Below, piece by piece: positions 1 through 64,000 of a stretch of DNA of 64,000 nt. Both the position numbers and the translations under genes were made by a program. Below the pieces are notes generated by a model, which saw only the letters and a program-made list of their open reading frames with translations, did not search any database and was not told where the DNA came from. Within the stretch, counting starts at the first letter, position 1. Each line of letters starts with the position of its first letter. This DNA is from a bacterium (GTDB lineage: Bacteria > Joyebacterota > Joyebacteria > Joyebacterales > Joyebacteraceae). Location: assembly GCA_025774935.1 (NCBI GenBank), contig JALGZK010000010.1:1-64000 (forward strand), written 5' to 3'.

Positions 1-110
1 TCCAGACACAGGGTCATCGCGGCCGTCAGTGTCGACTTCCCGTGATCCACGTGACCGATCGTGCCCACGTTCACGTGAGGCTTCGTCCTCTCGAACTTCT
101 CCTTCGCCAT
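1..110 (-). CDS. tuf: Elongation factor Tu, N-terminal fragment (cut by window edge)
   Basis: The reverse strand from the ATG at 108-110 reads [20 protein letters not shown] and then [14 protein letters not shown], the N-terminus and G1 (P-loop, GHVDHGKST) of EF-Tu, the GTPase that delivers aminoacyl-tRNA to the ribosome. An AAGGGGG Shine-Dalgarno lies 6 nt upstream. The gene continues beyond position 1. It follows four tRNA genes on the same strand, as tufB does in many bacteria, so it is probably co-transcribed with them. Identity is certain; which tuf copy this is cannot be said. Confidence 0.97.
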
Positions 111-197
111 CTTGTTCCCCCTTAACAGGAGTGTCCCGCAGAGTGCGGCACGATGTTCAATCCGTCCTTGTGGTCCCCCGTCGACCCGTCCTGGTCA

Positions 198-273
<76 letters not shown>

Positions 274-387
274 GCACACCTCGACCTTGGGCCGCGGCCG
301 CCCGCCAGCCCCGTATTGGTCGAACGAAGAGTCTATCAATACGCGTCGCGGCCGTCAAGCGCGGTGCCGCCGCGGGCGTCGGCTGTC

Positions 388-464
388 TGGAGCGGGAAAC
401 GGGACTCGAACCCGCGACCCTCAGCTTGGAAGGCTGATGCTCTAGCCAACTGAGCTATTCCCGC
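388..464 (-). tRNA. tRNA-Gly (anticodon TCC)
   Basis: On the reverse strand the acceptor GCGGGAA pairs with TTCCCGC. The anticodon stem TCAGC/GCTGA encloses loop CTTCCAA with anticodon TCC, and the T loop is TTCGAGT. The terminal CCA is encoded at 388-390. It sits between tRNA-Tyr and tRNA-Thr(GGT), the same order as glyT in the enterobacterial tufB cluster. Confidence 0.97.
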
Positions 465-491
465 ACCTACCTTCCGGAAGACAGGTCCTGG

Positions 492-576
492 TGGTGGGGG
501 GGGGAGGATTCGAACCTCCGAAGGCTTCGCCGACAGATTTACAGTCTGTTCCCTTTGACCACTCGGGAACCCCCCC
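492..576 (-). tRNA. tRNA-Tyr (anticodon GTA)
   Basis: The acceptor is seven G paired with seven C (570-576 against 496-502 on the top strand). The anticodon stem ACAGA/TCTGT holds loop CTGTAAA with anticodon GTA. A long variable arm marks a class II tRNA, as expected for bacterial tRNA-Tyr. Discriminator A and CCA are encoded at 492-495. Confidence 0.96.
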
Positions 577-640
577 GGAGTCGACCCCTCCCATCGATCC
601 CAACACCCGCGCGGACGCGCGAGACGCATACTCACCCGTC

Positions 641-715
641 TGGAGCTGGCGAGAGGACTCGAACCCCCAACCTCCTCATTACAAATGAGGAGCTCTACCA
701 TTGAGCTACGCCAGC
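641..715 (-). tRNA. tRNA-Thr (anticodon TGT)
   Basis: The acceptor GCTGGCG pairs with CGCCAGC. The anticodon stem CCTCA/TGAGG holds loop TTTGTAA with anticodon TGT, and CCA is encoded at 641-643. It is the first gene of the tRNA-tuf unit, about 60 nt downstream of a strong promoter. Together with the GGT isoacceptor it accounts for two of the threonine tRNAs. Confidence 0.97.
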
Positions 716-780
716 CCGGGTACACCTCTAGGGCCCAGCGGCGGGGTTTTAGACCAGGTACCGCCAGCTACAAACCGCAT

Positions 781-809
781 ATACTACTGGAGCATGGCAC
801 CCATGTCAA
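781..809 (-). promoter_or_regulatory. Sigma-70 promoter of the tRNA-tuf operon
   Basis: The reverse strand shows a perfect -35 TTGACA (804-809) and a -10 TAGTAT (781-786) with a 17-nt spacer, pointing at the four tRNA genes and tuf. It is the only good promoter in the gap between cysS and tRNA-Thr(TGT). Confidence 0.85.
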
Positions 810-870
810 CTGAAAAGTGGCAGATTTCGGCGAGAGGCGGAGTCTGTCGGAACCCGGGCGCGCCTCCGTC

Positions 871-2280
<1,410 letters not shown>

Positions 2281-2340
2281 CTCGCTCTCCTCTGGTTCTC
2301 CTCTGCTTACCCCGTGCTTCTCCTCTGCGTCTCCGTGCGC

Positions 2341-3138
2341 CTAGCCTCGCGCCGCCTCGGCGAACGTCTTCGCGCGCCCGGGGTCGATCGGGTTCGCGGC
2401 GCGGCCGCTCTCCATGATCGCGCTCCCCACGATGATGCCGTCGGCCTCGCCGAGCACGGCCCCCGCGGTCTCGGCCGTGACCCCGCTCCCGACGAGAACC
2501 GGGGTTCCGGGGACCGCGGCCTTCACCCGGATAAGATGCTCGGATGCGGCCGGCGATCCGGTCGCCTCTCCCGTCACGATGAGAGCCGACGCGAGTCCTC
2601 GCTCGACCGCGTCCTTCGCCGACTGCTCGAGGGAGATGTCCCCGAGCGGCGCAGCGTGCTTGACGAAGACGTCCGCGAAGACCGCGAGTCCGGGCGACAT
2701 GTCGCGGACCGAGAGCATCGTCTCCATGGCCTCGCCCTGGATGATGCCCTGATCGGTCACGGCTGCCCCCGTGTGGACGTTCACACGGATGAAGCGGCCT
2801 CCGATGGCGGCCGCGACGGCGACCGCCGACCGCCCGTCGCTCCGGAGCACGTTCACGCCCACGGGAAGGTCGACGGCCTCTGCGACCATTGCCCCGGCGG
2901 CAGCCAGCCCTGCCACGGCGCCCCTCCCCGCGAAGGCCCTCGCGAAGGGCGCGTCGCCGAAGTTCTCGAGGATGAGTCCGTCGAAGCCGGCCTCCTCGAT
3001 CGCCCGGGCATCGGCGAGGGCGCGCTCGACGACGGCACCCGCGTCCCGTCCCCACCCCGGACTTCCGGGGAGCGACTCGAGGTGGACCACTCCGATCAGC
3101 GCCTTCTGTCGCCCGAAGATCGTCTCGAGGACTGCCAT
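2341..3138 (-). CDS. BtpA/SgcQ family protein
   Basis: 265-residue predicted TIM-barrel protein of the BtpA/SgcQ family. It opens with a family-typical IGVVHLESLPGSP segment, followed by IEEAGFDGLILENFGDAPF, GVNVLRSD, FIRVNVHTGA and a C-terminal phosphate-binding-like GSGVTAETA...GIIVGSAI. BtpA is linked to photosystem I biogenesis in cyanobacteria, but members are widespread in non-phototrophs, where the role is unknown. Nothing here suggests photosynthesis. It lies between an M42 peptidase and cysS. An AAGGTG Shine-Dalgarno sits 6 nt before the ATG. The family call is firm and the function is open. Confidence 0.85.
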   Translation of the reverse strand: MAVLETIFGRQKALIGVVHLESLPGSPGWGRDAGAVVERALADARAIEEAGFDGLILENFGDAPFARAFAGRGAVAGLAAAGAMVAEAVDLPVGVNVLRSDGRSAVAVAAAIGGRFIRVNVHTGAAVTDQGIIQGEAMETMLSVRDMSPGLAVFADVFVKHAAPLGDISLEQSAKDAVERGLASALIVTGEATGSPAASEHLIRVKAAVPGTPVLVGSGVTAETAGAVLGEADGIIVGSAIMESGRAANPIDPGRAKTFAEAARG

Positions 3139-3232
3139 GCGTTCACCTTTCGGGCGAGCCCGGCGGCGCGCCGCCGGGCTCTGCCGTTTCTTCGTAGCGC
3201 GCCGTGCGCGCCTGGACCCGCGCTCCCCGGGG

Positions 3233-4300
3233 CTAGCCGCGGGTGAGCGACGCGACCGTCTTCTTGTCGAGCTTCTTCACGACGGCGGTAACGAGCTTGA
3301 CGACGCTGTCGTAGTCCTTCCTGTGGATGACGCCGACGTGCCCGTGGATGTACCTCGCCGGGACGCCGAACGTGAGACACGGCACGCCCTTCCTGTTCAG
3401 ATGGATGATGCCGCTGTCCGTTCCGCCCCTTGCGAGCGCGGTCAGGAAGTACGGGATCTTCAGCTTCTCTGCCGTGTCGATGACGAGGTCGCGCAGGCGA
3501 CGGTTCGGGATGACGCTCCCGTCGAACACGAGGATGCCGGCGCCGGAGCCGAGCTTCTCGTCGGTGTCGCCCAGGCCGGGCGTGTCCTTCGCGATGCAGA
3601 CGTCGACCGCGAAACCGACGTCCGGGTCGACCATGTTCGCGCTCGTCCTCGCCCCGCGGAGTCCGACCTCCTCCTGCACGGTCCCGACCCCGTAGAGCGT
3701 GTTGGGATGGGTCTTCCCTACCTTGTTCAGGACGTCGATGACCGCGGCGCACCCGATGCGATCGTCCCACGCCTTCGCGAGGTAGGCCTTCGGGTTCCCG
3801 AGGATCGTGAAGTCGGAGATCGGAACGATCGGATCTCCGAGGCGCACGCCGAGCTTCTTCTGGATGTCGAACTTGCCGGCGGCTCCGACATCGATGTACA
3901 TGTCCTTGAGGTCCATGACCTTCTTGCGCTCTTCGGGCGTGATGATGTGCGGCGCCTTCGCCCCGGTCACGCCGACGATGTCGCCCTTGCGCGTCCGGAC
4001 GAGCACGCGCTGCGCGAGCGCGGTGTGTCCCCACCAGCCGCCGAGAGGCAGGAACCGGATGAACCCGTCCTTCGTGATCGACTTCACCATGAAGCCGACC
4101 TCGTCCATGTGCCCCGCGATCATGATCTTGGGAGCGTCGGCCTTCCCCTGCTTCCTGGCGACCATGCTGCCGAGGCGGTCGTAGGAGATGTCGGCGACGC
4201 CCTCGAGGTGCCCCGCCATGATGTCGGCCACCTCGTCCTCGAACCCGGGGACGCCGTTGGCTTCGGTCAGCTCCTTCAACAGCAGTTCCGTCTGGTCCAC
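3233..4300 (-). CDS. M42 family metallo-aminopeptidase
   Basis: 355 residues, matching the M42 (glutamyl aminopeptidase/FrvX/TET) family of di-metal peptidases. Visible ligand motifs are AGHMDEVG (about residue 62), KAWDDRIGC (about 178), the catalytic pair in QEEVGLRGA (about 214), a later VDVC metal site, and the histidine in PARYIHGHVGVI near the C-terminus. These cytosolic enzymes usually form dodecameric shells that trim peptides. The start is GTG with GGAG 8 nt upstream. It is the first gene of a three-gene unit with BtpA and cysS and lies about 150 nt downstream of a convincing promoter. Confidence 0.92.
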   Translation of the reverse strand: MDQTELLLKELTEANGVPGFEDEVADIMAGHLEGVADISYDRLGSMVARKQGKADAPKIMIAGHMDEVGFMVKSITKDGFIRFLPLGGWWGHTALAQRVLVRTRKGDIVGVTGAKAPHIITPEERKKVMDLKDMYIDVGAAGKFDIQKKLGVRLGDPIVPISDFTILGNPKAYLAKAWDDRIGCAAVIDVLNKVGKTHPNTLYGVGTVQEEVGLRGARTSANMVDPDVGFAVDVCIAKDTPGLGDTDEKLGSGAGILVFDGSVIPNRRLRDLVIDTAEKLKIPYFLTALARGGTDSGIIHLNRKGVPCLTFGVPARYIHGHVGVIHRKDYDSVVKLVTAVVKKLDKKTVASLTRG

Positions 4301-4458
4301 TCGAGTCTCTCCTTGATGAGCGCGCCCGACTGCGCTTCTCGCGACCCGTCCGTGAGAGGGCCCCCGAAGCCGCCGCCCGACGGCCGCGGACCTCCTGGAG
4401 CCCCGGACCGGGAAGCCCGGCGGGGCCCGCCGTGTTGTGTTTCTGGCGAATTGGAGCG

Positions 4459-4487
4459 AGTTTAGCGGGCGGGGACCCCGGAGTCAA
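4459..4487 (-). promoter_or_regulatory. Sigma-70 promoter of the M42-btpA-cysS unit
   Basis: On the reverse strand TTGACT (4482-4487) and TAAACT (4459-4464) are separated by 17 nt. Transcription would start near 4450, giving a GC-rich leader of about 150 nt before the GTG start at 4300. Confidence 0.7.
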
Positions 4488-4687
4488 GGACGCGGCGGGT
4501 GAACGAGGGGCGGGAGGGTCGGGAGGGCGCGCTGGTGCGCGCCGGAGTGGCCCGCAGGGGCCCGCAGGGCGTCTCGCCCCGCCTCCCCGACACGAGATCC
4601 CGGCATCCGCCCCCGGAAGTCCGGGGACCGAGCCGGGCGGGGCCTCTGGCCCGAGGCGCTGGTACGCTCCTTGCAAAACGATAATGC

Positions 4688-4716
4688 TTGCGGTCGGCGC
4701 GGGGAGGGGGTACAGT
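4688..4716 (+). promoter_or_regulatory. Weak candidate promoter for the sugar-modification genes
   Basis: TTGCGG (4688-4693), a 17-nt spacer and TACAGT (4711-4716) would start transcription about 110 nt before the GTG of the dehydrogenase. The -35 matches only three of six bases, so this is tentative. Confidence 0.3.
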
Positions 4717-4834
4717 TAAGTGAAAGTTTACAGAATGGCCAGCGATTCCACAGAACCTGGGGTGACATCGAGTGCTTCCTATTGCGAATACTGGAGCGCC
4801 CTCGCAAGCGCGAGAGCTTGTCGGGAGCAGCGGA

Positions 4835-5851
4835 GTGGATAGGGTCGTCAAACTCGGGCTGATAGGGGCCGGCGCCTGGGGGAAGAACCTCCTCCGGACC
4901 TTCGCGACCGCTGAGCGCGGCAGGCTCCTCGCATGCTGCGACTCCAACTGCGGCTTCCTCGAGACGCAGCTCAAGGGCTATGACGGCATCGAGGCGATGG
5001 AAGACCCTGAGGGCATCTTCTCCTCCCGTGAGATCGAGGCGGTCGTCATCGCGACGCCGGCCGTGTCCCACTTCGAGCTCGCCCGCCGCGCGCTCCTCTC
5101 GGGCAAGGACGTCTTCGTCGAGAAGCCGATGACGCTCTCGCTCGACGACGCGAAGGAGCTGGTGGCGCTGGCGGAGGCCGAGAAGCGCATCATCATGGTC
5201 GGTCACCTGCTCGTATACCACCCCGGCGTCGTCATGATGAAGGACCTCCTCGACCGGGGCGAGCTGGGCGATCCGTACTACCTCTACTCCGAGCGCGTCA
5301 ACCTCGGCAAGATCCGCGAGGACGAGAACGCACTCTGGAGTTTCGCACCCCACGACATTTCGATTATCCTCTACCTCTTGGACGAGGAGCCGCTCGAGGT
5401 CGCCGCGTACGGCGCGGCGTACATCCGGGAGAAGATCGAGGACGTCGCGTTCCTCTGGATGCGGTTCGCGGGCAACAGGATGGCCCAGGTACACGTCTCC
5501 TGGCTCGACCCCCACAAGATCCGCCGCACGACGCTCGTCGGGAGCAAGAAGATGGTCGTCTTCGACGACATGGCGCCGTCGGAGAAGATCCGGATCTACG
5601 ACAAGGGAGTCGAGCCGAACGGGCGAACCGTCGGCTACGCGGAGTCGTTCACGTTGAGGTTCGGCGAGGTGACGGTGCCGGCCCTCAAGATGAGCGAGCC
5701 GCTCAGACTGGAGTGCGACCACTTCATCGAGTGCGTGCTGACCCGCGAGAACCCTCGGTCCGACGGACACGACGGGCTCAGGGTGGTGAAGGTGCTCGAC
5801 GCCGCCCAGAAGTCCCTCGAGTCGGGCGGCACCCCCGTAGCGCTGCGCTAG
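4835..5851 (+). CDS. Gfo/Idh/MocA family sugar dehydrogenase (WlbA/WbpB-like)
   Basis: About 338 residues. The N-terminal Rossmann fold shows LGLIGAGAWGKNLLRTF, the NAD-binding glycine motif, then VIATPAVSHFELARRAL and the family hallmark VEKPMTLS (EKP). The C-terminal beta-sheet domain is complete. The GTG at 4835 is preferred: GGGAG lies 7-8 nt upstream and homology-like sequence begins there, whereas upstream in-frame codons look non-coding. Next to an acetyltransferase it resembles WlbA/WbpB, which oxidises C3 of UDP-GlcNAc-type sugars before transamination. No aminotransferase is adjacent, so substrate and pathway are inferred. Confidence 0.85.
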   Translation: MDRVVKLGLIGAGAWGKNLLRTFATAERGRLLACCDSNCGFLETQLKGYDGIEAMEDPEGIFSSREIEAVVIATPAVSHFELARRALLSGKDVFVEKPMTLSLDDAKELVALAEAEKRIIMVGHLLVYHPGVVMMKDLLDRGELGDPYYLYSERVNLGKIREDENALWSFAPHDISIILYLLDEEPLEVAAYGAAYIREKIEDVAFLWMRFAGNRMAQVHVSWLDPHKIRRTTLVGSKKMVVFDDMAPSEKIRIYDKGVEPNGRTVGYAESFTLRFGEVTVPALKMSEPLRLECDHFIECVLTRENPRSDGHDGLRVVKVLDAAQKSLESGGTPVALR

Positions 5852-5922
5852 CTTCCACGACGAACGACTTGCACGAGACGCGCGGGGCCGCGAGGCCCCG
5901 CGAACGGAAAGGACGACCTTCG

Positions 5923-6678
5923 ATGGAGAGGTACATCGACCCCACGGCGACCGTAGGTGACGGGACGAGCCTGGGCTACTTCACGGTGGTCGGCGCCGAC
6001 GCGCGGATCGGAGAGGGCTGCACGATCGGGCACAACGTCGTGATCCACGCGGGGACGGTGATCGGGAAGAACGTCCGGATCGACGACAACTCGGTCGTCG
6101 GGAAACTCCCGATGAAGGCCGCGCTCTCCGCGACGACCGACGGGTCGGAGGTGGCGGGCGCGCTCATCGGCGACGGCTGTCTCATCGGCGCGTGCGTCGT
6201 CGTCTACGCGGGCTGCGTTCTCGGCGACAGGGTCCTCGTGGCCGACCTCGCGTCGGTCCGCGAGAACGTCACGATCGGCGAGTTCACGATCGTGGGGAGG
6301 GGCGTGACGGTCGAGAACCACTGCACCATCGGGCGGCGCGTGAAGCTCGAGAGCGAAGCCTACATCACCGCGTACTCGACGGTCGGCGACCGCGTCTTCG
6401 TGGCGCCGGGCGTCCTCACCTCGAACGACAACTTCATCGGGCGCACGGAGGAGCGATTCAAGCACTTCAAGGGGGTCACGGTCGAGAAGGGCGGCAGGCT
6501 CGGCGTCGGGGCGGTCATCCTGCCCGGCAAGACGGTCGGGGCGGACGCCGTCGTGGCTGCGGGGTCGGTCCTCACGTCGGACGCCCCCGCCCGGAAGATC
6601 GTCGTGGGCTCCCCGGCCAGACCGCTCAGGGACGTGCCCGACGAGCAGCTTCTCGAGAACCAGGGCTGGGACGACTAG
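5923..6678 (+). CDS. Left-handed beta-helix acyltransferase (WlbB/WbpD-like)
   Basis: 251 residues built of hexapeptide repeats ([LIV]-G-x4: VGDGTSLGYFTVVGADARIG, IGHNVVIHAGTVIG, IGDGCLIG and so on), ending with the typical acyl-CoA-site segment GVGAVILPGKTVGADAVVAAGSV and SPARPLRD. Enzymes of this kind N-acetylate the amino group of nucleotide sugars. AAAGGA precedes the ATG by 9 nt. The gap from the dehydrogenase is 71 nt and the two are likely co-transcribed. Closest functional idea: the acetyl transfer step in making a 2,3-diacetamido sugar. A related role in serine or lipid A metabolism cannot be excluded. Confidence 0.82.
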   Translation: MERYIDPTATVGDGTSLGYFTVVGADARIGEGCTIGHNVVIHAGTVIGKNVRIDDNSVVGKLPMKAALSATTDGSEVAGALIGDGCLIGACVVVYAGCVLGDRVLVADLASVRENVTIGEFTIVGRGVTVENHCTIGRRVKLESEAYITAYSTVGDRVFVAPGVLTSNDNFIGRTEERFKHFKGVTVEKGGRLGVGAVILPGKTVGADAVVAAGSVLTSDAPARKIVVGSPARPLRDVPDEQLLENQGWDD

Positions 6679-6735
6679 AGCGCGGGACGGGGCCCAGGGG
6701 TCCGGGTCGCGCGAGCACACGTCCGCAAGAAGCGA

Positions 6736-6771
6736 AGGAGCAGGGGCGCGCCGCCCCTGCTCCTCTGTTTT
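6736..6771. terminator. Intrinsic terminator between convergent genes
   Basis: A perfect 12-bp stem AGGAGCAGGGGC/GCCCCTGCTCCT (6736-6747 with 6753-6764) with a 5-nt loop is followed by CTGTTTT. It ends the plus-strand sugar genes and could act on the convergent PEP-CTERM transcript as well. Confidence 0.85.
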
Positions 6772-6792
6772 CCACCGGATCCTGCCCCGTCT

Positions 6793-7572
6793 CTACTTCC
6801 TGCGCCTCCTCACCACGCCGACCATGCCGACGATGCCGCTCCCCAGGAGGATGAGCGTTCCGGGCTCCGGAACGACTCCAGCGCCGTCGATGCCATCGAA
6901 CGTGCCGTTGAGACTGACGAGGTCGTTGCGGCACCCGAGCGTCCACTCGAGGCCAATCCCCTCGCCGATCCCGGGGTTCATGAGCAGGCTCTTCGAGATC
7001 GTCACTTCGAACACGTACGTTCCGAAGCCGTTCTCCATGAGGCCGTAGTCGTAGTAGTCGACAGTGGCCGTGCCGAGATCGACGCCGCCCGCGAAGTTCG
7101 ACGGCCCGGTCTCAGCCACGAAGTGCGTGTTCGCCTGGAACCAGTCGGTCTCTTCCGTATCGGCCACCTGTCCGGTCCCACCGTCGATGTCGACACCGAG
7201 GTCGTAGGTTCCCCCCCCCAGATCGATGGCCAGGTCACCCGGGACTACCTGCTCCCCGAGGAACTGGACTCCGTCGGGAATCGGCAGGGACGTCACGACC
7301 GCGATGTAGGCGTTGGTTGCGTCGTCATCGAAGTACATAGCCTCGATGTCGAACTGCTCACCGCCGTACGGACGTCTGCCCAGGTGTGTGCTCCAGTTGT
7401 CGTCGGCGAAGTACTCGGCCGTCTCCGATGTCGGCGTCCAGTCGTGGGTGAAGTCGCCGAATCTGTCGACGGCCAGCTCCACTCCGAACCAATCGGAGAG
7501 GAGCGCCGCCCCGGCGGGAACCGCCGAGAGCAGCAAGAGCACGCCGACGCCGAGGATCAGAAGTCGTCTCAT
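6793..7572 (-). CDS. PEP-CTERM sorting-domain protein
   Basis: 259 residues. An N-terminal signal peptide (MRRLLILGVGVLLLLSAVPAGAAL) is followed by an acidic secreted domain. The C-terminus is a textbook PEP-CTERM tail: VPEPGT, a hydrophobic segment LILLGSGIVGMVGVV and a basic RRRRK end. Such tails are recognised and cleaved by exosortase, and a matching exosortase is at 17744-18682. The central domain, with several D-rich strands (YFDDDATNAYIAV), is not one I can name. The ATG at 7572 has GGAGG 6 nt upstream and overlaps the stop of a 31-codon gene (ATGA), which implies translational coupling. Confidence 0.93.
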   Translation of the reverse strand: MRRLLILGVGVLLLLSAVPAGAALLSDWFGVELAVDRFGDFTHDWTPTSETAEYFADDNWSTHLGRRPYGGEQFDIEAMYFDDDATNAYIAVVTSLPIPDGVQFLGEQVVPGDLAIDLGGGTYDLGVDIDGGTGQVADTEETDWFQANTHFVAETGPSNFAGGVDLGTATVDYYDYGLMENGFGTYVFEVTISKSLLMNPGIGEGIGLEWTLGCRNDLVSLNGTFDGIDGAGVVPEPGTLILLGSGIVGMVGVVRRRRK

Positions 7573-7664
7573 GGCATGCCTCCTGTGAGGAAGGACAATG
7601 GAATCATGATCATGAACGCAAAGAACACCAACGCCGCTACTGCCACTGCTATGCCCGCTCTCAT
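7569..7664 (-). CDS. Small hydrophobic peptide (31 aa) coupled to the PEP-CTERM gene
   Basis: The reverse strand from ATG 7664 encodes MRAGIAVAVAALVFFAFMIM and ends IPLSFLTGGMP, 31 residues. One hydrophobic stretch could span the membrane. An AGAGGTG Shine-Dalgarno stands 5 nt before the ATG. The TGA stop overlaps the ATG of the PEP-CTERM gene in an ATGA, and its last codons contain the GGAGG that serves that gene. It could be a genuine microprotein of the envelope, or a leader peptide whose translation controls the downstream gene. I recognise no family. Confidence 0.6.
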   Translation of the reverse strand: MRAGIAVAVAALVFFAFMIMIPLSFLTGGMP

Positions 7665-7726
7665 GCGTCACCTCTGGTTGCCAGCTCTTGGTGTCGGTGC
7701 ACGAGGTGTTTTCCTTGACAACTTCA

Positions 7727-7756
7727 ATAGTATCACAAGTAGCCAGCCCTTGACAA
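7727..7756 (-). promoter_or_regulatory. Sigma-70-like promoter of the mini-peptide/PEP-CTERM unit
   Basis: On the reverse strand TTGTCA (7751-7756), an 18-nt spacer and TACTAT (7727-7732) lie in an AT-richer patch about 60 nt before the mini-peptide start. A second TTGTCAAGG copy follows the -10, so the element TTGTCAAGG occurs twice and could be an operator. Confidence 0.55.
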
Positions 7757-7916
7757 GTGCTTTTGTTGGTGCATTTGTCATTTGATGGCTAACTTGTTAT
7801 CTCATGGTCTTTTACGGGGTCGTTCGGTCGTGAGGGGCTCAAGGGGCGGGGCTGGGAACCCTCAGCGGGCGGCCCCTGGGGCCCCATTCACGGTCCCCCC
7901 GGGCCCCTAACGACGT

Positions 7917-7946
7917 CGCCCGCGGCCGGAGGGGCGGCCGCGGGCG
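7917..7946. terminator. Strong GC hairpin downstream of the fibronectin-III gene
   Basis: A perfect 12-bp inverted repeat CGCCCGCGGCCG/CGGCCGCGGGCG encloses a 6-nt loop, 26 nt after the stop of the minus-strand gene ending at 7972. No T-tract follows on either strand, so termination is likely but not canonical. Confidence 0.5.
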
Positions 7947-7971
7947 GGTAGCGTAGGGGTGGCTGTGCCGG

Positions 7972-9996
7972 CTACCTCAGCACCGTGATCTTCCTGGTTG
8001 CGACGGCCTCGGGCGTACGGAGCTCCGCGAGGTAGACCCCGGCGGACACCCGGTGCCCCGACTCGTCACATGCGTCCCAGGCGACCGTGTGATCGCCCGG
8101 CTGCAGGCGTCCGTAGGCCAGCTCGCGGACGACCCGCCCCGAGGTCGCGAGGATCCTGATCGCCACCCGGTCTACGCCCCCCGGCAGCGAGAACGCGAGG
8201 GTGGCCGGTCCCGGCGCCGGATTCGGGTAAGCGCTCAGGGCGAGCGTCGGCGCCGTGGCGCTCGCCATGACGATCTCCATGCTGTCGGACGGCCCGCTCT
8301 CGTTCCCGGCCGCGTCCGCGGCGGTGACCCAGTACCTGTAGGAGTACCCCTCCTCGACGCTCTCGTCGAGGAAGCTGGGTCCCGAAACCGGAGGGTCGGT
8401 GAGACAGACCGTCCGGCAAGGCGTGTCGTCCTGGGCCCGTGAACTCCTGTAGACGTAGTACCCGACCAGATCGTCCTCCTGGTTCGGCTCCCACGTGATC
8501 CGGATCCCGTTCCCCTCCTCCCACGCCAGAAGGCCCGAGGGAGCGGACGGCGGGACCAGATCGGGCCCCAGAAGCGTTACGAACTCCTGGTCCCCACCGA
8601 TGTTGAGACCTCCCACCCGGTCCCAGGCGAGGACCCGGTAGTGGTACGTCGTCCCGGGCATCAGGTCCACGAGGTCCGCGCCGAACACGCAGTCGCCGGC
8701 ACCGGCAGGAACGCCCGTCCGTGAAGAGCCGTACGTGGTGGTGAGCCCGTACTCGATCCAGGTCGTGCAGGGACGAGACGTGACCCAGTTCAGCCGCGCA
8801 GTCTCCTCTCCGACGGCACCGACGCCCGCTCGGATGATCCCGGGGGGATGCGTGTACGTCATCTGTCCCGTCGGAGCGATCGTCCTGAACGCGCCGACGT
8901 CTCCGCAGGTGGTGTCGCTCCCGCAGGCCGACAGGGTCATGAACGAGTACTCCGCGTACGGGGCGACTGGCGCCACCACGACCGCGTGGTTCGTGACGAG
9001 CGTCGTGTCGATATCGGTCGAGCAGTCGAGCACCCCACCCGTGCCGTACCGGACGAGCGACGACGCCGCGCGGTCGGTGCTCCACGTGATGAGAACCGAC
9101 GTTGCCGAGAGCTCTTCCACGTCGACCCCCCACATCATCGGCGGTCCGGTCGGACCCAGCTCGAGCGTCTCGAACGTCGCGTCCACGGAGCCCGCCTGCG
9201 AACCGTACGCGTCCTCAGACAGGACGCGGAAGTGGTAGAGCTCACCGTCCACGAGCCCGCTCAACGTGACCGAGTGCTCCGACACGAGCTCCTCGTCGAC
9301 GGGCGTCTCCAGGCCGTACGCGCTCGTCAGGCCGTAGAGCACCTGGGAGGTGGCGGGGCGGGACGTCCGCCATGCGACCGCGGCCGTCGTCGGCGTGATG
9401 TCGGTCACCTGGACGTCAGTGATCTCGAGGGGCGCGAGCAACGTCTGGAACTCGTGGTCGCCGGACTGCGCGCTCCCGCCCTCCGCGTCCTCGGAGACGA
9501 CGCGGAAGTGGTAAACGCTGCCGGACGTGAGGCCGGTCAGCTCGACGGCGTGGTCGGTCACGAGAGGCGTCCCGTGGGGAGACCAGAGCCCGTAGGACTC
9601 GGTGGGCCCGTACTCGACGCGGGAGTCGGCGGGGTGGTTCGTCTGCCACGTGACGAGGACCGAGGTCCCCGTGATCTCGGAGACCGCGACGTCGTGGATC
9701 ACGAGCGAGCCGTCGAGGGTGAAGCAGATGGAGAGATCGCCGGGCGGGTAACCGGAGTCGTCGACCACGAAGCTCATGATCCCGGACTCGTCAGAGACGA
9801 CCGGGCTCCCGTTGAACTCGTCGCCGTCGACCGTCACCTCGAACCCTGAGGAGGGCGCGACGCCGATCACGATCTGCGCGAGTTCCGCCCTGGAGCCGGG
9901 CTCCGCCTGGGCGGCTCCGGCCAGGAGCCCCCAGACGAGAAGGGCCGTGACCGCCGCACATGTGCCGGTCTTTTCCGCAGTAGCAGTTAGCGTCAT
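7972..9996 (-). CDS. Secreted multi-fibronectin-III protein with FlgD-like C-terminal sorting domain
   Basis: 674 residues. A signal peptide (residues about 1-31, ending AAQAEP) is followed by a short beta domain and four or five fibronectin type III-like modules at roughly 95-190, 190-280, 285-370, 380-480 and 490-590. They share signatures such as SVLVTWQTNHPADSRVEYG and VYHFRVVSED. The C-terminus (about 590-674), with YPNPAPGPATLAFSL, VAIRILATSGRVVREL and SAGVYLAEL, is the FlgD_Ig/Por-secretion-tail type that FCB-group bacteria use to send proteins through a type IX-like route. The modules resemble the purple-acid-phosphatase-type N-terminal fold. Role inferred: cell-surface or released adhesion protein. 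A sigma-54-like element lies upstream. Confidence 0.85.
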   Translation of the reverse strand: MTLTATAEKTGTCAAVTALLVWGLLAGAAQAEPGSRAELAQIVIGVAPSSGFEVTVDGDEFNGSPVVSDESGIMSFVVDDSGYPPGDLSICFTLDGSLVIHDVAVSEITGTSVLVTWQTNHPADSRVEYGPTESYGLWSPHGTPLVTDHAVELTGLTSGSVYHFRVVSEDAEGGSAQSGDHEFQTLLAPLEITDVQVTDITPTTAAVAWRTSRPATSQVLYGLTSAYGLETPVDEELVSEHSVTLSGLVDGELYHFRVLSEDAYGSQAGSVDATFETLELGPTGPPMMWGVDVEELSATSVLITWSTDRAASSLVRYGTGGVLDCSTDIDTTLVTNHAVVVAPVAPYAEYSFMTLSACGSDTTCGDVGAFRTIAPTGQMTYTHPPGIIRAGVGAVGEETARLNWVTSRPCTTWIEYGLTTTYGSSRTGVPAGAGDCVFGADLVDLMPGTTYHYRVLAWDRVGGLNIGGDQEFVTLLGPDLVPPSAPSGLLAWEEGNGIRITWEPNQEDDLVGYYVYRSSRAQDDTPCRTVCLTDPPVSGPSFLDESVEEGYSYRYWVTAADAAGNESGPSDSMEIVMASATAPTLALSAYPNPAPGPATLAFSLPGGVDRVAIRILATSGRVVRELAYGRLQPGDHTVAWDACDESGHRVSAGVYLAELRTPEAVATRKITVLR

Positions 9997-10240
9997 CCGA
10001 TTGGGTCCCCGCCGCCGTTGGGAGTTTCACCTTCACGTCGAGATCCGCGGGGCCGGAGGCGGGTGCATAGGGGGTTGCCTGTTCGGTGGAAAACCCGGGG
10101 GCCGGCTTCGTGGGGGGGTACGTTACCGGCCCGGCGCGACCGAGGCTTCTCGAGTGCCTCACGGTCCCCGCAGGATCTCGGCGAATCCGTAATCGCTCCT
10201 CATGTTGCACGGGATTCGCTCCCACACACCCACGACAGAT

Positions 10241-10256
10241 TGCACAATCTATGCCA
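10241..10256 (-). promoter_or_regulatory. Candidate sigma-54 promoter (-24/-12)
   Basis: The reverse strand reads TGGCATAGATTGTGCA, close to the consensus TGGCAC-N5-TTGCA, with the invariant GG and GC exactly 12 nt apart. It lies 245 nt before the fibronectin-III gene. A 14-nt imperfect palindrome, AGATTG-2-CAATCT (10237-10250), overlaps it. Confidence 0.5.
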
Positions 10257-10337
10257 GTTAGGAAGTAACAATGCAGGCAGGGTACCGAAAAGGGCAGGGA
10301 ATGAGTGCTCCGAGGGGGCCTTGCGGGCTCGCCGGCC

Positions 10338-10355
10338 GAGAGGGCCGGCCCTCTC
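10338..10355. repeat. Perfect 18-bp dyad, possible activator site
   Basis: GAGAGGGCCGGCCCTCTC is a perfect palindrome about 90 bp upstream of the sigma-54-like element, the usual distance for an enhancer bound by an NtrC-type regulator. With no loop it is a poor hairpin, which favours protein binding over termination. The regulator at 13011-14492 is the obvious candidate. Confidence 0.45.
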
Positions 10356-10398
10356 ATTAATAGAGGAGCCTCGCCTGGGCACGCGCGGGGGCAAAGAG

Positions 10399-10427
10399 CG
10401 AGGGGCCCACAGCGTTCGGGCCCCTCG
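10399..10427 (-). terminator. Terminator of the fibronectin-III lipoprotein gene
   Basis: A 10-bp stem CGAGGGGCCC/GGGCCCCTCG with a 9-nt loop is followed on the reverse strand by CTCTTTG. It stands about 70 nt after the stop codon at 10499. Confidence 0.65.
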
Positions 10428-10498
10428 AATTCCTCATTCCGCCTGTCGCCTCCCCCGCTACCCGGGGGAGCTTCGTCCCGCGTGTCGGCGGCGTACCT

Positions 10499-12112
10499 CT
10501 ACGGCGCCGCCGGGCGCGGCGAGCCCGAGACGGTGTTCGAGACCGCCGTCCCTCCGAACGAGTCGACGACAGCAACCTCGTACCAGTAGACGAACGAATC
10601 GACCAGGCTCTCGTGCGTGAAGAAGGTCTCCGTCCGGTCGGTCAGGCGTGCGATCACACGCTTGGTGCCCAGGTCCGGCGGGTTCGGGGGATCCTGGTCC
10701 CAGCAGAAGAGCTCGTACGCGAGGAAGTCGTCGTCCGTGTTCACCGACCATGAGAGCTCGAGGCTCGCCGAGTCAGGCGCCCACGGCTCCGCGAGCTCCA
10801 CCGGCGTGGGGAGCTCGTTCTCCATCGTCGTCCCGACGACCTCGTTGCTGATGGCCGAGAGGCCGATGTCGTCGAAGACGTAGACCGCGTAGTAGTACGT
10901 CGAGTCGGGCTCGAGACCGGTGTCCGTGAAATCGGTCAGCGTCTGGTTCGTGATGTCCGCGATGAGCTCGCGCTCGGACGACGTGTCGACCCCCGGGATG
11001 TACGACCGGTAGAGCCTGTAGCTGTCGAAGTCGCTGTCGTTGTTCCTCGTCCACGACAGCCCGATCCGCCGCTCGGAGATCGGCACAGGCGGGTTCAGGG
11101 TCACGGACGTCGGCGGGTCGAGGATCGTGACGAGTGTCTGCGCCACGACCGGCTCCGCCTGGTTTCCGACGTCGTCCGTGAAGAAGCCGCTGACCGTTCC
11201 GTCGAGAATCTCCACTCCGATCTCGATGACGTAGTCGCGCTCGTAGACTCCGTCGTTCGGAACCGTGTCCCCTCCTACGCCGTCGTCGTAGAGGGCGATG
11301 GCAATCACGACGTTCCCGATGTCGACCTCCGCCTGACCGTACAGCTCCTGCGCGTCGAGCGTGAAGTGGATCGTCTCCCCCGCGACCATGGACGCGCCCT
11401 GAGTGTCTTCCGTCACCGACTCGATCACGGCCCGGGTGTCGAGGATGATGCCGTCGCTCGCGATCGTGGAGTCGTTGTCCTCGCCGTCGCGGAATCGGGC
11501 GTAGACGTTCTTCACCCCGTCGCCTCCCTCAAGCTCCCACGCGGACGTCGTGCGGAACGGCTGCCACTGGGCGCCGACGAGATTCTCGTTGTTCGAGAGC
11601 TGCATCAGCTGCGTGCCGGCGGCGGCGGACATCGTGAGCGTTACGTTTCGGCTGGGCGTCTTCATCTGGCCGTTGTCGATCGTCACGCCGTAGATCGCGG
11701 GCGTCGCCGTGATGGTCGACGACAGCAGGCCCTCGAGCCCGTGCGTGTTCACGGCCGAGACCGCGTATGCGTACTCCGTGCCGTTCCTCACTTCTTCGTC
11801 CGCGTAGTACGAGGTCGTCGCCGTGTTCAGGAGCTCGAGGTCCTCGGTCTCGTCCTCGATCACCTCCCACCGGTACACCATGTACTCCTCGATGTCGGTC
11901 GTGTCGCTCATCGACCAGTTCAGAGCGACGACGCGGTCCGCGATGATCGCGCCGAGATTCGAGGGCTTCCCCGGCTCCTCGGAGCCCGTGTTCGGGTTCT
12001 CGGGGTCGGCCGAGTTGTCGCGCGTTGGCGACGTGAGTTCGCCGCCGCAGCCGGCGAGGCCCACGACGAGGATGAGGGCCAGTCCGGCAGTAAGGAACCC
12101 GTGTAGTTTCAT
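10499..12112 (-). CDS. Lipoprotein with fibronectin type III modules
   Basis: 537 residues. A signal peptide ends in the lipobox LAGC (Cys about 22), followed by a disordered linker (GGELTSPTRDNSADPENPN). A first fibronectin-III module (about 50-140, VVALNWSMSDTTDIEEYMVYR) precedes a middle region resembling a choice-of-anchor/bacterial Ig module (about 150-330, with ALYDDGVGGDTVPNDGVYERDY). Two more fibronectin-III modules follow, at about 340-430 (RIGLSWTRNNDSDFDSYRLYR) and 440-530. It is expected at the outer membrane. It lies 45 nt downstream of the PEGA-domain gene and both probably use the promoter at 13002-13030. The biological role is unknown. Confidence 0.8.
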   Translation of the reverse strand: MKLHGFLTAGLALILVVGLAGCGGELTSPTRDNSADPENPNTGSEEPGKPSNLGAIIADRVVALNWSMSDTTDIEEYMVYRWEVIEDETEDLELLNTATTSYYADEEVRNGTEYAYAVSAVNTHGLEGLLSSTITATPAIYGVTIDNGQMKTPSRNVTLTMSAAAGTQLMQLSNNENLVGAQWQPFRTTSAWELEGGDGVKNVYARFRDGEDNDSTIASDGIILDTRAVIESVTEDTQGASMVAGETIHFTLDAQELYGQAEVDIGNVVIAIALYDDGVGGDTVPNDGVYERDYVIEIGVEILDGTVSGFFTDDVGNQAEPVVAQTLVTILDPPTSVTLNPPVPISERRIGLSWTRNNDSDFDSYRLYRSYIPGVDTSSERELIADITNQTLTDFTDTGLEPDSTYYYAVYVFDDIGLSAISNEVVGTTMENELPTPVELAEPWAPDSASLELSWSVNTDDDFLAYELFCWDQDPPNPPDLGTKRVIARLTDRTETFFTHESLVDSFVYWYEVAVVDSFGGTAVSNTVSGSPRPAAP

Positions 12113-12157
12113 GCGTCACCTCCGGGCGGTTCCAGCCGCCCACGTCCAGCTCAGCGG

Positions 12158-12922
12158 CTAGAACTTGATGGCGAACCCGACCGTTGATCCGTCCGGCGTG
12201 AGTGCGGCGTAGAACCCGGACGGCTCAGCGCCGAGCTGGCTCACCGTGGGAGCCTCGCTGGTCGGCGGCGAGATCATGAAGGCGTCGACCACGTTGATCG
12301 CCCAGATTCCGATGGCCGCATACATCCAGACGTCGCGCTTCTGCTGCCAGTCCTCGGCGTCGCTGTATGTCGATTCCACCTCTTCCCACGCGAGCTCGAT
12401 CTCCTCGATCTGGGTCGCGTCCAGGTAGTCGTCGTACGCCTCTTCGTACGTGTCCTTCGCGTCCACGTAGTTCGACTGCGTCCAGACGAGCCCGCCGAGC
12501 GCCACCGCCTCCGCGATGAAGAAGAAGGCTCCCTTCGCTGCCTGGTCGGCGTAGACCTGTCCCCATCCAGGGATGATGACCGAGCGGAATCCGGCCCCGG
12601 ACGCGGTCTTCCGCGTGAGACGGATCTCGATCTCCTCCACCGTGGTCGCCGACAGCACAGTGACCCCCGTCCACTCCTCGTACCCGGTCATGCGTGCTCG
12701 GATCTCGTACGTCCCGGAGAGACCGCGCTCGAGCCGCCAGGGAGTCACGCCCCGAAGGGCATGGTCTCCGAGGAGCTCGACCACGGCTCCCGAGGGAACC
12801 GAGGTGATGACTACGCCTCCCCCGGTCGCGTTCGCGGCCGGCTGCGCCGTGGAGTCCCCGACGAGGGGAAGCGCGAGCAGGAGGATCGCGAGGACTGGGA
12901 GACCCAGTGGTCTGAGAGACAT
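12158..12922 (-). CDS. PEGA-domain/DUF5683 membrane protein
   Basis: 254 residues from ATG 12922, chosen because AAGGAG lies 8 nt upstream and a signal peptide (MSLRPLGLPVLAILLLALPL) begins there. Residues about 35-100 form a PEGA domain (VVITSVPSGAVVELLGD...GTYEIRARMTGYEEW). From about 110 the sequence SVIIPGWGQVYADQAAKGAFFF and two hydrophobic segments match the DUF5683 type, with a charged, coil-like insert between them. PEGA proteins are surface-associated and common in this type of bacterium. A consensus promoter sits just upstream, so it starts its own transcript with the lipoprotein gene. Confidence 0.8.
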   Translation of the reverse strand: MSLRPLGLPVLAILLLALPLVGDSTAQPAANATGGGVVITSVPSGAVVELLGDHALRGVTPWRLERGLSGTYEIRARMTGYEEWTGVTVLSATTVEEIEIRLTRKTASGAGFRSVIIPGWGQVYADQAAKGAFFFIAEAVALGGLVWTQSNYVDAKDTYEEAYDDYLDATQIEEIELAWEEVESTYSDAEDWQQKRDVWMYAAIGIWAINVVDAFMISPPTSEAPTVSQLGAEPSGFYAALTPDGSTVGFAIKF

Positions 12923-13001
12923 GTGCGACTCCTTCTGGTCTGTCTGTCGGCCTCGTCCGCCGCTCTCGACCGGGACAACCGGCCAAAGGCGGGCCGCGGC
13001 G

Positions 13002-13030
13002 ATTCTATGGTCACCCTTCGGTGCTGTCAA
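13002..13030 (-). promoter_or_regulatory. Near-consensus sigma-70 promoter embedded in the regulator's 3' end
   Basis: On the reverse strand TTGACA (13025-13030), a 17-nt spacer and TAGAAT (13002-13007) match consensus at 11 of 12 positions. The element spans the stop codon of the response regulator (13011-13013) and points to the PEGA gene about 80 nt away. Confidence 0.85.
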
Positions 13031-14492
13031 GGTCACCCGGACCGCGAGCGGCGCGCGGGCGGCTGTCGCTCGGGTCGAATCCCTCGGAACGCCCCGCTTC
13101 CCGCGGTTTTCTTCTTGCGAGTGACTTGAATCCTGTGACATCGATTTCGTATTTTCGAATGAGATCGTAGACGGTCGACCGGCTCACGCCGATCGAACGG
13201 GCCGCACGAGAGACGTTGCCGGCGGCCCGCCTGAGCGCGTCGACGACGATCTCGTGTTCCAGTGCGTCCTTCGCTTCACCGAGTGTCTGCGCGCGCCGTT
13301 CAGTCTCGGAGTCGAGCCCGAGGTCGGCCGCCGTGAGCCTGTGACCGGATGACATGACGACCGCGCGCTTGACCCGGTTCTCCAGCTCGGGGATGTTCCC
13401 GGGCCACTCGTGCGCCATCATCGCCCGCACCGCCGACCGGGTGAACCCCGACAACCTCCGCCCGTGCTCGGAGGCGCAGCGCTCGAGGAGGTCCTCCGCG
13501 AGAAGGGCGATGTCCTCGCCCCGCTCTCTGAGCGGGGGCAGCGTGACCGTCACCACGCTCAACTGATAGTAGAGGTCCTCCCGGAACCCGCCTTCCGCGA
13601 CGACCTCTTCCAGATCGTCATCGGCGGCAGCTATGATCCTGACGTCCGCCTTGATCGGATCGTGCGGGCCTTTCCGCTCGATCTCTCCCGACTGAAGGAA
13701 CGCGGAGAGCCGAGCCTGAAGATGCTGCGACAGCTCGTCGACTCCTACGACGAACAGCGTCCCGCCGTCGGCCTGTTCGATTCGGCCCGGCATCTTCTCC
13801 GCGCCGTTGAACGTCCCGTTCCCGTTGCCGTTTCCGAAGACCTCGGCCTCGAGGTACTCGGACGGCGTCGCGCGCAGGTCGACAGCGACGAAGGGCCCTC
13901 GCGAGCGGCGACTCAGGTGGTGGATTCCTCGGGCGATGAGCTCCCTTCCGGTTCCTCGTTCGCCCACGAGAAGCACGCCGACTTCGGTCGCGGCGACCTT
14001 CCTGGCGGAGGAGAACACGTCCTGCATGGCCTCACAGGTCCCCGCCAGGCTGTCGAGGCGCTCGACGCCCGAGAGACGGTCCGGAACGGCGTCCGCGGCC
14101 GCCTCCAGCTCCTGGATCCTGAGCGCGCGCTTCACGAGGACCCCGAACTCGTCGATGTCGAAGGGCTTCACGCAACAGTCGCACGCTCCGAGCTCGATGG
14201 CGCGGACGGCGAGGTCGCGGTCCCCGCTCGGGGCGACCACGATGATCTTGAGCCTGAGCCTGGCCTTCCGCGCCAGCCGGAGGAGCTCGAGCTCCTCGCC
14301 GGAGCCCTCTTCGCCGCGCTCCAGCGTGCCGTCGAGCGTCATCACGTCCGGGCGGAACCGGCGGACGGCCTCGATGGCACCGGCGATCGTGTCGGAGGCG
14401 CACACGTCGTAGTCGCGCGCGAGACCTTCCCGGAGCAGCCTCCGGGTGACCTCGTCGCCTTCCACGATCAGGACTCTCTTGCGCTCGGACAC
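13011..14492 (-). CDS. NtrC-type response regulator with degenerate AAA+ domain
   Basis: 493 residues: receiver (about 5-120, phosphoacceptor D54 in MTLDGT, K109 in CVKPFD), AAA+ domain (about 145-380) and a Fis-type HTH (about 410-455, GNVSRAARSIGVSRSTVYDL). The ATPase signatures are altered: Walker A is GERGTGRE (R183 for Lys), the sigma-54 loop GAFTGA reads GTFNGA (226-231), Walker B reads GTLFVVGV where LFLDEI is expected, and the sensor II Arg of GNVREL is Pro368. The arginine-finger region FREDL is intact. Position beside an exosortase/EPS locus recalls PrsR-type regulators of PEP-CTERM genes. It probably binds DNA but may not hydrolyse ATP. Confidence 0.85.
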   Translation of the reverse strand: MSERKRVLIVEGDEVTRRLLREGLARDYDVCASDTIAGAIEAVRRFRPDVMTLDGTLERGEEGSGEELELLRLARKARLRLKIIVVAPSGDRDLAVRAIELGACDCCVKPFDIDEFGVLVKRALRIQELEAAADAVPDRLSGVERLDSLAGTCEAMQDVFSSARKVAATEVGVLLVGERGTGRELIARGIHHLSRRSRGPFVAVDLRATPSEYLEAEVFGNGNGNGTFNGAEKMPGRIEQADGGTLFVVGVDELSQHLQARLSAFLQSGEIERKGPHDPIKADVRIIAAADDDLEEVVAEGGFREDLYYQLSVVTVTLPPLRERGEDIALLAEDLLERCASEHGRRLSGFTRSAVRAMMAHEWPGNIPELENRVKRAVVMSSGHRLTAADLGLDSETERRAQTLGEAKDALEHEIVVDALRRAAGNVSRAARSIGVSRSTVYDLIRKYEIDVTGFKSLARRKPREAGRSEGFDPSDSRPRAARGPGDLDSTEG

Positions 14493-14595
14493 GATCCTCG
14501 GTTCCTCCAGCTACGGACCGGGCGTCGGGCGGGTCTTCCGCCCCGCGGCGCCCACACGACCCCTCCGGCTTCCCTGCGGTGCCCTGCCGGTGCTC

Positions 14596-16125
14596 CTACT
14601 CGGGCAGGGCCTCCAGCTGCCGGGCCGCCTCTTCCGCCCACGGCTCTCCGGCGTACGTGCTCGCGATGTCCTCGAGCACCTCGCGCGCACTGGCGAAGTC
14701 CTCGAGCTGCCTCGTGTACAGATCGGCGGCCTGCAGCTTCATGATCGGCGCGTCCTCCGAGTCGGGCAGAAGCTCCGACGTCTCTAGGAGGATCCGCGCC
14801 GCCGCCTCCCACTTCTCCTGTCGGATCCGCGCGTCGACGAGGTACCCGCGGGCGGCAATCTCGGCCGACGTCCCGGCGTACTCCCTGATCACGCGCGTGT
14901 ACTGCTCCACGGCCCGCTCGAGCGTGCTGGCCCCGACCTCCTCGTCACCGCTCTGGACGTACCGGTCGGACACGTGGATGAGTGCGCGGAGGCCGTACAG
15001 CGTGGTCGGGTACTCGCGCGCGAGAACGCTGTACTGCGCCGCCGCGCGATCCCAGTTCCCGGTCGCCTCGAAGCTCATCGCCAGGTACTGCATCGCCGTG
15101 GCGCTCACGACCTGCTCGGTCGTAAACTCGTCGATGACTCGTGAGAGGCGCCGCCGCGCGTCGTCGTGGCGCCCCGCGGCGAGGTCCTGTCTCGCGAGCG
15201 AGACGGCCGCCGTCGCGCCCGACACGTCGTCCCCGTACTCGCTCTCGACCCTCTCGTAGTACTCGCGCGCGAGACCGTTGCGCCCGAGTCTCGTCTCGTA
15301 GATCTCGGCCAGTCCGAGCCAGAGGGGCGCGCGGTTCTCGGGCGTTCCGAAGTCGCGGTCGAGCTCCTCGTACACCCTGGCCGCTTCCTCCCAGCGGTCC
15401 TCGAGCCCGTAGCTCTCCGCCGTGAGCGACGTCGCGAGCTCCGCGGTGGGCGATTCCGGCCACTCCGCGATCCAACGGGCGTAGTACTCCCTGGCACGGT
15501 CGGACCACGCCGCCGCCTCGGCCGCATCTCCCCGAGCGCGGTAGACCGCCGCGACCGACAGGGGCGCGCGGAGGATCCGCGTGTCGGGACTCGACTCCGG
15601 GTCGCGGGCGGGCTGCCAGTCCTCAATGAGCCCCGCGTAGACCGCCACGGCCTCGGGCCACCTGTCCTCGCGCCGCTCGACGGCGCCGAGCGCGAGCGTC
15701 GCATCGATCGCAAGGCCCCTCTCGAGCGCGTAGCTGTCTCGCACGGACGAGTAGAGGCGCCGCGCCTCGTCGAAGTCCCCGCGGTCCATCGCGAGCTGCC
15801 CGAGCGCGAGCCTGCTGTGCCCGGAGATGCGGGCGATCTGCCTGGCGACCTCGGAGACGCCCTCCGAATCCCCCTCGGGTGGCGGGAACGCCCGCGTGAT
15901 GTTCCGGTACTCGTCCTCGACGCGGGCGCGCATCTCGTCGGTGTTCATACCGGGGTTGACGCTCACCGCGCGCATGAGGCTGCTCGCGCGCCAGGCCATT
16001 CTCTCGGCCTCGTACCTGTCCCTGATCTCCCTCGATGATTCGCATCCGACGCACACGGCCACGACCACGATCAGGAGGACCGCCGCGAGCCGCCTTGCTG
16101 CGCGAGTGTCTCTCAGTGTCATCAT
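14596..16125 (-). CDS. TPR-repeat lipoprotein
   Basis: 509 residues starting MMTLRDT; a signal peptide ends near CVGC, a slightly unusual lipobox, so lipidation is probable only. The rest is a long array of TPR-like helical pairs (for example FDEARRLYSSVRDSYALERG, WEEAARVYEEL, WDRAAAQYSVLAREYP, SAREVLEDIASTYAGEP) of about 34 residues each. Similar TPR lipoproteins occur in exosortase/EPS loci and may scaffold secretion across the periplasm. Its ATG overlaps the stop of the upstream membrane-protein gene by 4 bp (ATGA), so the two are translated together. Confidence 0.8.
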   Translation of the reverse strand: MMTLRDTRAARRLAAVLLIVVVAVCVGCESSREIRDRYEAERMAWRASSLMRAVSVNPGMNTDEMRARVEDEYRNITRAFPPPEGDSEGVSEVARQIARISGHSRLALGQLAMDRGDFDEARRLYSSVRDSYALERGLAIDATLALGAVERREDRWPEAVAVYAGLIEDWQPARDPESSPDTRILRAPLSVAAVYRARGDAAEAAAWSDRAREYYARWIAEWPESPTAELATSLTAESYGLEDRWEEAARVYEELDRDFGTPENRAPLWLGLAEIYETRLGRNGLAREYYERVESEYGDDVSGATAAVSLARQDLAAGRHDDARRRLSRVIDEFTTEQVVSATAMQYLAMSFEATGNWDRAAAQYSVLAREYPTTLYGLRALIHVSDRYVQSGDEEVGASTLERAVEQYTRVIREYAGTSAEIAARGYLVDARIRQEKWEAAARILLETSELLPDSEDAPIMKLQAADLYTRQLEDFASAREVLEDIASTYAGEPWAEEAARQLEALPE

Positions 16126-17006
16126 GGCCGTCCCTCCCCTCCGGCGCCGGGAACGGCTGCGCCCGGCGCTTCGTCCTGCGTCAGGTGGAGGAAGAGCCGC
16201 GTGATGCCGCCGAGCGTCACGTAGGTCGCGAAGAAGAGGACGACGACCCAGATCACCATGAGGAGCGGCACGAGCACCGGGGAGAACGTGTGCGCGATCG
16301 TGGCGCTCTGCCTCCACAGCCAGAGCGGCAGGATCTCGAGCGCGGCCGGCATGGCCACGAGCAGGAACGTGGCGACCGGGGTCCTCCCGAAGAGCACCAG
16401 GCTGCCTCCGACCGCCGCGCGCACGCTCCTTCCCGCGAGCACGATGTAGGGTGCCGTGTAGACGAGGACGGCCTGGACGAAGAGGACGACGAGGATCGTC
16501 GATCCCCTCACCACCCGGAACGTCCTCGGGCTCTCCTCCGCGAGATACCCGAAGAACGCGTAGGACGTCCTCGTCACGATCTGAGCGAGACCGACGGCGA
16601 TCACCGCCGCGACCACGAGCGACCAGTACCTCGACGACGCCCGGCTCCACGCCTCCCCGAACCCCACCCGCCTCCGCTGATAGAAGGTGCCGAAGAGCAC
16701 GATCCCCGTCGCCGCGGTCACCGCTCCCAGGAAGACGGCCAGGAACGGGTCGAGCTCGCCCAGCCCGGCCCTGAGCACGAGGAAGTTGTTCGGGTAGTGC
16801 AGCACGGACTCCCCGAACCGCCACCTCAGGAGCGGCACCATGAACCACGAGACGACCGGGTACGCGAACCCGCCGATCGCGGCCAGGATCGCGGCCTGCC
16901 CCGCGGCGTAGATGGCGAACGGGAGGAGCGCCACGCGCCGCGAAAACGCCCTGAACGTCTCCACCCAGCCCCAGATGAGAGCATTGATCTGATCGATGAG
17001 GCCCAT
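16122..17006 (-). CDS. Polytopic membrane protein of unknown function
   Basis: 294 residues with about six hydrophobic segments (around 25-50, 85-110, 130-155, 170-195, 210-235 and 240-270) and an N-terminal amphipathic start (MGLIDQINALIWGWVETFRAF). No catalytic motif is evident, and I do not recognise the family. It lies between EpsI and a TPR lipoprotein and overlaps the latter by 4 bp, which suggests these two work together, possibly as an inner-membrane/periplasmic pair of the exosortase locus. The long 750-residue frame through this region is a shadow that reads into this gene out of phase. Confidence 0.7.
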   Translation of the reverse strand: MGLIDQINALIWGWVETFRAFSRRVALLPFAIYAAGQAAILAAIGGFAYPVVSWFMVPLLRWRFGESVLHYPNNFLVLRAGLGELDPFLAVFLGAVTAATGIVLFGTFYQRRRVGFGEAWSRASSRYWSLVVAAVIAVGLAQIVTRTSYAFFGYLAEESPRTFRVVRGSTILVVLFVQAVLVYTAPYIVLAGRSVRAAVGGSLVLFGRTPVATFLLVAMPAALEILPLWLWRQSATIAHTFSPVLVPLLMVIWVVVLFFATYVTLGGITRLFLHLTQDEAPGAAVPGAGGEGRP

Positions 17007-17102
17007 CAGAGTCCTTTCGAGAATCCCCTACGACGCGGCCCGCCCGGCGTCACGCCGCAGGCGGTCCCGCCGGTTCCCGGCGGTTCACGGCGCCCGGCCC
17101 CG

Positions 17103-17747
17103 TCAGCCCTCCCCGGCGAACACGAAGAGCTCCGGAAGGCGCACGAGCGCGGCCTCCGAGAAGTCCTTCAGCACCTCCATGGCGCCGTCGAAGTCACCGT
17201 CCCTCACGACGGTCGACACTCTAACGAACGCTCCGTAGGTCACGTTCGACACGATCCCCGACGCTGCCATCCGCGTCATGAACTTGTCGCGGTCGGCCGT
17301 CGCCAGATCCCCCGCCGTGTACCACCAGTAGACCGCGAGCCGGCGGACGCCCTGCTGCTCGACGAGCACCCAGTTGGCGTCGAAGCCGCCGTCTTTCCTC
17401 CAGAGGGGCTCGAGCCCCGAGTCGACGTCCGTCCATCCCTGGGACCGGTAGCATACGAGCGGCTCGTGCGCGCCGTACCGGTCGTTCTGATGGAAGATGA
17501 TGACGAACCATATCCAGTCGCCCACGTCGTTCGTGTACCGCCGCGCCAGCGTGTCCGTCGCCTCGAGTTCCTCGTAGACGACGTCTTCGAACGACAGATC
17601 GACGCTGCGCCATCCTCCGAGCTGCGCCGGGAACGCTCCGAGCGAGCCCGCCTCGAGCTCCATCCTGTCGGGCGGGTTCAGGTGCACGTAGAAGGCGCCC
17701 GCCCCGAGGAGCGCGACCACGACGATCGTTCCGAATGAGGTCCTCAC
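17103..17747 (-). CDS. epsI: EpsI family exosortase-associated protein
   Basis: 214 residues: an N-terminal membrane anchor (TSFGTIVVVALLGAGAFYV), then a periplasmic domain with LGGWRSVDLSF, the family landmark EPLVCYRSQGW, and VYWWYTAG. EpsI (DUF3485) proteins accompany exosortase in PEP-CTERM/EPS loci, in some organisms fused to it. Its ATG overlaps the exosortase stop by 4 bp. The exact role in polysaccharide export or protein sorting is unknown for the family. Confidence 0.9.
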   Translation of the reverse strand: MRTSFGTIVVVALLGAGAFYVHLNPPDRMELEAGSLGAFPAQLGGWRSVDLSFEDVVYEELEATDTLARRYTNDVGDWIWFVIIFHQNDRYGAHEPLVCYRSQGWTDVDSGLEPLWRKDGGFDANWVLVEQQGVRRLAVYWWYTAGDLATADRDKFMTRMAASGIVSNVTYGAFVRVSTVVRDGDFDGAMEVLKDFSEAALVRLPELFVFAGEG

Positions 17748-18682
17748 GCGCCCCTCCCCTCAGGGGCGGTCTCTTCCCCCTCGCACGTCTCACATCTCAG
17801 GAGCTTCCGCACCACCACGAGTCCGACGAACGCGAACATGAACAGCAGGAACCCTGAGAAGTCGTGGAAGAACCCGAGCGCGGCGTCGATGCCCCAGACG
17901 TGGGCGACGAGACAGAGCGCGGTGATCCTGAGCATGTTCCCGGCGATCGCGAGCGGCACGCTGACCGCGACGATGACGAGCCGCTTCCACGCGGCGCCCG
18001 CCGTCAGATACGCGAAGAGCGTTCCGAGGGCCACGAGCGCGATGAGCGACCTGAGCCCGCTGCAGGGGTCCGCGATCCGAAGCGACCCGGCCGGGACGTG
18101 GATCGTCATGCCCGAGCGGACGAGTGGCACGCCGAGCTTCGCGGCGAGTGCACTCCCTGAGCGCGCCGCGAAGACCTTGAGGTTGAAACTCAGCACGTTC
18201 ATGAGGAACGGCGGCCACGGCAGCATGAACACGAGGAACGCGAGCGGGAACCAGATCACCCTCGTCGCCCGACCCCCGAAGAAGAAGAGCGACAGGCCGA
18301 AGAGCATGAGGACGAACGAGTAGCCCTGCGTCATGAAGATGCCCGCACGGATCGACACCACGTTCCCTACGAGCGCGAGAGCGATGATCGCGATGCCCCA
18401 AGCCGTCCCCGCCCTCACCGCATCCACGAACCTCTTCCGCTCGCGCCACAGGAGGAAGAGGACGATCGGCGGGATCAGGAACCCGTGCGAGTAGTTCGGC
18501 GAGGACATCCAGGTCCGCCAGAGCGTCGGGAAGACCGGGTAGTACACGATCGCAACGAGGACGGCCGCCACCGCGAAGCGCGCGAGCTGCCGCGCGGCGA
18601 GCGTCCCCCGAGGGGTCGCGCCCCCGCTACCGGTCGCGTTCCGGAGCTCCGCCCCGTCTCGTCTGTCGTTCCCGGTCGTCAA
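17744..18682 (-). CDS. Exosortase
   Basis: 312 residues, about eight transmembrane segments. The catalytic triad region is visible: the Cys in DPCSGLRS, the Arg in NMLRITA and the His in FHDFSGF, as in exosortases, which are membrane transpeptidase-like enzymes that process PEP-CTERM tails. The start is taken as TTG 18682, because it overlaps the stop of the upstream GT fusion (TTGA) with GGAG 6 nt upstream; the longer upstream frame is low-complexity shadow sequence. The PEP-CTERM protein at 6793-7572 is a likely substrate. The neighbouring EpsI overlaps by 4 bp. Confidence 0.93.
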   Translation of the reverse strand: MTTGNDRRDGAELRNATGSGGATPRGTLAARQLARFAVAAVLVAIVYYPVFPTLWRTWMSSPNYSHGFLIPPIVLFLLWRERKRFVDAVRAGTAWGIAIIALALVGNVVSIRAGIFMTQGYSFVLMLFGLSLFFFGGRATRVIWFPLAFLVFMLPWPPFLMNVLSFNLKVFAARSGSALAAKLGVPLVRSGMTIHVPAGSLRIADPCSGLRSLIALVALGTLFAYLTAGAAWKRLVIVAVSVPLAIAGNMLRITALCLVAHVWGIDAALGFFHDFSGFLLFMFAFVGLVVVRKLLRCETCEGEETAPEGRGA

Positions 18683-20535
18683 CGCTGCTCCTCCGTGCTC
18701 AGGCGGGGCCCGCTCTCCTCCCCTCGGGACCTCCTGAGGGCTCCGAACGTCCCCAGGAGGATCCTGAGATCGAGGAGGAGCGAGCAGTTCTCGACGTAGA
18801 ACCTGTCGAGCCTGACCTTCTCCTCGAGGTCGATCTCGTCCCTCCCATTGATCTGCGCCCAGCCGGTGAGGCCGGGCCGGACCAGGTCGACCCCGACCTG
18901 GCGCCTGAGTTCGATCAGCTCGTACTGGTTGTAGAGGGCGGGCCGCGGCCCGACCACGCTCATCTCGCCGCGGAGCACGTTCACGAGGTTCGGGTACTCG
19001 TCGGCGCTCGTCCTCCTCAGGAACCACCCGAACTTCGTCACGCAGCCGTCCTTCATCTGGCTGTGGTTCATCAGGTCTGTCGCGAGATCCGGCGTCTCGC
19101 GGTGCATCGTTCGGAGCTTCAGGATCGTGAACTCCTGTGAGTAGACGCCGATCCGCCTCTGCGTGAAGTGCGCGTGCCCCGGCGAGTCGAGCCTGACGGC
19201 GATCGCCAGGAGCGCGTGGAGGGGCGCTCCCACGATCAGGATGCCGAATGCCGTGAGGACGTCTAGCAAGTACTTGACCCCGAGGTAGTAGCGGAACTTG
19301 AGGTGGCTTCCGCAGAGCGCGCGCTCTGATGCGAGGATCTCCTCGAGAAGCTCCTCGAGCTTGCCGGCGAGGGCGGTCCTCGAGTACGCGTCCTCGACGA
19401 AGACCCGACCGCTCCTCCCGAGCGTGTGGCGCATCTCGGCGTCACCAAGGAGCGTCTTCACGGCCTCGGCGAGGCCTCGCCCGTCACCCGGCTTCGTCAC
19501 GATGCCGCTGCCGGCACGTTCGACGATCTCCCGCGCGTCGCCCTCCACCGCGGCGACTACTGGCTTCCCGCACGCCATGTAGTCGAAGAGCTTCACCGGG
19601 ATCGTGCTCGCCGAGAACTCCCCGCTCCTCGTCGTCGCGAGGCAGAGAGCTGAGCGGTGCACGAGCTCGCTGAGCTCGTCCGGCTGCTTGCTCGGAAGGA
19701 ACTCGACGTTCCTGAGACCCCGCCCGTCGACCTGGCGGACGAGGTCCTGCTTCGCGACGCCGTCGCCCACCAGGACGAACCTCGCGTCGCTCTCGTCCCT
19801 CAGGATCTCGGCGGCTTCGAGGATCACGTCCATCCCGTGAACGAGCCCGTGCGTCCCCGAGTAGATGACCGTCCGGCCGTCTCCGCCGTTGCCAGCGGGT
19901 CCTCCGGCGGCCGGAGCGAAAAGCTCCGTGTCCGCCCCGTTCGTGATGAGCGAGATCCTGTGCCGCGGGATGCCACGCTCGAGCATCAGTCGCTCCATAC
20001 CGGGCGTGACGGCCACGAGCCTCGCTGCCCGGCGGTAGAGGAACTGCTCGAGGCTCTCCGCGGCGCGGATGGCCCGCCGGCTCCTCAGCTCGCCGAGCTC
20101 GACGGCCGCGTGTGGCCAGTAGTCCCTGAGATCGAGCACGAACGGGACGCCACGGACGAGTCCGAGGAACCACGCCGTCAGTCCGAGGAAGAGCGGCGGA
20201 GAACTCACGAGGACCAGATCGCACTTCCCCGCGGCGCACCCGCCGACCGCGGCGGTGATCATGAACGAGAGCTGGTTCGCAACGCGGGTGAAGAACGTCT
20301 TCCTGGGCGTCGCGAAGAGGTAGCACCTCAGGATGCGGACGCCGTCTACCTCCTCGCGGCAAGCGAGCTTCCTCCGGTAGCGGGGCTGCTTCACGCCGCT
20401 CGGGTGGTTGGGCATGCCCGTCACGACCGTCACGGCGTGGCCCCGCTTCGCGAGATTCGTCGCGAAGTGATAGGCCCGAAGCGGCGCCGCGCCGGTCTCC
20501 GGCGGGTAGTACTGTGTCAGGAAGAGGATCCTCAT
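18679..20535 (-). CDS. GT4 glycosyltransferase fused to a polyprenyl-phosphate sugar phosphotransferase
   Basis: 618 residues with two enzymes in one chain. Residues about 1-405 are a GT-B fold GT4 ([30 protein letters not shown], the E-x7-E-like region SASTIPVKLFDYMACGKPVV). Residues about 415-600 are a bacterial sugar transferase of the WcaJ/WbaP catalytic type: a membrane helix (YLLDVLTAFGILIVGAPLHA), then FTILKLRTM, TSADEYPNLVNVLRGEMSVV, GPRP and RPGLTGWAQINGR. The second part would place the first sugar-phosphate on undecaprenyl phosphate, and the first part could add the next sugar. Its ATG overlaps the preceding GT4 gene by 4 bp. Confidence 0.92.
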   Translation of the reverse strand: MRILFLTQYYPPETGAAPLRAYHFATNLAKRGHAVTVVTGMPNHPSGVKQPRYRRKLACREEVDGVRILRCYLFATPRKTFFTRVANQLSFMITAAVGGCAAGKCDLVLVSSPPLFLGLTAWFLGLVRGVPFVLDLRDYWPHAAVELGELRSRRAIRAAESLEQFLYRRAARLVAVTPGMERLMLERGIPRHRISLITNGADTELFAPAAGGPAGNGGDGRTVIYSGTHGLVHGMDVILEAAEILRDESDARFVLVGDGVAKQDLVRQVDGRGLRNVEFLPSKQPDELSELVHRSALCLATTRSGEFSASTIPVKLFDYMACGKPVVAAVEGDAREIVERAGSGIVTKPGDGRGLAEAVKTLLGDAEMRHTLGRSGRVFVEDAYSRTALAGKLEELLEEILASERALCGSHLKFRYYLGVKYLLDVLTAFGILIVGAPLHALLAIAVRLDSPGHAHFTQRRIGVYSQEFTILKLRTMHRETPDLATDLMNHSQMKDGCVTKFGWFLRRTSADEYPNLVNVLRGEMSVVGPRPALYNQYELIELRRQVGVDLVRPGLTGWAQINGRDEIDLEEKVRLDRFYVENCSLLLDLRILLGTFGALRRSRGEESGPRLSTEEQR

Positions 20536-21794
20536 GGCTTCCTTCCGGCCTCTCCTGCCTGCCCAAGCCTCAGTTCCGATGACGTCCGATCCGCGCCCGT
20601 GCGGGATCCGCCCGCCGCGCGCAGGAGCGCCGCGAACGTGTCCTCGACCTTAGTCACGACTGCGGCGATGTCGTGACTCTCGCGCGCGAGCGTCCGGCCG
20701 CGCTCACCCATAGAGCACGCGCGCGCGGGGTCGCTCAGGATCTCGAGGAGCGCCCTGCCCATCGCGGGACCGTCGCCCGCCGGGACCAGGAGGCCCGACG
20801 AGCCGCGCTCGACCACCTCGGGCACCCCGCCGACGTCCGTCGCCACGACCGGAAGGCCCGCGGCCATCGCCTCCATCAGGACGTTCGGCGTGCCCTCGGA
20901 GGTCGACGAGAGCGCGAAGGCGTCCATGAGCCCGAGCACCCGGGGCACGTCCTCCCGGACGCCCGCGAAGATCACGGCGTCCGCGATCCCGAGCTCGTCG
21001 GCAACGCGGCCGAGTTCCTGTCTCCTCGCGCCGTCGCCGACTATGAGGAAGCGCGCGTCCGGCAACGACCTCGCGACCACCGCCGCCGCCGCGAGGAAGT
21101 GCTCGTGTCCCTTTACGTCCGAGAGTTTGCCGACGATCCCGACCACGGGGTGCCCGTCCGTGCCCAGCTCCCGCGCGAGGTTCCCGTCCCGGAGGACGTG
21201 CCGGCTTCCGGCTCCGCCCTCCGTGTCGCCGGGTGCATCCACCGCCGCTCCCCTGACCGCGCTCCCGACCGAGTAGGGCGTCAGGTCTATGCCGACGCCC
21301 ACGTTGACGATCTTCCGTTCCGGGACGCGGAACCGCTCGACGAGCTCCCTGGCCGCCGCCGCGCTGTTCACGAGGACCGCGTCGACGACCCGACGGTTCG
21401 CGTACCCGTAGACCTTCTCCTTCGTTCCGCCCGTGAGCCAGTACGAGAGGTTCCTCTGGTTGTTCACGACGACCGGCACCCGAGCGGCGCGTCCGACGAA
21501 CGGCCCGACGATGGTCGTGAGGCCGAGCATGCATGAGAGAATCTCCACCCGCTCGCGCCTCAGGAACGACGCCGCCCGCGGAAGACCGCGGACGGTCCCC
21601 GCCGAGAGAGCGCTCGCCCCGGTCCCGAACTCGTGGACCGGGACTCCCAAGGACTCGATCACCGGGAGCAGCTCGCCGCGCTTCGCCGTCGACATGACGA
21701 CCGGGTCGAAGCGCTCCCGGTCGATTCTCGAGAGGAGCTCGACGAGGAAGCGCTGCGTGCCGGCCCGCTCGAACGACCCGGCCCAGAACGCCAC
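20532..21794 (-). CDS. GT4 family glycosyltransferase
   Basis: 420 residues, GT-B fold. The N-terminal half has [17 protein letters not shown]; the C-terminal nucleotide-sugar half has [27 protein letters not shown] and [24 protein letters not shown], the GT4 E-x7-E signature. It is cytosolic and adds one sugar to the growing lipid-linked repeat unit. The GTG at 21794 is the first standard start, but the SD-like GAGGGG is 13 nt away and only 7 nt from an in-frame ATC at 21800, so the true start may be non-canonical or further up. It overlaps the following gene by 4 bp. Confidence 0.88.
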
Positions 21795-21863
21795 CTTGAT
21801 GGGTCCGCCCCTCGCTTCTCTGACGGTCCTTCCCAGAATCGACCTCCGCGTGCTCGGCGTCCG

Positions 21864-23138
21864 TCACGACGCCGCCTCCTGACGTTCGCCCGTCGGCCCC
21901 GCGACGTCACGGCCGCCGCCGCGCGTCGGCCGCGATCGGGACGATGCGGTCACCTCCCGGAGCGACGAGTGGTTCGGGCGCGAGAGCCGCGCGTACTGGA
22001 TGTCCGCCGCGAGCCATCGGACGTCCGCGTCGTGCGGGACGATCCCGAGCCGGGGCAGGCAGTGCACGGGGTACCGCCTTGAGACGGGCCCGGCGATCGA
22101 GGTCACGCCGGATCTGAACCCGGCGTCGGCGACGACCGCGGCCGTCGTCGCGTCGAAGTGACGGTTCGTCCTTCCGTTCGGGTAGGCGAAGTGCTCGACC
22201 TCGCACCCTAGGAGCTCCTCGAGGGCGCGCTTCGACTCCCCCACCTCGCCGACGAGCGCGTCGGTCGAGACGCTCGGGAGGTTGTAGTGCGTCACCGAGT
22301 GCGCGCCGATCGTCATCCCGCCCTCGTGCATCTCCCGGATCTCGTCCGGGTTCATCATGATCCTCGAGTCGTACGTGTCCCGCGAGTTCCCGCATGCCTC
22401 CCGGACCTCGTTCACGATCTCGAGGGCCTCGCGTTCGCCCGATCGCTTCACGACCGCGGTAATGAACGCGATCGCCTTCTCCTTCGCGCGCGGGGTCGAG
22501 AGGTCTATCGAGCAGGCGCCGAAGGTCCCGCACTTGAGCCCTTGAGACTCGGTCCTGCGGATCGCGTGGCGAAGGGCGACGGTCCAGAGGATCGATTCGT
22601 CCGAGATCGCTCCCGTCGTCACGTAGAACGTCGCGGTCGCCCCGTGCTTCCTGAGAATCGGGAACGCACAGCGGTAGTTGTCCTCGTACCCGTCGTCGAA
22701 CGTGATCGCGACGGTTCTCGGGTCGACCCGTCTGCCCGAAGCGATGGCGTCCGCAAGTTCGGGCACGCCGACGACGCGGTGCCGCTCCACGAGGTAGGCA
22801 ACCTGCCTGTCGAAGACGTCCGTCGAGACGACCAGGCTCCGCTGGACGTAGTCTCCCGCCCAGCCGGGGTCGTCGTTGACCGAATGGTAGCGGAGGATCG
22901 TCGCACCGCCCCACGGTAGGAGGCTCATGGCCCTCACGAGAGGCGCGCAGTTCCGGAACGCGCGGCCGAACCCCCACAGGCCGTCGACGGAGATGGCGCC
23001 GTTCTCGTCGATGTACGGGACGTCGCCACGCCCCGGGCCGAGTCCGGCCCTGTCCGCGTCGCCCCACAGGCAGCGGCTCTCCTCGCCGGTGAGACCACGG
23101 CCCCTCCCGCGCTCCCTCATGTCGGGGTCCTTCCTCAT
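21864..23138 (-). CDS. Polysaccharide deacetylase (NodB/CE4 family)
   Basis: 424 residues from ATG 23138, which overlaps the preceding stop (ATGA). The CE4 metal-site motif appears as VAITFDDGYEDNY (Asp-Asp) and GAHSVTHYNL (H-S-x2-H), with further landmarks HFAYPNGRTN and LRYHSVNDD upstream. The NodB domain spans about 110-350; both tails look disordered and no signal peptide is seen, so a cytosolic or membrane-peripheral site is possible. It would remove N-acetyl groups from polysaccharide or lipid-linked sugars, changing the charge of the exopolymer. Confidence 0.88.
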   Translation of the reverse strand: MRKDPDMRERGRGRGLTGEESRCLWGDADRAGLGPGRGDVPYIDENGAISVDGLWGFGRAFRNCAPLVRAMSLLPWGGATILRYHSVNDDPGWAGDYVQRSLVVSTDVFDRQVAYLVERHRVVGVPELADAIASGRRVDPRTVAITFDDGYEDNYRCAFPILRKHGATATFYVTTGAISDESILWTVALRHAIRRTESQGLKCGTFGACSIDLSTPRAKEKAIAFITAVVKRSGEREALEIVNEVREACGNSRDTYDSRIMMNPDEIREMHEGGMTIGAHSVTHYNLPSVSTDALVGEVGESKRALEELLGCEVEHFAYPNGRTNRHFDATTAAVVADAGFRSGVTSIAGPVSRRYPVHCLPRLGIVPHDADVRWLAADIQYARLSRPNHSSLREVTASSRSRPTRGGGRDVAGPTGERQEAAS

Positions 23139-25471
23139 ACCGTGTCGAACTCCCTCGCGCGCAGCGCGTCGACCCAACCCACGAGCCCGGACACCCGCTC
23201 GTCGAGCAGTTCCAGGTAGTAGTCGATCGTGTCCTCGACCATGTGCTCCGTCGAGAACCTGGCGAGGACGCGTTCCCTCCCGGCCCTCCCCATGCGGCGC
23301 CGCAGCTCCTCGTCGCCGAGAAGCTCGAGCACGCGACGGGCGACCCCTTCGGCGTCGCCCGCGGGAAGCAGGAAGCCGGTCTCTCCCTCCTCGATCAGCT
23401 CGGGGTTTCCTCCGACGGCGGTCGCCACGACGGGCCTCCCGGCCGCCATCGCCTCGAGGACCACGTTCGAGCAGCCCTCCTTGATCGAGGTGAGCACGGA
23501 CACGTCCGTGCTCGCGAGGACGGCGCCGATCCGGTCGGTCATGCCGGCGAACGTCACTGCCTCCCCGAGCCCGAGCTTCCGCGCGTGCTCGGTGAGCTCC
23601 GCCCTGAGCTGTCCGTCTCCGACAATGAGGAACCGCGCGTCGGGTCTCTCCCTCGCGATCAGAGCGGCGGCCTCGAGGAACGTCGCGTGGTCTTTCTTCG
23701 GGGTCAGGCTCGCGATGACGGTGATCGTGGGGCCGCTGCCCGCGCCGCTCCCGGGGAACGGCTCCGGAGGAGGCGAGCCGGTCCTCGACGGGACGTTTCC
23801 GTCGGCGGGCGCCGCGTCGACGTGGCCGCTGACCCGGCGGACCGAGATCCCGTTGTAGATCACGCGGATCTTCTCCGGGTCGACCCAGTGCATCTCCGCC
23901 ACGTAGTCCTTGACCGCGCCGGCGTTCACGATCACGCGGTCCGTGATGCCAGAGAGGATCCTCTCGATGGCGTTTCCGCGAAACCTCGTGTGAACGTCGA
24001 CGTTCCGCACCGACGTGAGGACGATCGGGACGCGAAGGAACCGTCCGACGATGAGCCCCCTCCAGTTCGCCGACGACAGGAACGCGTGCAGGATCACCGG
24101 CCGCTCCGTCCTCACCAGACGCGCGAGCTTGCGGGACGCGCCGGAGAAGTTACCGAGGCGCTTCGCGAGCACGACCAGACGGACCCCGGCCTCCTCGATC
24201 TCGCGGCCGAGCGGCCCCAGCTGGCCGAGGCAGCAGACGATCGGCTCGAACCGGTCCCTCGGGAGCCGGGTCGCGAGCTCCATGAGCTGGCGCTCGGCCC
24301 CACCGCGTTCGAGCTGTCCGATCACGTAGAGGACCTTGATCTTCCCGGCCGGGGCGCGGTCCGCGTGCCCCGAGAGCGCAAGGTCGTAGAGCGCCTCCGT
24401 CTGCCCGACCATGTGCTTAGCGGTGAAGGCCTTCTCGTAGGACCGGCGGGCCGCGGCCGCAAGACGCGACCTCCGCCCGGCGTCCCTCGAAAGGAGAGCT
24501 ATCTTGTCCGCGAGCGCTTCGTGGTCCCGCGGCGGAACCACGTACCCGTTCACGCCGTCCCTGATCACCTCTGGGACGCCCCCGACGGCCGTCGAGACGC
24601 ACGGGACCCCGGCCGCCATCGCCTCGAGCACCGTGATCGGCAGCCCCTCCCACGCCGAGGAGAGGACGAAGAGGTCCGATCCCCTGAGGAGCCTCGGCAC
24701 GTCGTCGCGCGACCCGAGGAACGACACGCGATCGCCGACGCCGAGCTCGGCCGCGTGGTCGCTCAGGTGCTGGAGGATCGGGCCGCCGCCGGCGACGGCG
24801 AAGTACACGGGCGGGACCAGGTCGGAGACTGCCGCGGCCGCCCGGATGAGGTTCTCGTGGTCCTTCTGTGGACTGAGGTTGCCGACGGTCAGGCAGAGGA
24901 CGGCGTCGTCGGGCACGCCCAGCTCGCGTCGCACCTCTGCGCGGTCGCCGGCGACCGGGCGAAGTGTGTCGTCGATGCCGTTCCGGATGGTCACGAGGCG
25001 CGCCGGGGAGAACCTCCCCTCGGCGAGCCGGGACCGGGCGACGGCCTCCGACACGGCGATCTGCGCGTTCTCGCGCATGCTCGCGAGCCTGCTCAACGCG
25101 AGCCTGAATGGGAAGCGAGCCGCGGCGACGTTGTGCTCGGTGCGGAGCACGGCGGTGGCCCCGCCGAGGATGGCGGCGGGGATTCCGACGGTCATCGCAG
25201 TGAAGTTGTGGTCGTGGACGACATCGACGCCGCGTCGCCTGATTAGACCGGCGAGTCTGAGGACGGCGCGGAAGTCGAGACGCGACCTTCGTTCCAGGGC
25301 GTGGACGGGGACGCCGCGTTCGTCGAGGACGGCAGCCAGGGGACCCGCGTCCCCCACGCAGCACACCTCGGGCTCGTAGCGCGAGCGGTCGTGGGAGGTC
25401 GCGTACTCGACCACCACGCGCTCGGCCCCACCGAGCCCCAACGAACCAACGACGTGGAAGACCTTCTTCAT
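23135..25471 (-). CDS. Tandem GT4-GT4 bifunctional glycosyltransferase
   Basis: 778 residues carrying two complete GT4 modules. The first, about 1-375, begins KKVFHVVGSLGLGGAERVVV and has LTVGNLSPQKDHENLI and SSAWEGLPITVLEAMAAGVP. The second, about 395-778, begins IKVLYVIGQLERGGAERQLM and has TVIASLTPKKDHATFLEAA and SIKEGCSNVVLEAMAAGRP. Both keep the E-x7-E motif, so both may be active, making a two-sugar-adding enzyme. The linker around 376-394 is short. ATG 25471 is the start because the family begins there; the upstream open frame to 27046 is shadow. It overlaps the deacetylase gene by 4 bp. Confidence 0.9.
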   Translation of the reverse strand: MKKVFHVVGSLGLGGAERVVVEYATSHDRSRYEPEVCCVGDAGPLAAVLDERGVPVHALERRSRLDFRAVLRLAGLIRRRGVDVVHDHNFTAMTVGIPAAILGGATAVLRTEHNVAAARFPFRLALSRLASMRENAQIAVSEAVARSRLAEGRFSPARLVTIRNGIDDTLRPVAGDRAEVRRELGVPDDAVLCLTVGNLSPQKDHENLIRAAAAVSDLVPPVYFAVAGGGPILQHLSDHAAELGVGDRVSFLGSRDDVPRLLRGSDLFVLSSAWEGLPITVLEAMAAGVPCVSTAVGGVPEVIRDGVNGYVVPPRDHEALADKIALLSRDAGRRSRLAAAARRSYEKAFTAKHMVGQTEALYDLALSGHADRAPAGKIKVLYVIGQLERGGAERQLMELATRLPRDRFEPIVCCLGQLGPLGREIEEAGVRLVVLAKRLGNFSGASRKLARLVRTERPVILHAFLSSANWRGLIVGRFLRVPIVLTSVRNVDVHTRFRGNAIERILSGITDRVIVNAGAVKDYVAEMHWVDPEKIRVIYNGISVRRVSGHVDAAPADGNVPSRTGSPPPEPFPGSGAGSGPTITVIASLTPKKDHATFLEAAALIARERPDARFLIVGDGQLRAELTEHARKLGLGEAVTFAGMTDRIGAVLASTDVSVLTSIKEGCSNVVLEAMAAGRPVVATAVGGNPELIEEGETGFLLPAGDAEGVARRVLELLGDEELRRRMGRAGRERVLARFSTEHMVEDTIDYYLELLDERVSGLVGWVDALRAREFDTV

Positions 25472-25569
25472 CTCGACAACCCCGTGCACCCTTCCCGGCA
25501 CTCGAGACGCCGGGTCCTTCGTTTCGCCTCGCTGTCTGCGCCGAGTCTCGCCCTTCGCGTCGCCCGCCC

Positions 25570-27078
25570 CTACGACGAGGCGCGGGAGGCGCCGGCGCGT
25601 TCCTCCTCTGACTCCTCCGTGCTCTCCACCCCGACCTCTCCCCCGCCTCCCTCCTGGTAGAGGTTCGCCGTGGTCGTCTTCCCCCACACGAGCGGCACCG
25701 TGGAGATGACCCGGCGGTACTTGCCTCGGCCGACGAGGGGAATGTCGTCGACGTACTCGATGGCGACCCGGACGTCGGGACCGAGCCTCTCGGCGATGTT
25801 CCTCCTGAGATCGTCCTCGTCGTGCGCCGCGAGCGGCTGCTTCACCACGAGCCGTGTGGTGATTTCCGCGGGGTCGTGCTGGACGATCTGCGACCTGACG
25901 ATGCCCGGAAGAAGCTTGAACGCGCGCGCGACCATGAGAGGCGGCACGAGCCGGCCGTCCGGCGTCACCAGGATGTCCTCCGCCCGCATCGCCACGTCCC
26001 TCATGAGCGGCAGCTTCCTGCCGCAAGGGCAGTCGGTCCCCGCCATGGAGGCGGTGTCGCCGACCTCGTAGCGGATGAGCGGCATCCCGAAGTTGTGCAG
26101 GCCGGTCGCGACGACTCGTCCGACCGTACCGTCCGGAACGGGGTCTCCGTCGTCGTCGAGGAGCTCCGTGATGCCGAACTCCATGTAGAGGTGGTGCCCC
26201 GTGTGCCGGTCGCACTCGCTCGAGTACATCACGCGCTCGGACTGACTGTAGCCGTCGAAGACCCGGCACTGGAACCGCTCCTCTATCACCTCGCGCTCGA
26301 CGTCGAGGAGGGGCTCGGACGTCGTGAAGACGCACCTGAGCGGCAGGTACTCGTCGCGCTCCTCCATGAACCGGGCCAGGACGTACGCCGCGGTCGGGTG
26401 CGCGTCGAGCGCCACGACGCCGACCTCCCGCATCGCCTCGATGTAGAGCGGAGCGGACTCGTCGGTCATGTGGAGCGGAGACAGCATGAGGTAGTTCCAC
26501 GGCCGGTTGTGGCGCCAGTAGGGAGGTCCCTTCTGGTCGAGAGGAACGACCGGGCGTCCGAGACACGTGGCGATCGGCTCGCCGAACTCGACCCCGGCCC
26601 AGTTCCGCTCGCGCCAGAGGCACGCGTTGTTCATGTAGCCGATCTCCCGGTCCCAGTACATGTAGAGGGACGAACCTGTCGTTCCGGCGCTGTGCGTCTT
26701 CTTGAGTGACTTCCTCGGGGCGGCGTCGGACACCAGCTGCTCGATGCTCCGGTCGACGTCCGCGCGCGTGAGCACGGGCAGCTTCGGCAGGTCGGAGAGA
26801 CGAGTGATGTCGCCGGGGACGAGCTTGAGGCCGCTCATGAGGTCGCGGTAGTAGGGCACCGTCTCGTACGCGTGCCTCACGACCAGGCGGAGTCGCTCCT
26901 CCTGGTACGCCTCGAGCTCCTCGAGCGACAGCCACTGTGACCGGTCGAGCAGCTCGCTCGCGCGGTCGAAACCCTGCCCGAAGCGCTCGCGGCGCAGCTT
27001 CCAGCCGTAGGCCGACATGATCACATTCTGGATCGGCACGGGGCACCGGCTGTAGAGTCTCTCTCCGACGTACTCCAT
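25570..27078 (-). CDS. Phenylacetate-CoA-ligase-like adenylate-forming enzyme (CapK-like)
   Basis: 502 residues from ATG 27078. Features of the PaaK/CapK branch of adenylate-forming enzymes: HSAGTTGSSLYMYW (P-loop), YSQSERVMYSSEC (substrate and AMP region), GRVVATGLHNFGMPLIRYEVGD and a late EDILVTPDG. Four cysteines, including CPCGRK, may bind zinc as in CapK-type members. Within capsule loci such enzymes are thought to activate small carboxylates for polymer decoration; the substrate is unknown. It starts 7 nt after the preceding GT4 gene and is separated by 98 nt from the next one. Confidence 0.85.
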   Translation of the reverse strand: MEYVGERLYSRCPVPIQNVIMSAYGWKLRRERFGQGFDRASELLDRSQWLSLEELEAYQEERLRLVVRHAYETVPYYRDLMSGLKLVPGDITRLSDLPKLPVLTRADVDRSIEQLVSDAAPRKSLKKTHSAGTTGSSLYMYWDREIGYMNNACLWRERNWAGVEFGEPIATCLGRPVVPLDQKGPPYWRHNRPWNYLMLSPLHMTDESAPLYIEAMREVGVVALDAHPTAAYVLARFMEERDEYLPLRCVFTTSEPLLDVEREVIEERFQCRVFDGYSQSERVMYSSECDRHTGHHLYMEFGITELLDDDGDPVPDGTVGRVVATGLHNFGMPLIRYEVGDTASMAGTDCPCGRKLPLMRDVAMRAEDILVTPDGRLVPPLMVARAFKLLPGIVRSQIVQHDPAEITTRLVVKQPLAAHDEDDLRRNIAERLGPDVRVAIEYVDDIPLVGRGKYRRVISTVPLVWGKTTTANLYQEGGGGEVGVESTEESEEERAGASRASS

Positions 27079-27085
27079 CCTCACC

Positions 27086-28189
27086 TCACGAGCGGCGGAC
27101 CGACCGCGCCGCGCTCGACTCAACGAGCTTCAGGTAGGCCGTCTCGATCGTCCTCATGTTCTTCGAGAGGTCGCCCCTCTCCTCCACGATCGCCCTGTTG
27201 ATCTCCGAGGCGCGCGCCCTCAGCTCGCGATCCGAGAGGGCGGCGGTAATCGCCTCTGCGTACGCCTCCGGGCCTTTGTCTGCGACCAGGAAGCCGTTTC
27301 GTCCGTGCTCTATCCAGTGGCGGTTCGCTGCGTTGTCCCAGACGATCGGGAAGCAGCCGCGCGCCATCGCTTCAAGGAGCGAGGCCGACACGCCGTCGAC
27401 CCTGACGGCAGCCACGTAGACGCTCGAACTCCCGAGGAGCTTCGGGAGCTCGTCGTACGCCACTCCCCCCGCGAACCACACGCGGTCGTCAATCCCGAGG
27501 TCGCGCGTGAGCCCCTCGAGCTCCGCCGCGCAGTTCCCGGTCCCGGCGACCGCGCCCGTGATGGCGGGGACGTCCTTCCTGGCGAGCGCGAGCGCCTGGA
27601 GCACGACGTCGAGCCTGTAGTGGCGCTGGAGCGACCTCGTCGTGATCACCGAGTACTCTTCGTCGGCCCCGTCGTCCCGGGGCGCGAACCGCGCGAGGTC
27701 GATCCCGCGGGGGCACTCGAAGATCTTCTCCCGGTCCGCTCCGAGTTCGACCAGGCGATCCGACATGTGGGGCGCCCACGAGTGGATGAGGTCGGCCCGC
27801 CGGAGCGTCATCCGTACGGGTATCCTCTTCTGGGCGCGGAACGGCAGACCGACGATGATCTGGCTCTGCGCGACCACGACCAGCGGGTGGAACCCGGACA
27901 TCGCGGCCACGAAGCCGTAGCTCGGGACCCGGTACCCGACCACGAGGTCGGGCTCTATCTCGGCGATGATCTTCCTCACGCGCGGGATCTTCCCCAGATT
28001 CGCTACCCTTCCCGCGAAGCCCGGCTCGCCCTCCACGACCGACAGGTCCCGCACGTCGATCGACGGGTCGAGCTCGGCCGGGGGACTCATGGACAGCACG
28101 TGCACGTCGTGGCCGAGCACCTTCGAGAAGTGCTCGACCCAGCTTCGCGTGTTCACGCTGCTGCCGTCTGCGAGAAAGCAGACCCGCAC
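27086..28189 (-). CDS. GT4 family glycosyltransferase
   Basis: 367 residues from GTG 28189, selected because AGGAGG stands 7 nt upstream and the Rossmann-like VRVCFLADGSSVNTRSWVEH begins there. The C-terminal half shows YSVITTRSLQRHYRLDVVL, RVWFAGGVAYDELPKLL and VDGVSASLLEAMARGCFPIV, the GT4 signature. It belongs to the same operon: 25 nt after the heparinase-like gene and 7 nt before the CapK-like gene. Donor and acceptor are unknown. Confidence 0.87.
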   Translation of the reverse strand: MRVCFLADGSSVNTRSWVEHFSKVLGHDVHVLSMSPPAELDPSIDVRDLSVVEGEPGFAGRVANLGKIPRVRKIIAEIEPDLVVGYRVPSYGFVAAMSGFHPLVVVAQSQIIVGLPFRAQKRIPVRMTLRRADLIHSWAPHMSDRLVELGADREKIFECPRGIDLARFAPRDDGADEEYSVITTRSLQRHYRLDVVLQALALARKDVPAITGAVAGTGNCAAELEGLTRDLGIDDRVWFAGGVAYDELPKLLGSSSVYVAAVRVDGVSASLLEAMARGCFPIVWDNAANRHWIEHGRNGFLVADKGPEAYAEAITAALSDRELRARASEINRAIVEERGDLSKNMRTIETAYLKLVESSAARSVRRS

Positions 28190-28214
28190 GCCTTGCCTCC
28201 TGTGAAACCGTCTC

Positions 28215-30239
28215 CTAGCCGCCGGACACCCAGCAGGCGTCCTCACCCGGCTGCCCGCTCTTCGTGAACAGGACCGTCTGTCCCGCCACGTTCGCCCCGA
28301 TGAAGTCCCCCGTGTCGATGAACGTCACGTTCGGCATCGACGAGACGCCCGACGAGGTCGCGTAGAGGACGTGCAGGAACATGTGCTCGTTTGCCGCGGT
28401 CGACGGTGACACCTCCACGCGCCACGACCCGCTCTCCGACCCTCCGCCTCCGGCGGGCGGGTAGTTGACACCGTTCACCTCGAACTGCCGGCCGCTTCCG
28501 CCGACCGGCGTGATCTGGTGCTGCGTCGGGAGGAGCGTCTTCACGAACAGCCTCGAGTCTCCCTGCGTGACCGAGAACGTGTCGCCGGACACCTGGGGCT
28601 GGTTGATCGAGTGGAGGAGCCACTTCTTGGTGAACGACGGGGACGTGGCAGTGACCCTGTCCAGCACGACGAAGAAGTCCGGCTTGAGCCACACGAACTC
28701 CCTGGTGAAGTTCGAGAGCTTGTGCGACGAGTAGGCCTTCGTGGCGTCGCCCTTGACGTAGGTGAACGTCTCGGTGTCCCTGTACGGCGTGACGATGCTC
28801 CCGCGGTCGAACTCCGGGCCCGACATGTCGCCGCAGACGACGGCGTCCGGATAGCTCCAGACCGGGATCTGACCTCCGTCGTTCGCGTACGGATAGAACG
28901 TCGACTCGCCGGGGTCGTAGACCGTGATCGTGTTGTGGGCGATGGTGCGGCAAAAGTAGTTCTGATGATGGGAGCTGATCGACGAGTCGTAGTCGCCCGA
29001 GTCGATCGCCAGGAGGTCGTTCCCCCTCGCAATCAGGAAGTGACCCTGATGGGAGTGGGTGTGGTACGACGGGACGGCCTCGCAGCGGAAGACGGCGTAG
29101 ATGTCCGTGCTGTTCACGGAGAGGTCCCAGCCGGACCTCATGTACACCATGCCCACGTCGTTGAAGAGGGCGGCGCTGTTGTCGCCGTAGACGGCGGACG
29201 GGTGGACGGGCGTGACCGACGGGTCCCGCCACACGATCTGCTTCCAGCGGTCGAACGAGTTGATGTACCCGGATCCCTGCTCGAGGACCTCGTCCGCCAC
29301 CCACTGGGCCACCCCGTCGTTGTAGACGGCGGCCAGGTTGTAGAGCGCCATTCGGACGGCCCCCGACCCGCCGCTGTGCCAGTGGGAGTCGCCCTGCTTC
29401 GAACCGAGCGACGTCCCGCTCCCCTTCGCGGCGCCCGTGTCGTAGACGAGGTAGCGGGCCATGTTCTGGTAGTTGGTCGACCACGAGAACGGGTCGTCGG
29501 TGGTTCCGACGTCGTAGGCCGTCATGCCCATCCTGTTACCCGTGCAGAGGATCGACATGTTGTAGTCGCCCTCGAAGTAGCCTCCGTCGCTCGCGATCTC
29601 GTCGAGACAGCAGAGGATGGTCGAGGAGCCGAACTGGTGGGCCGAGTACGTGTCGAGGCACGCGGTCGCGACCTGGTTGTTGATGCCCTCTCCGTACAGC
29701 GCGATGCCCGGGTACGACAGGAGCGCGATCCTCCCGAGCTTGGAGTGGTAGTTGTTCAGGCTGCTCCACTGCGTCCCGATGCCGCTGCCGCTCTGATACC
29801 AGTCGGCACCGTCTGCGAGCGCGCTGCCGTAGGTGCTGCGCTCGGACGCGGTGAGCCCGTCGTAGCACCAGTCGAAGAACACGCTCCCCCCGAAGATCCA
29901 GTCGGTCGAGTGGGTCTGGTTGTGGCTGATCACGTACGACGCGACCGCCTTGGCCCGGTTGAGGTAGCTGGTGTCCTGGCTGACGAGGTAGACGAAGCTG
30001 TACGACGAGAGCGCCCAGCTCACGTTCACCGGCAGCGGGTCGTTGATGTGGCTGTCGCACCAGGTCTTGATCTTGTTGTAGTCCGCGGAGTAGGAACCCA
30101 GGGCTCTCGAGCGGATGCCGGAGACCTGGCTCGCCGTGAAGAAGAGCCGCGGGTGTCCCTGGATGACCTGGTACCCCTCCGCCGGGACCACCATGGCCAC
30201 GACGACGAGAAAGAGCACAGCTAGGGTAGTGAGTCTCAT
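28215..30239 (-). CDS. Secreted heparinase II/III-like polysaccharide lyase
   Basis: 674 residues from ATG 30239, which overlaps the preceding stop (ATGA). A signal peptide (LTTLAVLFLVVVAMVVPAEG) precedes an alpha/alpha toroid domain (about 60-330, SDWIFGGSVFFDWCYDGLT-like helices) and a C-terminal beta-sandwich of heparinase II/III type with SYHTHSHQGHFLIARGNDLLAIDSGDY, the conserved His-rich active-site segment, and HNTITVYDPGE. Such enzymes cleave uronic-acid-containing polysaccharides by elimination. Within an EPS operon it may trim or release the organism's own polymer, as alginate lyases do in alginate loci. Confidence 0.87.
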   Translation of the reverse strand: MRLTTLAVLFLVVVAMVVPAEGYQVIQGHPRLFFTASQVSGIRSRALGSYSADYNKIKTWCDSHINDPLPVNVSWALSSYSFVYLVSQDTSYLNRAKAVASYVISHNQTHSTDWIFGGSVFFDWCYDGLTASERSTYGSALADGADWYQSGSGIGTQWSSLNNYHSKLGRIALLSYPGIALYGEGINNQVATACLDTYSAHQFGSSTILCCLDEIASDGGYFEGDYNMSILCTGNRMGMTAYDVGTTDDPFSWSTNYQNMARYLVYDTGAAKGSGTSLGSKQGDSHWHSGGSGAVRMALYNLAAVYNDGVAQWVADEVLEQGSGYINSFDRWKQIVWRDPSVTPVHPSAVYGDNSAALFNDVGMVYMRSGWDLSVNSTDIYAVFRCEAVPSYHTHSHQGHFLIARGNDLLAIDSGDYDSSISSHHQNYFCRTIAHNTITVYDPGESTFYPYANDGGQIPVWSYPDAVVCGDMSGPEFDRGSIVTPYRDTETFTYVKGDATKAYSSHKLSNFTREFVWLKPDFFVVLDRVTATSPSFTKKWLLHSINQPQVSGDTFSVTQGDSRLFVKTLLPTQHQITPVGGSGRQFEVNGVNYPPAGGGGSESGSWRVEVSPSTAANEHMFLHVLYATSSGVSSMPNVTFIDTGDFIGANVAGQTVLFTKSGQPGEDACWVSGG

Positions 30240-31714
30240 GATGTCATCTCCTCTGCTGTCCGGGGAGCTTTGTCGGTTGCTGCGAAACGGACGCATCTAT
30301 CTACAAGACCGGCGAGGAAGAAATAGGTCCCCGCGATCGACATGTTCAGGAATCTCTCTCCGAAGACGTTCGCCGCAAGGAGCGCCGCGGTGGCGCTCAG
30401 GAAGCCGAGGGCGATGCCTCTGTCCAGCCTGCGGGATGCTGCGCGCAGGAGCTCTATGCCGCTCTTCACGCACGACACGAGGAGCCACGCGAGCGCGACT
30501 ATTCCGATGAGACCCGCCTCTCCGAAGATCGCGACGTAGAGGTTGTGGGACGAGAACGACCGGCCGATCTCCTTGTAGGTCAGGAACGGGATGGTCGAGT
30601 ACCCCATCCCCCAGATTGGCGAGCTGCGCATCGTCTCGCGGAAGACGATCCCCCAGATCTTGAGCCTCACCCCGGCGGACGGGTCGAGTTTGTCCGTCGG
30701 GTCTCCCATGAGCTCGGCCTCGACCGTGTCGACCCGAGTCTCCGCCACTCGGTCCTTCACGAAGTCGGGAGCCCAGATCGGGCTCAGCGCCAGCACGATC
30801 AGGAAGAGCACGAAGACGCGCTTGCTCACGCTCAGCGTCAGGAGCCCGAGCCCGCACGCGAATCCCACCAACGCCCCTCGGGAGTTCGGGAGGAAGACGC
30901 CGATCGCGGCGAATGCGGACGACACCCAGATCGTGAGTCGCTTCATCATCGGGAAGATCCTCGATGACACGAGGACGATCCCGATGATCATCGTGGCGCA
31001 CATCGCGAAGTACGCGCCGAGGTCGTTCACGTCGCCGAGCGCACCTGAGACGCGCTGGTGCGAGGCGAGCCCGCCGTACTGGTCGAGCGCGATGAGGGCG
31101 CCGACCGTCAGACCGACGCCGAAGGTCACGAGGAGGTTCTTCATCTGCTCGCGGTTCTCGACCGTGTTCACGACGACGAAGTAGACCGCGATCCCGAGGA
31201 CGCTGTTCCAGAGGTTCTTGACGAGCACCATCGCCGGGTAGCTCCCCGTCGACGGTGGGAAGACAACGACCTTGAGGAGCGACATGAAGAGCACGCCGAT
31301 GAACAGGGCGATCGGCACGGTGAGCCTCGCCCTCACGAAGATCTGCTGTCTCGCGAAGATCCTGGGGACGATCCAGCTCACCAGGAGGATGATGAAGATG
31401 AGGTTGGGCGCGTTGATCCCGGGAATGCCCGTCGCGGGGAGGTACTCGCCGAGCGGGAGAGCGAGGAGCCAGGCGTGCAGCGCGACGTGGGGCCGGAAGA
31501 ACGCGACTGTGAAGATGGTCACGCCCACGAGGATCTTGATGATCCGGTGCGGAGCCTGCCCGTACGCGTAGTGGAGCTGGAAGATCGCGTAGGCCATGCC
31601 GAGAGCGACGACCGCGGCCACGACGTACAGCAGCCAGGCGTAGCTGTACTGCGGCACCTGGCTCGGCAGCGGGGGCGGCGCCGGGGTCTGTCTCGGCGTT
31701 CCGGGATCAGCCAC
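30236..31714 (-). CDS. O-antigen ligase/polymerase family membrane protein
   Basis: 492 residues, about eleven membrane segments. A large periplasmic loop between about 350 and 400 is followed by SFSSHNLYVAIFGEAGLIG, the conserved Wzy_C/WaaL segment with its essential His, preceded by SSPIWGMGYST. Either polymerisation of repeat units or ligation to a carrier is possible. The start is taken as GTG 31714, which overlaps the previous stop by 8 bp with GAGGAG upstream; the 22 residues before it are arginine-rich and not plausible. It overlaps the lyase gene by 4 bp. Confidence 0.87.
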   Translation of the reverse strand: MADPGTPRQTPAPPPLPSQVPQYSYAWLLYVVAAVVALGMAYAIFQLHYAYGQAPHRIIKILVGVTIFTVAFFRPHVALHAWLLALPLGEYLPATGIPGINAPNLIFIILLVSWIVPRIFARQQIFVRARLTVPIALFIGVLFMSLLKVVVFPPSTGSYPAMVLVKNLWNSVLGIAVYFVVVNTVENREQMKNLLVTFGVGLTVGALIALDQYGGLASHQRVSGALGDVNDLGAYFAMCATMIIGIVLVSSRIFPMMKRLTIWVSSAFAAIGVFLPNSRGALVGFACGLGLLTLSVSKRVFVLFLIVLALSPIWAPDFVKDRVAETRVDTVEAELMGDPTDKLDPSAGVRLKIWGIVFRETMRSSPIWGMGYSTIPFLTYKEIGRSFSSHNLYVAIFGEAGLIGIVALAWLLVSCVKSGIELLRAASRRLDRGIALGFLSATAALLAANVFGERFLNMSIAGTYFFLAGLVDRCVRFAATDKAPRTAEEMTS

Positions 31715-33596
31715 CGCTCTCCTCCTCCGCGTGCTCCGTCGCGTCCGTCGTCCCGGCGTCCATGACCTCCGCCGCGTCACCGAGCGTGAGTTCGTAGATC
31801 TCGACCACCGGGTTGTGGAACGAACGGCCGGGCCCGCGATCGATCGACGGCATCGGGAACGTCTCGGCGAACCGCGCGACGCGGACGCCGTTCTCCCCGA
31901 TCCAGTCGAGGAGCGTGCTCGGGCTGGGCGTGCCGGGCGGCTCCGCGCCCTCCATGGGCCGCCTCTGGTCCGCCTTGCTGGTGATCACGAGGTAGTCGGG
32001 GCGGATCTCCTCGATCGCCGCGATCATCGCGGCCTGGTCGTCGCCGGCCTCGGGGATCCGGAAGAGCTCCTGCCCCCAGCCGGAGCCGAAGATCCGGTAC
32101 TGCGGGTGCCTCGCCCGACCGATGTCGAGCTCGAGCTCGTTGATGCGCCGCTTCGACGCGCTCCACGAGGAGACGCCCGTTTTGTCGGCTTCGATCGCGT
32201 GCTCGAGCTGCGCTGTCGCGCGGTTGAGCTCCGGCCCGTAGGACTCGACCACCACCGTGCTCCCCGCCTCGATGTTCTCCTCCACCCACTGCTTCGCCTG
32301 CGTGCGCGTGTCGGTCGCGTCGAGCGCGCGGACGAATCGGAGCGATGGCCACGCGGCGAACGCCAGCACGACGATCGCGACGGTCGTTGCCGCGGCCACC
32401 GCCGACGGGGCGCGCGACGTACCGCGTCCGCCGGGTGTCCGATCGAACGTCCCGAGCCCGAGCAGGAGGACGATCCCCGCGCCCGCCATGGCGGCGATCG
32501 CCGGGATCGCCGGCGTCACGTACGTCGAGCGCTTCACGGTGATCGCGATCAGGAACAGGAGGACGCAGACGACGTAGACGAGCGAGATGAGCGCGCCCGC
32601 GAGCCTGAGCTCGGGATGACCCGGTTCGAGCTTGTCGCCGGCCCTGCCGCGGCGCGCCCCCCGACCCTCGGCCACGCCGCGGCTGAGAGCGAGCACGAAC
32701 CCGAGGACCGCGAGCAGGAGCACGGGGTAACCGACGCCCCGGCCGAGGCTCTTCCCGAACACTTCCCCGAGGCCTCGCCAGATCGAGCTCGCCTCCTGGG
32801 CGACGCCCGACTCGGACACCATCGTGAACTGCATGAGGACGTCTCTCGAGAACTCGCCCGCGCTCACGACCGAGTACGGGGTTCCGATCACGAATCCGAC
32901 GACGCACGCGACGATCGCGGCCGGGAGCACCCACGCCGCGATCGCCCGTCTCGAGACGAGGAAGACGAACGCCGTGAGGGTCCCCGCGAAGACGATCACT
33001 CCGGGGTACTTGGTGGACGCGGCCAGTCCGGCCAGGAGACCCGAGAGAACGAGCTGGCTCGCCCGCCCGGAACGGACCGCGTAGAGAGCGAACAGGAGCG
33101 AGACCGACGCGAGGAAGGTCGTCGCCACGTCCGGAGTCGCGTAGTGCGAGTCGCGGACGTGAAGGAAGCCCACCGCGACCAGGGCCGCCGCGATGAGCCC
33201 GGCCGCCCTCCCGAAGGCCGTTCGGCCGAAGAGATACGTCGTCCAGACGGTGGCGACCCCGGCCGCCACCGAGACGTATCGTCCGATGAGCCAGAACGGC
33301 GTTAGGTCGGTGAGGTACGCGCGCGCGAGGTCGAGCGGCCCGCCGAACGTGCCGGCCGCCTTCCCGATGAGGTAGAAGACGGCGTAGAGGCCGAACACGA
33401 AGTACATCATCAGGGACGGCCACCTGAACCAGTGAGGGTTCATGTCGCCGGTGCCGAATCCGAGCGAGTGGATGAGGATCGAGCCCTCGTCGGGATGGTA
33501 TGCGTGCGGGAGCCCCCACCCGATCCCCCAGATGCGGATCCAGAGGGCGACCCCGATGATGACGATGAGGATGATCGTAGCGTTGCGTCGGCTCAT
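31707..33596 (-). CDS. GT39-type (PMT/ArnT-like) membrane glycosyltransferase
   Basis: 629 residues, about eleven hydrophobic segments, GT-C fold. The first periplasmic loop has the acidic motif HAYHPDEGSILIHSL, as in PMT/ArnT enzymes that use polyprenyl-phosphate sugars at the outer face of the inner membrane. A soluble C-terminal part from about 430 (ANIEAGSTVVVESYGPEL-like) follows. With the DPM1-like synthase and EmrE-like protein upstream it forms a make-flip-transfer set resembling ArnC-ArnE/F-ArnT. It overlaps the ligase gene by 8 bp. The acceptor is unknown. Confidence 0.85.
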   Translation of the reverse strand: MSRRNATIILIVIIGVALWIRIWGIGWGLPHAYHPDEGSILIHSLGFGTGDMNPHWFRWPSLMMYFVFGLYAVFYLIGKAAGTFGGPLDLARAYLTDLTPFWLIGRYVSVAAGVATVWTTYLFGRTAFGRAAGLIAAALVAVGFLHVRDSHYATPDVATTFLASVSLLFALYAVRSGRASQLVLSGLLAGLAASTKYPGVIVFAGTLTAFVFLVSRRAIAAWVLPAAIVACVVGFVIGTPYSVVSAGEFSRDVLMQFTMVSESGVAQEASSIWRGLGEVFGKSLGRGVGYPVLLLAVLGFVLALSRGVAEGRGARRGRAGDKLEPGHPELRLAGALISLVYVVCVLLFLIAITVKRSTYVTPAIPAIAAMAGAGIVLLLGLGTFDRTPGGRGTSRAPSAVAAATTVAIVVLAFAAWPSLRFVRALDATDTRTQAKQWVEENIEAGSTVVVESYGPELNRATAQLEHAIEADKTGVSSWSASKRRINELELDIGRARHPQYRIFGSGWGQELFRIPEAGDDQAAMIAAIEEIRPDYLVITSKADQRRPMEGAEPPGTPSPSTLLDWIGENGVRVARFAETFPMPSIDRGPGRSFHNPVVEIYELTLGDAAEVMDAGTTDATEHAEEESGG

Positions 33597-33650
33597 GCGC
33601 TCCTCTCCGGACGCGGTCCCGCGGCTCTGCGCCGCGCGGCCCGGCGCCCG

Positions 33651-34010
33651 CTAGCTCCGCGAGATGACGAACACGCCGAGACAGATGATGACGAGACCTA
33701 TGGTCCTCACGGCCGTGATGTGCTCCCCCAGAAAGAGCCAGGACGCCACGAAGACGAGCACGTACGCGAGGCTCACCATCGGGTACGCGAGGCTCAGGTC
33801 CACGTTTGACACCACCGCGATCCACAGGACGGCGGAGAGCCCGTAGCAGACGAAGCCGATCGCCACCTGCGGGACCTTGAGGATCGGGACGAGCTGACCC
33901 CACACGCTTCCTGCCGACACCTCGCCGTAGATCATCATCCCCTTCTTCATGATGACCTGGCCGGTGGCTCCCAGCAGGACCGCCGCGAGGATGAGCGGGA
34001 TTCCCTTCAT
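33651..34010 (-). CDS. EmrE/ArnE-like small four-helix transporter
   Basis: 119 residues, four hydrophobic segments. The start is typical of the DMT/SMR group (ILAAVLLGATGQVIMKKG), the third and fourth helices contain SLAYPMVSLAYVLVFVASWLFLGE, and the end is GLVIICLGVFVISRS. Between a DPM1-like polyprenyl-phosphate sugar synthase and a GT39 enzyme it probably flips the lipid-linked sugar, as ArnE/ArnF do, rather than exporting drugs. A single subunit is encoded, so a homodimer is expected. Specificity is inferred from context only. Confidence 0.8.
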   Translation of the reverse strand: MKGIPLILAAVLLGATGQVIMKKGMMIYGEVSAGSVWGQLVPILKVPQVAIGFVCYGLSAVLWIAVVSNVDLSLAYPMVSLAYVLVFVASWLFLGEHITAVRTIGLVIICLGVFVISRS

Positions 34011-34065
34011 CGAGCGCCTCCTCCACGAACCCGGACCGGCCGCGCGCCGCGGCCCCGGGCACGGA

Positions 34066-34818
34066 CTACGATGGTCTCCTGATGGCCTGACGTCCTGCGG
34101 CGACCATCACGAGGTATCGCCTGATGGTGTCCAGGATGTTCATCTTGCTCGCGCCGCCCTTCCTGTCGTACCTGAGGACGAGCGGCACCTCTGTCACGCG
34201 CGACGGGAGCTGCGCGAGCTTGAGAAGCACCTCGGCGGACGAGACGAACCCGGACTCCGTGATGAGGTCGTCTCCGAAGACCCGGAATCCCGCCGCGAGG
34301 GTCGAACCCCTGTAGGCCCTGTATCCGCACGAGTAGTCCCGCACCCCGGGCACTCGCAGGAACGTCCTCAGGAGCATGCTCGCACCCTTGCTCAGGAAGC
34401 TCCTGAGAGGCGACAGCCCGACCTCCCTTCCGCCCTTCGCGTACCTGGAGGCGATGACGATGTCGTAGCCGTCATCGATCCGCTCGAGCATGTCCGGTAT
34501 GATCGACGGATCGTGCGTGTCGTCGGTGTCCATGCCTACGAGCACGCCGTCCTCGCCCGCGATGTCCTTGCCGCGAGCGAACCCGGTCCTGAGCGCCTCC
34601 CCGAGGCCGCGGTTGGTCTCGTGCGTCTCGACCGTCAGCTCGAGCCCGAGCTCCCGGGCGCGCTCCCTGGCCTTCTCCGCGGTCCCGTCTGAGCTCCCGT
34701 CGTCGACGAGGAGCACGCCCGCGGGACGGTCGACCCGGCCGAAGACGGCCGCGATCTTCTCCAGCAGGGGCCCGATCGCTCCGGACTCGTTGTATGCCGG
34801 CAGCATCACTACGAGCAT
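34066..34818 (-). CDS. GT2 polyprenyl-phosphate sugar synthase (DPM1/ArnC-like)
   Basis: 250 residues, GT-A fold: MLPAYNESGAIGPLLEKI, VLLVDDGSSDGTAEKA, the DxD-like MDTDDTHDP, and RYAKGGREV with LRSFLSKGA. There is no C-terminal membrane pair, so it is the short soluble DPM1 type. It would transfer a sugar from a nucleotide donor to polyprenyl phosphate in the cytosol. Its ATG lies inside the last codons of wecB (10-bp overlap). With the next two genes it likely forms a lipid-linked sugar route. Confidence 0.87.
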   Translation of the reverse strand: MLVVMLPAYNESGAIGPLLEKIAAVFGRVDRPAGVLLVDDGSSDGTAEKARERARELGLELTVETHETNRGLGEALRTGFARGKDIAGEDGVLVGMDTDDTHDPSIIPDMLERIDDGYDIVIASRYAKGGREVGLSPLRSFLSKGASMLLRTFLRVPGVRDYSCGYRAYRGSTLAAGFRVFGDDLITESGFVSSAEVLLKLAQLPSRVTEVPLVLRYDRKGGASKMNILDTIRRYLVMVAAGRQAIRRPS

Positions 34819-35972
34819 CGGTTCACGTTCCTCACTTTCGGCACGAAGTCCGCGGGGCGCGACGTCTTGCCGACGCCGAACGCGTGTTCGATGCCGTCGA
34901 CGATCCTGACGGCAGCCCGCCCGTCGCCGTAGGGGTTCACGGCGTTCGCCATCTCCGAATAGAGCCCGTCGTCGGTCAGGAGCGCGGAGATCCCCTCGGC
35001 GACAGACCTCTCGTCCGTCCCGACGATCCGCACGGTTCCGGCCTCGACCGCCTCCGGCCGCTCCGTCTCGTTCCTGAGCACGAGCACCGGCTTCCCGAGG
35101 GCCGGGGCCTCCTCCTGGAGGCCGCCCGAATCGGTCACGACGATCGCGGCCTTCTTCATGAGGTCGACGAACGGCGCGTAGGGCATCGGATCGACGAGGT
35201 GGATCCGCGCGTGGCCCGAGAGGACCGCGCGCGCCGTCTCCTGAACGCGGGGGTTCAGGTGGACGGGATAGACGACCTCGATGTCACTCAGGTCGTCGGC
35301 CACGGTCCGGAGAGCGCGACAGATGTTCTCGAGCGGCTCCCCGAAGTTCTCCCGCCGGTGCGCCGTCACGAGGACGAAGCGTCCGCCCACCGGGACGCCG
35401 TGGGGCGGCGCCTTCGGGTCGCCGGCGACCTCGAGGAGGGCGTCTATGACCGTGTTGCCCGTGACGTAGATCGAGTCCGCGGATACGCCTTCGTCCAGGA
35501 GGTTCCGCCTGGCCTGCGCGGTCGGGGCGAAGTGGTAGACCGACAGCGAGTCTGCGACCCTGCGGTTCATCTCCTCAGGAAACGGCGTGTAGAAGGAGTG
35601 CGTACGGAGTCCGGCCTCCACGTGTCCGACCGGGATCCGTCTGTAGAAGGCGGAGAGGGACGCCGCCATCGTGGTGGTCGTGTCCCCGTGCACCAGCACG
35701 AGGTCGGGGCTCTCGGAGGCGATGACCTCGTCCATGCCCTCGAGCACCGCTGAAGCCACGCGCCACGGGGGCTGGTTGTCGGTCATCACGCGCAGGTCGA
35801 CGTCGGGAGCGATCGCGAAGAGATCGAGCACCTGGTCGAGCATCTCGCGGTGCTGGCCCGTCACGCAGATGCGCGACTCGACGCGCCCCTCGCGGGAGGC
35901 CAGCTCCTCGATGACGGGTGCCATCTTGATGGCTTCGGGACGGGTCCCGAAAACCGAGAGCACTCGGACCAT
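34809..35972 (-). CDS. wecB: UDP-N-acetylglucosamine 2-epimerase (non-hydrolysing)
   Basis: 387 residues, normal for WecB/MnaA, which interconverts UDP-GlcNAc and UDP-ManNAc. Seen motifs: SVFGTRPEAIKMAPVI, VTGQHREMLDQVL, HGDTTTTMAASL, VGHVEAGLRT, NRRVADSLS, VTAHRRENFG and the late TDSGGLQEEAPALGKPVLVLR. The start MVRVLS is at 35972, 5 nt after wzc. It supplies ManNAc-type residues to the exopolymer. No UDP-ManNAc dehydrogenase (WecC) lies nearby. Confidence 0.95.
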   Translation of the reverse strand: MVRVLSVFGTRPEAIKMAPVIEELASREGRVESRICVTGQHREMLDQVLDLFAIAPDVDLRVMTDNQPPWRVASAVLEGMDEVIASESPDLVLVHGDTTTTMAASLSAFYRRIPVGHVEAGLRTHSFYTPFPEEMNRRVADSLSVYHFAPTAQARRNLLDEGVSADSIYVTGNTVIDALLEVAGDPKAPPHGVPVGGRFVLVTAHRRENFGEPLENICRALRTVADDLSDIEVVYPVHLNPRVQETARAVLSGHARIHLVDPMPYAPFVDLMKKAAIVVTDSGGLQEEAPALGKPVLVLRNETERPEAVEAGTVRIVGTDERSVAEGISALLTDDGLYSEMANAVNPYGDGRAAVRIVDGIEHAFGVGKTSRPADFVPKVRNVNRCS

Positions 35973-35977
35973 GCGTG

Positions 35978-38230
35978 CTACTCCTCTTCCTCCTCGAGCT
36001 CGCTGCTGTCGGACGTGTAGCCGTAGTAGCGGTAGTCGTAGTAGTACGGCAGCACGCGCTCGAGGTTGTTGACGACCACACCGAGCACGTTCTCCTTCTC
36101 GTCCCGCTGCAACTGAACGCCGCGTGTGACGACCTCTCTTGGAGTCACGCCGGCTCTGAGAACGATCACGACGCCGTCCACCTCGCCGCCCAGGATCATC
36201 GCGTCGGGCACGGGCAGGTTGGGCGCAGTGTCGAGGATCACGGTGTCGAAGCTCGCGAGGAGCTCCGCCATGACGCGCGACCCGGGCATCGACTCGAGCA
36301 ACCACGTCGGCTGATCTCGCCGGGTCCCGCACGGCAGGACGAAGAGGTTCGGCAGCTTCGTCGGCTTGATGTCCGTGCCGAGGAGGTTTCCCCTCTCGAG
36401 AGCGTCGGAGAGCCCGGGCTTGGACGCCACGGCCATGAGGCGGTGCGCGCGGGGCTTCCTGAGGTCGCAGTCGACGAGGACGGTCCTGTGCCCGTAGTGC
36501 TTCGCGAGCGTGATGGCGAGCGAGGCCGCCGCGGTCGACTTCCCCTCCCCCCTGTTCGCGCTCGTGACCAGGATCGACTTGGGGATGTCGCGCCCCACGC
36601 CGCGCGCGATCCTCCTCGCCATCCTCCTGAACTCGAAGCTGACCGCGGTCTCCCGCACCATGTGCCGGAGGAGCTCCGAGTCCCCGTTGGATGGCCCCGC
36701 ACCCTTCTTCCTTACCTTCTTCGCGGCCTTCTTCTCCCTCGCCGAGATGCCTCGCAGAACGTCGCTGCTCGGGATGGTCGCCAGCACGGGAACGCCTACC
36801 GCGGCCTCGATCTCGTCGATGTTCTTGAAGGACGTGTCTCCCTGCTCCGAGACGAGGATGGCGGCGAGTCCGACGACGGCGCCTCCGAAGACCGACATCA
36901 CGAGGATCATCAGCTTGTCGGGAGCGACGGGCGAGGTCGGGCGGACCGGGGGCTCGATGATCTCGAACCGCCCGCCGGCTCGCGCGGCCTCGAGAGCCTC
37001 CGTGATCTGGCCGGCTGCGGTCTGCTGTAGAAACGCCTCGTAAAGGGCCCGCGTCGACTCGACCTCCTGCTCGAGCCTCGTGATCTCGAGCTGGCTTCCC
37101 GCGGCCGACGCGCGGCCGCGCGTGTAGTCCCGCATGAACCTGCCGAGCACCGACGCCCGCTCCGAGATCATCTGCTCCTCCACCTGAGCGATTCGGTACT
37201 GAGCGAACGCCTCCAGGATGTCCGGCGCGGCTCCCGGCACGGCCGCCGCGGCCAGTCTCCTCGCCTCCTGGCGGTACTGGTCCTTCTTCTCGGCCTCGCT
37301 GACGTAGAGCGTCGTGATCTCGGGACCCTCCTGCGCCGAGAGTACGAGCACGGAGGCGACCTCCCGCTCGAGCTCGACGAGCTGCTCGGAGTACGACGTG
37401 AGGAGGTCGGACTCGAGCACCGAGAGCCTGTTGTACGAGTTCCCGGCGAGGCCCATCAGGTCATTTCGCTTCTCGTTGACCCGCTCGCCGGCGCGGTCGC
37501 GCTCGACGGTCGCCTGACTTATGAGGATGTCGACGCGCCCGACGTTCGTCGAGTTGACGGGGTTGGCCATCGAGTAGCCGACCGCCTGGCTCTCGCGGTA
37601 GTCCTTCAGGCGCAGTTCGGCGTCGTCGAGCTTCTGCCGGTAGATGACGAGCTGCTCGATGCTGAAGTCGTAGACCGCCCTGATCTCCTCGAGCTGCTCG
37701 CGGTTCGACGCACTCACGAAGGCGTTGGTGATGTGCTGCGCGAGGAGGGTCGCCCGGTCGGGATCGGTGTCCCGTATCACGACCTGGAACCCGTCGGTCG
37801 ACGAACGGTGGACGCTGATCCGTCGACGGAGCCCCTCCACGGCCGCCCCCTCCGCCAGATCCTGGACCGGGATCGCCGGATCCTCCGCGTACGTCTCCTC
37901 AGCCCACGCCTTGATCCCCGGATCCTCCGCGAGGTCGAGCGAGCGGACGAGTTCGACGAGGAACGCCCTGCTCTTCAGCTTCTCCTGAACTCGCGAGAGT
38001 TGCTCCTCCGCCGGCGACCGTCCGATGATCTGCGCGAGCCCCTCCGAGAACCTCTCCTGCACCTTGACGACTATCGTGCTCCTGGCCTCGTAGACCGGCG
38101 CGAGCGTCTGCGCGACCCCGAAGCCTGCGCCCCCGGCCACGACGATCGGGACGATGAGTAGCCACTTCCGCCTCCACACGGCCCTCAGGAGCGCCATAAC
38201 GTCGATAGTCTGTACCGGCTGGTCAGGCAT
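35978..38230 (-). CDS. wzc: Wzc-type polysaccharide co-polymerase and tyrosine autokinase
   Basis: 750 residues. An N-terminal Wzz domain (membrane helix about 22-42, KWLLIVPIVVAGGAGFGVA) is followed by a coiled-coil periplasmic part to about 430 and a second helix near 440-460 (KLMILVMSVFGGAVVGLAAI). The BY-kinase domain has Walker A SANRGEGKST, Walker A' TVLVDCDLRKPRAHR and Walker B VILDTAPNL. The C-terminus is a tyrosine cluster (YYYDYRYYGYTS) capped by a run of glutamates. Autophosphorylation of this tail controls polymer length and export. It lies between wza and wecB. Confidence 0.93.
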   Translation of the reverse strand: MPDQPVQTIDVMALLRAVWRRKWLLIVPIVVAGGAGFGVAQTLAPVYEARSTIVVKVQERFSEGLAQIIGRSPAEEQLSRVQEKLKSRAFLVELVRSLDLAEDPGIKAWAEETYAEDPAIPVQDLAEGAAVEGLRRRISVHRSSTDGFQVVIRDTDPDRATLLAQHITNAFVSASNREQLEEIRAVYDFSIEQLVIYRQKLDDAELRLKDYRESQAVGYSMANPVNSTNVGRVDILISQATVERDRAGERVNEKRNDLMGLAGNSYNRLSVLESDLLTSYSEQLVELEREVASVLVLSAQEGPEITTLYVSEAEKKDQYRQEARRLAAAAVPGAAPDILEAFAQYRIAQVEEQMISERASVLGRFMRDYTRGRASAAGSQLEITRLEQEVESTRALYEAFLQQTAAGQITEALEAARAGGRFEIIEPPVRPTSPVAPDKLMILVMSVFGGAVVGLAAILVSEQGDTSFKNIDEIEAAVGVPVLATIPSSDVLRGISAREKKAAKKVRKKGAGPSNGDSELLRHMVRETAVSFEFRRMARRIARGVGRDIPKSILVTSANRGEGKSTAAASLAITLAKHYGHRTVLVDCDLRKPRAHRLMAVASKPGLSDALERGNLLGTDIKPTKLPNLFVLPCGTRRDQPTWLLESMPGSRVMAELLASFDTVILDTAPNLPVPDAMILGGEVDGVVIVLRAGVTPREVVTRGVQLQRDEKENVLGVVVNNLERVLPYYYDYRYYGYTSDSSELEEEEE

Positions 38231-38296
38231 GTACCCCCCGTGAGTTCGGATGTGCTCGTGGCATCGATGCCGTCCCGCTCGCTGCTCGAGAGCCGC

Positions 38297-39334
38297 CTAC
38301 GGTGTCGTTGTGGTTGTCTGCTGCTGCTGCGCCGTCGCGATCGCCGCGTTCCTGAACCTGCGGTCGTCGATCTCCCGCTCGATGCTGAGGTAGAGGAGGT
38401 AGGCGGTGAGCACCTGGGTCGTCGCGGTGAGAAGCGCGCCCGCGGCGTTCCAGAACTGGCCGCCGAACGTGTCCTGCGTCGATCCGATGACCACCCTGTC
38501 TCCCGCCCTCAGGAAGAACGGCTTCGGCGTGCCGCGTGTGAGCACGCTCTTGAGGTCCACCTTCGCGACGGCGTGCCCCTCGCCCGCGTCCATCACCACC
38601 GAGACCTCGTCCAGTCGCGCGTCGACCGTCGTGCCTCCCGCGATCGCGATGAGCTGGAAGAGGTCGATCCTGTCCGACGTCGCGTACGCCCCGGGCGTGT
38701 TCACCTCGCCGAAGATGTAGACCATGCCCGGGCCCGCGAGGCCTCCCCCGCCAATGATCGACGGGATCTCGATCGTGTCGCCGGGCATGAGCGCGGGGAG
38801 CGGCTGCGCCGTCTCGCCTCTCATGTACGCGCCGAGATCGACGTTGATGAGCTCGGGTCCGCCGATCGAGGGTCTCAGGATCGAGACGTTGGAGAGGTCG
38901 GCGCTCGGGAGCGCCCCTCCGGCGGAACTGAGGAGCTGCAGGATGTCGGGGATGGCCTCGAAGCTGTAGCGCCCGGGCGCGGTGACCTGTCCGGTCAGAT
39001 AGACGGCTCTGCTGTTGAACTGCTCGACCGACACCGTTACCTGGGTGGTCTCCCTCGTGTAGTCTCTCAGGCGCTGGACGATCTCCCTCGAAAGCTCGGA
39101 CGGAGTGAGTCCGGCCGCCGTGAGCTCGCCGATCGGGGGGAGCGTGATCGTCCCGTTCGATTTGACGGTGACGTCCTGGTTCAGGTCGGAGTGACGCCAG
39201 ACCGCGACCCTGAGCACATCGCCCGGGCCGATGACGTACTCGATTCCCTGCTGCTGCGCCGGCGCCTCGACCGCAACGAGCGGCAGGATCATGGTAACGA
39301 GCAGGATCGATGACACGAGCTTTCTGCTGGACAT
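38297..39334 (-). CDS. Wza-like polysaccharide export protein
   Basis: 345 residues from ATG 39334, where a signal peptide begins (SSRKLVSSILLVTMILPLVA). A Poly_export domain (YVIGPGDVLRVAVWRHSDLNQDV, TLPPIGELTAAGLTPSEL) is followed by two SLBB modules (VYLTGQVTAPGRYSF and VYIFGEVNTPGAYAT). There is no lipobox cysteine, and the C-terminus has a short hydrophobic segment (ALLTATTQVLTAYLLYLS) that could form the outer-membrane part. It is the first gene of the EPS locus. Its exact subtype (Wza or a soluble variant) is not certain. Confidence 0.9.
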   Translation of the reverse strand: MSSRKLVSSILLVTMILPLVAVEAPAQQQGIEYVIGPGDVLRVAVWRHSDLNQDVTVKSNGTITLPPIGELTAAGLTPSELSREIVQRLRDYTRETTQVTVSVEQFNSRAVYLTGQVTAPGRYSFEAIPDILQLLSSAGGALPSADLSNVSILRPSIGGPELINVDLGAYMRGETAQPLPALMPGDTIEIPSIIGGGGLAGPGMVYIFGEVNTPGAYATSDRIDLFQLIAIAGGTTVDARLDEVSVVMDAGEGHAVAKVDLKSVLTRGTPKPFFLRAGDRVVIGSTQDTFGGQFWNAAGALLTATTQVLTAYLLYLSIEREIDDRRFRNAAIATAQQQQTTTTTP

Positions 39335-39517
39335 CGTTCGTCCCCCCGAGTCAGAACTGCGTGGAAGTCGCCGGTCGTGCCGGCGGCGTCCCGTCTGTTC
39401 CACGTTCTCGCTGAGTTCCCAGAGTTGTGCGGCACACGACGGGCGGCCCGGGACGCGAGTCCCGCAGTCGCCCGGCGCACACATGGTTACCGGCTACGGA
39501 CACAGCGGTCAACAGGA

Positions 39518-39533
39518 AACAGTCAGAACTGTT
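39518..39533. repeat. AACAGT-4-ACTGTT dyad, possible operator
   Basis: A 6+6 inverted repeat with a 4-nt spacer lies about 185 nt before wza. Its size suits a dimeric regulator, but there is only one such site. Confidence 0.3.
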
Positions 39534-39647
39534 GCCTTTTCCGACACCCCCACTCCAGCCACTCGCACGGGTCATCTCTAATACCTTGCGGTTCAACAAG
39601 TTACGGATATCCACAAGGGGGGCTCCGCGTGCCGGGAGCGAACGCAG

Positions 39648-39694
39648 GGACCCCCCGGAAAGCACACAATGAAGCAGTTCCGGGGGGTCCTTTT
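39648..39694. terminator. Large hairpin downstream of ddl
   Basis: A 13-bp perfect stem GGACCCCCCGGAA/TTCCGGGGGGTCC encloses a 17-nt loop. TTTT follows on the plus strand. On the minus strand it lies 25 nt after ddl and would separate the housekeeping transcript from the EPS locus, though the T-tract is on the wrong side for that direction. Confidence 0.55.
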
Positions 39695-39718
39695 GCATCA
39701 CCTGTGCCAGAGAGAACC

Positions 39719-40771
39719 CTATTTGAGGGCCATTCTGACGATTCTGTCCACCAACTCGCCAAATCCGATCCCCGCCGCGGCGGCCGCCATCGGGACAAGA
39801 CTCACGTCCGTCATGCCGGGGACCGTGTTGATCTCGAGGCAGAAGACGCCGTTGTTGGGAGCGACGCGGTAGTCGGCGCGCGCGTACCCGCGGCAGCCGA
39901 GCGCGCGGAACGCGTGGAGCGCCGTCGCCTCGAGGACGTCAGCGAGCCGCTTCGGAACGTCCGCCGGGCACGTGTACTCGCTCATGCCCTTCGTGTACTT
40001 GCTCTCGTAGTCGTAGAGCCCGCCCTTCGGCGCGATCTCCACCACGGGGAGCGCTTCCCCGCCGAGGATCGCGACCGTCATCTCGCGCCCCGGGATGTAT
40101 GTCTCGAGCAGCACGTGGCGCGAGTACTCGGCCGCCGACCTGATCGCCCCGACGAGCTCCTCCTCGCCCTCGACGACGGTGAGTCCGACCGTCGATCCCT
40201 GGTCGTTCGGCTTGACGACGAGCGGGTAGCCGCCGACACGCTCCGCCGCCTCGAGAGAGTCCGAGACGGAGAGGTCGTCGGGCAGCCACGGCGAGCCGCC
40301 CCGCTCGTCCGCCGCGAAGCTGCCCTCGAGCGAGACCACGGCCCACGCCGGTGTCGGCACCCGCGATTCCCTGAAGATGATCTTGGACGCCCGCTTGTCC
40401 ATCGCGAGCGCGCACGCGAGTACGCCCGAACCCGTGTACCGTTTCCCGGCGAGCTCGAGAAGCCCCTGGACCGTGCCGTCCTCGCCCGACCCGCCGTGGA
40501 GCGCGACGAAGACGACGTCGGCGCCCTGCACGGCTTCGCCCGTGACCGCGCGGAGCGCCGCCCCGGCCTCCTTGAGGATCGGCGGCGGCGCGGCGCCGAT
40601 CTCGGCGGCGGCCGCGGCCTCCCTCGCCCCCACTGCGGAGTCGCCGACGGCCGGATCGATCAGGAGCACGTCGTGTCCCGCGTCCGCGAGCGCCAGCCCG
40701 ACGGCCCGGCCCGTGACGAGGGAGATCTCGCGCTCCGCGGACGTTCCACCGTAGAGAACTGCGATCCTCAC
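39719..40771 (-). CDS. ddl: D-alanine-D-alanine ligase
   Basis: 350 residues of ATP-grasp fold: MRIAVLYGGTSAEREISL, VALHGGSGEDGTVQGLLE, the Lys-containing YPLVVKPNDQGSTVGL, GREMTVAILG and FCLEINTVPGMT. It joins D-Ala to D-Ala in the cytosol for peptidoglycan. The start is GTG 40771, overlapping the gltX stop in GTGA. Adjacency to gltX rather than to the mur cluster is less usual. The ligase core is complete. A large hairpin follows. Confidence 0.95.
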   Translation of the reverse strand: MRIAVLYGGTSAEREISLVTGRAVGLALADAGHDVLLIDPAVGDSAVGAREAAAAAEIGAAPPPILKEAGAALRAVTGEAVQGADVVFVALHGGSGEDGTVQGLLELAGKRYTGSGVLACALAMDKRASKIIFRESRVPTPAWAVVSLEGSFAADERGGSPWLPDDLSVSDSLEAAERVGGYPLVVKPNDQGSTVGLTVVEGEEELVGAIRSAAEYSRHVLLETYIPGREMTVAILGGEALPVVEIAPKGGLYDYESKYTKGMSEYTCPADVPKRLADVLEATALHAFRALGCRGYARADYRVAPNNGVFCLEINTVPGMTDVSLVPMAAAAAGIGFGELVDRIVRMALK

Positions 40772-42219
40772 CGCCGGGCCTCCTTCCCCGCCGCGCTCGA
40801 GAGGCGGGCGAGCGCAAGCTCCCGCCCGAGTGTCGCCGCGACGTCGCCGAGCGCCGGGCCGTGCGTCCGTCCCGTCAGAGCGGCGCGCGCCGGCATGAAG
40901 AGGTCCTTCCCCTTGACGCCGAGTTCCTTCCCGACGCCCTTCAGAATCGACTTGAAGGTCTCGGGAGCGAGCGCGGCCGTCTCGCGCTCCACCGCGGAGT
41001 GGAGCGCCTGGACCACGCGGGCCCCGACCTCACCTTCGACCCAGTCCCGCGCCTCGGTCTCGAACTCCAGTCCGTCTTCGAAGAAGATCGCGATCTCGTC
41101 GGGAATGTCGCTCAGGCGCTCGATGCCGTCTCGCACCAGGTCGACCATCTGCGCGAACCGCGCCGCATCGGCCTCGACGAACCCCGCTCCCTCCGCGAAC
41201 GGACGCGCGAGATCGGCGACGCGCTCGAGAGGCTCCTCCCGGATGTGGTGGGCGTTGACCCACGAGAGCTTGTCCTCGTCGAACGCGGCCGGCGACGGGG
41301 AGACCCGGTCGAGCTCGAACGCCCCGACGAGTTGCTCGCGCGTCAGGATCTCCGCGGCCTCGGGGTGGGACCAGCCGAGGAGCGCCAGGTAGTTCACGAT
41401 GCCCCCGGGAAGGAAGCCCTGCTCCCTGAACTCCGCGACCGACGTCGCGCCGCGCCGCTTCGAGAGCTTGCTCCTGTCCTTGTCGACGATGAGCGAGACG
41501 TGCACGAAGGTCGGCGGCTCGAACCCGAGCGCCCGGTAGACGAGGATCTGGCGCATGGTGTTCGAGAGGTGCTCCTCCGCGCGGATGACGTGCGAGATGT
41601 CCATGAGAGCGTCGTCCACGACGACCGCGAAGTTGTAGGTCGGCCTTCCGTCGCTCCTCATGATGACGAAGTCCCCGAGCATGTCCTTCCCGAACTCCAC
41701 GGCTCCCCTAACGAGGTCCTCGAACGCGATGTCTTCCGTCGGTCCGTAGAGTCGGACGACCGGAGGCCTGCCTTCACTTCGCAGCCTCTCCTCGTCTTCC
41801 GGGGAGATGCCCCGGCAGGTGCCGTCATACTGCGGTACGAGCCCCCTCGCGAGCGCGTCCTTTCGCTTCGCCTCGAGCTCCCCGTCCGTGCAGTAGCAGC
41901 GGAACGCCTTCCCCTCCTCGAGGAGCCTCTCGGCCTGCTCCCGGTAGATCTCGCGCCTCTCCGATTGGCGGTAGGGTCCCCTGTCGCCACCCGCCCCGGG
42001 ACCCTCGTCCCAGGAGAGCCCCAGCCACTCGAGGTCTTGGAGCACGGCCTTCTCGGATTCGGCGGTCGACCTCGCCGTGTCCGTGTCCTCGATCCGGAGG
42101 ATGAACGTGCCGCCCGTGTGCCTGGCGAACAGCCAGTTGAAGAGCGCCGTCCTGGCGCCGCCTATGTGAAGGTGTCCCGTCGGGCTGGGCGCGAACCTCA
42201 CTCGTGTGGAACCGGTCAT
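40768..42219 (-). CDS. gltX: Glutamyl-tRNA synthetase
   Basis: 483 residues, class I synthetase. FAPSPTGHLHIGGART is the HIGH signature and DRSKLSKRRG the KMSKS-type loop. The zinc-like cysteine segment (FRCYCTDGEL) is in the insertion domain, and a C-terminal anticodon-binding helical domain is present. It charges tRNA-Glu; whether it is discriminating or also charges tRNA-Gln cannot be told, as gatCAB is not in view. The ATG at 42219 is preceded by GGAGAGATC. It overlaps ddl by 4 bp. Confidence 0.95.
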   Translation of the reverse strand: MTGSTRVRFAPSPTGHLHIGGARTALFNWLFARHTGGTFILRIEDTDTARSTAESEKAVLQDLEWLGLSWDEGPGAGGDRGPYRQSERREIYREQAERLLEEGKAFRCYCTDGELEAKRKDALARGLVPQYDGTCRGISPEDEERLRSEGRPPVVRLYGPTEDIAFEDLVRGAVEFGKDMLGDFVIMRSDGRPTYNFAVVVDDALMDISHVIRAEEHLSNTMRQILVYRALGFEPPTFVHVSLIVDKDRSKLSKRRGATSVAEFREQGFLPGGIVNYLALLGWSHPEAAEILTREQLVGAFELDRVSPSPAAFDEDKLSWVNAHHIREEPLERVADLARPFAEGAGFVEADAARFAQMVDLVRDGIERLSDIPDEIAIFFEDGLEFETEARDWVEGEVGARVVQALHSAVERETAALAPETFKSILKGVGKELGVKGKDLFMPARAALTGRTHGPALGDVAATLGRELALARLSSAAGKEARR

Positions 42220-42321
42220 GATCTCTCCGTTCGGGCTTCCAGTGATCCCGTCGTGGCCGGGCCGGCGTTGCGCCGGTGCTCCCGCCCCTCCAGCCGGCCG
42301 TGCGCCGACCCTACACCACGC

Positions 42322-43068
42322 TCATCTCCGGCGCGACAGGCGCATCACCTTCTGGCGCGCGGGGACCCGCGGCGGCCGCCCGATGGCCATGAGGAAGATG
42401 AGCACCACGCCGGCCGCGAAGCCGCCGATGTGCGCCATGTAGGCGACGCCCGTCGACGCGCCGAGCCCGACGGTCACCTGCGAGATGAGCTGGAGCACGA
42501 TCCAGAACCCGAGGACGACGAACGCCGGCATGACCACGATCGCCCGCACGACGAGCACTCGCACCGGGTTCCGGGGGTACTTGACGAGATACGCTCCTAG
42601 GACGCCGGCGATTGCGCCCGAGGCGCCGAGTGAAGGGATGACCGAGTTCGAGGCAAACGCGACGTGCGCCAGACTCGCCCCGATCCCGCAGAGGAGGTAG
42701 AAGAGGATGAAGCGCCCGTGTCCGAGGATGTCCTCGATCTGGTCGCCGAAGATGGCGAGGTAGAGCATGTTCCCGATGATGTGCATCCAGGACCCGTGCA
42801 TGAACATCGCGGTCAGGAGCGTGATGTGGATGGGAACCGGGCCCGGAGCCTGCGGGATCTCGAGCGTCTGCCCCGCGAACTCGACCATCTGCGCGTGGAC
42901 GAGGTCGACGTTCCTGGTGATCTCGAACGGGATCGCGGCCCAGCCGTAGGTGAACGACTCGCCGATCCCGAGCTGCGCGAGCCAGAAGAGTACGTTGACC
43001 CCGATTAGCGTCCAGACCACGTACGGGGTCGTCTCCCTCTGTGAGTTGTCGTCGCCGAGCGGGAACAT
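42322..43068 (-). CDS. Rhomboid family intramembrane serine protease
   Basis: 248 residues, six or seven membrane segments. The catalytic Ser is in LGASGAIAGVLGAY (GASG), the catalytic His in AHIGGFAAG, and the conserved loop MHGSWMHIIGNMLYLAIFGD is present. It cleaves membrane proteins within the bilayer. The basic C-terminal tail (ARQKVMRLSRRR) faces the cytosol. It stands alone between a STAS-like gene and gltX, with about 100 nt on either side. Substrates are unknown. Confidence 0.9.
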   Translation of the reverse strand: MFPLGDDNSQRETTPYVVWTLIGVNVLFWLAQLGIGESFTYGWAAIPFEITRNVDLVHAQMVEFAGQTLEIPQAPGPVPIHITLLTAMFMHGSWMHIIGNMLYLAIFGDQIEDILGHGRFILFYLLCGIGASLAHVAFASNSVIPSLGASGAIAGVLGAYLVKYPRNPVRVLVVRAIVVMPAFVVLGFWIVLQLISQVTVGLGASTGVAYMAHIGGFAAGVVLIFLMAIGRPPRVPARQKVMRLSRRR

Positions 43069-43163
43069 CGTTCACTCCGGTGTGCCGGCGGGCGTCGCCG
43101 GCCTGAGCTGGATCGGGGCCCCCGCCACCCACGTCGGTGAGGGCGCGTCGACCCCTCCGCCGC

Positions 43164-43565
43164 CTAGTCACCCGTTCCCGACGCGGCCTTCTGCTCCACT
43201 CCGAGCCAGTCCTCGGCCTCCCTCATCTCCCTGAAGACGCTCAGCTCGATCGACACGTCCCCGAGGTGCGCCTGGAGCATCCGGATGAGCCCGAAGCTCG
43301 CATCCGTCGGAGCCACAACTGCCACCTTGAGTGGCCCGATCTCCTCGACGTGGCTCTTGACGTACGCCGCCACCCTGGCGACGTCGGCCTTGTGCGCGGT
43401 CGTGGTGACGCCACGCATGTCCGTGAGCATGTGCATCCCTGGACGGTAGTCGGGATCGCGGAGCGCCTCGTCAAAGCTCTCGAGGAGCTCGTCGGTCGTC
43501 ACGACGCCGGTCAGGGTGCGGTAGAGGATCCCCGCTTCCTTGTCGATGACATAGATGGTAGGCAT
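43164..43565 (-). CDS. STAS/SpoIIAA-like hypothetical protein
   Basis: 133 residues, soluble. The sequence starts PTIYVIDKEAGILYRTLTGVV and continues TTDELLESFDEALRDPDYRPGMHMLTDMRGV, the alternating beta-alpha pattern of the SpoIIAA-like/STAS superfamily. No conserved phosphoserine site can be asserted. Function unknown; proteins of this type are common as single genes in environmental bacteria. It lies 95 nt upstream of the rhomboid gene's partner gap and 50 nt after the DUF2284 gene. Confidence 0.6.
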   Translation of the reverse strand: MPTIYVIDKEAGILYRTLTGVVTTDELLESFDEALRDPDYRPGMHMLTDMRGVTTTAHKADVARVAAYVKSHVEEIGPLKVAVVAPTDASFGLIRMLQAHLGDVSIELSVFREMREAEDWLGVEQKAASGTGD

Positions 43566-43616
43566 GCACTCACCCCTTCGAGTTGCGGTCGACGCTTGCC
43601 GGACGTCGCCCCGCCG

Positions 43617-44156
43617 CTACTCCACCAGGAGGATGGCGTAGCGGTTCATGGTCTGGTCGCGGCTCGTCAGGACCTCGATGGGGTAGCCGCACGCGCGCAC
43701 CGTCGAGAACACGTCGACTCCGAGACCCTCGGCGCTCGGTCTCGCAGACTCGGGGTGCAGGCAGGTCTCGGGCGTTCCCGGACACTCGTCGCAGATATGG
43801 CAGGAGCTCGTGCCCATGACGAAGGCCTTCTCGGACCCCGCCAGGAACGCTCCTCGTTCGATCTCCAGGAGCGTCGCATTCAGCTCGGCCGTCCAGACGT
43901 GACGCTTCTCGGGGTCGTCGAGCCGCTTCTCAAATCGGAAGACGACGGCGGACGTGTATTCGCCAATGAACTCCCTGCACTCGTCCACCGGCGGGTTGTG
44001 CGGAGGACACGCGGCGGTCCGGCCGTAGTCCTCGCATCCGAACCGGCACTTCATCCGGACCCACTGGGCCACCACGATGCTTGCCGCGTCGATCCACCTG
44101 TAATCCTCGCAGCCCTTCTCCCGAAAGAGCGCCTCCAGCGCTGCTCGATCTGCCAT
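43617..44156 (-). CDS. DUF2284 family predicted metal-binding protein
   Basis: 179 residues from ATG 44156. Cysteine-rich motifs of DUF2284 are clear: MKCRFGCEDYGRTAACPPHNPP, then SCHICDECPGTPETCLHP and STVRACGYPIEVL. Eight or more cysteines suggest an iron-sulfur cluster or metal site. Function is unknown. It sits 23 nt after the small ABM-like gene, so the two are likely co-transcribed. The longer upstream frame to 44660 reads through the neighbour out of phase. Confidence 0.85.
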   Translation of the reverse strand: MADRAALEALFREKGCEDYRWIDAASIVVAQWVRMKCRFGCEDYGRTAACPPHNPPVDECREFIGEYTSAVVFRFEKRLDDPEKRHVWTAELNATLLEIERGAFLAGSEKAFVMGTSSCHICDECPGTPETCLHPESARPSAEGLGVDVFSTVRACGYPIEVLTSRDQTMNRYAILLVE

Positions 44157-44179
44157 CTTCACCCCGCTTGTACGTCGGT

Positions 44180-44500
44180 TCAGAGATCGACTGGCTCGAA
44201 GTTCGCGAACCGCTCGGCCGACTCCGGTAGCTCGGACAGGCTCGGGAACTCGGCGCACTCGATGAGCCGCTCCCACAGCTCCCGCACCGCCTCGTGCTCG
44301 TGTGCCTTCGTCTTCGCCTCGGGCGACGCCCACTCGATGACCTCGACGATGGTGCCGTCGCGCGAGCGCATGACGACCCGCGGCCGGTCGGTCACGAAAC
44401 CGTGCGCGCGCAGTGTGGGGTCGTGCTGTCTGACCGTGTCGAGCAGATCGACGTCTCTGCCCGGCTTCGGACGATAACACGCTACGGCGATTCCCGCCAT
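44180..44500 (-). CDS. ABM-like dimeric alpha/beta-barrel protein
   Basis: 106 residues from ATG 44500 (AGGAGA 9 nt upstream). The pattern IAVACYRPKPGRDVDLLDTVRQHDPTLRAHGF followed by strands VVMRSRDGTIVEVIEWASP and an EHEAVRELWERL helix fits the ferredoxin-like antibiotic-biosynthesis-monooxygenase (ABM) superfamily. Catalytic function cannot be judged; many members are enzymes of aromatic or haem metabolism and many are unassigned. It neighbours a DUF2284 gene. Confidence 0.6.
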   Translation of the reverse strand: MAGIAVACYRPKPGRDVDLLDTVRQHDPTLRAHGFVTDRPRVVMRSRDGTIVEVIEWASPEAKTKAHEHEAVRELWERLIECAEFPSLSELPESAERFANFEPVDL

Positions 44501-44550
44501 GCTCTCGTTCTCCTGTGATGGCCCGCGAGGAAACGTCCCATGCCCGAGGG

Positions 44551-45900
44551 TCACTCGACCGCGGGGTCGATCCGCACGTACGCGCGCTCGCCCGACTTCT
44601 CGACGGTCGCGCCCTCGATGTCGAGCTTGAACGCGGGCAGCTCCAGCGCCACGTGCCCACCCGAGACCTCGAGCGCCGGCTCGCCGGCGAGCCCGGTAAG
44701 GACCACCCGGGTGACGCCGTTGTAGAGCGGATGCGGACCGGGACCTTCGGTGAGCACGGTGTCTCCCATGACGTCGATCGTGCCGGCGTCGTTCCCCAGA
44801 GACAGGTAGCGCCTGTGGATGAGTCCCCCCTCGATCCGGTCCACGTTCATGGGATCGAACCCTCTGAGCCAGAGCCTCTGGCTCAGGGGCGCCTCCACGA
44901 TGAGGCGCCACCCCGGGGCCGACTCGAACTCCTGCTTGCGCCGGTCGCGCTCGGCCATGAGCGCTTCGACGTCCTCGCCCGCGATGCGCGCGAACTCGTC
45001 CTTCTCCTCGGCAGTAAACGCCCGGCGCACGGTCTCCGGGATCTCCGGGAGCGCCCGCGCCAGATCGACGTCGGGGAATCGTTCCTCGTCGTCACCGAAC
45101 CCGTCGCGCCACCCTGGGTCGTAGCGATCCAGGAGGAACGCGAACGCGACGCCCGTCTGGTAGGAACGGGCACGGACGTTCGTCGCATCGAACCCGCCCT
45201 CGGGGAGCTCCGGGTCGGTCCGTCCGGTGGCGCGGTACTCGACGTACGTCGGCGTCCCTTCGCCCACCTCGGTCCCCCGTTCGTAGGCCGGGAACTCGGC
45301 CTCCATCTGCCCGAACCGATCGCCCCTCACGTCGAGCGCGAGGCGCGCCCAACCGGCGACCTCGTCGTCCTCGTCCGCGAGAAACGCGCGCCGGAGCGCC
45401 TCGGTCTCCATGCGTCGGAGCGCGAGGAGGTCTGCGCGCTCGACCGGGAACAGGAAGAGCGACGCCTCGTTCGCGCCCCACCTCCGGTCCGTGTCCCGCT
45501 GAAACACGTGGAAGGCCTCGTGGACCGCCACGCCGGCCATGCCCGTCACGTCGTGCCTCTCCCGCATGGACTCGATCATGAGCGTCGCCGTCGCGACCTC
45601 CCCGATCATCGCCGACGAGTTCGCGACGATGGCCGGGTGGCGCCCGGCGAACACCTGCGCCCCGTTCCGCTCGACGAACCCCTCGGGCGGGGCGGGGTGC
45701 CGGAAAAGCCACGTGTCGGTGCCGTCGTAGACGGCGAGCGGTATGGCGAGGGGGTCGTAGTCCGGCCAGAGCGTACCGGCGGACGCGATCCGCGCCATCT
45801 CCGCTTCGATCTCCAGGGCGGAGATCGGTTCCTCCTCCCGAGCGCATCCGGCGAGAGCGAGGCATCCGATGAGGAAGAGCGTCAACACCTTCGAGCGCAT
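44551..45900 (-). CDS. Putative lipoprotein zinc metallopeptidase
   Basis: 449 residues. The lipobox LAGC gives a lipid-anchored Cys near residue 19. At about residue 125 VAVHEAFHVFQRD is an HExxH zinc motif, and a later Glu in EGTPTYVEY (about 215) could be the third ligand, as in gluzincin folds. The C-terminal part (about 340-449, IVEAPLSQRLWLRGF) is beta-rich and perhaps a separate domain. The family is not recognised; peptidase activity is inferred from the motif. It sits between the ABM-like gene and a membrane glycosyltransferase. Confidence 0.6.
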   Translation of the reverse strand: MRSKVLTLFLIGCLALAGCAREEEPISALEIEAEMARIASAGTLWPDYDPLAIPLAVYDGTDTWLFRHPAPPEGFVERNGAQVFAGRHPAIVANSSAMIGEVATATLMIESMRERHDVTGMAGVAVHEAFHVFQRDTDRRWGANEASLFLFPVERADLLALRRMETEALRRAFLADEDDEVAGWARLALDVRGDRFGQMEAEFPAYERGTEVGEGTPTYVEYRATGRTDPELPEGGFDATNVRARSYQTGVAFAFLLDRYDPGWRDGFGDDEERFPDVDLARALPEIPETVRRAFTAEEKDEFARIAGEDVEALMAERDRRKQEFESAPGWRLIVEAPLSQRLWLRGFDPMNVDRIEGGLIHRRYLSLGNDAGTIDVMGDTVLTEGPGPHPLYNGVTRVVLTGLAGEPALEVSGGHVALELPAFKLDIEGATVEKSGERAYVRIDPAVE

Positions 45901-45999
45901 GGGAACCTCCGGGATGGAGACGGATCCTGTCGCCTCGGAGCCGCCCGCTCACGCGTCGGCGACATCGGCTGTTCGCCGCTCGCGATCGCGTCGCGGGCC

Positions 46000-47439
46000 T
46001 TACCGCGTGCGTTCTGTCGAGTCGATGGCCAGCAGCGTGAACTGCGGGTTCCGGTGCGCCACCTCGAGCCTGTCCTCCGATCTATCGATGAACGCACGGT
46101 AGTCGTCCGTGTCTTCCGGCCCCGACACGAGGTAGTCCGCCCCGATCCGCTCGAGGTACGCCCACAGGTCGGCGTCCGATGCTCGATGGTAGACGGACGC
46201 GGCGCGGTCCGTGTAGAGGCTGAGCACACGGGGGCGCCTCGCCACGAACACGTCGGTCTCGTCGGTCGCCTCCCGGACGAACCGGAAGAGGTCCTCCGCG
46301 TGTGCGGTCCTGCCGGGGCTCCCGAGCGGTCCGAACTCCAGAGATGTGTACCGCGCTCCGTACGCGGCCAGGACGACGCACAGGAGGACGGCAAGCGCGC
46401 GTCCCCTCGTGCGCTGCGGGAGCGAGGAGGTCACCCTCTCGAAGGCGAGCATGGTGTGGAACACGTACAGCGGGATCAGTGGGAAGAGGTAGCGCGCCGC
46501 GCTCCAGGGCGAGACGAGCAGGACGGCGGCGTAGGCAAGGGTGAAAGTCTCCACGATCGTCGCCCGTCTGCGGACTCTCCTCGTGAAGCTCCAGACCGCG
46601 GCGGCCCCGGTCAGTCCGAAGAGCGCGAGGCGCAGCGGGGGGAAGTACCCGTTGCTCCAGACGGCGGTCGCGGCCCTCGTGAGCTTGGCGGTGTTGTACC
46701 ACACGGCCGCCGGGTCCACGGGCCAGAGCCCCGCGACGCTGCTCCCCGAACCCGGGAACAGCACTCCCTGAAGGAGCACGAGCGCTCCCGTGGCGACCGT
46801 GACGAGGACGGCGAACCCCGAGATCTTCCGGTGTCTGAGAATGTCGAGCAGGATGAGCGCCGGGACGACCGCGAGCCCGACCGCTCTCACGGCCGCGGCG
46901 AACCACACGACCACCGAGACCACGAGGGCGTAGAGCGGCCACGGGAGACGGCGCGCCTCGCCGCGGTAGTACCGCTCGATCAGAAGAAGGCCCGCGAAGA
47001 GGAACGGCAGGAACGCGAAGTCGGAACTGATGTGCTCCTTGTGCAGCCAGAAGACGGGACAGAGACCCGTGATGAGGAGCGCGGCGACCGCGGACGGGCG
47101 GGAGAGCTCCTTCGAGACCAGGGTGAAGTAGAGCGGCAGGAACACCAGGAACAGGAGGATCGTCAGGACCTGCATCACCTCGAGATCCATCCCCCGAAGG
47201 CGATAGACCGGGGCGAGAAGGAGTGGGTATCCGGGAGGGTACGACTGCGGCCCGAGCACCGGGTACTGCGGGTTCACTATGTACCCCGTCTCGGCGTAAG
47301 GGACGCCGGTGGCGAGGTTCTTCGCGTGGTGGATGTACATCGCGTAGTCGCCGCCGCCTCCGGAACCGTCGCGGACGGTCCCGAAGTAGAAGAACGCGAT
47401 GACGACGATGATGGCCGCTACGCCGAGGTTCCTCGTCAA
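46000..47439 (-). CDS. GT39/ArnT-like membrane glycosyltransferase or related protein
   Basis: 479 residues, about ten hydrophobic segments, starting at TTG 47439 with AGGGAG 8 nt upstream. The first periplasmic loop, GSGGGGDYAMYIHHAKNLATGVPYAETGYI, holds the acidic pair-like DYAMY seen in dolichyl/polyprenyl-phosphate-sugar transferases. A soluble C-terminal part (about 380-479, FVARRPRVLSLYTDR) follows, as in other members of the group. It stands next to ispDF with a 36-nt gap. Acceptor unknown; lipid A or protein glycosylation are possible. Confidence 0.7.
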   Translation of the reverse strand: MTRNLGVAAIIVVIAFFYFGTVRDGSGGGGDYAMYIHHAKNLATGVPYAETGYIVNPQYPVLGPQSYPPGYPLLLAPVYRLRGMDLEVMQVLTILLFLVFLPLYFTLVSKELSRPSAVAALLITGLCPVFWLHKEHISSDFAFLPFLFAGLLLIERYYRGEARRLPWPLYALVVSVVVWFAAAVRAVGLAVVPALILLDILRHRKISGFAVLVTVATGALVLLQGVLFPGSGSSVAGLWPVDPAAVWYNTAKLTRAATAVWSNGYFPPLRLALFGLTGAAAVWSFTRRVRRRATIVETFTLAYAAVLLVSPWSAARYLFPLIPLYVFHTMLAFERVTSSLPQRTRGRALAVLLCVVLAAYGARYTSLEFGPLGSPGRTAHAEDLFRFVREATDETDVFVARRPRVLSLYTDRAASVYHRASDADLWAYLERIGADYLVSGPEDTDDYRAFIDRSEDRLEVAHRNPQFTLLAIDSTERTR

Positions 47440-47475
47440 GCTCCCGTCTCCCTCTGGTGCCTCCCGGGCCGAAGG

Positions 47476-48687
47476 TCAGGGCCGTGCGCGGACGACCGCC
47501 ACGGCGTAGGCCGAGATCGCGAGCCCCTCGCCTTCCGGCCCGGTCCCCTCGGTCGTCGTGGCCTTGACGGAGACCGCCGCCTCGTCGACACCGAGCGCGC
47601 CCGCGAGCGCCCGTCTCATGTCCGGGACGTGAGGCGCGAGCTTCGGCGCCTCGGCGACGATGGTCACGTCGACGCTCGCGGGATCATGGCCCCGTTCGCG
47701 AACGATCGCGACCACCCGCTCCAGGAGGCCGAGACTCGAGACGTCCCTGAACGCGGGATCGCCCGGAGGGAAGTACCCGCCGATGTCGCCGGCCGCGACG
47801 GCGCCCAGGAGCGCGTCCATGACGGCGTGCGCGGCGACGTCTGCGTCCGACCACCCGTCGAGCCCCTTCCCGAACGGGATGTCGACTCCCGCGAGGACGA
47901 GCTTCCGTCCCTCGACCAGGCGGTGGGTGTCGCTCCCCGTTCCCACGCGCGCTCCCGCCTCGAGGCCCAGCTCGCGGCCCACTCGTGCGACGGCGGTCTC
48001 CAGATCGAGCGCCGTCGTCACCTTGACGTTCCCCGCGTCGCCTTCCACCACGGTCACGCGCCGTCCCACCATCTCGACCGCCTGGGCGTCGTCGGTCACG
48101 GCGGCGTCCCCGAGCACGCGGTACGCTTCGTCCAGCACCGCGCGCCTGAATCCCTGAGGCGTCTGCGAAAGGCCGAGGACCGCGCGGTCGAGCGTCGCGA
48201 CGACGTCCCTCCCTTCCACGCGCTTCACGGTGTCCGGGACCGGCGCGACCGGAACCGCCGCGCCGCACGCGACGGCCGCGTCCACGACCCGGTCGACGAG
48301 CTCGCGCGACACGAAGGGCCTCGCTGCGTCGTGGACGAGGACGACCTCGACCTCTTCGGAGAGCGCGGCGAGACCGCGGACCACCGAGTCCTGCCGGCGC
48401 TCCCCCCCCTCGACGACCGCGACACGCGTCCCCTCGAACCTGTCCCCGCCAGGCCAACCGGCCTCGCGAAGGAGTCCCTCCGCGGTCGAGACACGGTCCG
48501 CCGCGGCGACGATGATCACCTCGGCCGACACCTCGAGCAGGGGCCGGAGCGCGCGGACGAACATCGGTTCGAGACCGAGAAGGCAGAACTGCTTCGGGGT
48601 CGGGTCGCCGACCCTCCTCGACGCGCCGGCCGCGACGAGGACGGTGCCGATCCGTGGGCCGTTCGTGTCGTCGTTCACTGGGGTCAT
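47476..48687 (-). CDS. ispDF: Bifunctional IspD-IspF (isoprenoid MEP pathway)
   Basis: About 403 residues with two fused enzymes of the methylerythritol-phosphate pathway. The N-terminal IspD (cytidylyltransferase) has TVLVAAGASRRVG, PKQFCLLG, VLVHDAARPFV and QTPQGFRRAVL. The C-terminal IspF (cyclodiphosphate synthase) has VGTGSDTHRLV (Asp-x-His metal site), DGWSDADVAAHAVMDALLGA, and ends KATTTEGTGPEGEGLAISAYAV. GAGGAG abuts the ATG at 48687 but is 9 nt from GTG 48678, so the start may be nine bases later. Step order in the pathway is non-consecutive (IspE is absent from the fusion). Confidence 0.93.
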   Translation of the reverse strand: MTPVNDDTNGPRIGTVLVAAGASRRVGDPTPKQFCLLGLEPMFVRALRPLLEVSAEVIIVAAADRVSTAEGLLREAGWPGGDRFEGTRVAVVEGGERRQDSVVRGLAALSEEVEVVLVHDAARPFVSRELVDRVVDAAVACGAAVPVAPVPDTVKRVEGRDVVATLDRAVLGLSQTPQGFRRAVLDEAYRVLGDAAVTDDAQAVEMVGRRVTVVEGDAGNVKVTTALDLETAVARVGRELGLEAGARVGTGSDTHRLVEGRKLVLAGVDIPFGKGLDGWSDADVAAHAVMDALLGAVAAGDIGGYFPPGDPAFRDVSSLGLLERVVAIVRERGHDPASVDVTIVAEAPKLAPHVPDMRRALAGALGVDEAAVSVKATTTEGTGPEGEGLAISAYAVAVVRARP

Positions 48688-48709
48688 CTCCTCGGAACGC
48701 GTGGAGAAC

Positions 48710-49663
48710 TTAGTCGGCACCCGCCGCGCTCGCGCGTTCCTCGAACCACGATGCGAGAGGGTCCGCCGCTGCGAGACCGTTCAGGGACCCGGGGAACCGG
48801 AACGTCCCCTCGTAGACCGGGCAGACGAGCTCGTCGAGCGCCGCCGCCCTTCGGTCCTCGGGCACGCGGTCGTGGAAGTGGAGCGGGTAGCTGTACTCGG
48901 GCGGAAGCTCTCGCAGGCGGTCCGCGGCGAGAGTGTCGGTGAGGAGCGCGCTCAGGATCGCCTGGTGCAGGAAGATCCGGTGCTCCTCGTCGGCGTACGG
49001 CCCCGACATGAACTCCTCGTCGGAGACAGCGATCTTCCAGAACTCGAGCCACCGCCGGAGCAGTCCCCTTGACGGGTTCACGGAGAACAGGTGCGTGTTG
49101 AAGTAGGGACGAATGGCCTCGCGGTCGACGAACGACTCGAGCGCTCTCTCGGGCGCGACGACGCCGGCCAGCTGGTAGACTCTCTCCCAGAACCCGTCGA
49201 CGGGCGAGCCCGCCGGGGAGCCGACGTTCCTCACGTGCACCACCCGGAACGCAGCGTCGAGCGACGGCTCGAGGTCGAGAAGGACCGGCGGACCCGTGAC
49301 GAGACACCCCGGATTCATCCAGACGAGCGTTCCGGCGTCGTCCCAGGCCATCGTCTCGGCCTCGGACGCCGCGTACACCTTCGCAGCGAAGTGGTGTTCG
49401 CGCCACGGCGGCGGGACCAGGAGGGGGATGCCGTAGACGTTGTCGAGGTCCGCGTGGACCCGGAGGGGAGCGCCGGGATCGGACTGGAAGACGAGCACGG
49501 TGGAATCCGCGAGCGTTCCACCGAAGGCCCTCAGGCTCTCGATCAGTAGCCGGACGCCGCTCTCGTCCTCGGCGGAGCGGGTCAGCGTGAAGACGACGGC
49601 GCGCGCGGAGACGGGCGACTCGGCCATGCCGTCGATGCGAGCGTCTTCAATGGGTTCGGCCAC
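48710..49663 (-). CDS. Hypothetical protein, possibly glycosyltransferase-like
   Basis: 317 residues, soluble, no signal peptide. VLVFQSDPGAPLRVHADLDNVYGIPLLVPP, HFAAKVYAASEAETMAWDDAGTLVWMNPGCLV and RPYFNTHLFSVNPSRGLLRRW have the rhythm of a nucleotide-diphospho-sugar transferase fold (GT8 or related), but no DxD motif is certain. I do not recognise a family. The start is GTG 49663. It lies between radA and ispDF in a housekeeping string, 22 nt before the ispDF start. Confidence 0.6.
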   Translation of the reverse strand: MAEPIEDARIDGMAESPVSARAVVFTLTRSAEDESGVRLLIESLRAFGGTLADSTVLVFQSDPGAPLRVHADLDNVYGIPLLVPPPWREHHFAAKVYAASEAETMAWDDAGTLVWMNPGCLVTGPPVLLDLEPSLDAAFRVVHVRNVGSPAGSPVDGFWERVYQLAGVVAPERALESFVDREAIRPYFNTHLFSVNPSRGLLRRWLEFWKIAVSDEEFMSGPYADEEHRIFLHQAILSALLTDTLAADRLRELPPEYSYPLHFHDRVPEDRRAAALDELVCPVYEGTFRFPGSLNGLAAADPLASWFEERASAAGAD

Positions 49664-49699
49664 GGTGCGCCGACTCCTTCGCGTGGGGGACGTTCTCTC

Positions 49700-51127
49700 T
49701 CAGATCTCGGGGACCTGGGCGGTGGAGGTCTCCTTCTTCCTGCCGCCCGGCCGCTCACCCCCAATCAGGGCGCCGATCGCTTCCCGCACCGTGCCCACTT
49801 CCACGATCCTGATGTCCTTCGGACGCTCCTCTCGCGGAATCGCTCCCTTCGGCACGACGAGCCGCGTGTACCCGAGACGTTCGGCTTCCTGCGCGCGCTT
49901 CGCGGCGAGCGTCACGCGGCGCACCTCGCCGCCGAGCCCGATCTCGCCGAAGACGGCGGTGCGCTCGTCGATCTCCGCGTCCCAGTAACTCGACGCGACG
50001 GCGAGCGCGATGCCGAGGTCCGCGGCCGGCTCCTCGACGCGCACGCCCCCGGCGACACTCACGAAGACGTCGCGGTTCCCGAGCGAGAGACCTCCCCGCC
50101 GCTCTAGGACCGCGAGAAGGAGCGGCAGCCTCCGGCGATCGATGCCGGTGCTCGAGCGCTGCGGCGTCGCGTAGTTCGTGAGACCCGTCAGCGCCTGGAT
50201 CTCGACCATGAGCGCGCGCGTTCCCTCGATGGTCCCGATCACCGCGGACCCGGACGTCGGGCCGCGCTCGCGGGAGACGAAGAGACCCGACGGGTCGTCG
50301 ACCTCGACGAGCCCCCTGCCGGTCATCTCGAAGACCCCGATCTCGTCGGTCGAGCCGTAGCGGTTCTTGACCGCCCGGAGGATCCGGTACGAGAGATGCT
50401 TGTCCCCCTCGAAGTAGAGGACCGTGTCGACCATGTGCTCGAGGATGCGCGGGCCCGCGATCGCGCCCTGCTTCGTGACGTGACCGATGAGGAAAACGGG
50501 CGTGCCGGTCTCCTTCGCCAGACGGACGAGCGCTGCCGCCGACTCGCGCACCTGGGAGACGCTGCCGGGGGATCCTGCGATCTCGGGAACAAAGACGGTC
50601 TGAATGGAGTCGAGGATGACCGCGCCCGGAGAGAGCGAACCGGCTACCTCGATCACGCGCGAGACGTCGGTCTCGGTGAGGACCTGGATCGTGCTCGACT
50701 CGACCCCGAGCCTCCTGGCCCTCATGCGGAGCTGCGAGCGGGACTCCTCGCCGGACACGTAGAGCACGGCCTCGCCCGTCCGGGCGAGCGCGTCGCTCAC
50801 CTGCAGGAGGAGCGTCGACTTGCCGATGCCGGGGTCTCCGCCCACGAGCACCACGCCGCCGGGAACGACTCCCCCGCCGAGCGCCCGGTCGAGCTCGCCG
50901 ATCCCGGTCACGAGACGCTCGGTCTCGTCGGCCCTTATCTCCGTGAGCGGCACCGGGTCCTGACGCACGCCGGCGCCCCGCGACCCTCGCGACCCGCCCG
51001 CCGGCGCCCGCGACACCTCCTGCTCGACGAAGGTGTTCCACTCTCCGCAGGCCGGGCAGCGCCCGAGCCACTTCGGCGACTCGTGCCCGCAGTCCTTGCA
51101 GAAGAAGATGCTGCGCTTCTTCGCCAC
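49700..51127 (-). CDS. radA: DNA repair protein RadA
   Basis: 475 residues from GTG 51127 with GGAGGGGG upstream. An N-terminal C4 zinc finger (CKDCGHESPKWLGRCPACGEW) precedes a RecA-like ATPase with Walker A GGDPGIGKST and the RadA-specific KNRYGSTDEIGVF. The C-terminal Lon-protease-like domain is present (VEEPAADLGIALAVASSYW, AVFGEIGLGGEVRRV). RadA promotes branch migration in homologous recombination. Length and order of domains are normal. Confidence 0.96.
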   Translation of the reverse strand: MAKKRSIFFCKDCGHESPKWLGRCPACGEWNTFVEQEVSRAPAGGSRGSRGAGVRQDPVPLTEIRADETERLVTGIGELDRALGGGVVPGGVVLVGGDPGIGKSTLLLQVSDALARTGEAVLYVSGEESRSQLRMRARRLGVESSTIQVLTETDVSRVIEVAGSLSPGAVILDSIQTVFVPEIAGSPGSVSQVRESAAALVRLAKETGTPVFLIGHVTKQGAIAGPRILEHMVDTVLYFEGDKHLSYRILRAVKNRYGSTDEIGVFEMTGRGLVEVDDPSGLFVSRERGPTSGSAVIGTIEGTRALMVEIQALTGLTNYATPQRSSTGIDRRRLPLLLAVLERRGGLSLGNRDVFVSVAGGVRVEEPAADLGIALAVASSYWDAEIDERTAVFGEIGLGGEVRRVTLAAKRAQEAERLGYTRLVVPKGAIPREERPKDIRIVEVGTVREAIGALIGGERPGGRKKETSTAQVPEI

Positions 51128-51211
51128 GCCCCCTCCTTCACGTCCCCTCGGCACCGTCCGGGCCACTCTCGGGACGACGCCCGTCACCGTCCACCGCCCG
51201 ACGTCGGACCG

Positions 51212-52585
51212 CTACGCGTCCTCTTCCAGCCATCGCTCGGCGTAGTCGGGCTCGAGCCGCACGAGATCGAAGAGCGTCGCGATCAGCTCACCCTCTTTCC
51301 CCGCGCGCTGCGGGTTTATGAACTCCCAGACGATCTCGCCGTCGGGCGCCGCCTCGAACGCCCTGCCGCTCCCGGACTCGACGATGAGCGTGTTGCCGTT
51401 CGGGAGCCTCTGGCACGAGCCGGCCTTCCGCGAGTAGAACGGGATCTCGTCGCTTCCCCGGTACGACCAGAGCTTCCGCTGCGTCAGAGGGTCGAACTCG
51501 AGCACCTCGGACACCTGGAAGTCCGCGACGTTGTTGAAGACGAGCACGCTCCCTTCCGGAAGGAGCACCGGCTCGTGCTGCTGGATCCACCGTCCGGACA
51601 TCGCCCAGACGAACAGCTCCTTCTCGAGGTCGAGCACGGCTATCGTGTCGAGGTTCCGGAGCGACGTCAGGATATTCCCCTCCGCGAACGCCGGAACCAC
51701 GTCGGCGAACTTGCCGTCGAGCACCTGGATCGTGTTCCCGTGCATGATGTCGCCGGACTCCCGCCCTCCCCGGAAGAGCGGCGCGAACTCGGAGCGCAAG
51801 AGGGCGTCGAGCATCGAGACCCTCCTCCGCTCCGCGCCGTCGGTGTCGAGGATCACGATGAAGTTCTCGAAGACCTGGTCCCTCTCGTTCAGCTCGGGGA
51901 CTAGCCTCGTCTCGTTCTCGAGGACGTAGACCATCCCGTCGTCGGTGACCCAGAGGTCGTTGAAGCAGCTCCCGGGGTAGGCCCACAGCAGGTTCGAGTC
52001 CCGGTCGAGCTTGACGAGACCGTGCCACTGGAAGATCGCGTAGATGTTGCCGTCCGCATCGACGTGCGCGCGCCGCCAGCACTTGGTGTTCGGATCGTCG
52101 TCGGGAAGATCGTTGTCGGGCCAGACGGTGTCGTACTCGATCGACCACCGGTGGAGCACCTGACCGTCCATGTCCATCAGAGTGGCCTCGGGCGCGTGGC
52201 CGGAGACAACGAGGTTGAATCCCGCGTTCGCTCTCGCCGGGTCGTGAGCCGTGACGCCCGCGTACACGCCCGCAAGCTTCGAGCCCTGGAGATACGGGAG
52301 CGACATGAGCTGGTCGATCTCCGCCTTCTGCTCCTCGGTGAGCCTGAGCTCTCCCCACGGCGTCCTGCTCTGACCCGAGCTCGTGTCCGCCGCGTTGCAC
52401 GCGCGCTGCACCGCGACGTGACGGACCGACCTGTAGGCCCGCCTCACCAGTTCGTACGGGAAGACCTGATACGTCGCGGCCGCAAATCCCCAGACGAATG
52501 CGCCACCCACGAGCACGACGGTGACGATCAGGCGGAGCGCGTTCACACGCTTCCCGCCCCTCGCGTTGATACCCTCACGTACCAT
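51212..52585 (-). CDS. Arylsulfotransferase-like beta-propeller protein
   Basis: 457 residues. An N-terminal membrane anchor (RLIVTVVLVGGAFVWGFAAAT) is followed by a charged helical segment and then a beta-propeller of arylsulfotransferase (ASST)/PQQ-like strands: VVSGHAPEATLMDMDGQVLHRW, CWRRAHVDADGNIYAIFQWHGLVKLD, GDIMHGNTIQVL, RWIQQHEPVLLPEGSVLVFNN and RLPNGNTLIVESGSGR. It is periplasmic. ASST enzymes transfer sulfate between phenols, but many members have unknown substrates. Its SD is GGAGG 5 nt before the ATG. It follows mlaD by 51 nt. Confidence 0.8.
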   Translation of the reverse strand: MVREGINARGGKRVNALRLIVTVVLVGGAFVWGFAAATYQVFPYELVRRAYRSVRHVAVQRACNAADTSSGQSRTPWGELRLTEEQKAEIDQLMSLPYLQGSKLAGVYAGVTAHDPARANAGFNLVVSGHAPEATLMDMDGQVLHRWSIEYDTVWPDNDLPDDDPNTKCWRRAHVDADGNIYAIFQWHGLVKLDRDSNLLWAYPGSCFNDLWVTDDGMVYVLENETRLVPELNERDQVFENFIVILDTDGAERRRVSMLDALLRSEFAPLFRGGRESGDIMHGNTIQVLDGKFADVVPAFAEGNILTSLRNLDTIAVLDLEKELFVWAMSGRWIQQHEPVLLPEGSVLVFNNVADFQVSEVLEFDPLTQRKLWSYRGSDEIPFYSRKAGSCQRLPNGNTLIVESGSGRAFEAAPDGEIVWEFINPQRAGKEGELIATLFDLVRLEPDYAERWLEEDA

Positions 52586-52636
52586 GGCAGCCTCCGTAAG
52601 CCGGCTGATGCAAGCGCAAGCTGTCGGACTACCCGG

Positions 52637-53500
52637 CTACCATATGGAGAAACGGATGAAGTTCTTCGGGTTCGCGCGGATCTCCGCCACGAGGTCCCTG
52701 ACCTCCTTGACGGCCGCCGTGAACTCGTTGTACGCAGTGTCGTCCGTGACGACCTTGCCCAGCGTTCCCTCCCCCGCCTCGATGCGGGTCACCAGTGAAT
52801 CGAGCGTCGCCGAGATCGTTGCGAGTTCGGCGGAGACCTCCGCGAATCTCTCCGAGGCCTCCCCGACCGAGTCGATCGCGTCGCCCGCGTCGTCTGTCTT
52901 CGCCTCGACGAACGCACGGAGGTCGGCGGCCATCGCCCTGATGTCGGCGACCGCTACCTTGAGGTCGATCGTGGCGTCCCGCGCGTTCGTGATGGTCTCC
53001 TTGATCTGATCGCGCCCCTCCATGTCGGAGAGGACCTCGTCCGCCGCCCTCATGACGCCGCGGATCTCCGTGAGAGCCTCGCCCATCTCGCTCACGACGT
53101 CGCCGAGCGCCTTTTCGTACTCGCCGTCCACCCTCGAGCCCGCCTCGATGTAGGCGTCACTCGTGCCTGGCCTGACGGCGATGATCTTCGCCCCGATGAG
53201 GCCGTAGCTCGCCACGCTGATTCGGGAGTCGTCGGGGATCCTGATGTCCGGGTCGATCTCCACCGCGACGACGACCTCGTTGCCCTCCAGGTCGAGCGAG
53301 ATGACCTCGCCCGCGGCGAGTCCCGCCACCGTGACCTTGTCGCCCGGAACGAGCCCGGCGACCTCGGGAAAGACGATGCTCAGCTCGTACCGCTCGTCCC
53401 CGAACTGGACATCGCTCAGCCAGAGGATGCCGAAGACGAGCGCCGCACCCGCGATGGTGAGTGTGATCCCGACCCTCAGCTCGCTCCCGTGCTCGGTCAT
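52637..53500 (-). CDS. mlaD: MCE/MlaD family phospholipid-transport substrate-binding protein
   Basis: 287 residues: one N-terminal membrane helix (VGITLTIAGAALVFGILWL), an MCE domain (about 38-115, FPEVAGLVPGDKVTVAGLAAGEVISLDL...ISVASYGLIGAKIIAVRPG) and a long helical coiled-coil tail (ALTEIRGVMRAADEVLSDM). It forms a periplasmic ring that moves phospholipids between membranes. It is downstream of mlaE and mlaF in the usual order. The tail is longer than in E. coli MlaD (183 residues), resembling the longer tunnel-type MCE proteins. MlaB and MlaC are not in view. Confidence 0.9.
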   Translation of the reverse strand: MTEHGSELRVGITLTIAGAALVFGILWLSDVQFGDERYELSIVFPEVAGLVPGDKVTVAGLAAGEVISLDLEGNEVVVAVEIDPDIRIPDDSRISVASYGLIGAKIIAVRPGTSDAYIEAGSRVDGEYEKALGDVVSEMGEALTEIRGVMRAADEVLSDMEGRDQIKETITNARDATIDLKVAVADIRAMAADLRAFVEAKTDDAGDAIDSVGEASERFAEVSAELATISATLDSLVTRIEAGEGTLGKVVTDDTAYNEFTAAVKEVRDLVAEIRANPKNFIRFSIW

Positions 53501-53554
53501 CGCGTTCTCCCTTTCGTCGTCGTGTCAGGCGCGGACGGGCAGGCCGTCCTCGTG

Positions 53555-54352
53555 CTAGAAGAGCCCGTACCGGTCGCAGCTCGGATCCGCTTCACGTTCT
53601 CCGGGAAGCGGCCGTCGTCCTCTCGCGATGAACGTCCTCACTGCCTCGTTCTCGGTCTTCGTGAGCTCGTCGGTCGTCCCCTCGAATGCGATCCTGCCTT
53701 CGTCCATGAGCGCGACCCTGTCGCCCGTGAAGCAGGCGCTGTGGAGGTCGTGAGTCACCACGATCGAGGTCGCGTTGAGCTTCCCCTGAGTGCTCCGGAT
53801 GAGCTCGTTGATCTGCTCGGCCATGACGGGATCGAGCCCCGTCGTCGGCTCGTCGTAGAGGATGACATCCGGGTCGAGCGCGATCGCACGGGCCAGCGCG
53901 ACCCGCTTCTTCATGCCGCCCGAGAGCTCAGACGGCCAGAGGTGCGCGGTCCCGGCGAGGCCGACCATCTCGAGCTTCTCCTCCACGAGCCGGTCGAGCT
54001 CGGAGCCACCGGTGCGGTGGTGCTCCACGAGCGGTAGGCCGACGTTCGCGCCGACCGTCATCGAGTCGAAGAGCGCGGCGCCCTGGAAGACCATCCCGAA
54101 GCGCATCCGGAGCTCGTTGAGCTCGCCGCGATCGAGGCCCGTGACCTCTCTGCCCTCGACGACGATCGAGCCGCCGTCCGGCTTCATCAGCCCGATGATG
54201 TGCTTGAGGAGCACGCTCTTCCCGCATCCGGAAGGCCCGAGGACGACCATCGTCTCGCCGTCCCTGACCGCGAGGTCGACCCCGCGGAGGACCTCGTTGT
54301 CCCCGAACGCCTTGAAGAGCCCCCTTATGTCGATGATCGCTCTGCCGGTCAC
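53555..54352 (-). CDS. mlaF: ABC transporter ATP-binding protein MlaF
   Basis: 265 residues with Walker A LGPSGCGKSVLLKHIIG, Q-loop GMVFQGAALFDSMTV, signature ELSGGMKKRVALARAIA, Walker B VILYDEPTTGLDP and H-loop VVTHDLHSA. The C-terminal extension (ARGRRPLPGERE) is typical of MlaF/Ttg2A types. It drives phospholipid transport by the MlaE permease. Fifty-seven nt separate it from mlaE, and mlaD follows by 54 nt. ATPase motifs are intact. Confidence 0.95.
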   Translation of the reverse strand: MTGRAIIDIRGLFKAFGDNEVLRGVDLAVRDGETMVVLGPSGCGKSVLLKHIIGLMKPDGGSIVVEGREVTGLDRGELNELRMRFGMVFQGAALFDSMTVGANVGLPLVEHHRTGGSELDRLVEEKLEMVGLAGTAHLWPSELSGGMKKRVALARAIALDPDVILYDEPTTGLDPVMAEQINELIRSTQGKLNATSIVVTHDLHSACFTGDRVALMDEGRIAFEGTTDELTKTENEAVRTFIARGRRPLPGEREADPSCDRYGLF

Positions 54353-54409
54353 TCGGTCTTCCTTCCCGGGAGCGCGTCCCCGGGCCGCGGACCGAAGGCC
54401 CGCGCGTGC

Positions 54410-55246
54410 TCACGCCTCTCCGAAGATCACCTTGAAGAGGAGGGTCGCGAGCACGTAGTCGCCTATGAGAATGAGGACGCAGCTCGCAACTACGGCCCGC
54501 GTCGCTGCGCGGCCGACGCCGACGGCGCCTCCGTGCGTCCTGAGCCCCGCCGTGCATCCCATGATCGCGATGATCCCGCCGAACACGAACGCCTTGAACA
54601 GGCCGCCGAGGACGTCGTGGGGGAAGAAGAAGAGCTTCATCCCCTCGACGAACGTCTTCGCCGACACGTCGAGCGAGAGGTTCGAGACGATGAACCCGCC
54701 GCTGATGGCGAGCACGTCCGCGAAAATCGTGAGGACCGGGAGCATGATGAGCGCCGCCACGACCCTCGGCATCACCAGGTAGCGGACCGGATCGATCGCC
54801 ATCGCGTCCATCGCGTCGATTTGCTCGGTGACCCTCATCGTCCCGAGCTCCGCCGCGATCGACGCGCTGACCCTGCCACCGACGACGAGCGCCGTCAGTA
54901 CCGGACCGAGCTCGATCGAGACCGACTTGTAGATCGCGACCCCGAGGTAGATCTTCGGAACGAACTCCTTGAGCTGGTACGCCGCCTGGACGGCCGTGAC
55001 CGCGCCGGTGAAGATCGACGTGATCATCACCAGGGGCAGCGACTCGACACCGATCCGCCGCATCTGCACTACGATCAGATGGAACGATCGGCCGAGCTTC
55101 CGGAGCGACAGGAAGGCACGCCACAGGAGGAGTCCGGCAGCTCCGACCTCGGTCACCAGATCGAGCGCGCCTCCTCCGAAGGTGCGGAGCAGACCGCTCC
55201 CGAACCCGCCCTGGTTCCGTCGCGAGGTGACGCTAGAGCTCGTCAA
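54410..55246 (-). CDS. mlaE: MlaE family ABC transporter permease
   Basis: 278 residues with five or six membrane segments and the MlaE landmarks ITSIFTGAVTAVQAAYQLKEF, SIELGPVLTALVVGGRVSASIAAELGTMRVTEQIDAMDAMAIDP and FGGIIAIMGCTAGLRTHGGA. It forms the membrane part of the phospholipid importer/exporter. It begins at TTG 55246, inside the last codons of dnaB (14-bp overlap), with GAGGAG 7 nt upstream. A TTG start and overlap imply coupling to dnaB translation. Confidence 0.93.
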   Translation of the reverse strand: MTSSSVTSRRNQGGFGSGLLRTFGGGALDLVTEVGAAGLLLWRAFLSLRKLGRSFHLIVVQMRRIGVESLPLVMITSIFTGAVTAVQAAYQLKEFVPKIYLGVAIYKSVSIELGPVLTALVVGGRVSASIAAELGTMRVTEQIDAMDAMAIDPVRYLVMPRVVAALIMLPVLTIFADVLAISGGFIVSNLSLDVSAKTFVEGMKLFFFPHDVLGGLFKAFVFGGIIAIMGCTAGLRTHGGAVGVGRAATRAVVASCVLILIGDYVLATLLFKVIFGEA

Positions 55247-56627
55247 CGAAACTCTCCTCGGGCCTGTGAGAGAGGTTCTCGAACCTCGTGCACTCCGAGA
55301 GGAACGCGAGCTTCACCGTTCCCGTGGGACCGTTCCGCTGCTTCCCGACGATGACCTCCGCGAGTCCCATGTTCTCCGGCGAGCGTTCGTAGACCTCCTG
55401 ACGATAGATGAACGCGACGACGTCGGCGTCCTGCTCGATAGCGCCCGACTCACGGAGGTCTGAGAGGATCGGACGCCTGTCTCCGCCGCGCGACTCGACG
55501 GCCCGCGAGAGCTGTGAGAGCGCCATGACCGGAACCTCGAGCTCCTTCGCCAGGGCCTTGAGCGAACGCGAGATCTCCGAGATCTCCTGCTGCCGGTTCT
55601 CCTGTCGCCCCAGTCCGTGCATGAGCTGGAGATAGTCGACGATGACGAGCCCGATGTCCGACTCGGCCTTGAGCCTCCGGGCCTTCGAGCGCATCTCCAG
55701 GACGGTCATGGCGGGCGTGTCGTCGATGTAGATCGAGGACTCCGAGAGGAGCCCGGCCGCCGTCGTCAGGCTCGACCAGTGCTTGTCCGCGAGATACCCG
55801 GTCCTCAGCTTGTGCGCGTCGACGCGCGCCTCCGAACAGAGCATCCTCTGGACGAGCTGCTCCTTCCCCATCTCGAGGCTGAAGATCGCGACCGGCAGCC
55901 CCGCCTTGATCGACGCGTGCGACGCGACATTCAGCGCGAAGGCCGTCTTCCCCATCGAGGGCCGGCCGGCAATGATGACGAGGTCCGACTTCTGGAACCC
56001 GGACGTCATCTGGTCTAGCTCGTTGAACCCGGTCGGTACGCCGGTGATGTGCTGCTTCTTGTCGTAGAGCTCCTGGATGACCTCGAAGCTGTGCTTGAGG
56101 ATCTCGCGCATCGGGACGAAGTCGCGTCTGACCCTCGACTGCGCGATCTCGAAGATCATGTGCTCCGCGCGGTCCAGGATGTCGCTCGCCTCGCCGCCGG
56201 CGTCGAAGGCCTCCTGCACGACCTCGGTCGCGACGTTGATGAGTCTCCTGAGCACGGACTTCTCAAGGACGATCTTCGCATGGTGGCGGACGTTCGCGGT
56301 CGTCGCCACGCTCCCGAGAACCTGCGAGAGGTAGGCCGCCCCGCCGACGTCGTCGAGCTCCTTCCGCTTCTTGAGCTCCTGCGTCACGGTGACCAGATCG
56401 ACCGCCTCGTCCCGCGCGAAGAGCGTCATGATCGCGCTGAAGATCTTCCGGTGCGCGCCCCTGTAGAACGAGCTCTCGTCGAGGACCTCCGTCACCACCC
56501 CGCACGCGCCCTTGTCGAGGAGCATCGCCCCGAGCACCGCGACCTCCGCGTCGACCGCCTGCGGCGGAACGCGGTCGACGGCGGTCGCCGTCCTCTCCGT
56601 CGTTGCTGTCTTCTCCAGTGTTGCCAT
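55233..56627 (-). CDS. dnaB: Replicative DNA helicase DnaB
   Basis: 464 residues from ATG 56627 (GGAGG 6 nt upstream). The N-terminal DnaB domain (VDAEVAVLGAMLLDKGACGVVTEVL) is followed by a RecA-like ATPase with Walker A IIAGRPSMGKTAFALNVA, FSLEMGKEQLVQRM, Walker B VIVDYLQLMHG, and the family end AVESRGGDRRPILSDLRESGAIEQDADVV with KQRNGPTGTVKLAF. It unwinds DNA at the replication fork. The adjacency to mlaE rather than to rplI is notable but not unusual for these phyla. No intein is present. Confidence 0.97.
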   Translation of the reverse strand: MATLEKTATTERTATAVDRVPPQAVDAEVAVLGAMLLDKGACGVVTEVLDESSFYRGAHRKIFSAIMTLFARDEAVDLVTVTQELKKRKELDDVGGAAYLSQVLGSVATTANVRHHAKIVLEKSVLRRLINVATEVVQEAFDAGGEASDILDRAEHMIFEIAQSRVRRDFVPMREILKHSFEVIQELYDKKQHITGVPTGFNELDQMTSGFQKSDLVIIAGRPSMGKTAFALNVASHASIKAGLPVAIFSLEMGKEQLVQRMLCSEARVDAHKLRTGYLADKHWSSLTTAAGLLSESSIYIDDTPAMTVLEMRSKARRLKAESDIGLVIVDYLQLMHGLGRQENRQQEISEISRSLKALAKELEVPVMALSQLSRAVESRGGDRRPILSDLRESGAIEQDADVVAFIYRQEVYERSPENMGLAEVIVGKQRNGPTGTVKLAFLSECTRFENLSHRPEESFVDEL

Positions 56628-56688
56628 TCTGTCCTCCACGTCGCACACCTCCCCGCCCCTCACCGATGTAATGGCGTCTCAGACGCCG

Positions 56689-56916
56689 CTAGCCCCCGTC
56701 GTCCGATCCCCGATCGTCCGTTCCTTCTTCCTCTCTGCGCTTCCTCTTCGACCCCTCGAAGGCCGCGCCGAGGCACAGGCCCACTCCGATCCCGATGGCG
56801 AGCCACGCGGGGTTGTCGGTCGCGGCCATGAGCGATATCCCAACGGCCGGGCCGAAGATGAGCCCGAACGCGATCCCGTTGACCTCCCGCTTCCTCTTGT
56901 CGCCGGATGCAGACAT
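56689..56916 (-). CDS. Small membrane protein (75 aa)
   Basis: 75 residues from ATG 56916, preferred over an upstream GTG because AGGG lies 5 nt upstream. Two hydrophobic stretches (GIAFGLIFGPAVGISLM and AWLAIGIGVGLCLGAAF) flank a short loop; both ends are strongly charged (KRKREV, KRKRREEEGTDD). No family is recognised. It lies between a TPR-like gene and dnaB on the minus strand and is likely carried on the same transcript. Confidence 0.6.
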   Translation of the reverse strand: MSASGDKRKREVNGIAFGLIFGPAVGISLMAATDNPAWLAIGIGVGLCLGAAFEGSKRKRREEEGTDDRGSDDGG

Positions 56917-56995
56917 GCGATCCCTCTCCGTCGCGGCCGTCACTCATGTCGCCGTGCGCGCCCGCCACGAGCCCGGCACGGATCGCCCTTGCCGC

Positions 56996-57463
56996 CTACG
57001 CCATCGTCGCGAGATCGTCGAGGAGCATCTTCTTCGAGTCCGCGTCGTCGACGGACTCCGCCGCCTTCCTCGCTTCCTCGAGGTACTCCTGCTTCTTCTC
57101 CGCGTTCCCGGCGATCCACTCAGCGCGCGCCAGCGCCTCGTATGCGTAGCCGACGAAGAACGGGCCGACGTCGTCGGCATCGCTCGCTTCCAGGCAGAGC
57201 CTCCCGTAGTGCCGGGCGGGGTCGGCGAGTCCGAGCGCCGCGTAGACGCGCGAGACCTGCCAGTACCCGACCGACATCTGCTGTGCGCCGCAGTCGTCGC
57301 GCTGCGTCCAGTGCCACATCGACGCCAGCGCGGTCCGGATCATGTCCTGATCCTCCTCGGGCGTCCGGTCGGCCTTGTCGAGAAGCTCCCACGTCTTGTT
57401 GAAGCACTGCGCCGAGAAGTACTTGTGAGCTGCACTGAGGTCGAACTCAGGTCCCTGTGCCAT
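56996..57463 (-). CDS. TPR-like helical hypothetical protein
   Basis: 155 residues, all-helical and soluble. Segments such as HKYFSAQCFNKTWELLDKADRTPEE, SVGYWQVSRVYAALGLADPARHYG, FFVGYAYEALARAEWIAGNAEKKQEYLEEARKAA show a degenerate TPR pattern. Function unknown. An AGGACAGC sequence upstream offers an SD. It follows udg by 45 nt and precedes the small membrane gene by 79 nt. Confidence 0.65.
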   Translation of the reverse strand: MAQGPEFDLSAAHKYFSAQCFNKTWELLDKADRTPEEDQDMIRTALASMWHWTQRDDCGAQQMSVGYWQVSRVYAALGLADPARHYGRLCLEASDADDVGPFFVGYAYEALARAEWIAGNAEKKQEYLEEARKAAESVDDADSKKMLLDDLATMA

Positions 57464-57508
57464 CGTGCTGTCCTCCGCGCGCCGGCGCGGGGTCGTCCAG
57501 GTGTCTGC

Positions 57509-58582
57509 CTACTTCCGCTCGTACTCCCTCTTGATGAGGAGGAAGTCGTCCCATATCGGCCGCTTGTACTTCGGGTCGCGGAGCGCGGCCGCAGGGTGGT
57601 ATGTGGGGATCACCCTGAGGTCTCGCGACCGGTAGAGCTTGCCGCGCATGCTTCCCATCGACCCGCGGATGCCGAGGAGCGTCTGAGTCGCCGGAAGACC
57701 GAGCGTACAGATGATCCTCGGCTTGATGAACCCGACCTGCTTCGCGAGGTACGGGATGCACGCTTCGATCTCGCTGGTCAGGGGCGTCCGGTTGTTCGGT
57801 GGCCTGCACTTGATGATGTTCGCGATGTAGACGTCGTCCCGCCCGATGCCTGCCGCGTCGAGGATCTTGTTGAGGAGCTGCCCGGCCCTGCCTACGAACG
57901 GAATGCCCTGGATGTCCTCGTCGCGCCCTGGCGCCTCGCCGATGAACATGAGCTTCGCCGAGACGTCCCCGACGCCGAAGACGACGCTGTTGCGGCCGGC
58001 CGCGAGCTCGCAGTTCTCGCACTTCGACGCGACCTTCTCGACGTCGTCCAGGCTCGCGCACGTCTCGAGAGGCGACGCTCCCTTGAACATGTCGGGCGCC
58101 CCGCCCGCCGTGGTGAACGCGAGCGTCACGTCGACGATCTCCGGCGCTGGCACGTCGTCCGCGGGCGGCTGCTTCGCGGTCTTGCGCGCGGCCGTCTGGG
58201 TGGCGGTCGCACCGGCCGCGGTCTTCCGGGGCCCCGCGTTCCCGGCCCCGGTGCTGCGGGGTCCCGCGTTTCGGGGCGCGGCCTTTCGGGGCTCGGCCGC
58301 ACGCGGCTTCCCGGAACCGCCCGGCCGATCGGGGCTCACTGCGCGGAGCCCTTCCTTGAGGGCCGCTCCGCGTTCACGCCGTGACGGCACCCCTGCGGGC
58401 GGTGAGACCGCTTCGGCCCCCGCTTCCGCGGCGACGCCGTCGTCTGCGGCGCCGAGTCCGTCTCGCAGCGCGCGGGCGGCCTCCTCGGAGACGTAAATCT
58501 CCCGCTCGCCTCTCTCGGCGAGCTGCCCGAGGTAGCGCGCCAGGAGGAGGCGCGCTCTGTCCCTGGCGTCACTCCGTCCCAT
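57509..58582 (-). CDS. Family 4-type uracil-DNA glycosylase with disordered N-terminal extension
   Basis: 357 residues. The catalytic domain (about 180-357) shows KCENCELAAGRNSVVFG and CIKC/CIPY-type cysteines for a [4Fe-4S] cluster, the catalytic motif IGEAPGRDEDIQGIPFVGRAG, and TYHPAAALR. It excises uracil from DNA. Residues about 45-150 form an Ala/Pro/Arg/Lys-rich tail (PRKAAPRNAGPR, AGNAGPRKTAAG) that is absent from most family 4 enzymes and probably disordered and DNA-binding. The start overlaps the coaBC stop by 14 bp. Confidence 0.9.
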   Translation of the reverse strand: MGRSDARDRARLLLARYLGQLAERGEREIYVSEEAARALRDGLGAADDGVAAEAGAEAVSPPAGVPSRRERGAALKEGLRAVSPDRPGGSGKPRAAEPRKAAPRNAGPRSTGAGNAGPRKTAAGATATQTAARKTAKQPPADDVPAPEIVDVTLAFTTAGGAPDMFKGASPLETCASLDDVEKVASKCENCELAAGRNSVVFGVGDVSAKLMFIGEAPGRDEDIQGIPFVGRAGQLLNKILDAAGIGRDDVYIANIIKCRPPNNRTPLTSEIEACIPYLAKQVGFIKPRIICTLGLPATQTLLGIRGSMGSMRGKLYRSRDLRVIPTYHPAAALRDPKYKRPIWDDFLLIKREYERK

Positions 58583-59831
58583 CGCCGCCCCACTCGAGCT
58601 CGGCGATGGTCCTCGTGAGGACGAGGTCCGCGAGCTCTCTCTTCGGGACTTTCCCGACGCTCTCCTCGAACCCCGAGCGCCCGATGATCGTCGCCACGTT
58701 CGTGTCCGACTCGAACGCGGCGCCGTCGACCGTCGGGTCGTTCGCCACGATGAGGTCCAGTTCCTTCTTCGCGAGCTTGTCCTTCGCGTTCGCGATGAGG
58801 TCCTCGGTCTCGACGGCGAACCCGACGACCCCCTGACCCTCGCGCCTGTGCTCCTTGACGCCCATCAGGATGTCGTCGGTGCGAACGAGCTCGATCGTCA
58901 GCCGGTCCCACGACTTCTTGATCTTCTTGTCGGCGACCTCAGCAGGTCGGTAGTCCGCGGGGGCGGCGGCCATGACGAGGAGGTCGAGCTCCGGGAGCTC
59001 GGCCATGACCGCGTCCTTCATCTCTTCGGTCGTCACCACTGGAACGAGTCGTACGCCCGCGGGCGCCTCGAGGGACGTCCGTCCCGAGACCAGCACGACG
59101 TCGGCCCCCCGTCTCGCAGCTCGCTCGGCGACGGCGTACCCCATCTTCCCGCTCGACCGGTTCCCGATGTGCCGGATCGGGTCGAGCGGCTCCTCCGTCG
59201 GACCCGCAGTCACGACGACGCGCCTTCCGGCGAGGTCCTGCGAAGGGAGGAGAAGCCTCTTCACCTCTTCCACGATCTGGTCGGGGTCGGCCAGCCTGCC
59301 GCGGCCAACCGCGCCGCTCGCCAGGCGCCCGACCTCCGGCTCGATGACGATGACGCCCCGGGTCTTGAGCTTCTCGACGTTCTCGCCGACGGCGTCGGAC
59401 TCCATCATGTTGACGTTCATCGCGGGCGCGACGATGACGGGACACGTCATCGCCATGAGCTCGGTCGACAGGAAGTCGTCCGCGATCCCTCCCGCCATCT
59501 TCCCGATCACGTTCGCGGTCGCGGGAGCGACGAGCGCCAGGTCGGCCGCCTCGGCGAGGTGGACGTGCTGGAGGTGATCGTCCCGGGCGAGCGCCTCCTC
59601 GGGGCTCGAGACGCCCTCCTTGCCCTCCGACCACATGTCGACAATGACCTCGGTGCCCGTCAGCGTCTCGAATGTGAGCGGCGTGACGAAACGCGTCGCG
59701 TTCTCGGTCATGACAACGACGACGTCGGCGCCCATCGCAACGAGGCGCGTCACGATCGACGGCGCCTTGAACGCTGCGATGCTGCCGGTCACGCCCAGCA
59801 CGATCTTCCTGTCAGCGAGCGGCCTCGACAT
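58569..59831 (-). CDS. coaBC: Bifunctional CoaBC (phosphopantothenate-cysteine ligase/decarboxylase)
   Basis: About 420 residues. The N-terminal CoaC flavoprotein domain has GVTGSIAAFKAPSIV, HVHLAEAADLALVAPATAN (active-site His) and APAMNVNMM. The C-terminal CoaB domain has VVTAGPTEEPLDPIRHIGNRSSGKMGYA and later DLIVANDPTV. Together they make 4'-phosphopantetheine for coenzyme A. ATG 59831 is preferred to GTG 59834. It follows rpoZ by 34 nt. Confidence 0.95.
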   Translation of the reverse strand: MSRPLADRKIVLGVTGSIAAFKAPSIVTRLVAMGADVVVVMTENATRFVTPLTFETLTGTEVIVDMWSEGKEGVSSPEEALARDDHLQHVHLAEAADLALVAPATANVIGKMAGGIADDFLSTELMAMTCPVIVAPAMNVNMMESDAVGENVEKLKTRGVIVIEPEVGRLASGAVGRGRLADPDQIVEEVKRLLLPSQDLAGRRVVVTAGPTEEPLDPIRHIGNRSSGKMGYAVAERAARRGADVVLVSGRTSLEAPAGVRLVPVVTTEEMKDAVMAELPELDLLVMAAAPADYRPAEVADKKIKKSWDRLTIELVRTDDILMGVKEHRREGQGVVGFAVETEDLIANAKDKLAKKELDLIVANDPTVDGAAFESDTNVATIIGRSGFEESVGKVPKRELADLVLTRTIAELEWGGDGTE

Positions 59832-59865
59832 CACTCCCGTCCTGCTCCCGCCGGTCCGTTCCCTG

Positions 59866-60096
59866 CTACTCCTCCGCCGCTTCCTCTTCCTCTTCTTCCT
59901 CGACTTCCTCGATCTCGTAGTCGACCTTGCCCTGCGTGATGAGCTTGAGGGCGAGCGAGGTCACCTTCGCCTTCGGGTCCTCGCGGTCGACCGGCTCCAT
60001 GCTGTGGAGCCGTCGGGCGACCTTCGCAGCGAGCATCGCCCCGAGGTACTCGTTCTTTGCGTGCTTCAGGAGCTTCCTCTTCTCCAGCTGTTCCAT
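59866..60096 (-). CDS. rpoZ: RNA polymerase omega subunit
   Basis: 76 residues from ATG 60096, with GGAG 7 nt upstream. The core KHAKNEYLGAMLAAKVARRLHSM...KVTSLALKLITQGKVDYEI aligns with omega, which helps assemble RNA polymerase. It ends in a glutamate-rich tail. Context between gmk and coaBC is the conserved one and confirms the call despite the short, divergent N-terminus. Confidence 0.88.
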   Translation of the reverse strand: MEQLEKRKLLKHAKNEYLGAMLAAKVARRLHSMEPVDREDPKAKVTSLALKLITQGKVDYEIEEVEEEEEEEAAEE

Positions 60097-60135
60097 GGAT
60101 TCACTCCGTCCTGGGTTCACCGCTTCGGATGCTGA

Positions 60136-60723
60136 CTAGTCGAGCCTGACTCGTGACGTCCGCAGCCGCTCGGCGACTACGATCGCCTTCGCCTCGCGCA
60201 CCGCCTCGTCGAGGACGTCGTTCACCACAACGTAGTCGTAGCGCTGCGCCCACTTCAGTTCGTCGAGGCTGTTCGTGAGCCTCGTCTGAATCGCCTCCTC
60301 GTCGTCGGTGGCCCTCCGGCGCAGCCGCTCTTCGAGCGCCGCGGGCGACGGTGGGAGCACGAAGATCAGGACGCTCTCAGGGTAGAGCTCCTTGATCGAC
60401 ATCCCTCCCTGGACGTCGACGTCCATCACGACGTCGCGTCCGCCGGCCACCGTCTCCTGAATGAACTTCTTCCTCGTTCCGTACCTGTGGCCGTGGACGA
60501 CTGCCCATTCGGCGAGCTCGTTCATCATGACGAGCGCGTCGAACGTCACATCCTGCACGAACTCGTAGTCCCTCCGATCCTCCTCCCCCGGACGCACCGG
60601 CCTCGTCGTCACGGAGACGGAGTAGGCCGTCTCAGGGTCCTCGGCGAGGAGTCCCTGGCAGATCGACGTCTTCCCGACACCGGACGGCCCCGATATGACT
60701 ATGGGGAATGCGGAACGCTCCAC
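60136..60723 (-). CDS. gmk: Guanylate kinase
   Basis: 195 residues from GTG 60723 (GGGAG 7 nt upstream). FPIVISGPSGVGKTSIC is the P-loop, followed by SVSVTTRPVRPGEEDRRDY and the GMP-binding TFDALVMMNELAEW and VHGHRYGT. The adjoining DVDVQGGMSIKELYPE and ERLRRRATDDEEAI are the usual core. It phosphorylates GMP to GDP. It lies 37 nt after remA. Confidence 0.96.
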   Translation of the reverse strand: MERSAFPIVISGPSGVGKTSICQGLLAEDPETAYSVSVTTRPVRPGEEDRRDYEFVQDVTFDALVMMNELAEWAVVHGHRYGTRKKFIQETVAGGRDVVMDVDVQGGMSIKELYPESVLIFVLPPSPAALEERLRRRATDDEEAIQTRLTNSLDELKWAQRYDYVVVNDVLDEAVREAKAIVVAERLRTSRVRLD

Positions 60724-60760
60724 GTTCTACTCCCGCGGCGCGGGTCCGAGTGCCGGCGCG

Positions 60761-61021
60761 CTAGGCGTCGGCGTGCTCGTCCCTGCCCTCGAGCCTCTGC
60801 GTGATGGTCTCGGCGGCGACGGCCGACAGGATCACGTGATCGCTGTCGGTCACGATGACGGCGCGCGTCCGCCGCCCCTGCGTCGCGTCGACCAGCTTGC
60901 CGGCCTCTTTGGCGTTGTCCTTCAGGCGCTTGACGGGCGCCGATCCGGGCGTGACGATCGCGACGACGCGATGCGACGCGACGACGTTCCCGAATCCTAT
61001 GTTGAGAAGGACGCCGTTCAT
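60761..61021 (-). CDS. remA: RemA-like regulator (DUF370)
   Basis: 86 residues. The full length matches DUF370/Rem[57 protein letters not shown] and ETITQRL. In Bacillus RemA is a DNA-binding regulator of matrix and osmoprotection genes. Whether it plays a similar role here, where an EPS locus is 20 kb away, is unknown. The start ATG has AGG 6 nt upstream. Confidence 0.92.
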
Positions 61022-61069
61022 CCCGGACCTCCCGTTTCGGACGCCGCGCCCTCGGGCGCGTGTCCGCGA

Positions 61070-61948
61070 TCACTCCACGTTCTGGACCTGCTCGCGGAGT
61101 TTCTCGACCTCTTCCTTGAGCGACACGACCGTGTTCGACACGCCGATGTCGACGCTCTTCGACCCGATCGTGTTCGCCTCCCTGTGCATCTCCTGAACGA
61201 GGAAGTTCAACCGCTTCCCGACGGGCCCGCCTTCCTCGATAACCTCGTGCGCGTGCGAGAGGTGCGCACCGAGCCGCACGAGCTCCTCGGTGAAGTCGGA
61301 CCGCTCCGCGGCCATCACGATCTCCTGCGCGATGCGCGTCTCGTCCACCGGGGGCGTGTCGTCCATGAGCGCCGTAAGCCTCTCGCGGAGACGCTGCTTC
61401 GAGGCCTCGAGCGCCTCGGGCGCCGACCGCTCGAGCCCGGTCACGATGGACTTGATCGCGACGATCCTCTCCATCAGATCGTCGCGGAGCTTCGCTCCCT
61501 CCGTCTCGCGCATCGCCACGAGTCCGGCGAGGGCCTCGGTGAACGCGGGCTCGAAGAGCTGCCACACCTCGTCGGCCGCCGGGGTCTCGCCGTTCGTCTC
61601 GAAGACCTGAGGGAACTGGGACAGAACGGAGAGATCGATCTCACCAGGGAGCGCGAGCGTCTCCTTGATCTCGCGGAGTTCCCTCACGAGGCTCCACGCG
61701 ACGTCGCGGTTGAGGACGGCTCCTCCCGCTCCCGATTCGTCGCGCCACTCGACGTAGACCGTCATGCGGCCGCGATTGAGGGACGACTCGATGGCCTTTC
61801 GGATCTTGTCCTCGACCTGAAGGAGCAGTCGCGGGGCCTTGATCTGAACGTCGAGGAATCGCTGGTTGACCGACTTGAGCTCGACCCGGATGCGTCGCCC
61901 GCCGTCGGCCCGCTCCGAGCTACCGTAACCGGTCATGCTCCTGAGCAC
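61070..61948 (-). CDS. yicC: YicC family endoribonuclease
   Basis: 292 residues beginning VLRSMTGYGSSE, as YicC proteins do; GTG 61948 is chosen because GAAGGGGG stands about 5 nt upstream, rather than the GTG at 61954. The family's YicC N-terminal region and DUF1732 C-terminal region (LRERLTALMDDTPPVDETRIAQEIVMAAERSDFTEELVRLGAHL, GKRLNFLVQEMHREANTIGSKS) are complete. It degrades RNA. It is the first gene of the housekeeping operon, 27 nt behind a strong promoter. Confidence 0.93.
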   Translation of the reverse strand: MLRSMTGYGSSERADGGRRIRVELKSVNQRFLDVQIKAPRLLLQVEDKIRKAIESSLNRGRMTVYVEWRDESGAGGAVLNRDVAWSLVRELREIKETLALPGEIDLSVLSQFPQVFETNGETPAADEVWQLFEPAFTEALAGLVAMRETEGAKLRDDLMERIVAIKSIVTGLERSAPEALEASKQRLRERLTALMDDTPPVDETRIAQEIVMAAERSDFTEELVRLGAHLSHAHEVIEEGGPVGKRLNFLVQEMHREANTIGSKSVDIGVSNTVVSLKEEVEKLREQVQNVE

Positions 61949-61981
61949 GGGCACCCCCTTCCGGATTTGACGTGAACAGAT

Positions 61982-62010
61982 ACTATACTCCGCCCCTGAC
62001 CGGGAGTCAA
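61982..62010 (-). promoter_or_regulatory. Sigma-70 promoter of the yicC-remA-gmk-rpoZ-coaBC operon
   Basis: On the reverse strand TTGACT (62005-62010), a 17-nt spacer and TATAGT (61982-61987) would start transcription near 61975, about 27 nt before the yicC start. Confidence 0.88.
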
Positions 62011-62056
62011 CGAAATGCTGAGCTTTTCGCCGGATTCGGGCGTTCTACGGGCCTTA

Positions 62057-62086
62057 TTGACGAGCGCTCCGGGACACGGCTATACT
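62057..62086 (+). promoter_or_regulatory. Sigma-70 promoter of the NFACT gene
   Basis: TTGACG (62057-62062), an 18-nt spacer and TATACT (62081-62086) give a start near 62093. It is divergent from the yicC promoter, and the two are back to back within 105 bp. Confidence 0.85.
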
Positions 62087-62112
62087 GCCGCCGACATGCA
62101 GTTCGGTCCCCG

Positions 62113-63603
62113 ATGCAGAGGGAGGTCCCGCTGGACACGACGGTCATCAGGAAGCTCGCGGACGAGATCTCCCCTCGAATCGAGGGGGCGAAGATCGCGG
62201 GCTCGACGCTCGCCGCCAGAGACTGCCTCGTCCTCGAGCTCCTCGCGGGCGACCGGCTGTTCCTGGTCGCGAGCACCATGCGCGCGATGCCCCTCGTCTT
62301 CCTGACGGATTCCCCGGACGACGTCCCCCCTTCCCGCGCGGAGCTCGACCCTGGACCCGAGCGCGAGCTCCGGAACTCCCGCGTTTCGTCGCTCCGGTTA
62401 GCGGGGACGGGCGACGTGCTCGAACTCCCCGTCGCGCGCACCGACACGGCCGGGCGAACGGTGGAGCGCGTGCTCGCCGTAGACCTCGGGAGGAAGCCGG
62501 GCATCTCCGTCCGCGACGTCGCGCGACCCAGGACGCCACCCGAGTCCGACGGACCGGCGGACGGCTCGGACGGCGCCGGCGCCGATGCCGCAACCGGCTC
62601 CGGCGCCACCGTCGCGTGGAGACACGACCGGTCGGGGCGCCTTCACGTCAGGCTCCGGACGGACGACGAAAGGGCAGATGCCGACGACGCCGGCCGGTTC
62701 GAAGGCAGGAACGCGTTCGAGAGCGCGAACGAGGCCGCCCGTTTCGCGTTCGCCCGTTTCTGGGACGAGCTCGACCACGAGCGGCGCCGCGGGGACGTCC
62801 GCCGCGCGATCGCCGCCGCCGTCCGCAGGAAGCGCCGCGCTGTCGGCAAGGTCCAGCGAGAGGTCGACGACGCGCGCAAGGCCGAGGAGTACCGCGCGAA
62901 GGGGCAGCTCATTCTCGCGAGGAAGGACTCGATCCCGCGCGGGCGGACGCCGATCGAGGTCCTCGACTTCGACAACGAGACGAAGATCACCATCGACGTC
63001 GACCCCGCGCTCGACCCCCAGAGGAACGCGGAGACCCTCTTCCGCCGAGCGAAGAAGGCCGAGCGCCGGGGCGAGCGCGCCCCGGCGAGGCTCGACGAGA
63101 TCGAGACGGAGATGCGGGAGCTCGAGGAGCTCGAGGCGTCGGTCGCCGAGGCGTCCGACGAGGAACTCGCGGCCCTCGAGGAGCGCTTCCTGCGCCCCGC
63201 GATCGGGCGCGCGCGAGTGAAGACGCAGGCCGCGCGAGCGCGGTACCGGACCTACACGGTGTCGGGCGGCTGGCAGGTCCTCGTGGGGAAGTCGAACCGC
63301 GACAACGACGTCCTCTCGCACCGCATCGCGCGTCCGGACGACCTTTGGTTCCACGCGCATCAGTCGGCGGGATCCCACGTCGTCCTCAGACGCGCCGGAC
63401 GGAAGGAACAGCCGGACAAGAGAGCGATCCTGGAGGCCGCGGCGATCGCGGCGTACCACAGCAAGGCGGGGAAGTCCTCGAAGGTCTCCGTCTGCTACAC
63501 GGAGAAGCGCCACGTAAGAAAACCGCGAGGCGCCAGACCGGGCCTCGCGGTCGTGAGTCGTGAGAAGGTCGTCATGGTAGAGCCGAAGCTCCCCGAGACA
63601 TAG
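62113..63603 (+). CDS. NFACT-family protein (RqcH/FbpA-like)
   Basis: About 497 residues. The N-terminal NFACT-N part (TVIRKLADEISPRIEGAKIAGSTL, LFLVASTMRAMPLVFL) is followed by a helical middle region (about 240-385) and the C-terminal NFACT-R domain with YTVSGGWQVLVGKSNRDNDVLSHRIARPDDLWFHAHQSAGSHVV and KAGKSSKVSVCYTEKRHVRKPRGARPG. Such proteins rescue stalled 50S ribosomes and add alanine tails. The ATG at 62113 is the first standard start after the transcription start; it has no SD, while an in-frame CTG at 62131 has AGGGAGG about 5 nt upstream. A disordered insert lies around 160-200. Confidence 0.88.
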   Translation: MQREVPLDTTVIRKLADEISPRIEGAKIAGSTLAARDCLVLELLAGDRLFLVASTMRAMPLVFLTDSPDDVPPSRAELDPGPERELRNSRVSSLRLAGTGDVLELPVARTDTAGRTVERVLAVDLGRKPGISVRDVARPRTPPESDGPADGSDGAGADAATGSGATVAWRHDRSGRLHVRLRTDDERADADDAGRFEGRNAFESANEAARFAFARFWDELDHERRRGDVRRAIAAAVRRKRRAVGKVQREVDDARKAEEYRAKGQLILARKDSIPRGRTPIEVLDFDNETKITIDVDPALDPQRNAETLFRRAKKAERRGERAPARLDEIETEMRELEELEASVAEASDEELAALEERFLRPAIGRARVKTQAARARYRTYTVSGGWQVLVGKSNRDNDVLSHRIARPDDLWFHAHQSAGSHVVLRRAGRKEQPDKRAILEAAAIAAYHSKAGKSSKVSVCYTEKRHVRKPRGARPGLAVVSREKVVMVEPKLPET

Positions 63604-63608
63604 TGCCG

Positions 63609-63630
63609 GGGGCGCGATCTACGGCGCCCC
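63609..63630. terminator. Hairpin between convergent NFACT and msrB genes
   Basis: GGGGCGC and GCGCCCC form a 7-bp stem with an 8-nt loop, 6 nt after the NFACT stop. No T-tract follows. Confidence 0.45.
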
Positions 63631-63641
63631 TCCGGTCCCTC

Positions 63642-64000
63642 CTAGGCGCACTCCTCGTCCGGAACGAACCCGAGCGCGACCGAGTTGATGCAGTAGCGGA
63701 GACCCGTCGGCTCCGGGCCGTCGTCGAACACGTGCCCCAGATGCCCGCCGCAGCGCGCGCAGAGGACCTCCGTCTTCATCTCCCCGTCGGAGTCGTCCGG
63801 CGCGGTCTCGAGCGCATCGTTCCGGACGACCTCCCAGAAGCTAGGCCATCCCGTTCCCGACTCGTACTTCTTGTCGGAACGGAAGAGCTCGCTCCCGCAT
63901 CCCGCGCAGACGTAGACGCCCTTGTCGGTCAGGAGGTAGTACTCCCCCGACCCGGCCAGCTCGGTCCCCTTCTCACGGAGAACCTGATACTGCTCCGGCG
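63642..64000 (-). CDS. msrB: Peptide-methionine (R)-S-oxide reductase, C-terminal part (cut by window edge)
   Basis: The reverse strand from 64000 reads [20 protein letters not shown] and on to the stop TAG at 63642-63644, a MsrB domain. Zinc ligands are seen as VCAGCGSEL and [12 protein letters not shown], and the catalytic cysteine as RYCINSVAL. It repairs methionine-R-sulfoxide in oxidised proteins. The N-terminus lies beyond the window, so a fusion with MsrA or a signal peptide cannot be excluded. Confidence 0.95.

Follow-up and report, generated by a model that had tools for sequence, protein, structure and literature searches.

A PrsR-type response regulator with lost ATPase motifs and its probable role at a sigma-70-type EPS promoter

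What can an NtrC-like response regulator still do beside an exosortase locus once it has lost the motifs for ATP hydrolysis and sigma-54 contact? The question is raised by a gene in the 64,000-nt stretch of contig JALGZK010000010.1 analyzed here (the window), whose locus also encodes an exosortase with EpsI and a PEP-CTERM protein and includes a long run of EPS genes (Table 1). For Proteobacteria, an earlier study proposed that PrsR, with PrsK as its kinase, activates PEP-CTERM genes in a sigma-54-dependent manner; the PEP-CTERM promoters there carry DNA motif 1 upstream, followed by a -24/-12 site (PMC1569441). A preliminary description of the window had regarded the gene as a phosphorylation-responsive, DNA-binding but non-ATPase regulator, perhaps of sigma-70 type or an antagonist of an active paralogue, and possibly in control of the EPS/exosortase locus.

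Table 1. Features of the regulator, its candidate target and the surrounding locus in the window.
Feature	Position	Strand	Remark
PrsR-type response regulator, dead AAA+	13011..14492	-	ORF, 493 aa, GTG start; TIGR02915; Pfam; tree
Receiver domain, decaying	14148..14477	-	D54 and K109 kept; acidic pocket E-G; conserved Thr replaced by Ala
Walker A GERGTGRE, Lys to Arg183	13941..13964	-
Loop 1 GTFNGA replacing GAFTGA	13800..13817	-
Walker B LFVVGV replacing LFLDEI (V249/G250)	13740..13757	-
Sensor II Pro368, Arg in canonical form	13389..13391	-
Fis-type HTH, PrsR-like recognition helix (SRSTVYDL vs SRPTLYDL)	13143..13280	-
TPR lipoprotein	14596..16125	-
EpsI	17103..17747	-	TIGR02914, PF11984
Exosortase	17744..19027	-	TIGR02602, PF09721; ORF as listed, real start probably internal
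PEP-CTERM protein (exosortase substrate)	6793..7572	-	TIGR02595, E 1.9e-6
Sigma-70-type promoter of PEP-CTERM gene	7727..7756	-
Sigma-70-type promoter TTGACA-N17-TAGAAT of downstream PEGA/DUF5683 gene	13002..13030	-	inside 3' end of regulator gene
wza-like polysaccharide export gene, first in EPS operon	38297..39334	-	Pfam Poly_export, SLBB; start inferred from signal peptide
Sigma-70-type EPS operon promoter TTGACC-N17-TAACCA	39484..39512	-
Candidate PrsR box GTGTCGGAAAAGGCAACAGTT upstream of EPS operon	39527..39547	-	only TGTC[GT]G-N8-ACA in window
Sigma-54-like -24/-12 element TGGCACAGGTGATGCA upstream of EPS operon	39694..39709	-	conserved in 7/7 genomes

The regulator has the Pfam domains Response_reg, Sigma54_activat, AAA_lid_14 and HTH_8 in the order receiver / AAA+ / Fis-HTH, and its best NCBIfam match is TIGR02915 (PrsR), below the cut-off (414.4 against 502.6 bits). 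Orthologues were found within our phylum sample of 20 genomes, every one from this single family, at identities ranging from 92 to 39%. In a tree of 43 proteins the 14 orthologues form one clade (support 100/100), sister to three canonical PrsRs (L187-L189; support 100/99), as expected from common descent. The window's genome also carries rpoN and bEBP paralogues with intact motifs. No intact PrsR copy was found elsewhere in that genome: no paralogue in it groups within the PrsR clade except L007, which is atypical, long-branched and weakly placed. As far as each contig extends, the family gene order runs from the EPS genes through exosortase, EpsI, a membrane protein, the TPR protein and the regulator to fn3 proteins. 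Two such fn3-repeat proteins (window 7972-12112, minus strand) follow the locus in most relatives, and the one at 7972-9996 (minus strand) bears a sorting-like C-terminal repeat at its end.

Every substitution listed in the preliminary description (R183, LFVVGV, P368 and GTFNGA) is present when residues are counted from the GTG start, as are D54 and K109 of the receiver; two of its statements on retained residues hold in part. The receiver does keep D54 and K109, but has Gly at the second position of the acidic pocket and Ala in place of the conserved Thr; likewise the arginine finger in FREDL is retained as the first Arg of FRxDLYYR (R304), but the second is Gln310. From the register of the motif and the alignment, we take Gln310 to correspond to PspF R168 / NtrC1 R299. 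That arginine contacts the gamma-phosphate, and the roles of the bEBP ATPase-motif residues have been reviewed (PMC7175178). Further losses are the switch Asn, now Asp, and the sensor I position, also Asp. The pattern extends to the whole clade: 14/14 orthologues lack the Walker B Asp and Glu, the switch Asn, the sensor II Arg and an intact GAFTGA, all of which are retained in 4/4 canonical PrsRs, and the Walker A Lys is Arg in eight of the 14. The R-fingers vary across the orthologues and are retained in canonical PrsRs. Judged on these motifs, the regulator lacks what a sigma-54 bEBP uses for ATPase activity and sigma-54 contact. On the alignments, the losses are far in excess of chance or sequencing error, and a single loss in the family's common ancestor would be the simplest reading. 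In an AlphaFold model (mean pLDDT 80.7, pTM 0.60) the AAA+ core lies near NtrC1 and PspF.

Has such a protein simply been released from selection? We calculated dN/dS by the Nei-Gojobori method, in which saturated pairs gave no value. The whole gene gave ratios of 0.11-0.33 and its AAA+ domain 0.11-0.34, against 0.03-0.21 for the AAA+ domain of an intact paralogue; constraint on the regulator is somewhat relaxed yet persisting. For most computable pairs the minimum falls in the HTH, which is near-invariant among orthologues and closer to canonical PrsR than to the organism's own paralogues. Purifying selection of this kind means that the regulator is no pseudogene. These data show that the ATPase motifs were lost in the family ancestor and that purifying selection has maintained the DNA-binding domain. 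With motif losses in 14/14 orthologues and a kept HTH, the earlier view of a retained DNA-binding, non-ATPase regulator of NtrC type is likely to be right.

To which DNA would this domain bind? A box was spotted first at the EPS promoter of the family, and two proteobacterial sequences were next seen to have it; the form aTGTCGgtTTtcTTTACAgTt emerged from proteobacterial PEP-CTERM promoters, where it is often doubled. It is probably motif 1 of the original report (PMC1569441). A matrix was built from 9 proteobacterial sites in PEP-CTERM promoters, with no family sites included. Its scores at EPS promoters were 24.5 in G013, 23.3 in G006 and 19.2 in G004, and it stayed below 13 elsewhere across about 270 kb of family sequence; the maximum in 20 shuffled 64-kb windows was 14.6. 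The box is strong in those three genomes and weak, but positionally conserved, in the window's genome: scores in the window's genus (G000-G002, 11.7) and in G003 (8.9) are both under the shuffled maximum, at the same position. Between the window's genome (G000) and G001 the box is identical at 21/21 positions, and the neighboring 146 nt are 40% identical. The call in this genus, within noise by the matrix alone, rests on position and on the G000/G001 identity. The suspected link of the regulator to the EPS/exosortase locus gains support from this candidate box at the EPS promoter and from the gene neighborhood.

The EPS promoter was read in seven genomes from four genera (in g4, g6, g7 and g8 the contigs break off inside the first gene or short of it), and the arrangement box-16 nt-TTGAC-17 nt-TA occurs in 7/7. 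The -35 is strong (TTGAC 7/7), the -10 is weak (TAACCA, TAGCTT), and the center of the candidate box lies near -61. The canonical distance from box to sigma-54 site is variable, being 52-97 nt in the proteobacterial sequences examined here and 32-92 nt in the original report (PMC1569441). Direct contact with polymerase would call for just such a short, unvarying distance to a sigma-70 promoter, and the contrast with the variable enhancer spacing favors an ATP-independent sigma-70 regulator; the candidate site lies beside the promoter as in atypical sigma-70 bEBPs. The tentative sigma-70 assignment of the preliminary description therefore appears probable.

The PEP-CTERM genes, the canonical PrsR targets, give a different picture. 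A sigma-70-type promoter reached p<=0.05 in 32 of 40 family PEP-CTERM upstream regions; a sigma-54 site was found in 3/40 at the same threshold, where about two are expected, and in 2/3 of the proteobacterial control regions. Sigma-70 scores are also strong at orthologues of the PEGA/DUF5683 gene; the control set used with these scores takes gene starts roughly and includes some genes internal to operons, which makes the contrast a rough guide. Control of the family's PEP-CTERM genes by PrsR was rejected, as none of the 40 upstream regions has a box (best 11.65, median 5.3). A motif search of these regions for a separate operator returned chiefly the -35 and the A-rich sequence flanking it. 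PEP-CTERM genes of the family share near-consensus sigma-70 promoters of the form (C)TTGWCA-N17-TGTGRTAnnAT with this A-rich flank (L220, L208 and L233 in G007 and G009 among them), and the type also occurs in genera without PrsR.

Signal input differs within the family. In five relatives (G003, G004, G006, G010 and G013), PrsK above its cut-off adjoins the regulator, sitting between it and the TPR lipoprotein gene; PrsK is absent from G000-G002, G008 and the g4 genomes searched, and no convincing PrsK remnant was found in the PrsK-less loci. The complete receiver set D-D-D-T-K is present in all five PrsK-containing genomes and only in those, whereas each of the nine PrsK-less orthologues lacks at least one residue of the set in the receiver part available (three of the nine have truncated or uncertain N termini). 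Since these nine form one subclade, they count as one evolutionary event, not nine. With PrsK lost and the receiver decaying in the window's lineage, where an acidic-pocket residue and the Thr are gone, a response to phosphorylation, as first proposed for this protein, is doubtful. The regulator is missing from the locus in G007 and G009, where the PEGA/DUF5683 gene comes right after the TPR gene; the two genera without the regulator (g6 and g8) were counted against our main reading.

Taken together, the gene is probably the PrsR orthologue of the family's exosortase/EPS locus and, jointly with this, an ATP-independent, class-I-like sigma-70 regulator of the EPS genes, to judge from motifs, tree and promoter spacing. 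The protein would be incapable of remodelling sigma-54 polymerase; it would bind the box 16 nt upstream of the EPS -35 and regulate sigma-70 polymerase without hydrolyzing ATP, class-I-type activation being mildly preferred to repression. In relatives with PrsK the signal would still be PrsK phosphorylation, while the receiver of the window's lineage probably acts as a pseudo-receiver or a dimerization module. A wider reading is tentative and seems to us to fall a little short of an even chance: the whole two-component regulon would have switched from sigma-54 to sigma-70, with the motor lost, the box moved to a fixed sigma-70 position of the EPS operon and the PEP-CTERM genes freed from PrsR, after which first the kinase, then the receiver and in the end the gene itself were shed, in steps still legible in living genera.

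The strong -35 would also suit a repressor of the sigma-70 EPS promoter, as would the PEP-CTERM promoters of the two genera that lost the regulator, which show no obvious change; yet a box near -61 is off the promoter at the position of a class I activator, and the -10 is weak, making repression unlikely, if a serious contender. Slightly less probable is an antagonist or partner of an active bEBP, either a dead PrsR that sits 146 nt downstream of a sigma-54 EPS promoter and blocks it or a member of mixed rings with an intact paralogue. Both rpoN and such paralogues are available, and the sigma-54-like element TGGCAC-N4-[GA]ATGCA, conserved in 7/7 genomes upstream of the same EPS operon, counts against the sigma-70 reading: it lies exactly 146 nt upstream of the box in 6/7 genomes and 151 nt in one, although the interval is 23-34% identical between most genera, near-random in sequence despite its nearly fixed length. 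It is this rigid distance that keeps the antagonist or partner model alive. The fixed 16-nt spacing from box to TTGAC and the conserved N17-TA suggest sigma-70 instead, the -12 part of the element is ATGC and not TTGC, and the R-finger and L1 surfaces are free to vary in the clade, contrary to conserved ring assembly. Just past this element in G000 and G002 lies a strong hairpin, GGACCCCCCGGAA...TTTCCGGGGGGTCC (39645-39690, minus strand), which is weaker or missing in other genera.

The stepwise decay from AAA+ to PrsK, receiver and whole gene (g6, g8) could also describe a relic nearing loss with little function, but dN/dS is far under 1 in each computable domain pair, the HTH is near-invariant and the target spacing is conserved, and we regard a relic as improbable. 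Data from a MAG invite the suspicion of a sequencing or assembly error, or else of a catalytically active variant. Here the same sites are lost in 14 genomes with differing residues; a search for orthologues with intact motifs, proposed at the outset as a check, returned 0/14, error is refuted by these shared losses, and the two ideas together have a negligible chance of being correct.

The likeness to PrsR (TIGR02915) lies in the sister clade, domain order, exosortase/EPS neighborhood, recognition helix, DNA box and, in the five relatives, the PrsK partner; it differs in lacking the ATPase and sigma-54 motifs, in scoring below the cut-off, and in a box placed at a sigma-70 EPS promoter rather than at sigma-54 PEP-CTERM promoters. 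Vibrio cholerae VpsR is an NtrC-like EPS regulator without GAFTGA that acts at sigma-70 promoters with ATP dispensable, and the NtrC proteins of R. capsulatus and Caulobacter are also bEBPs without GAFTGA acting at sigma-70 promoters (PMC10274813). VpsR resembles the family's regulator in the missing GAFTGA and in the latter's probable EPS regulation at a sigma-70 promoter, and belongs to a different branch; Rhodobacter capsulatus NtrC needs ATP binding and Caulobacter NtrC needs both Walker motifs, whereas Walker B is destroyed in every orthologue here. Pseudomonas FleQ controls biofilm genes at sigma-70 promoters independently of ATP hydrolysis (PMC10723142), but its AAA+ domain is still active and it relies on sigma-54 for flagellar genes. 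Our open-access literature search found no description of an ATPase-dead PrsR, which is weak evidence of absence.

What is new here is that a PrsR box from a proteobacterial matrix matches one place in the family, namely the promoter of the neighboring EPS operon. The transition from sigma-54 activator to sigma-70 regulator has so far been known from scattered single proteins; this family presents transitional stages next to one another in which target box, spacing and partner kinase are all readable, so that the sequence of steps, and whether ATP, phosphate and the AAA+ fold are required, become directly testable. It also suggests that exosortase systems beyond Proteobacteria may follow a different promoter logic. 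The window's genome holds a second atypical bEBP, the above-mentioned L007 (G000:C22:64135-64623), with Walker A intact, GAFTGA deleted, the Walker B Glu changed to Gln and the phospho-acceptor Asp to Glu.
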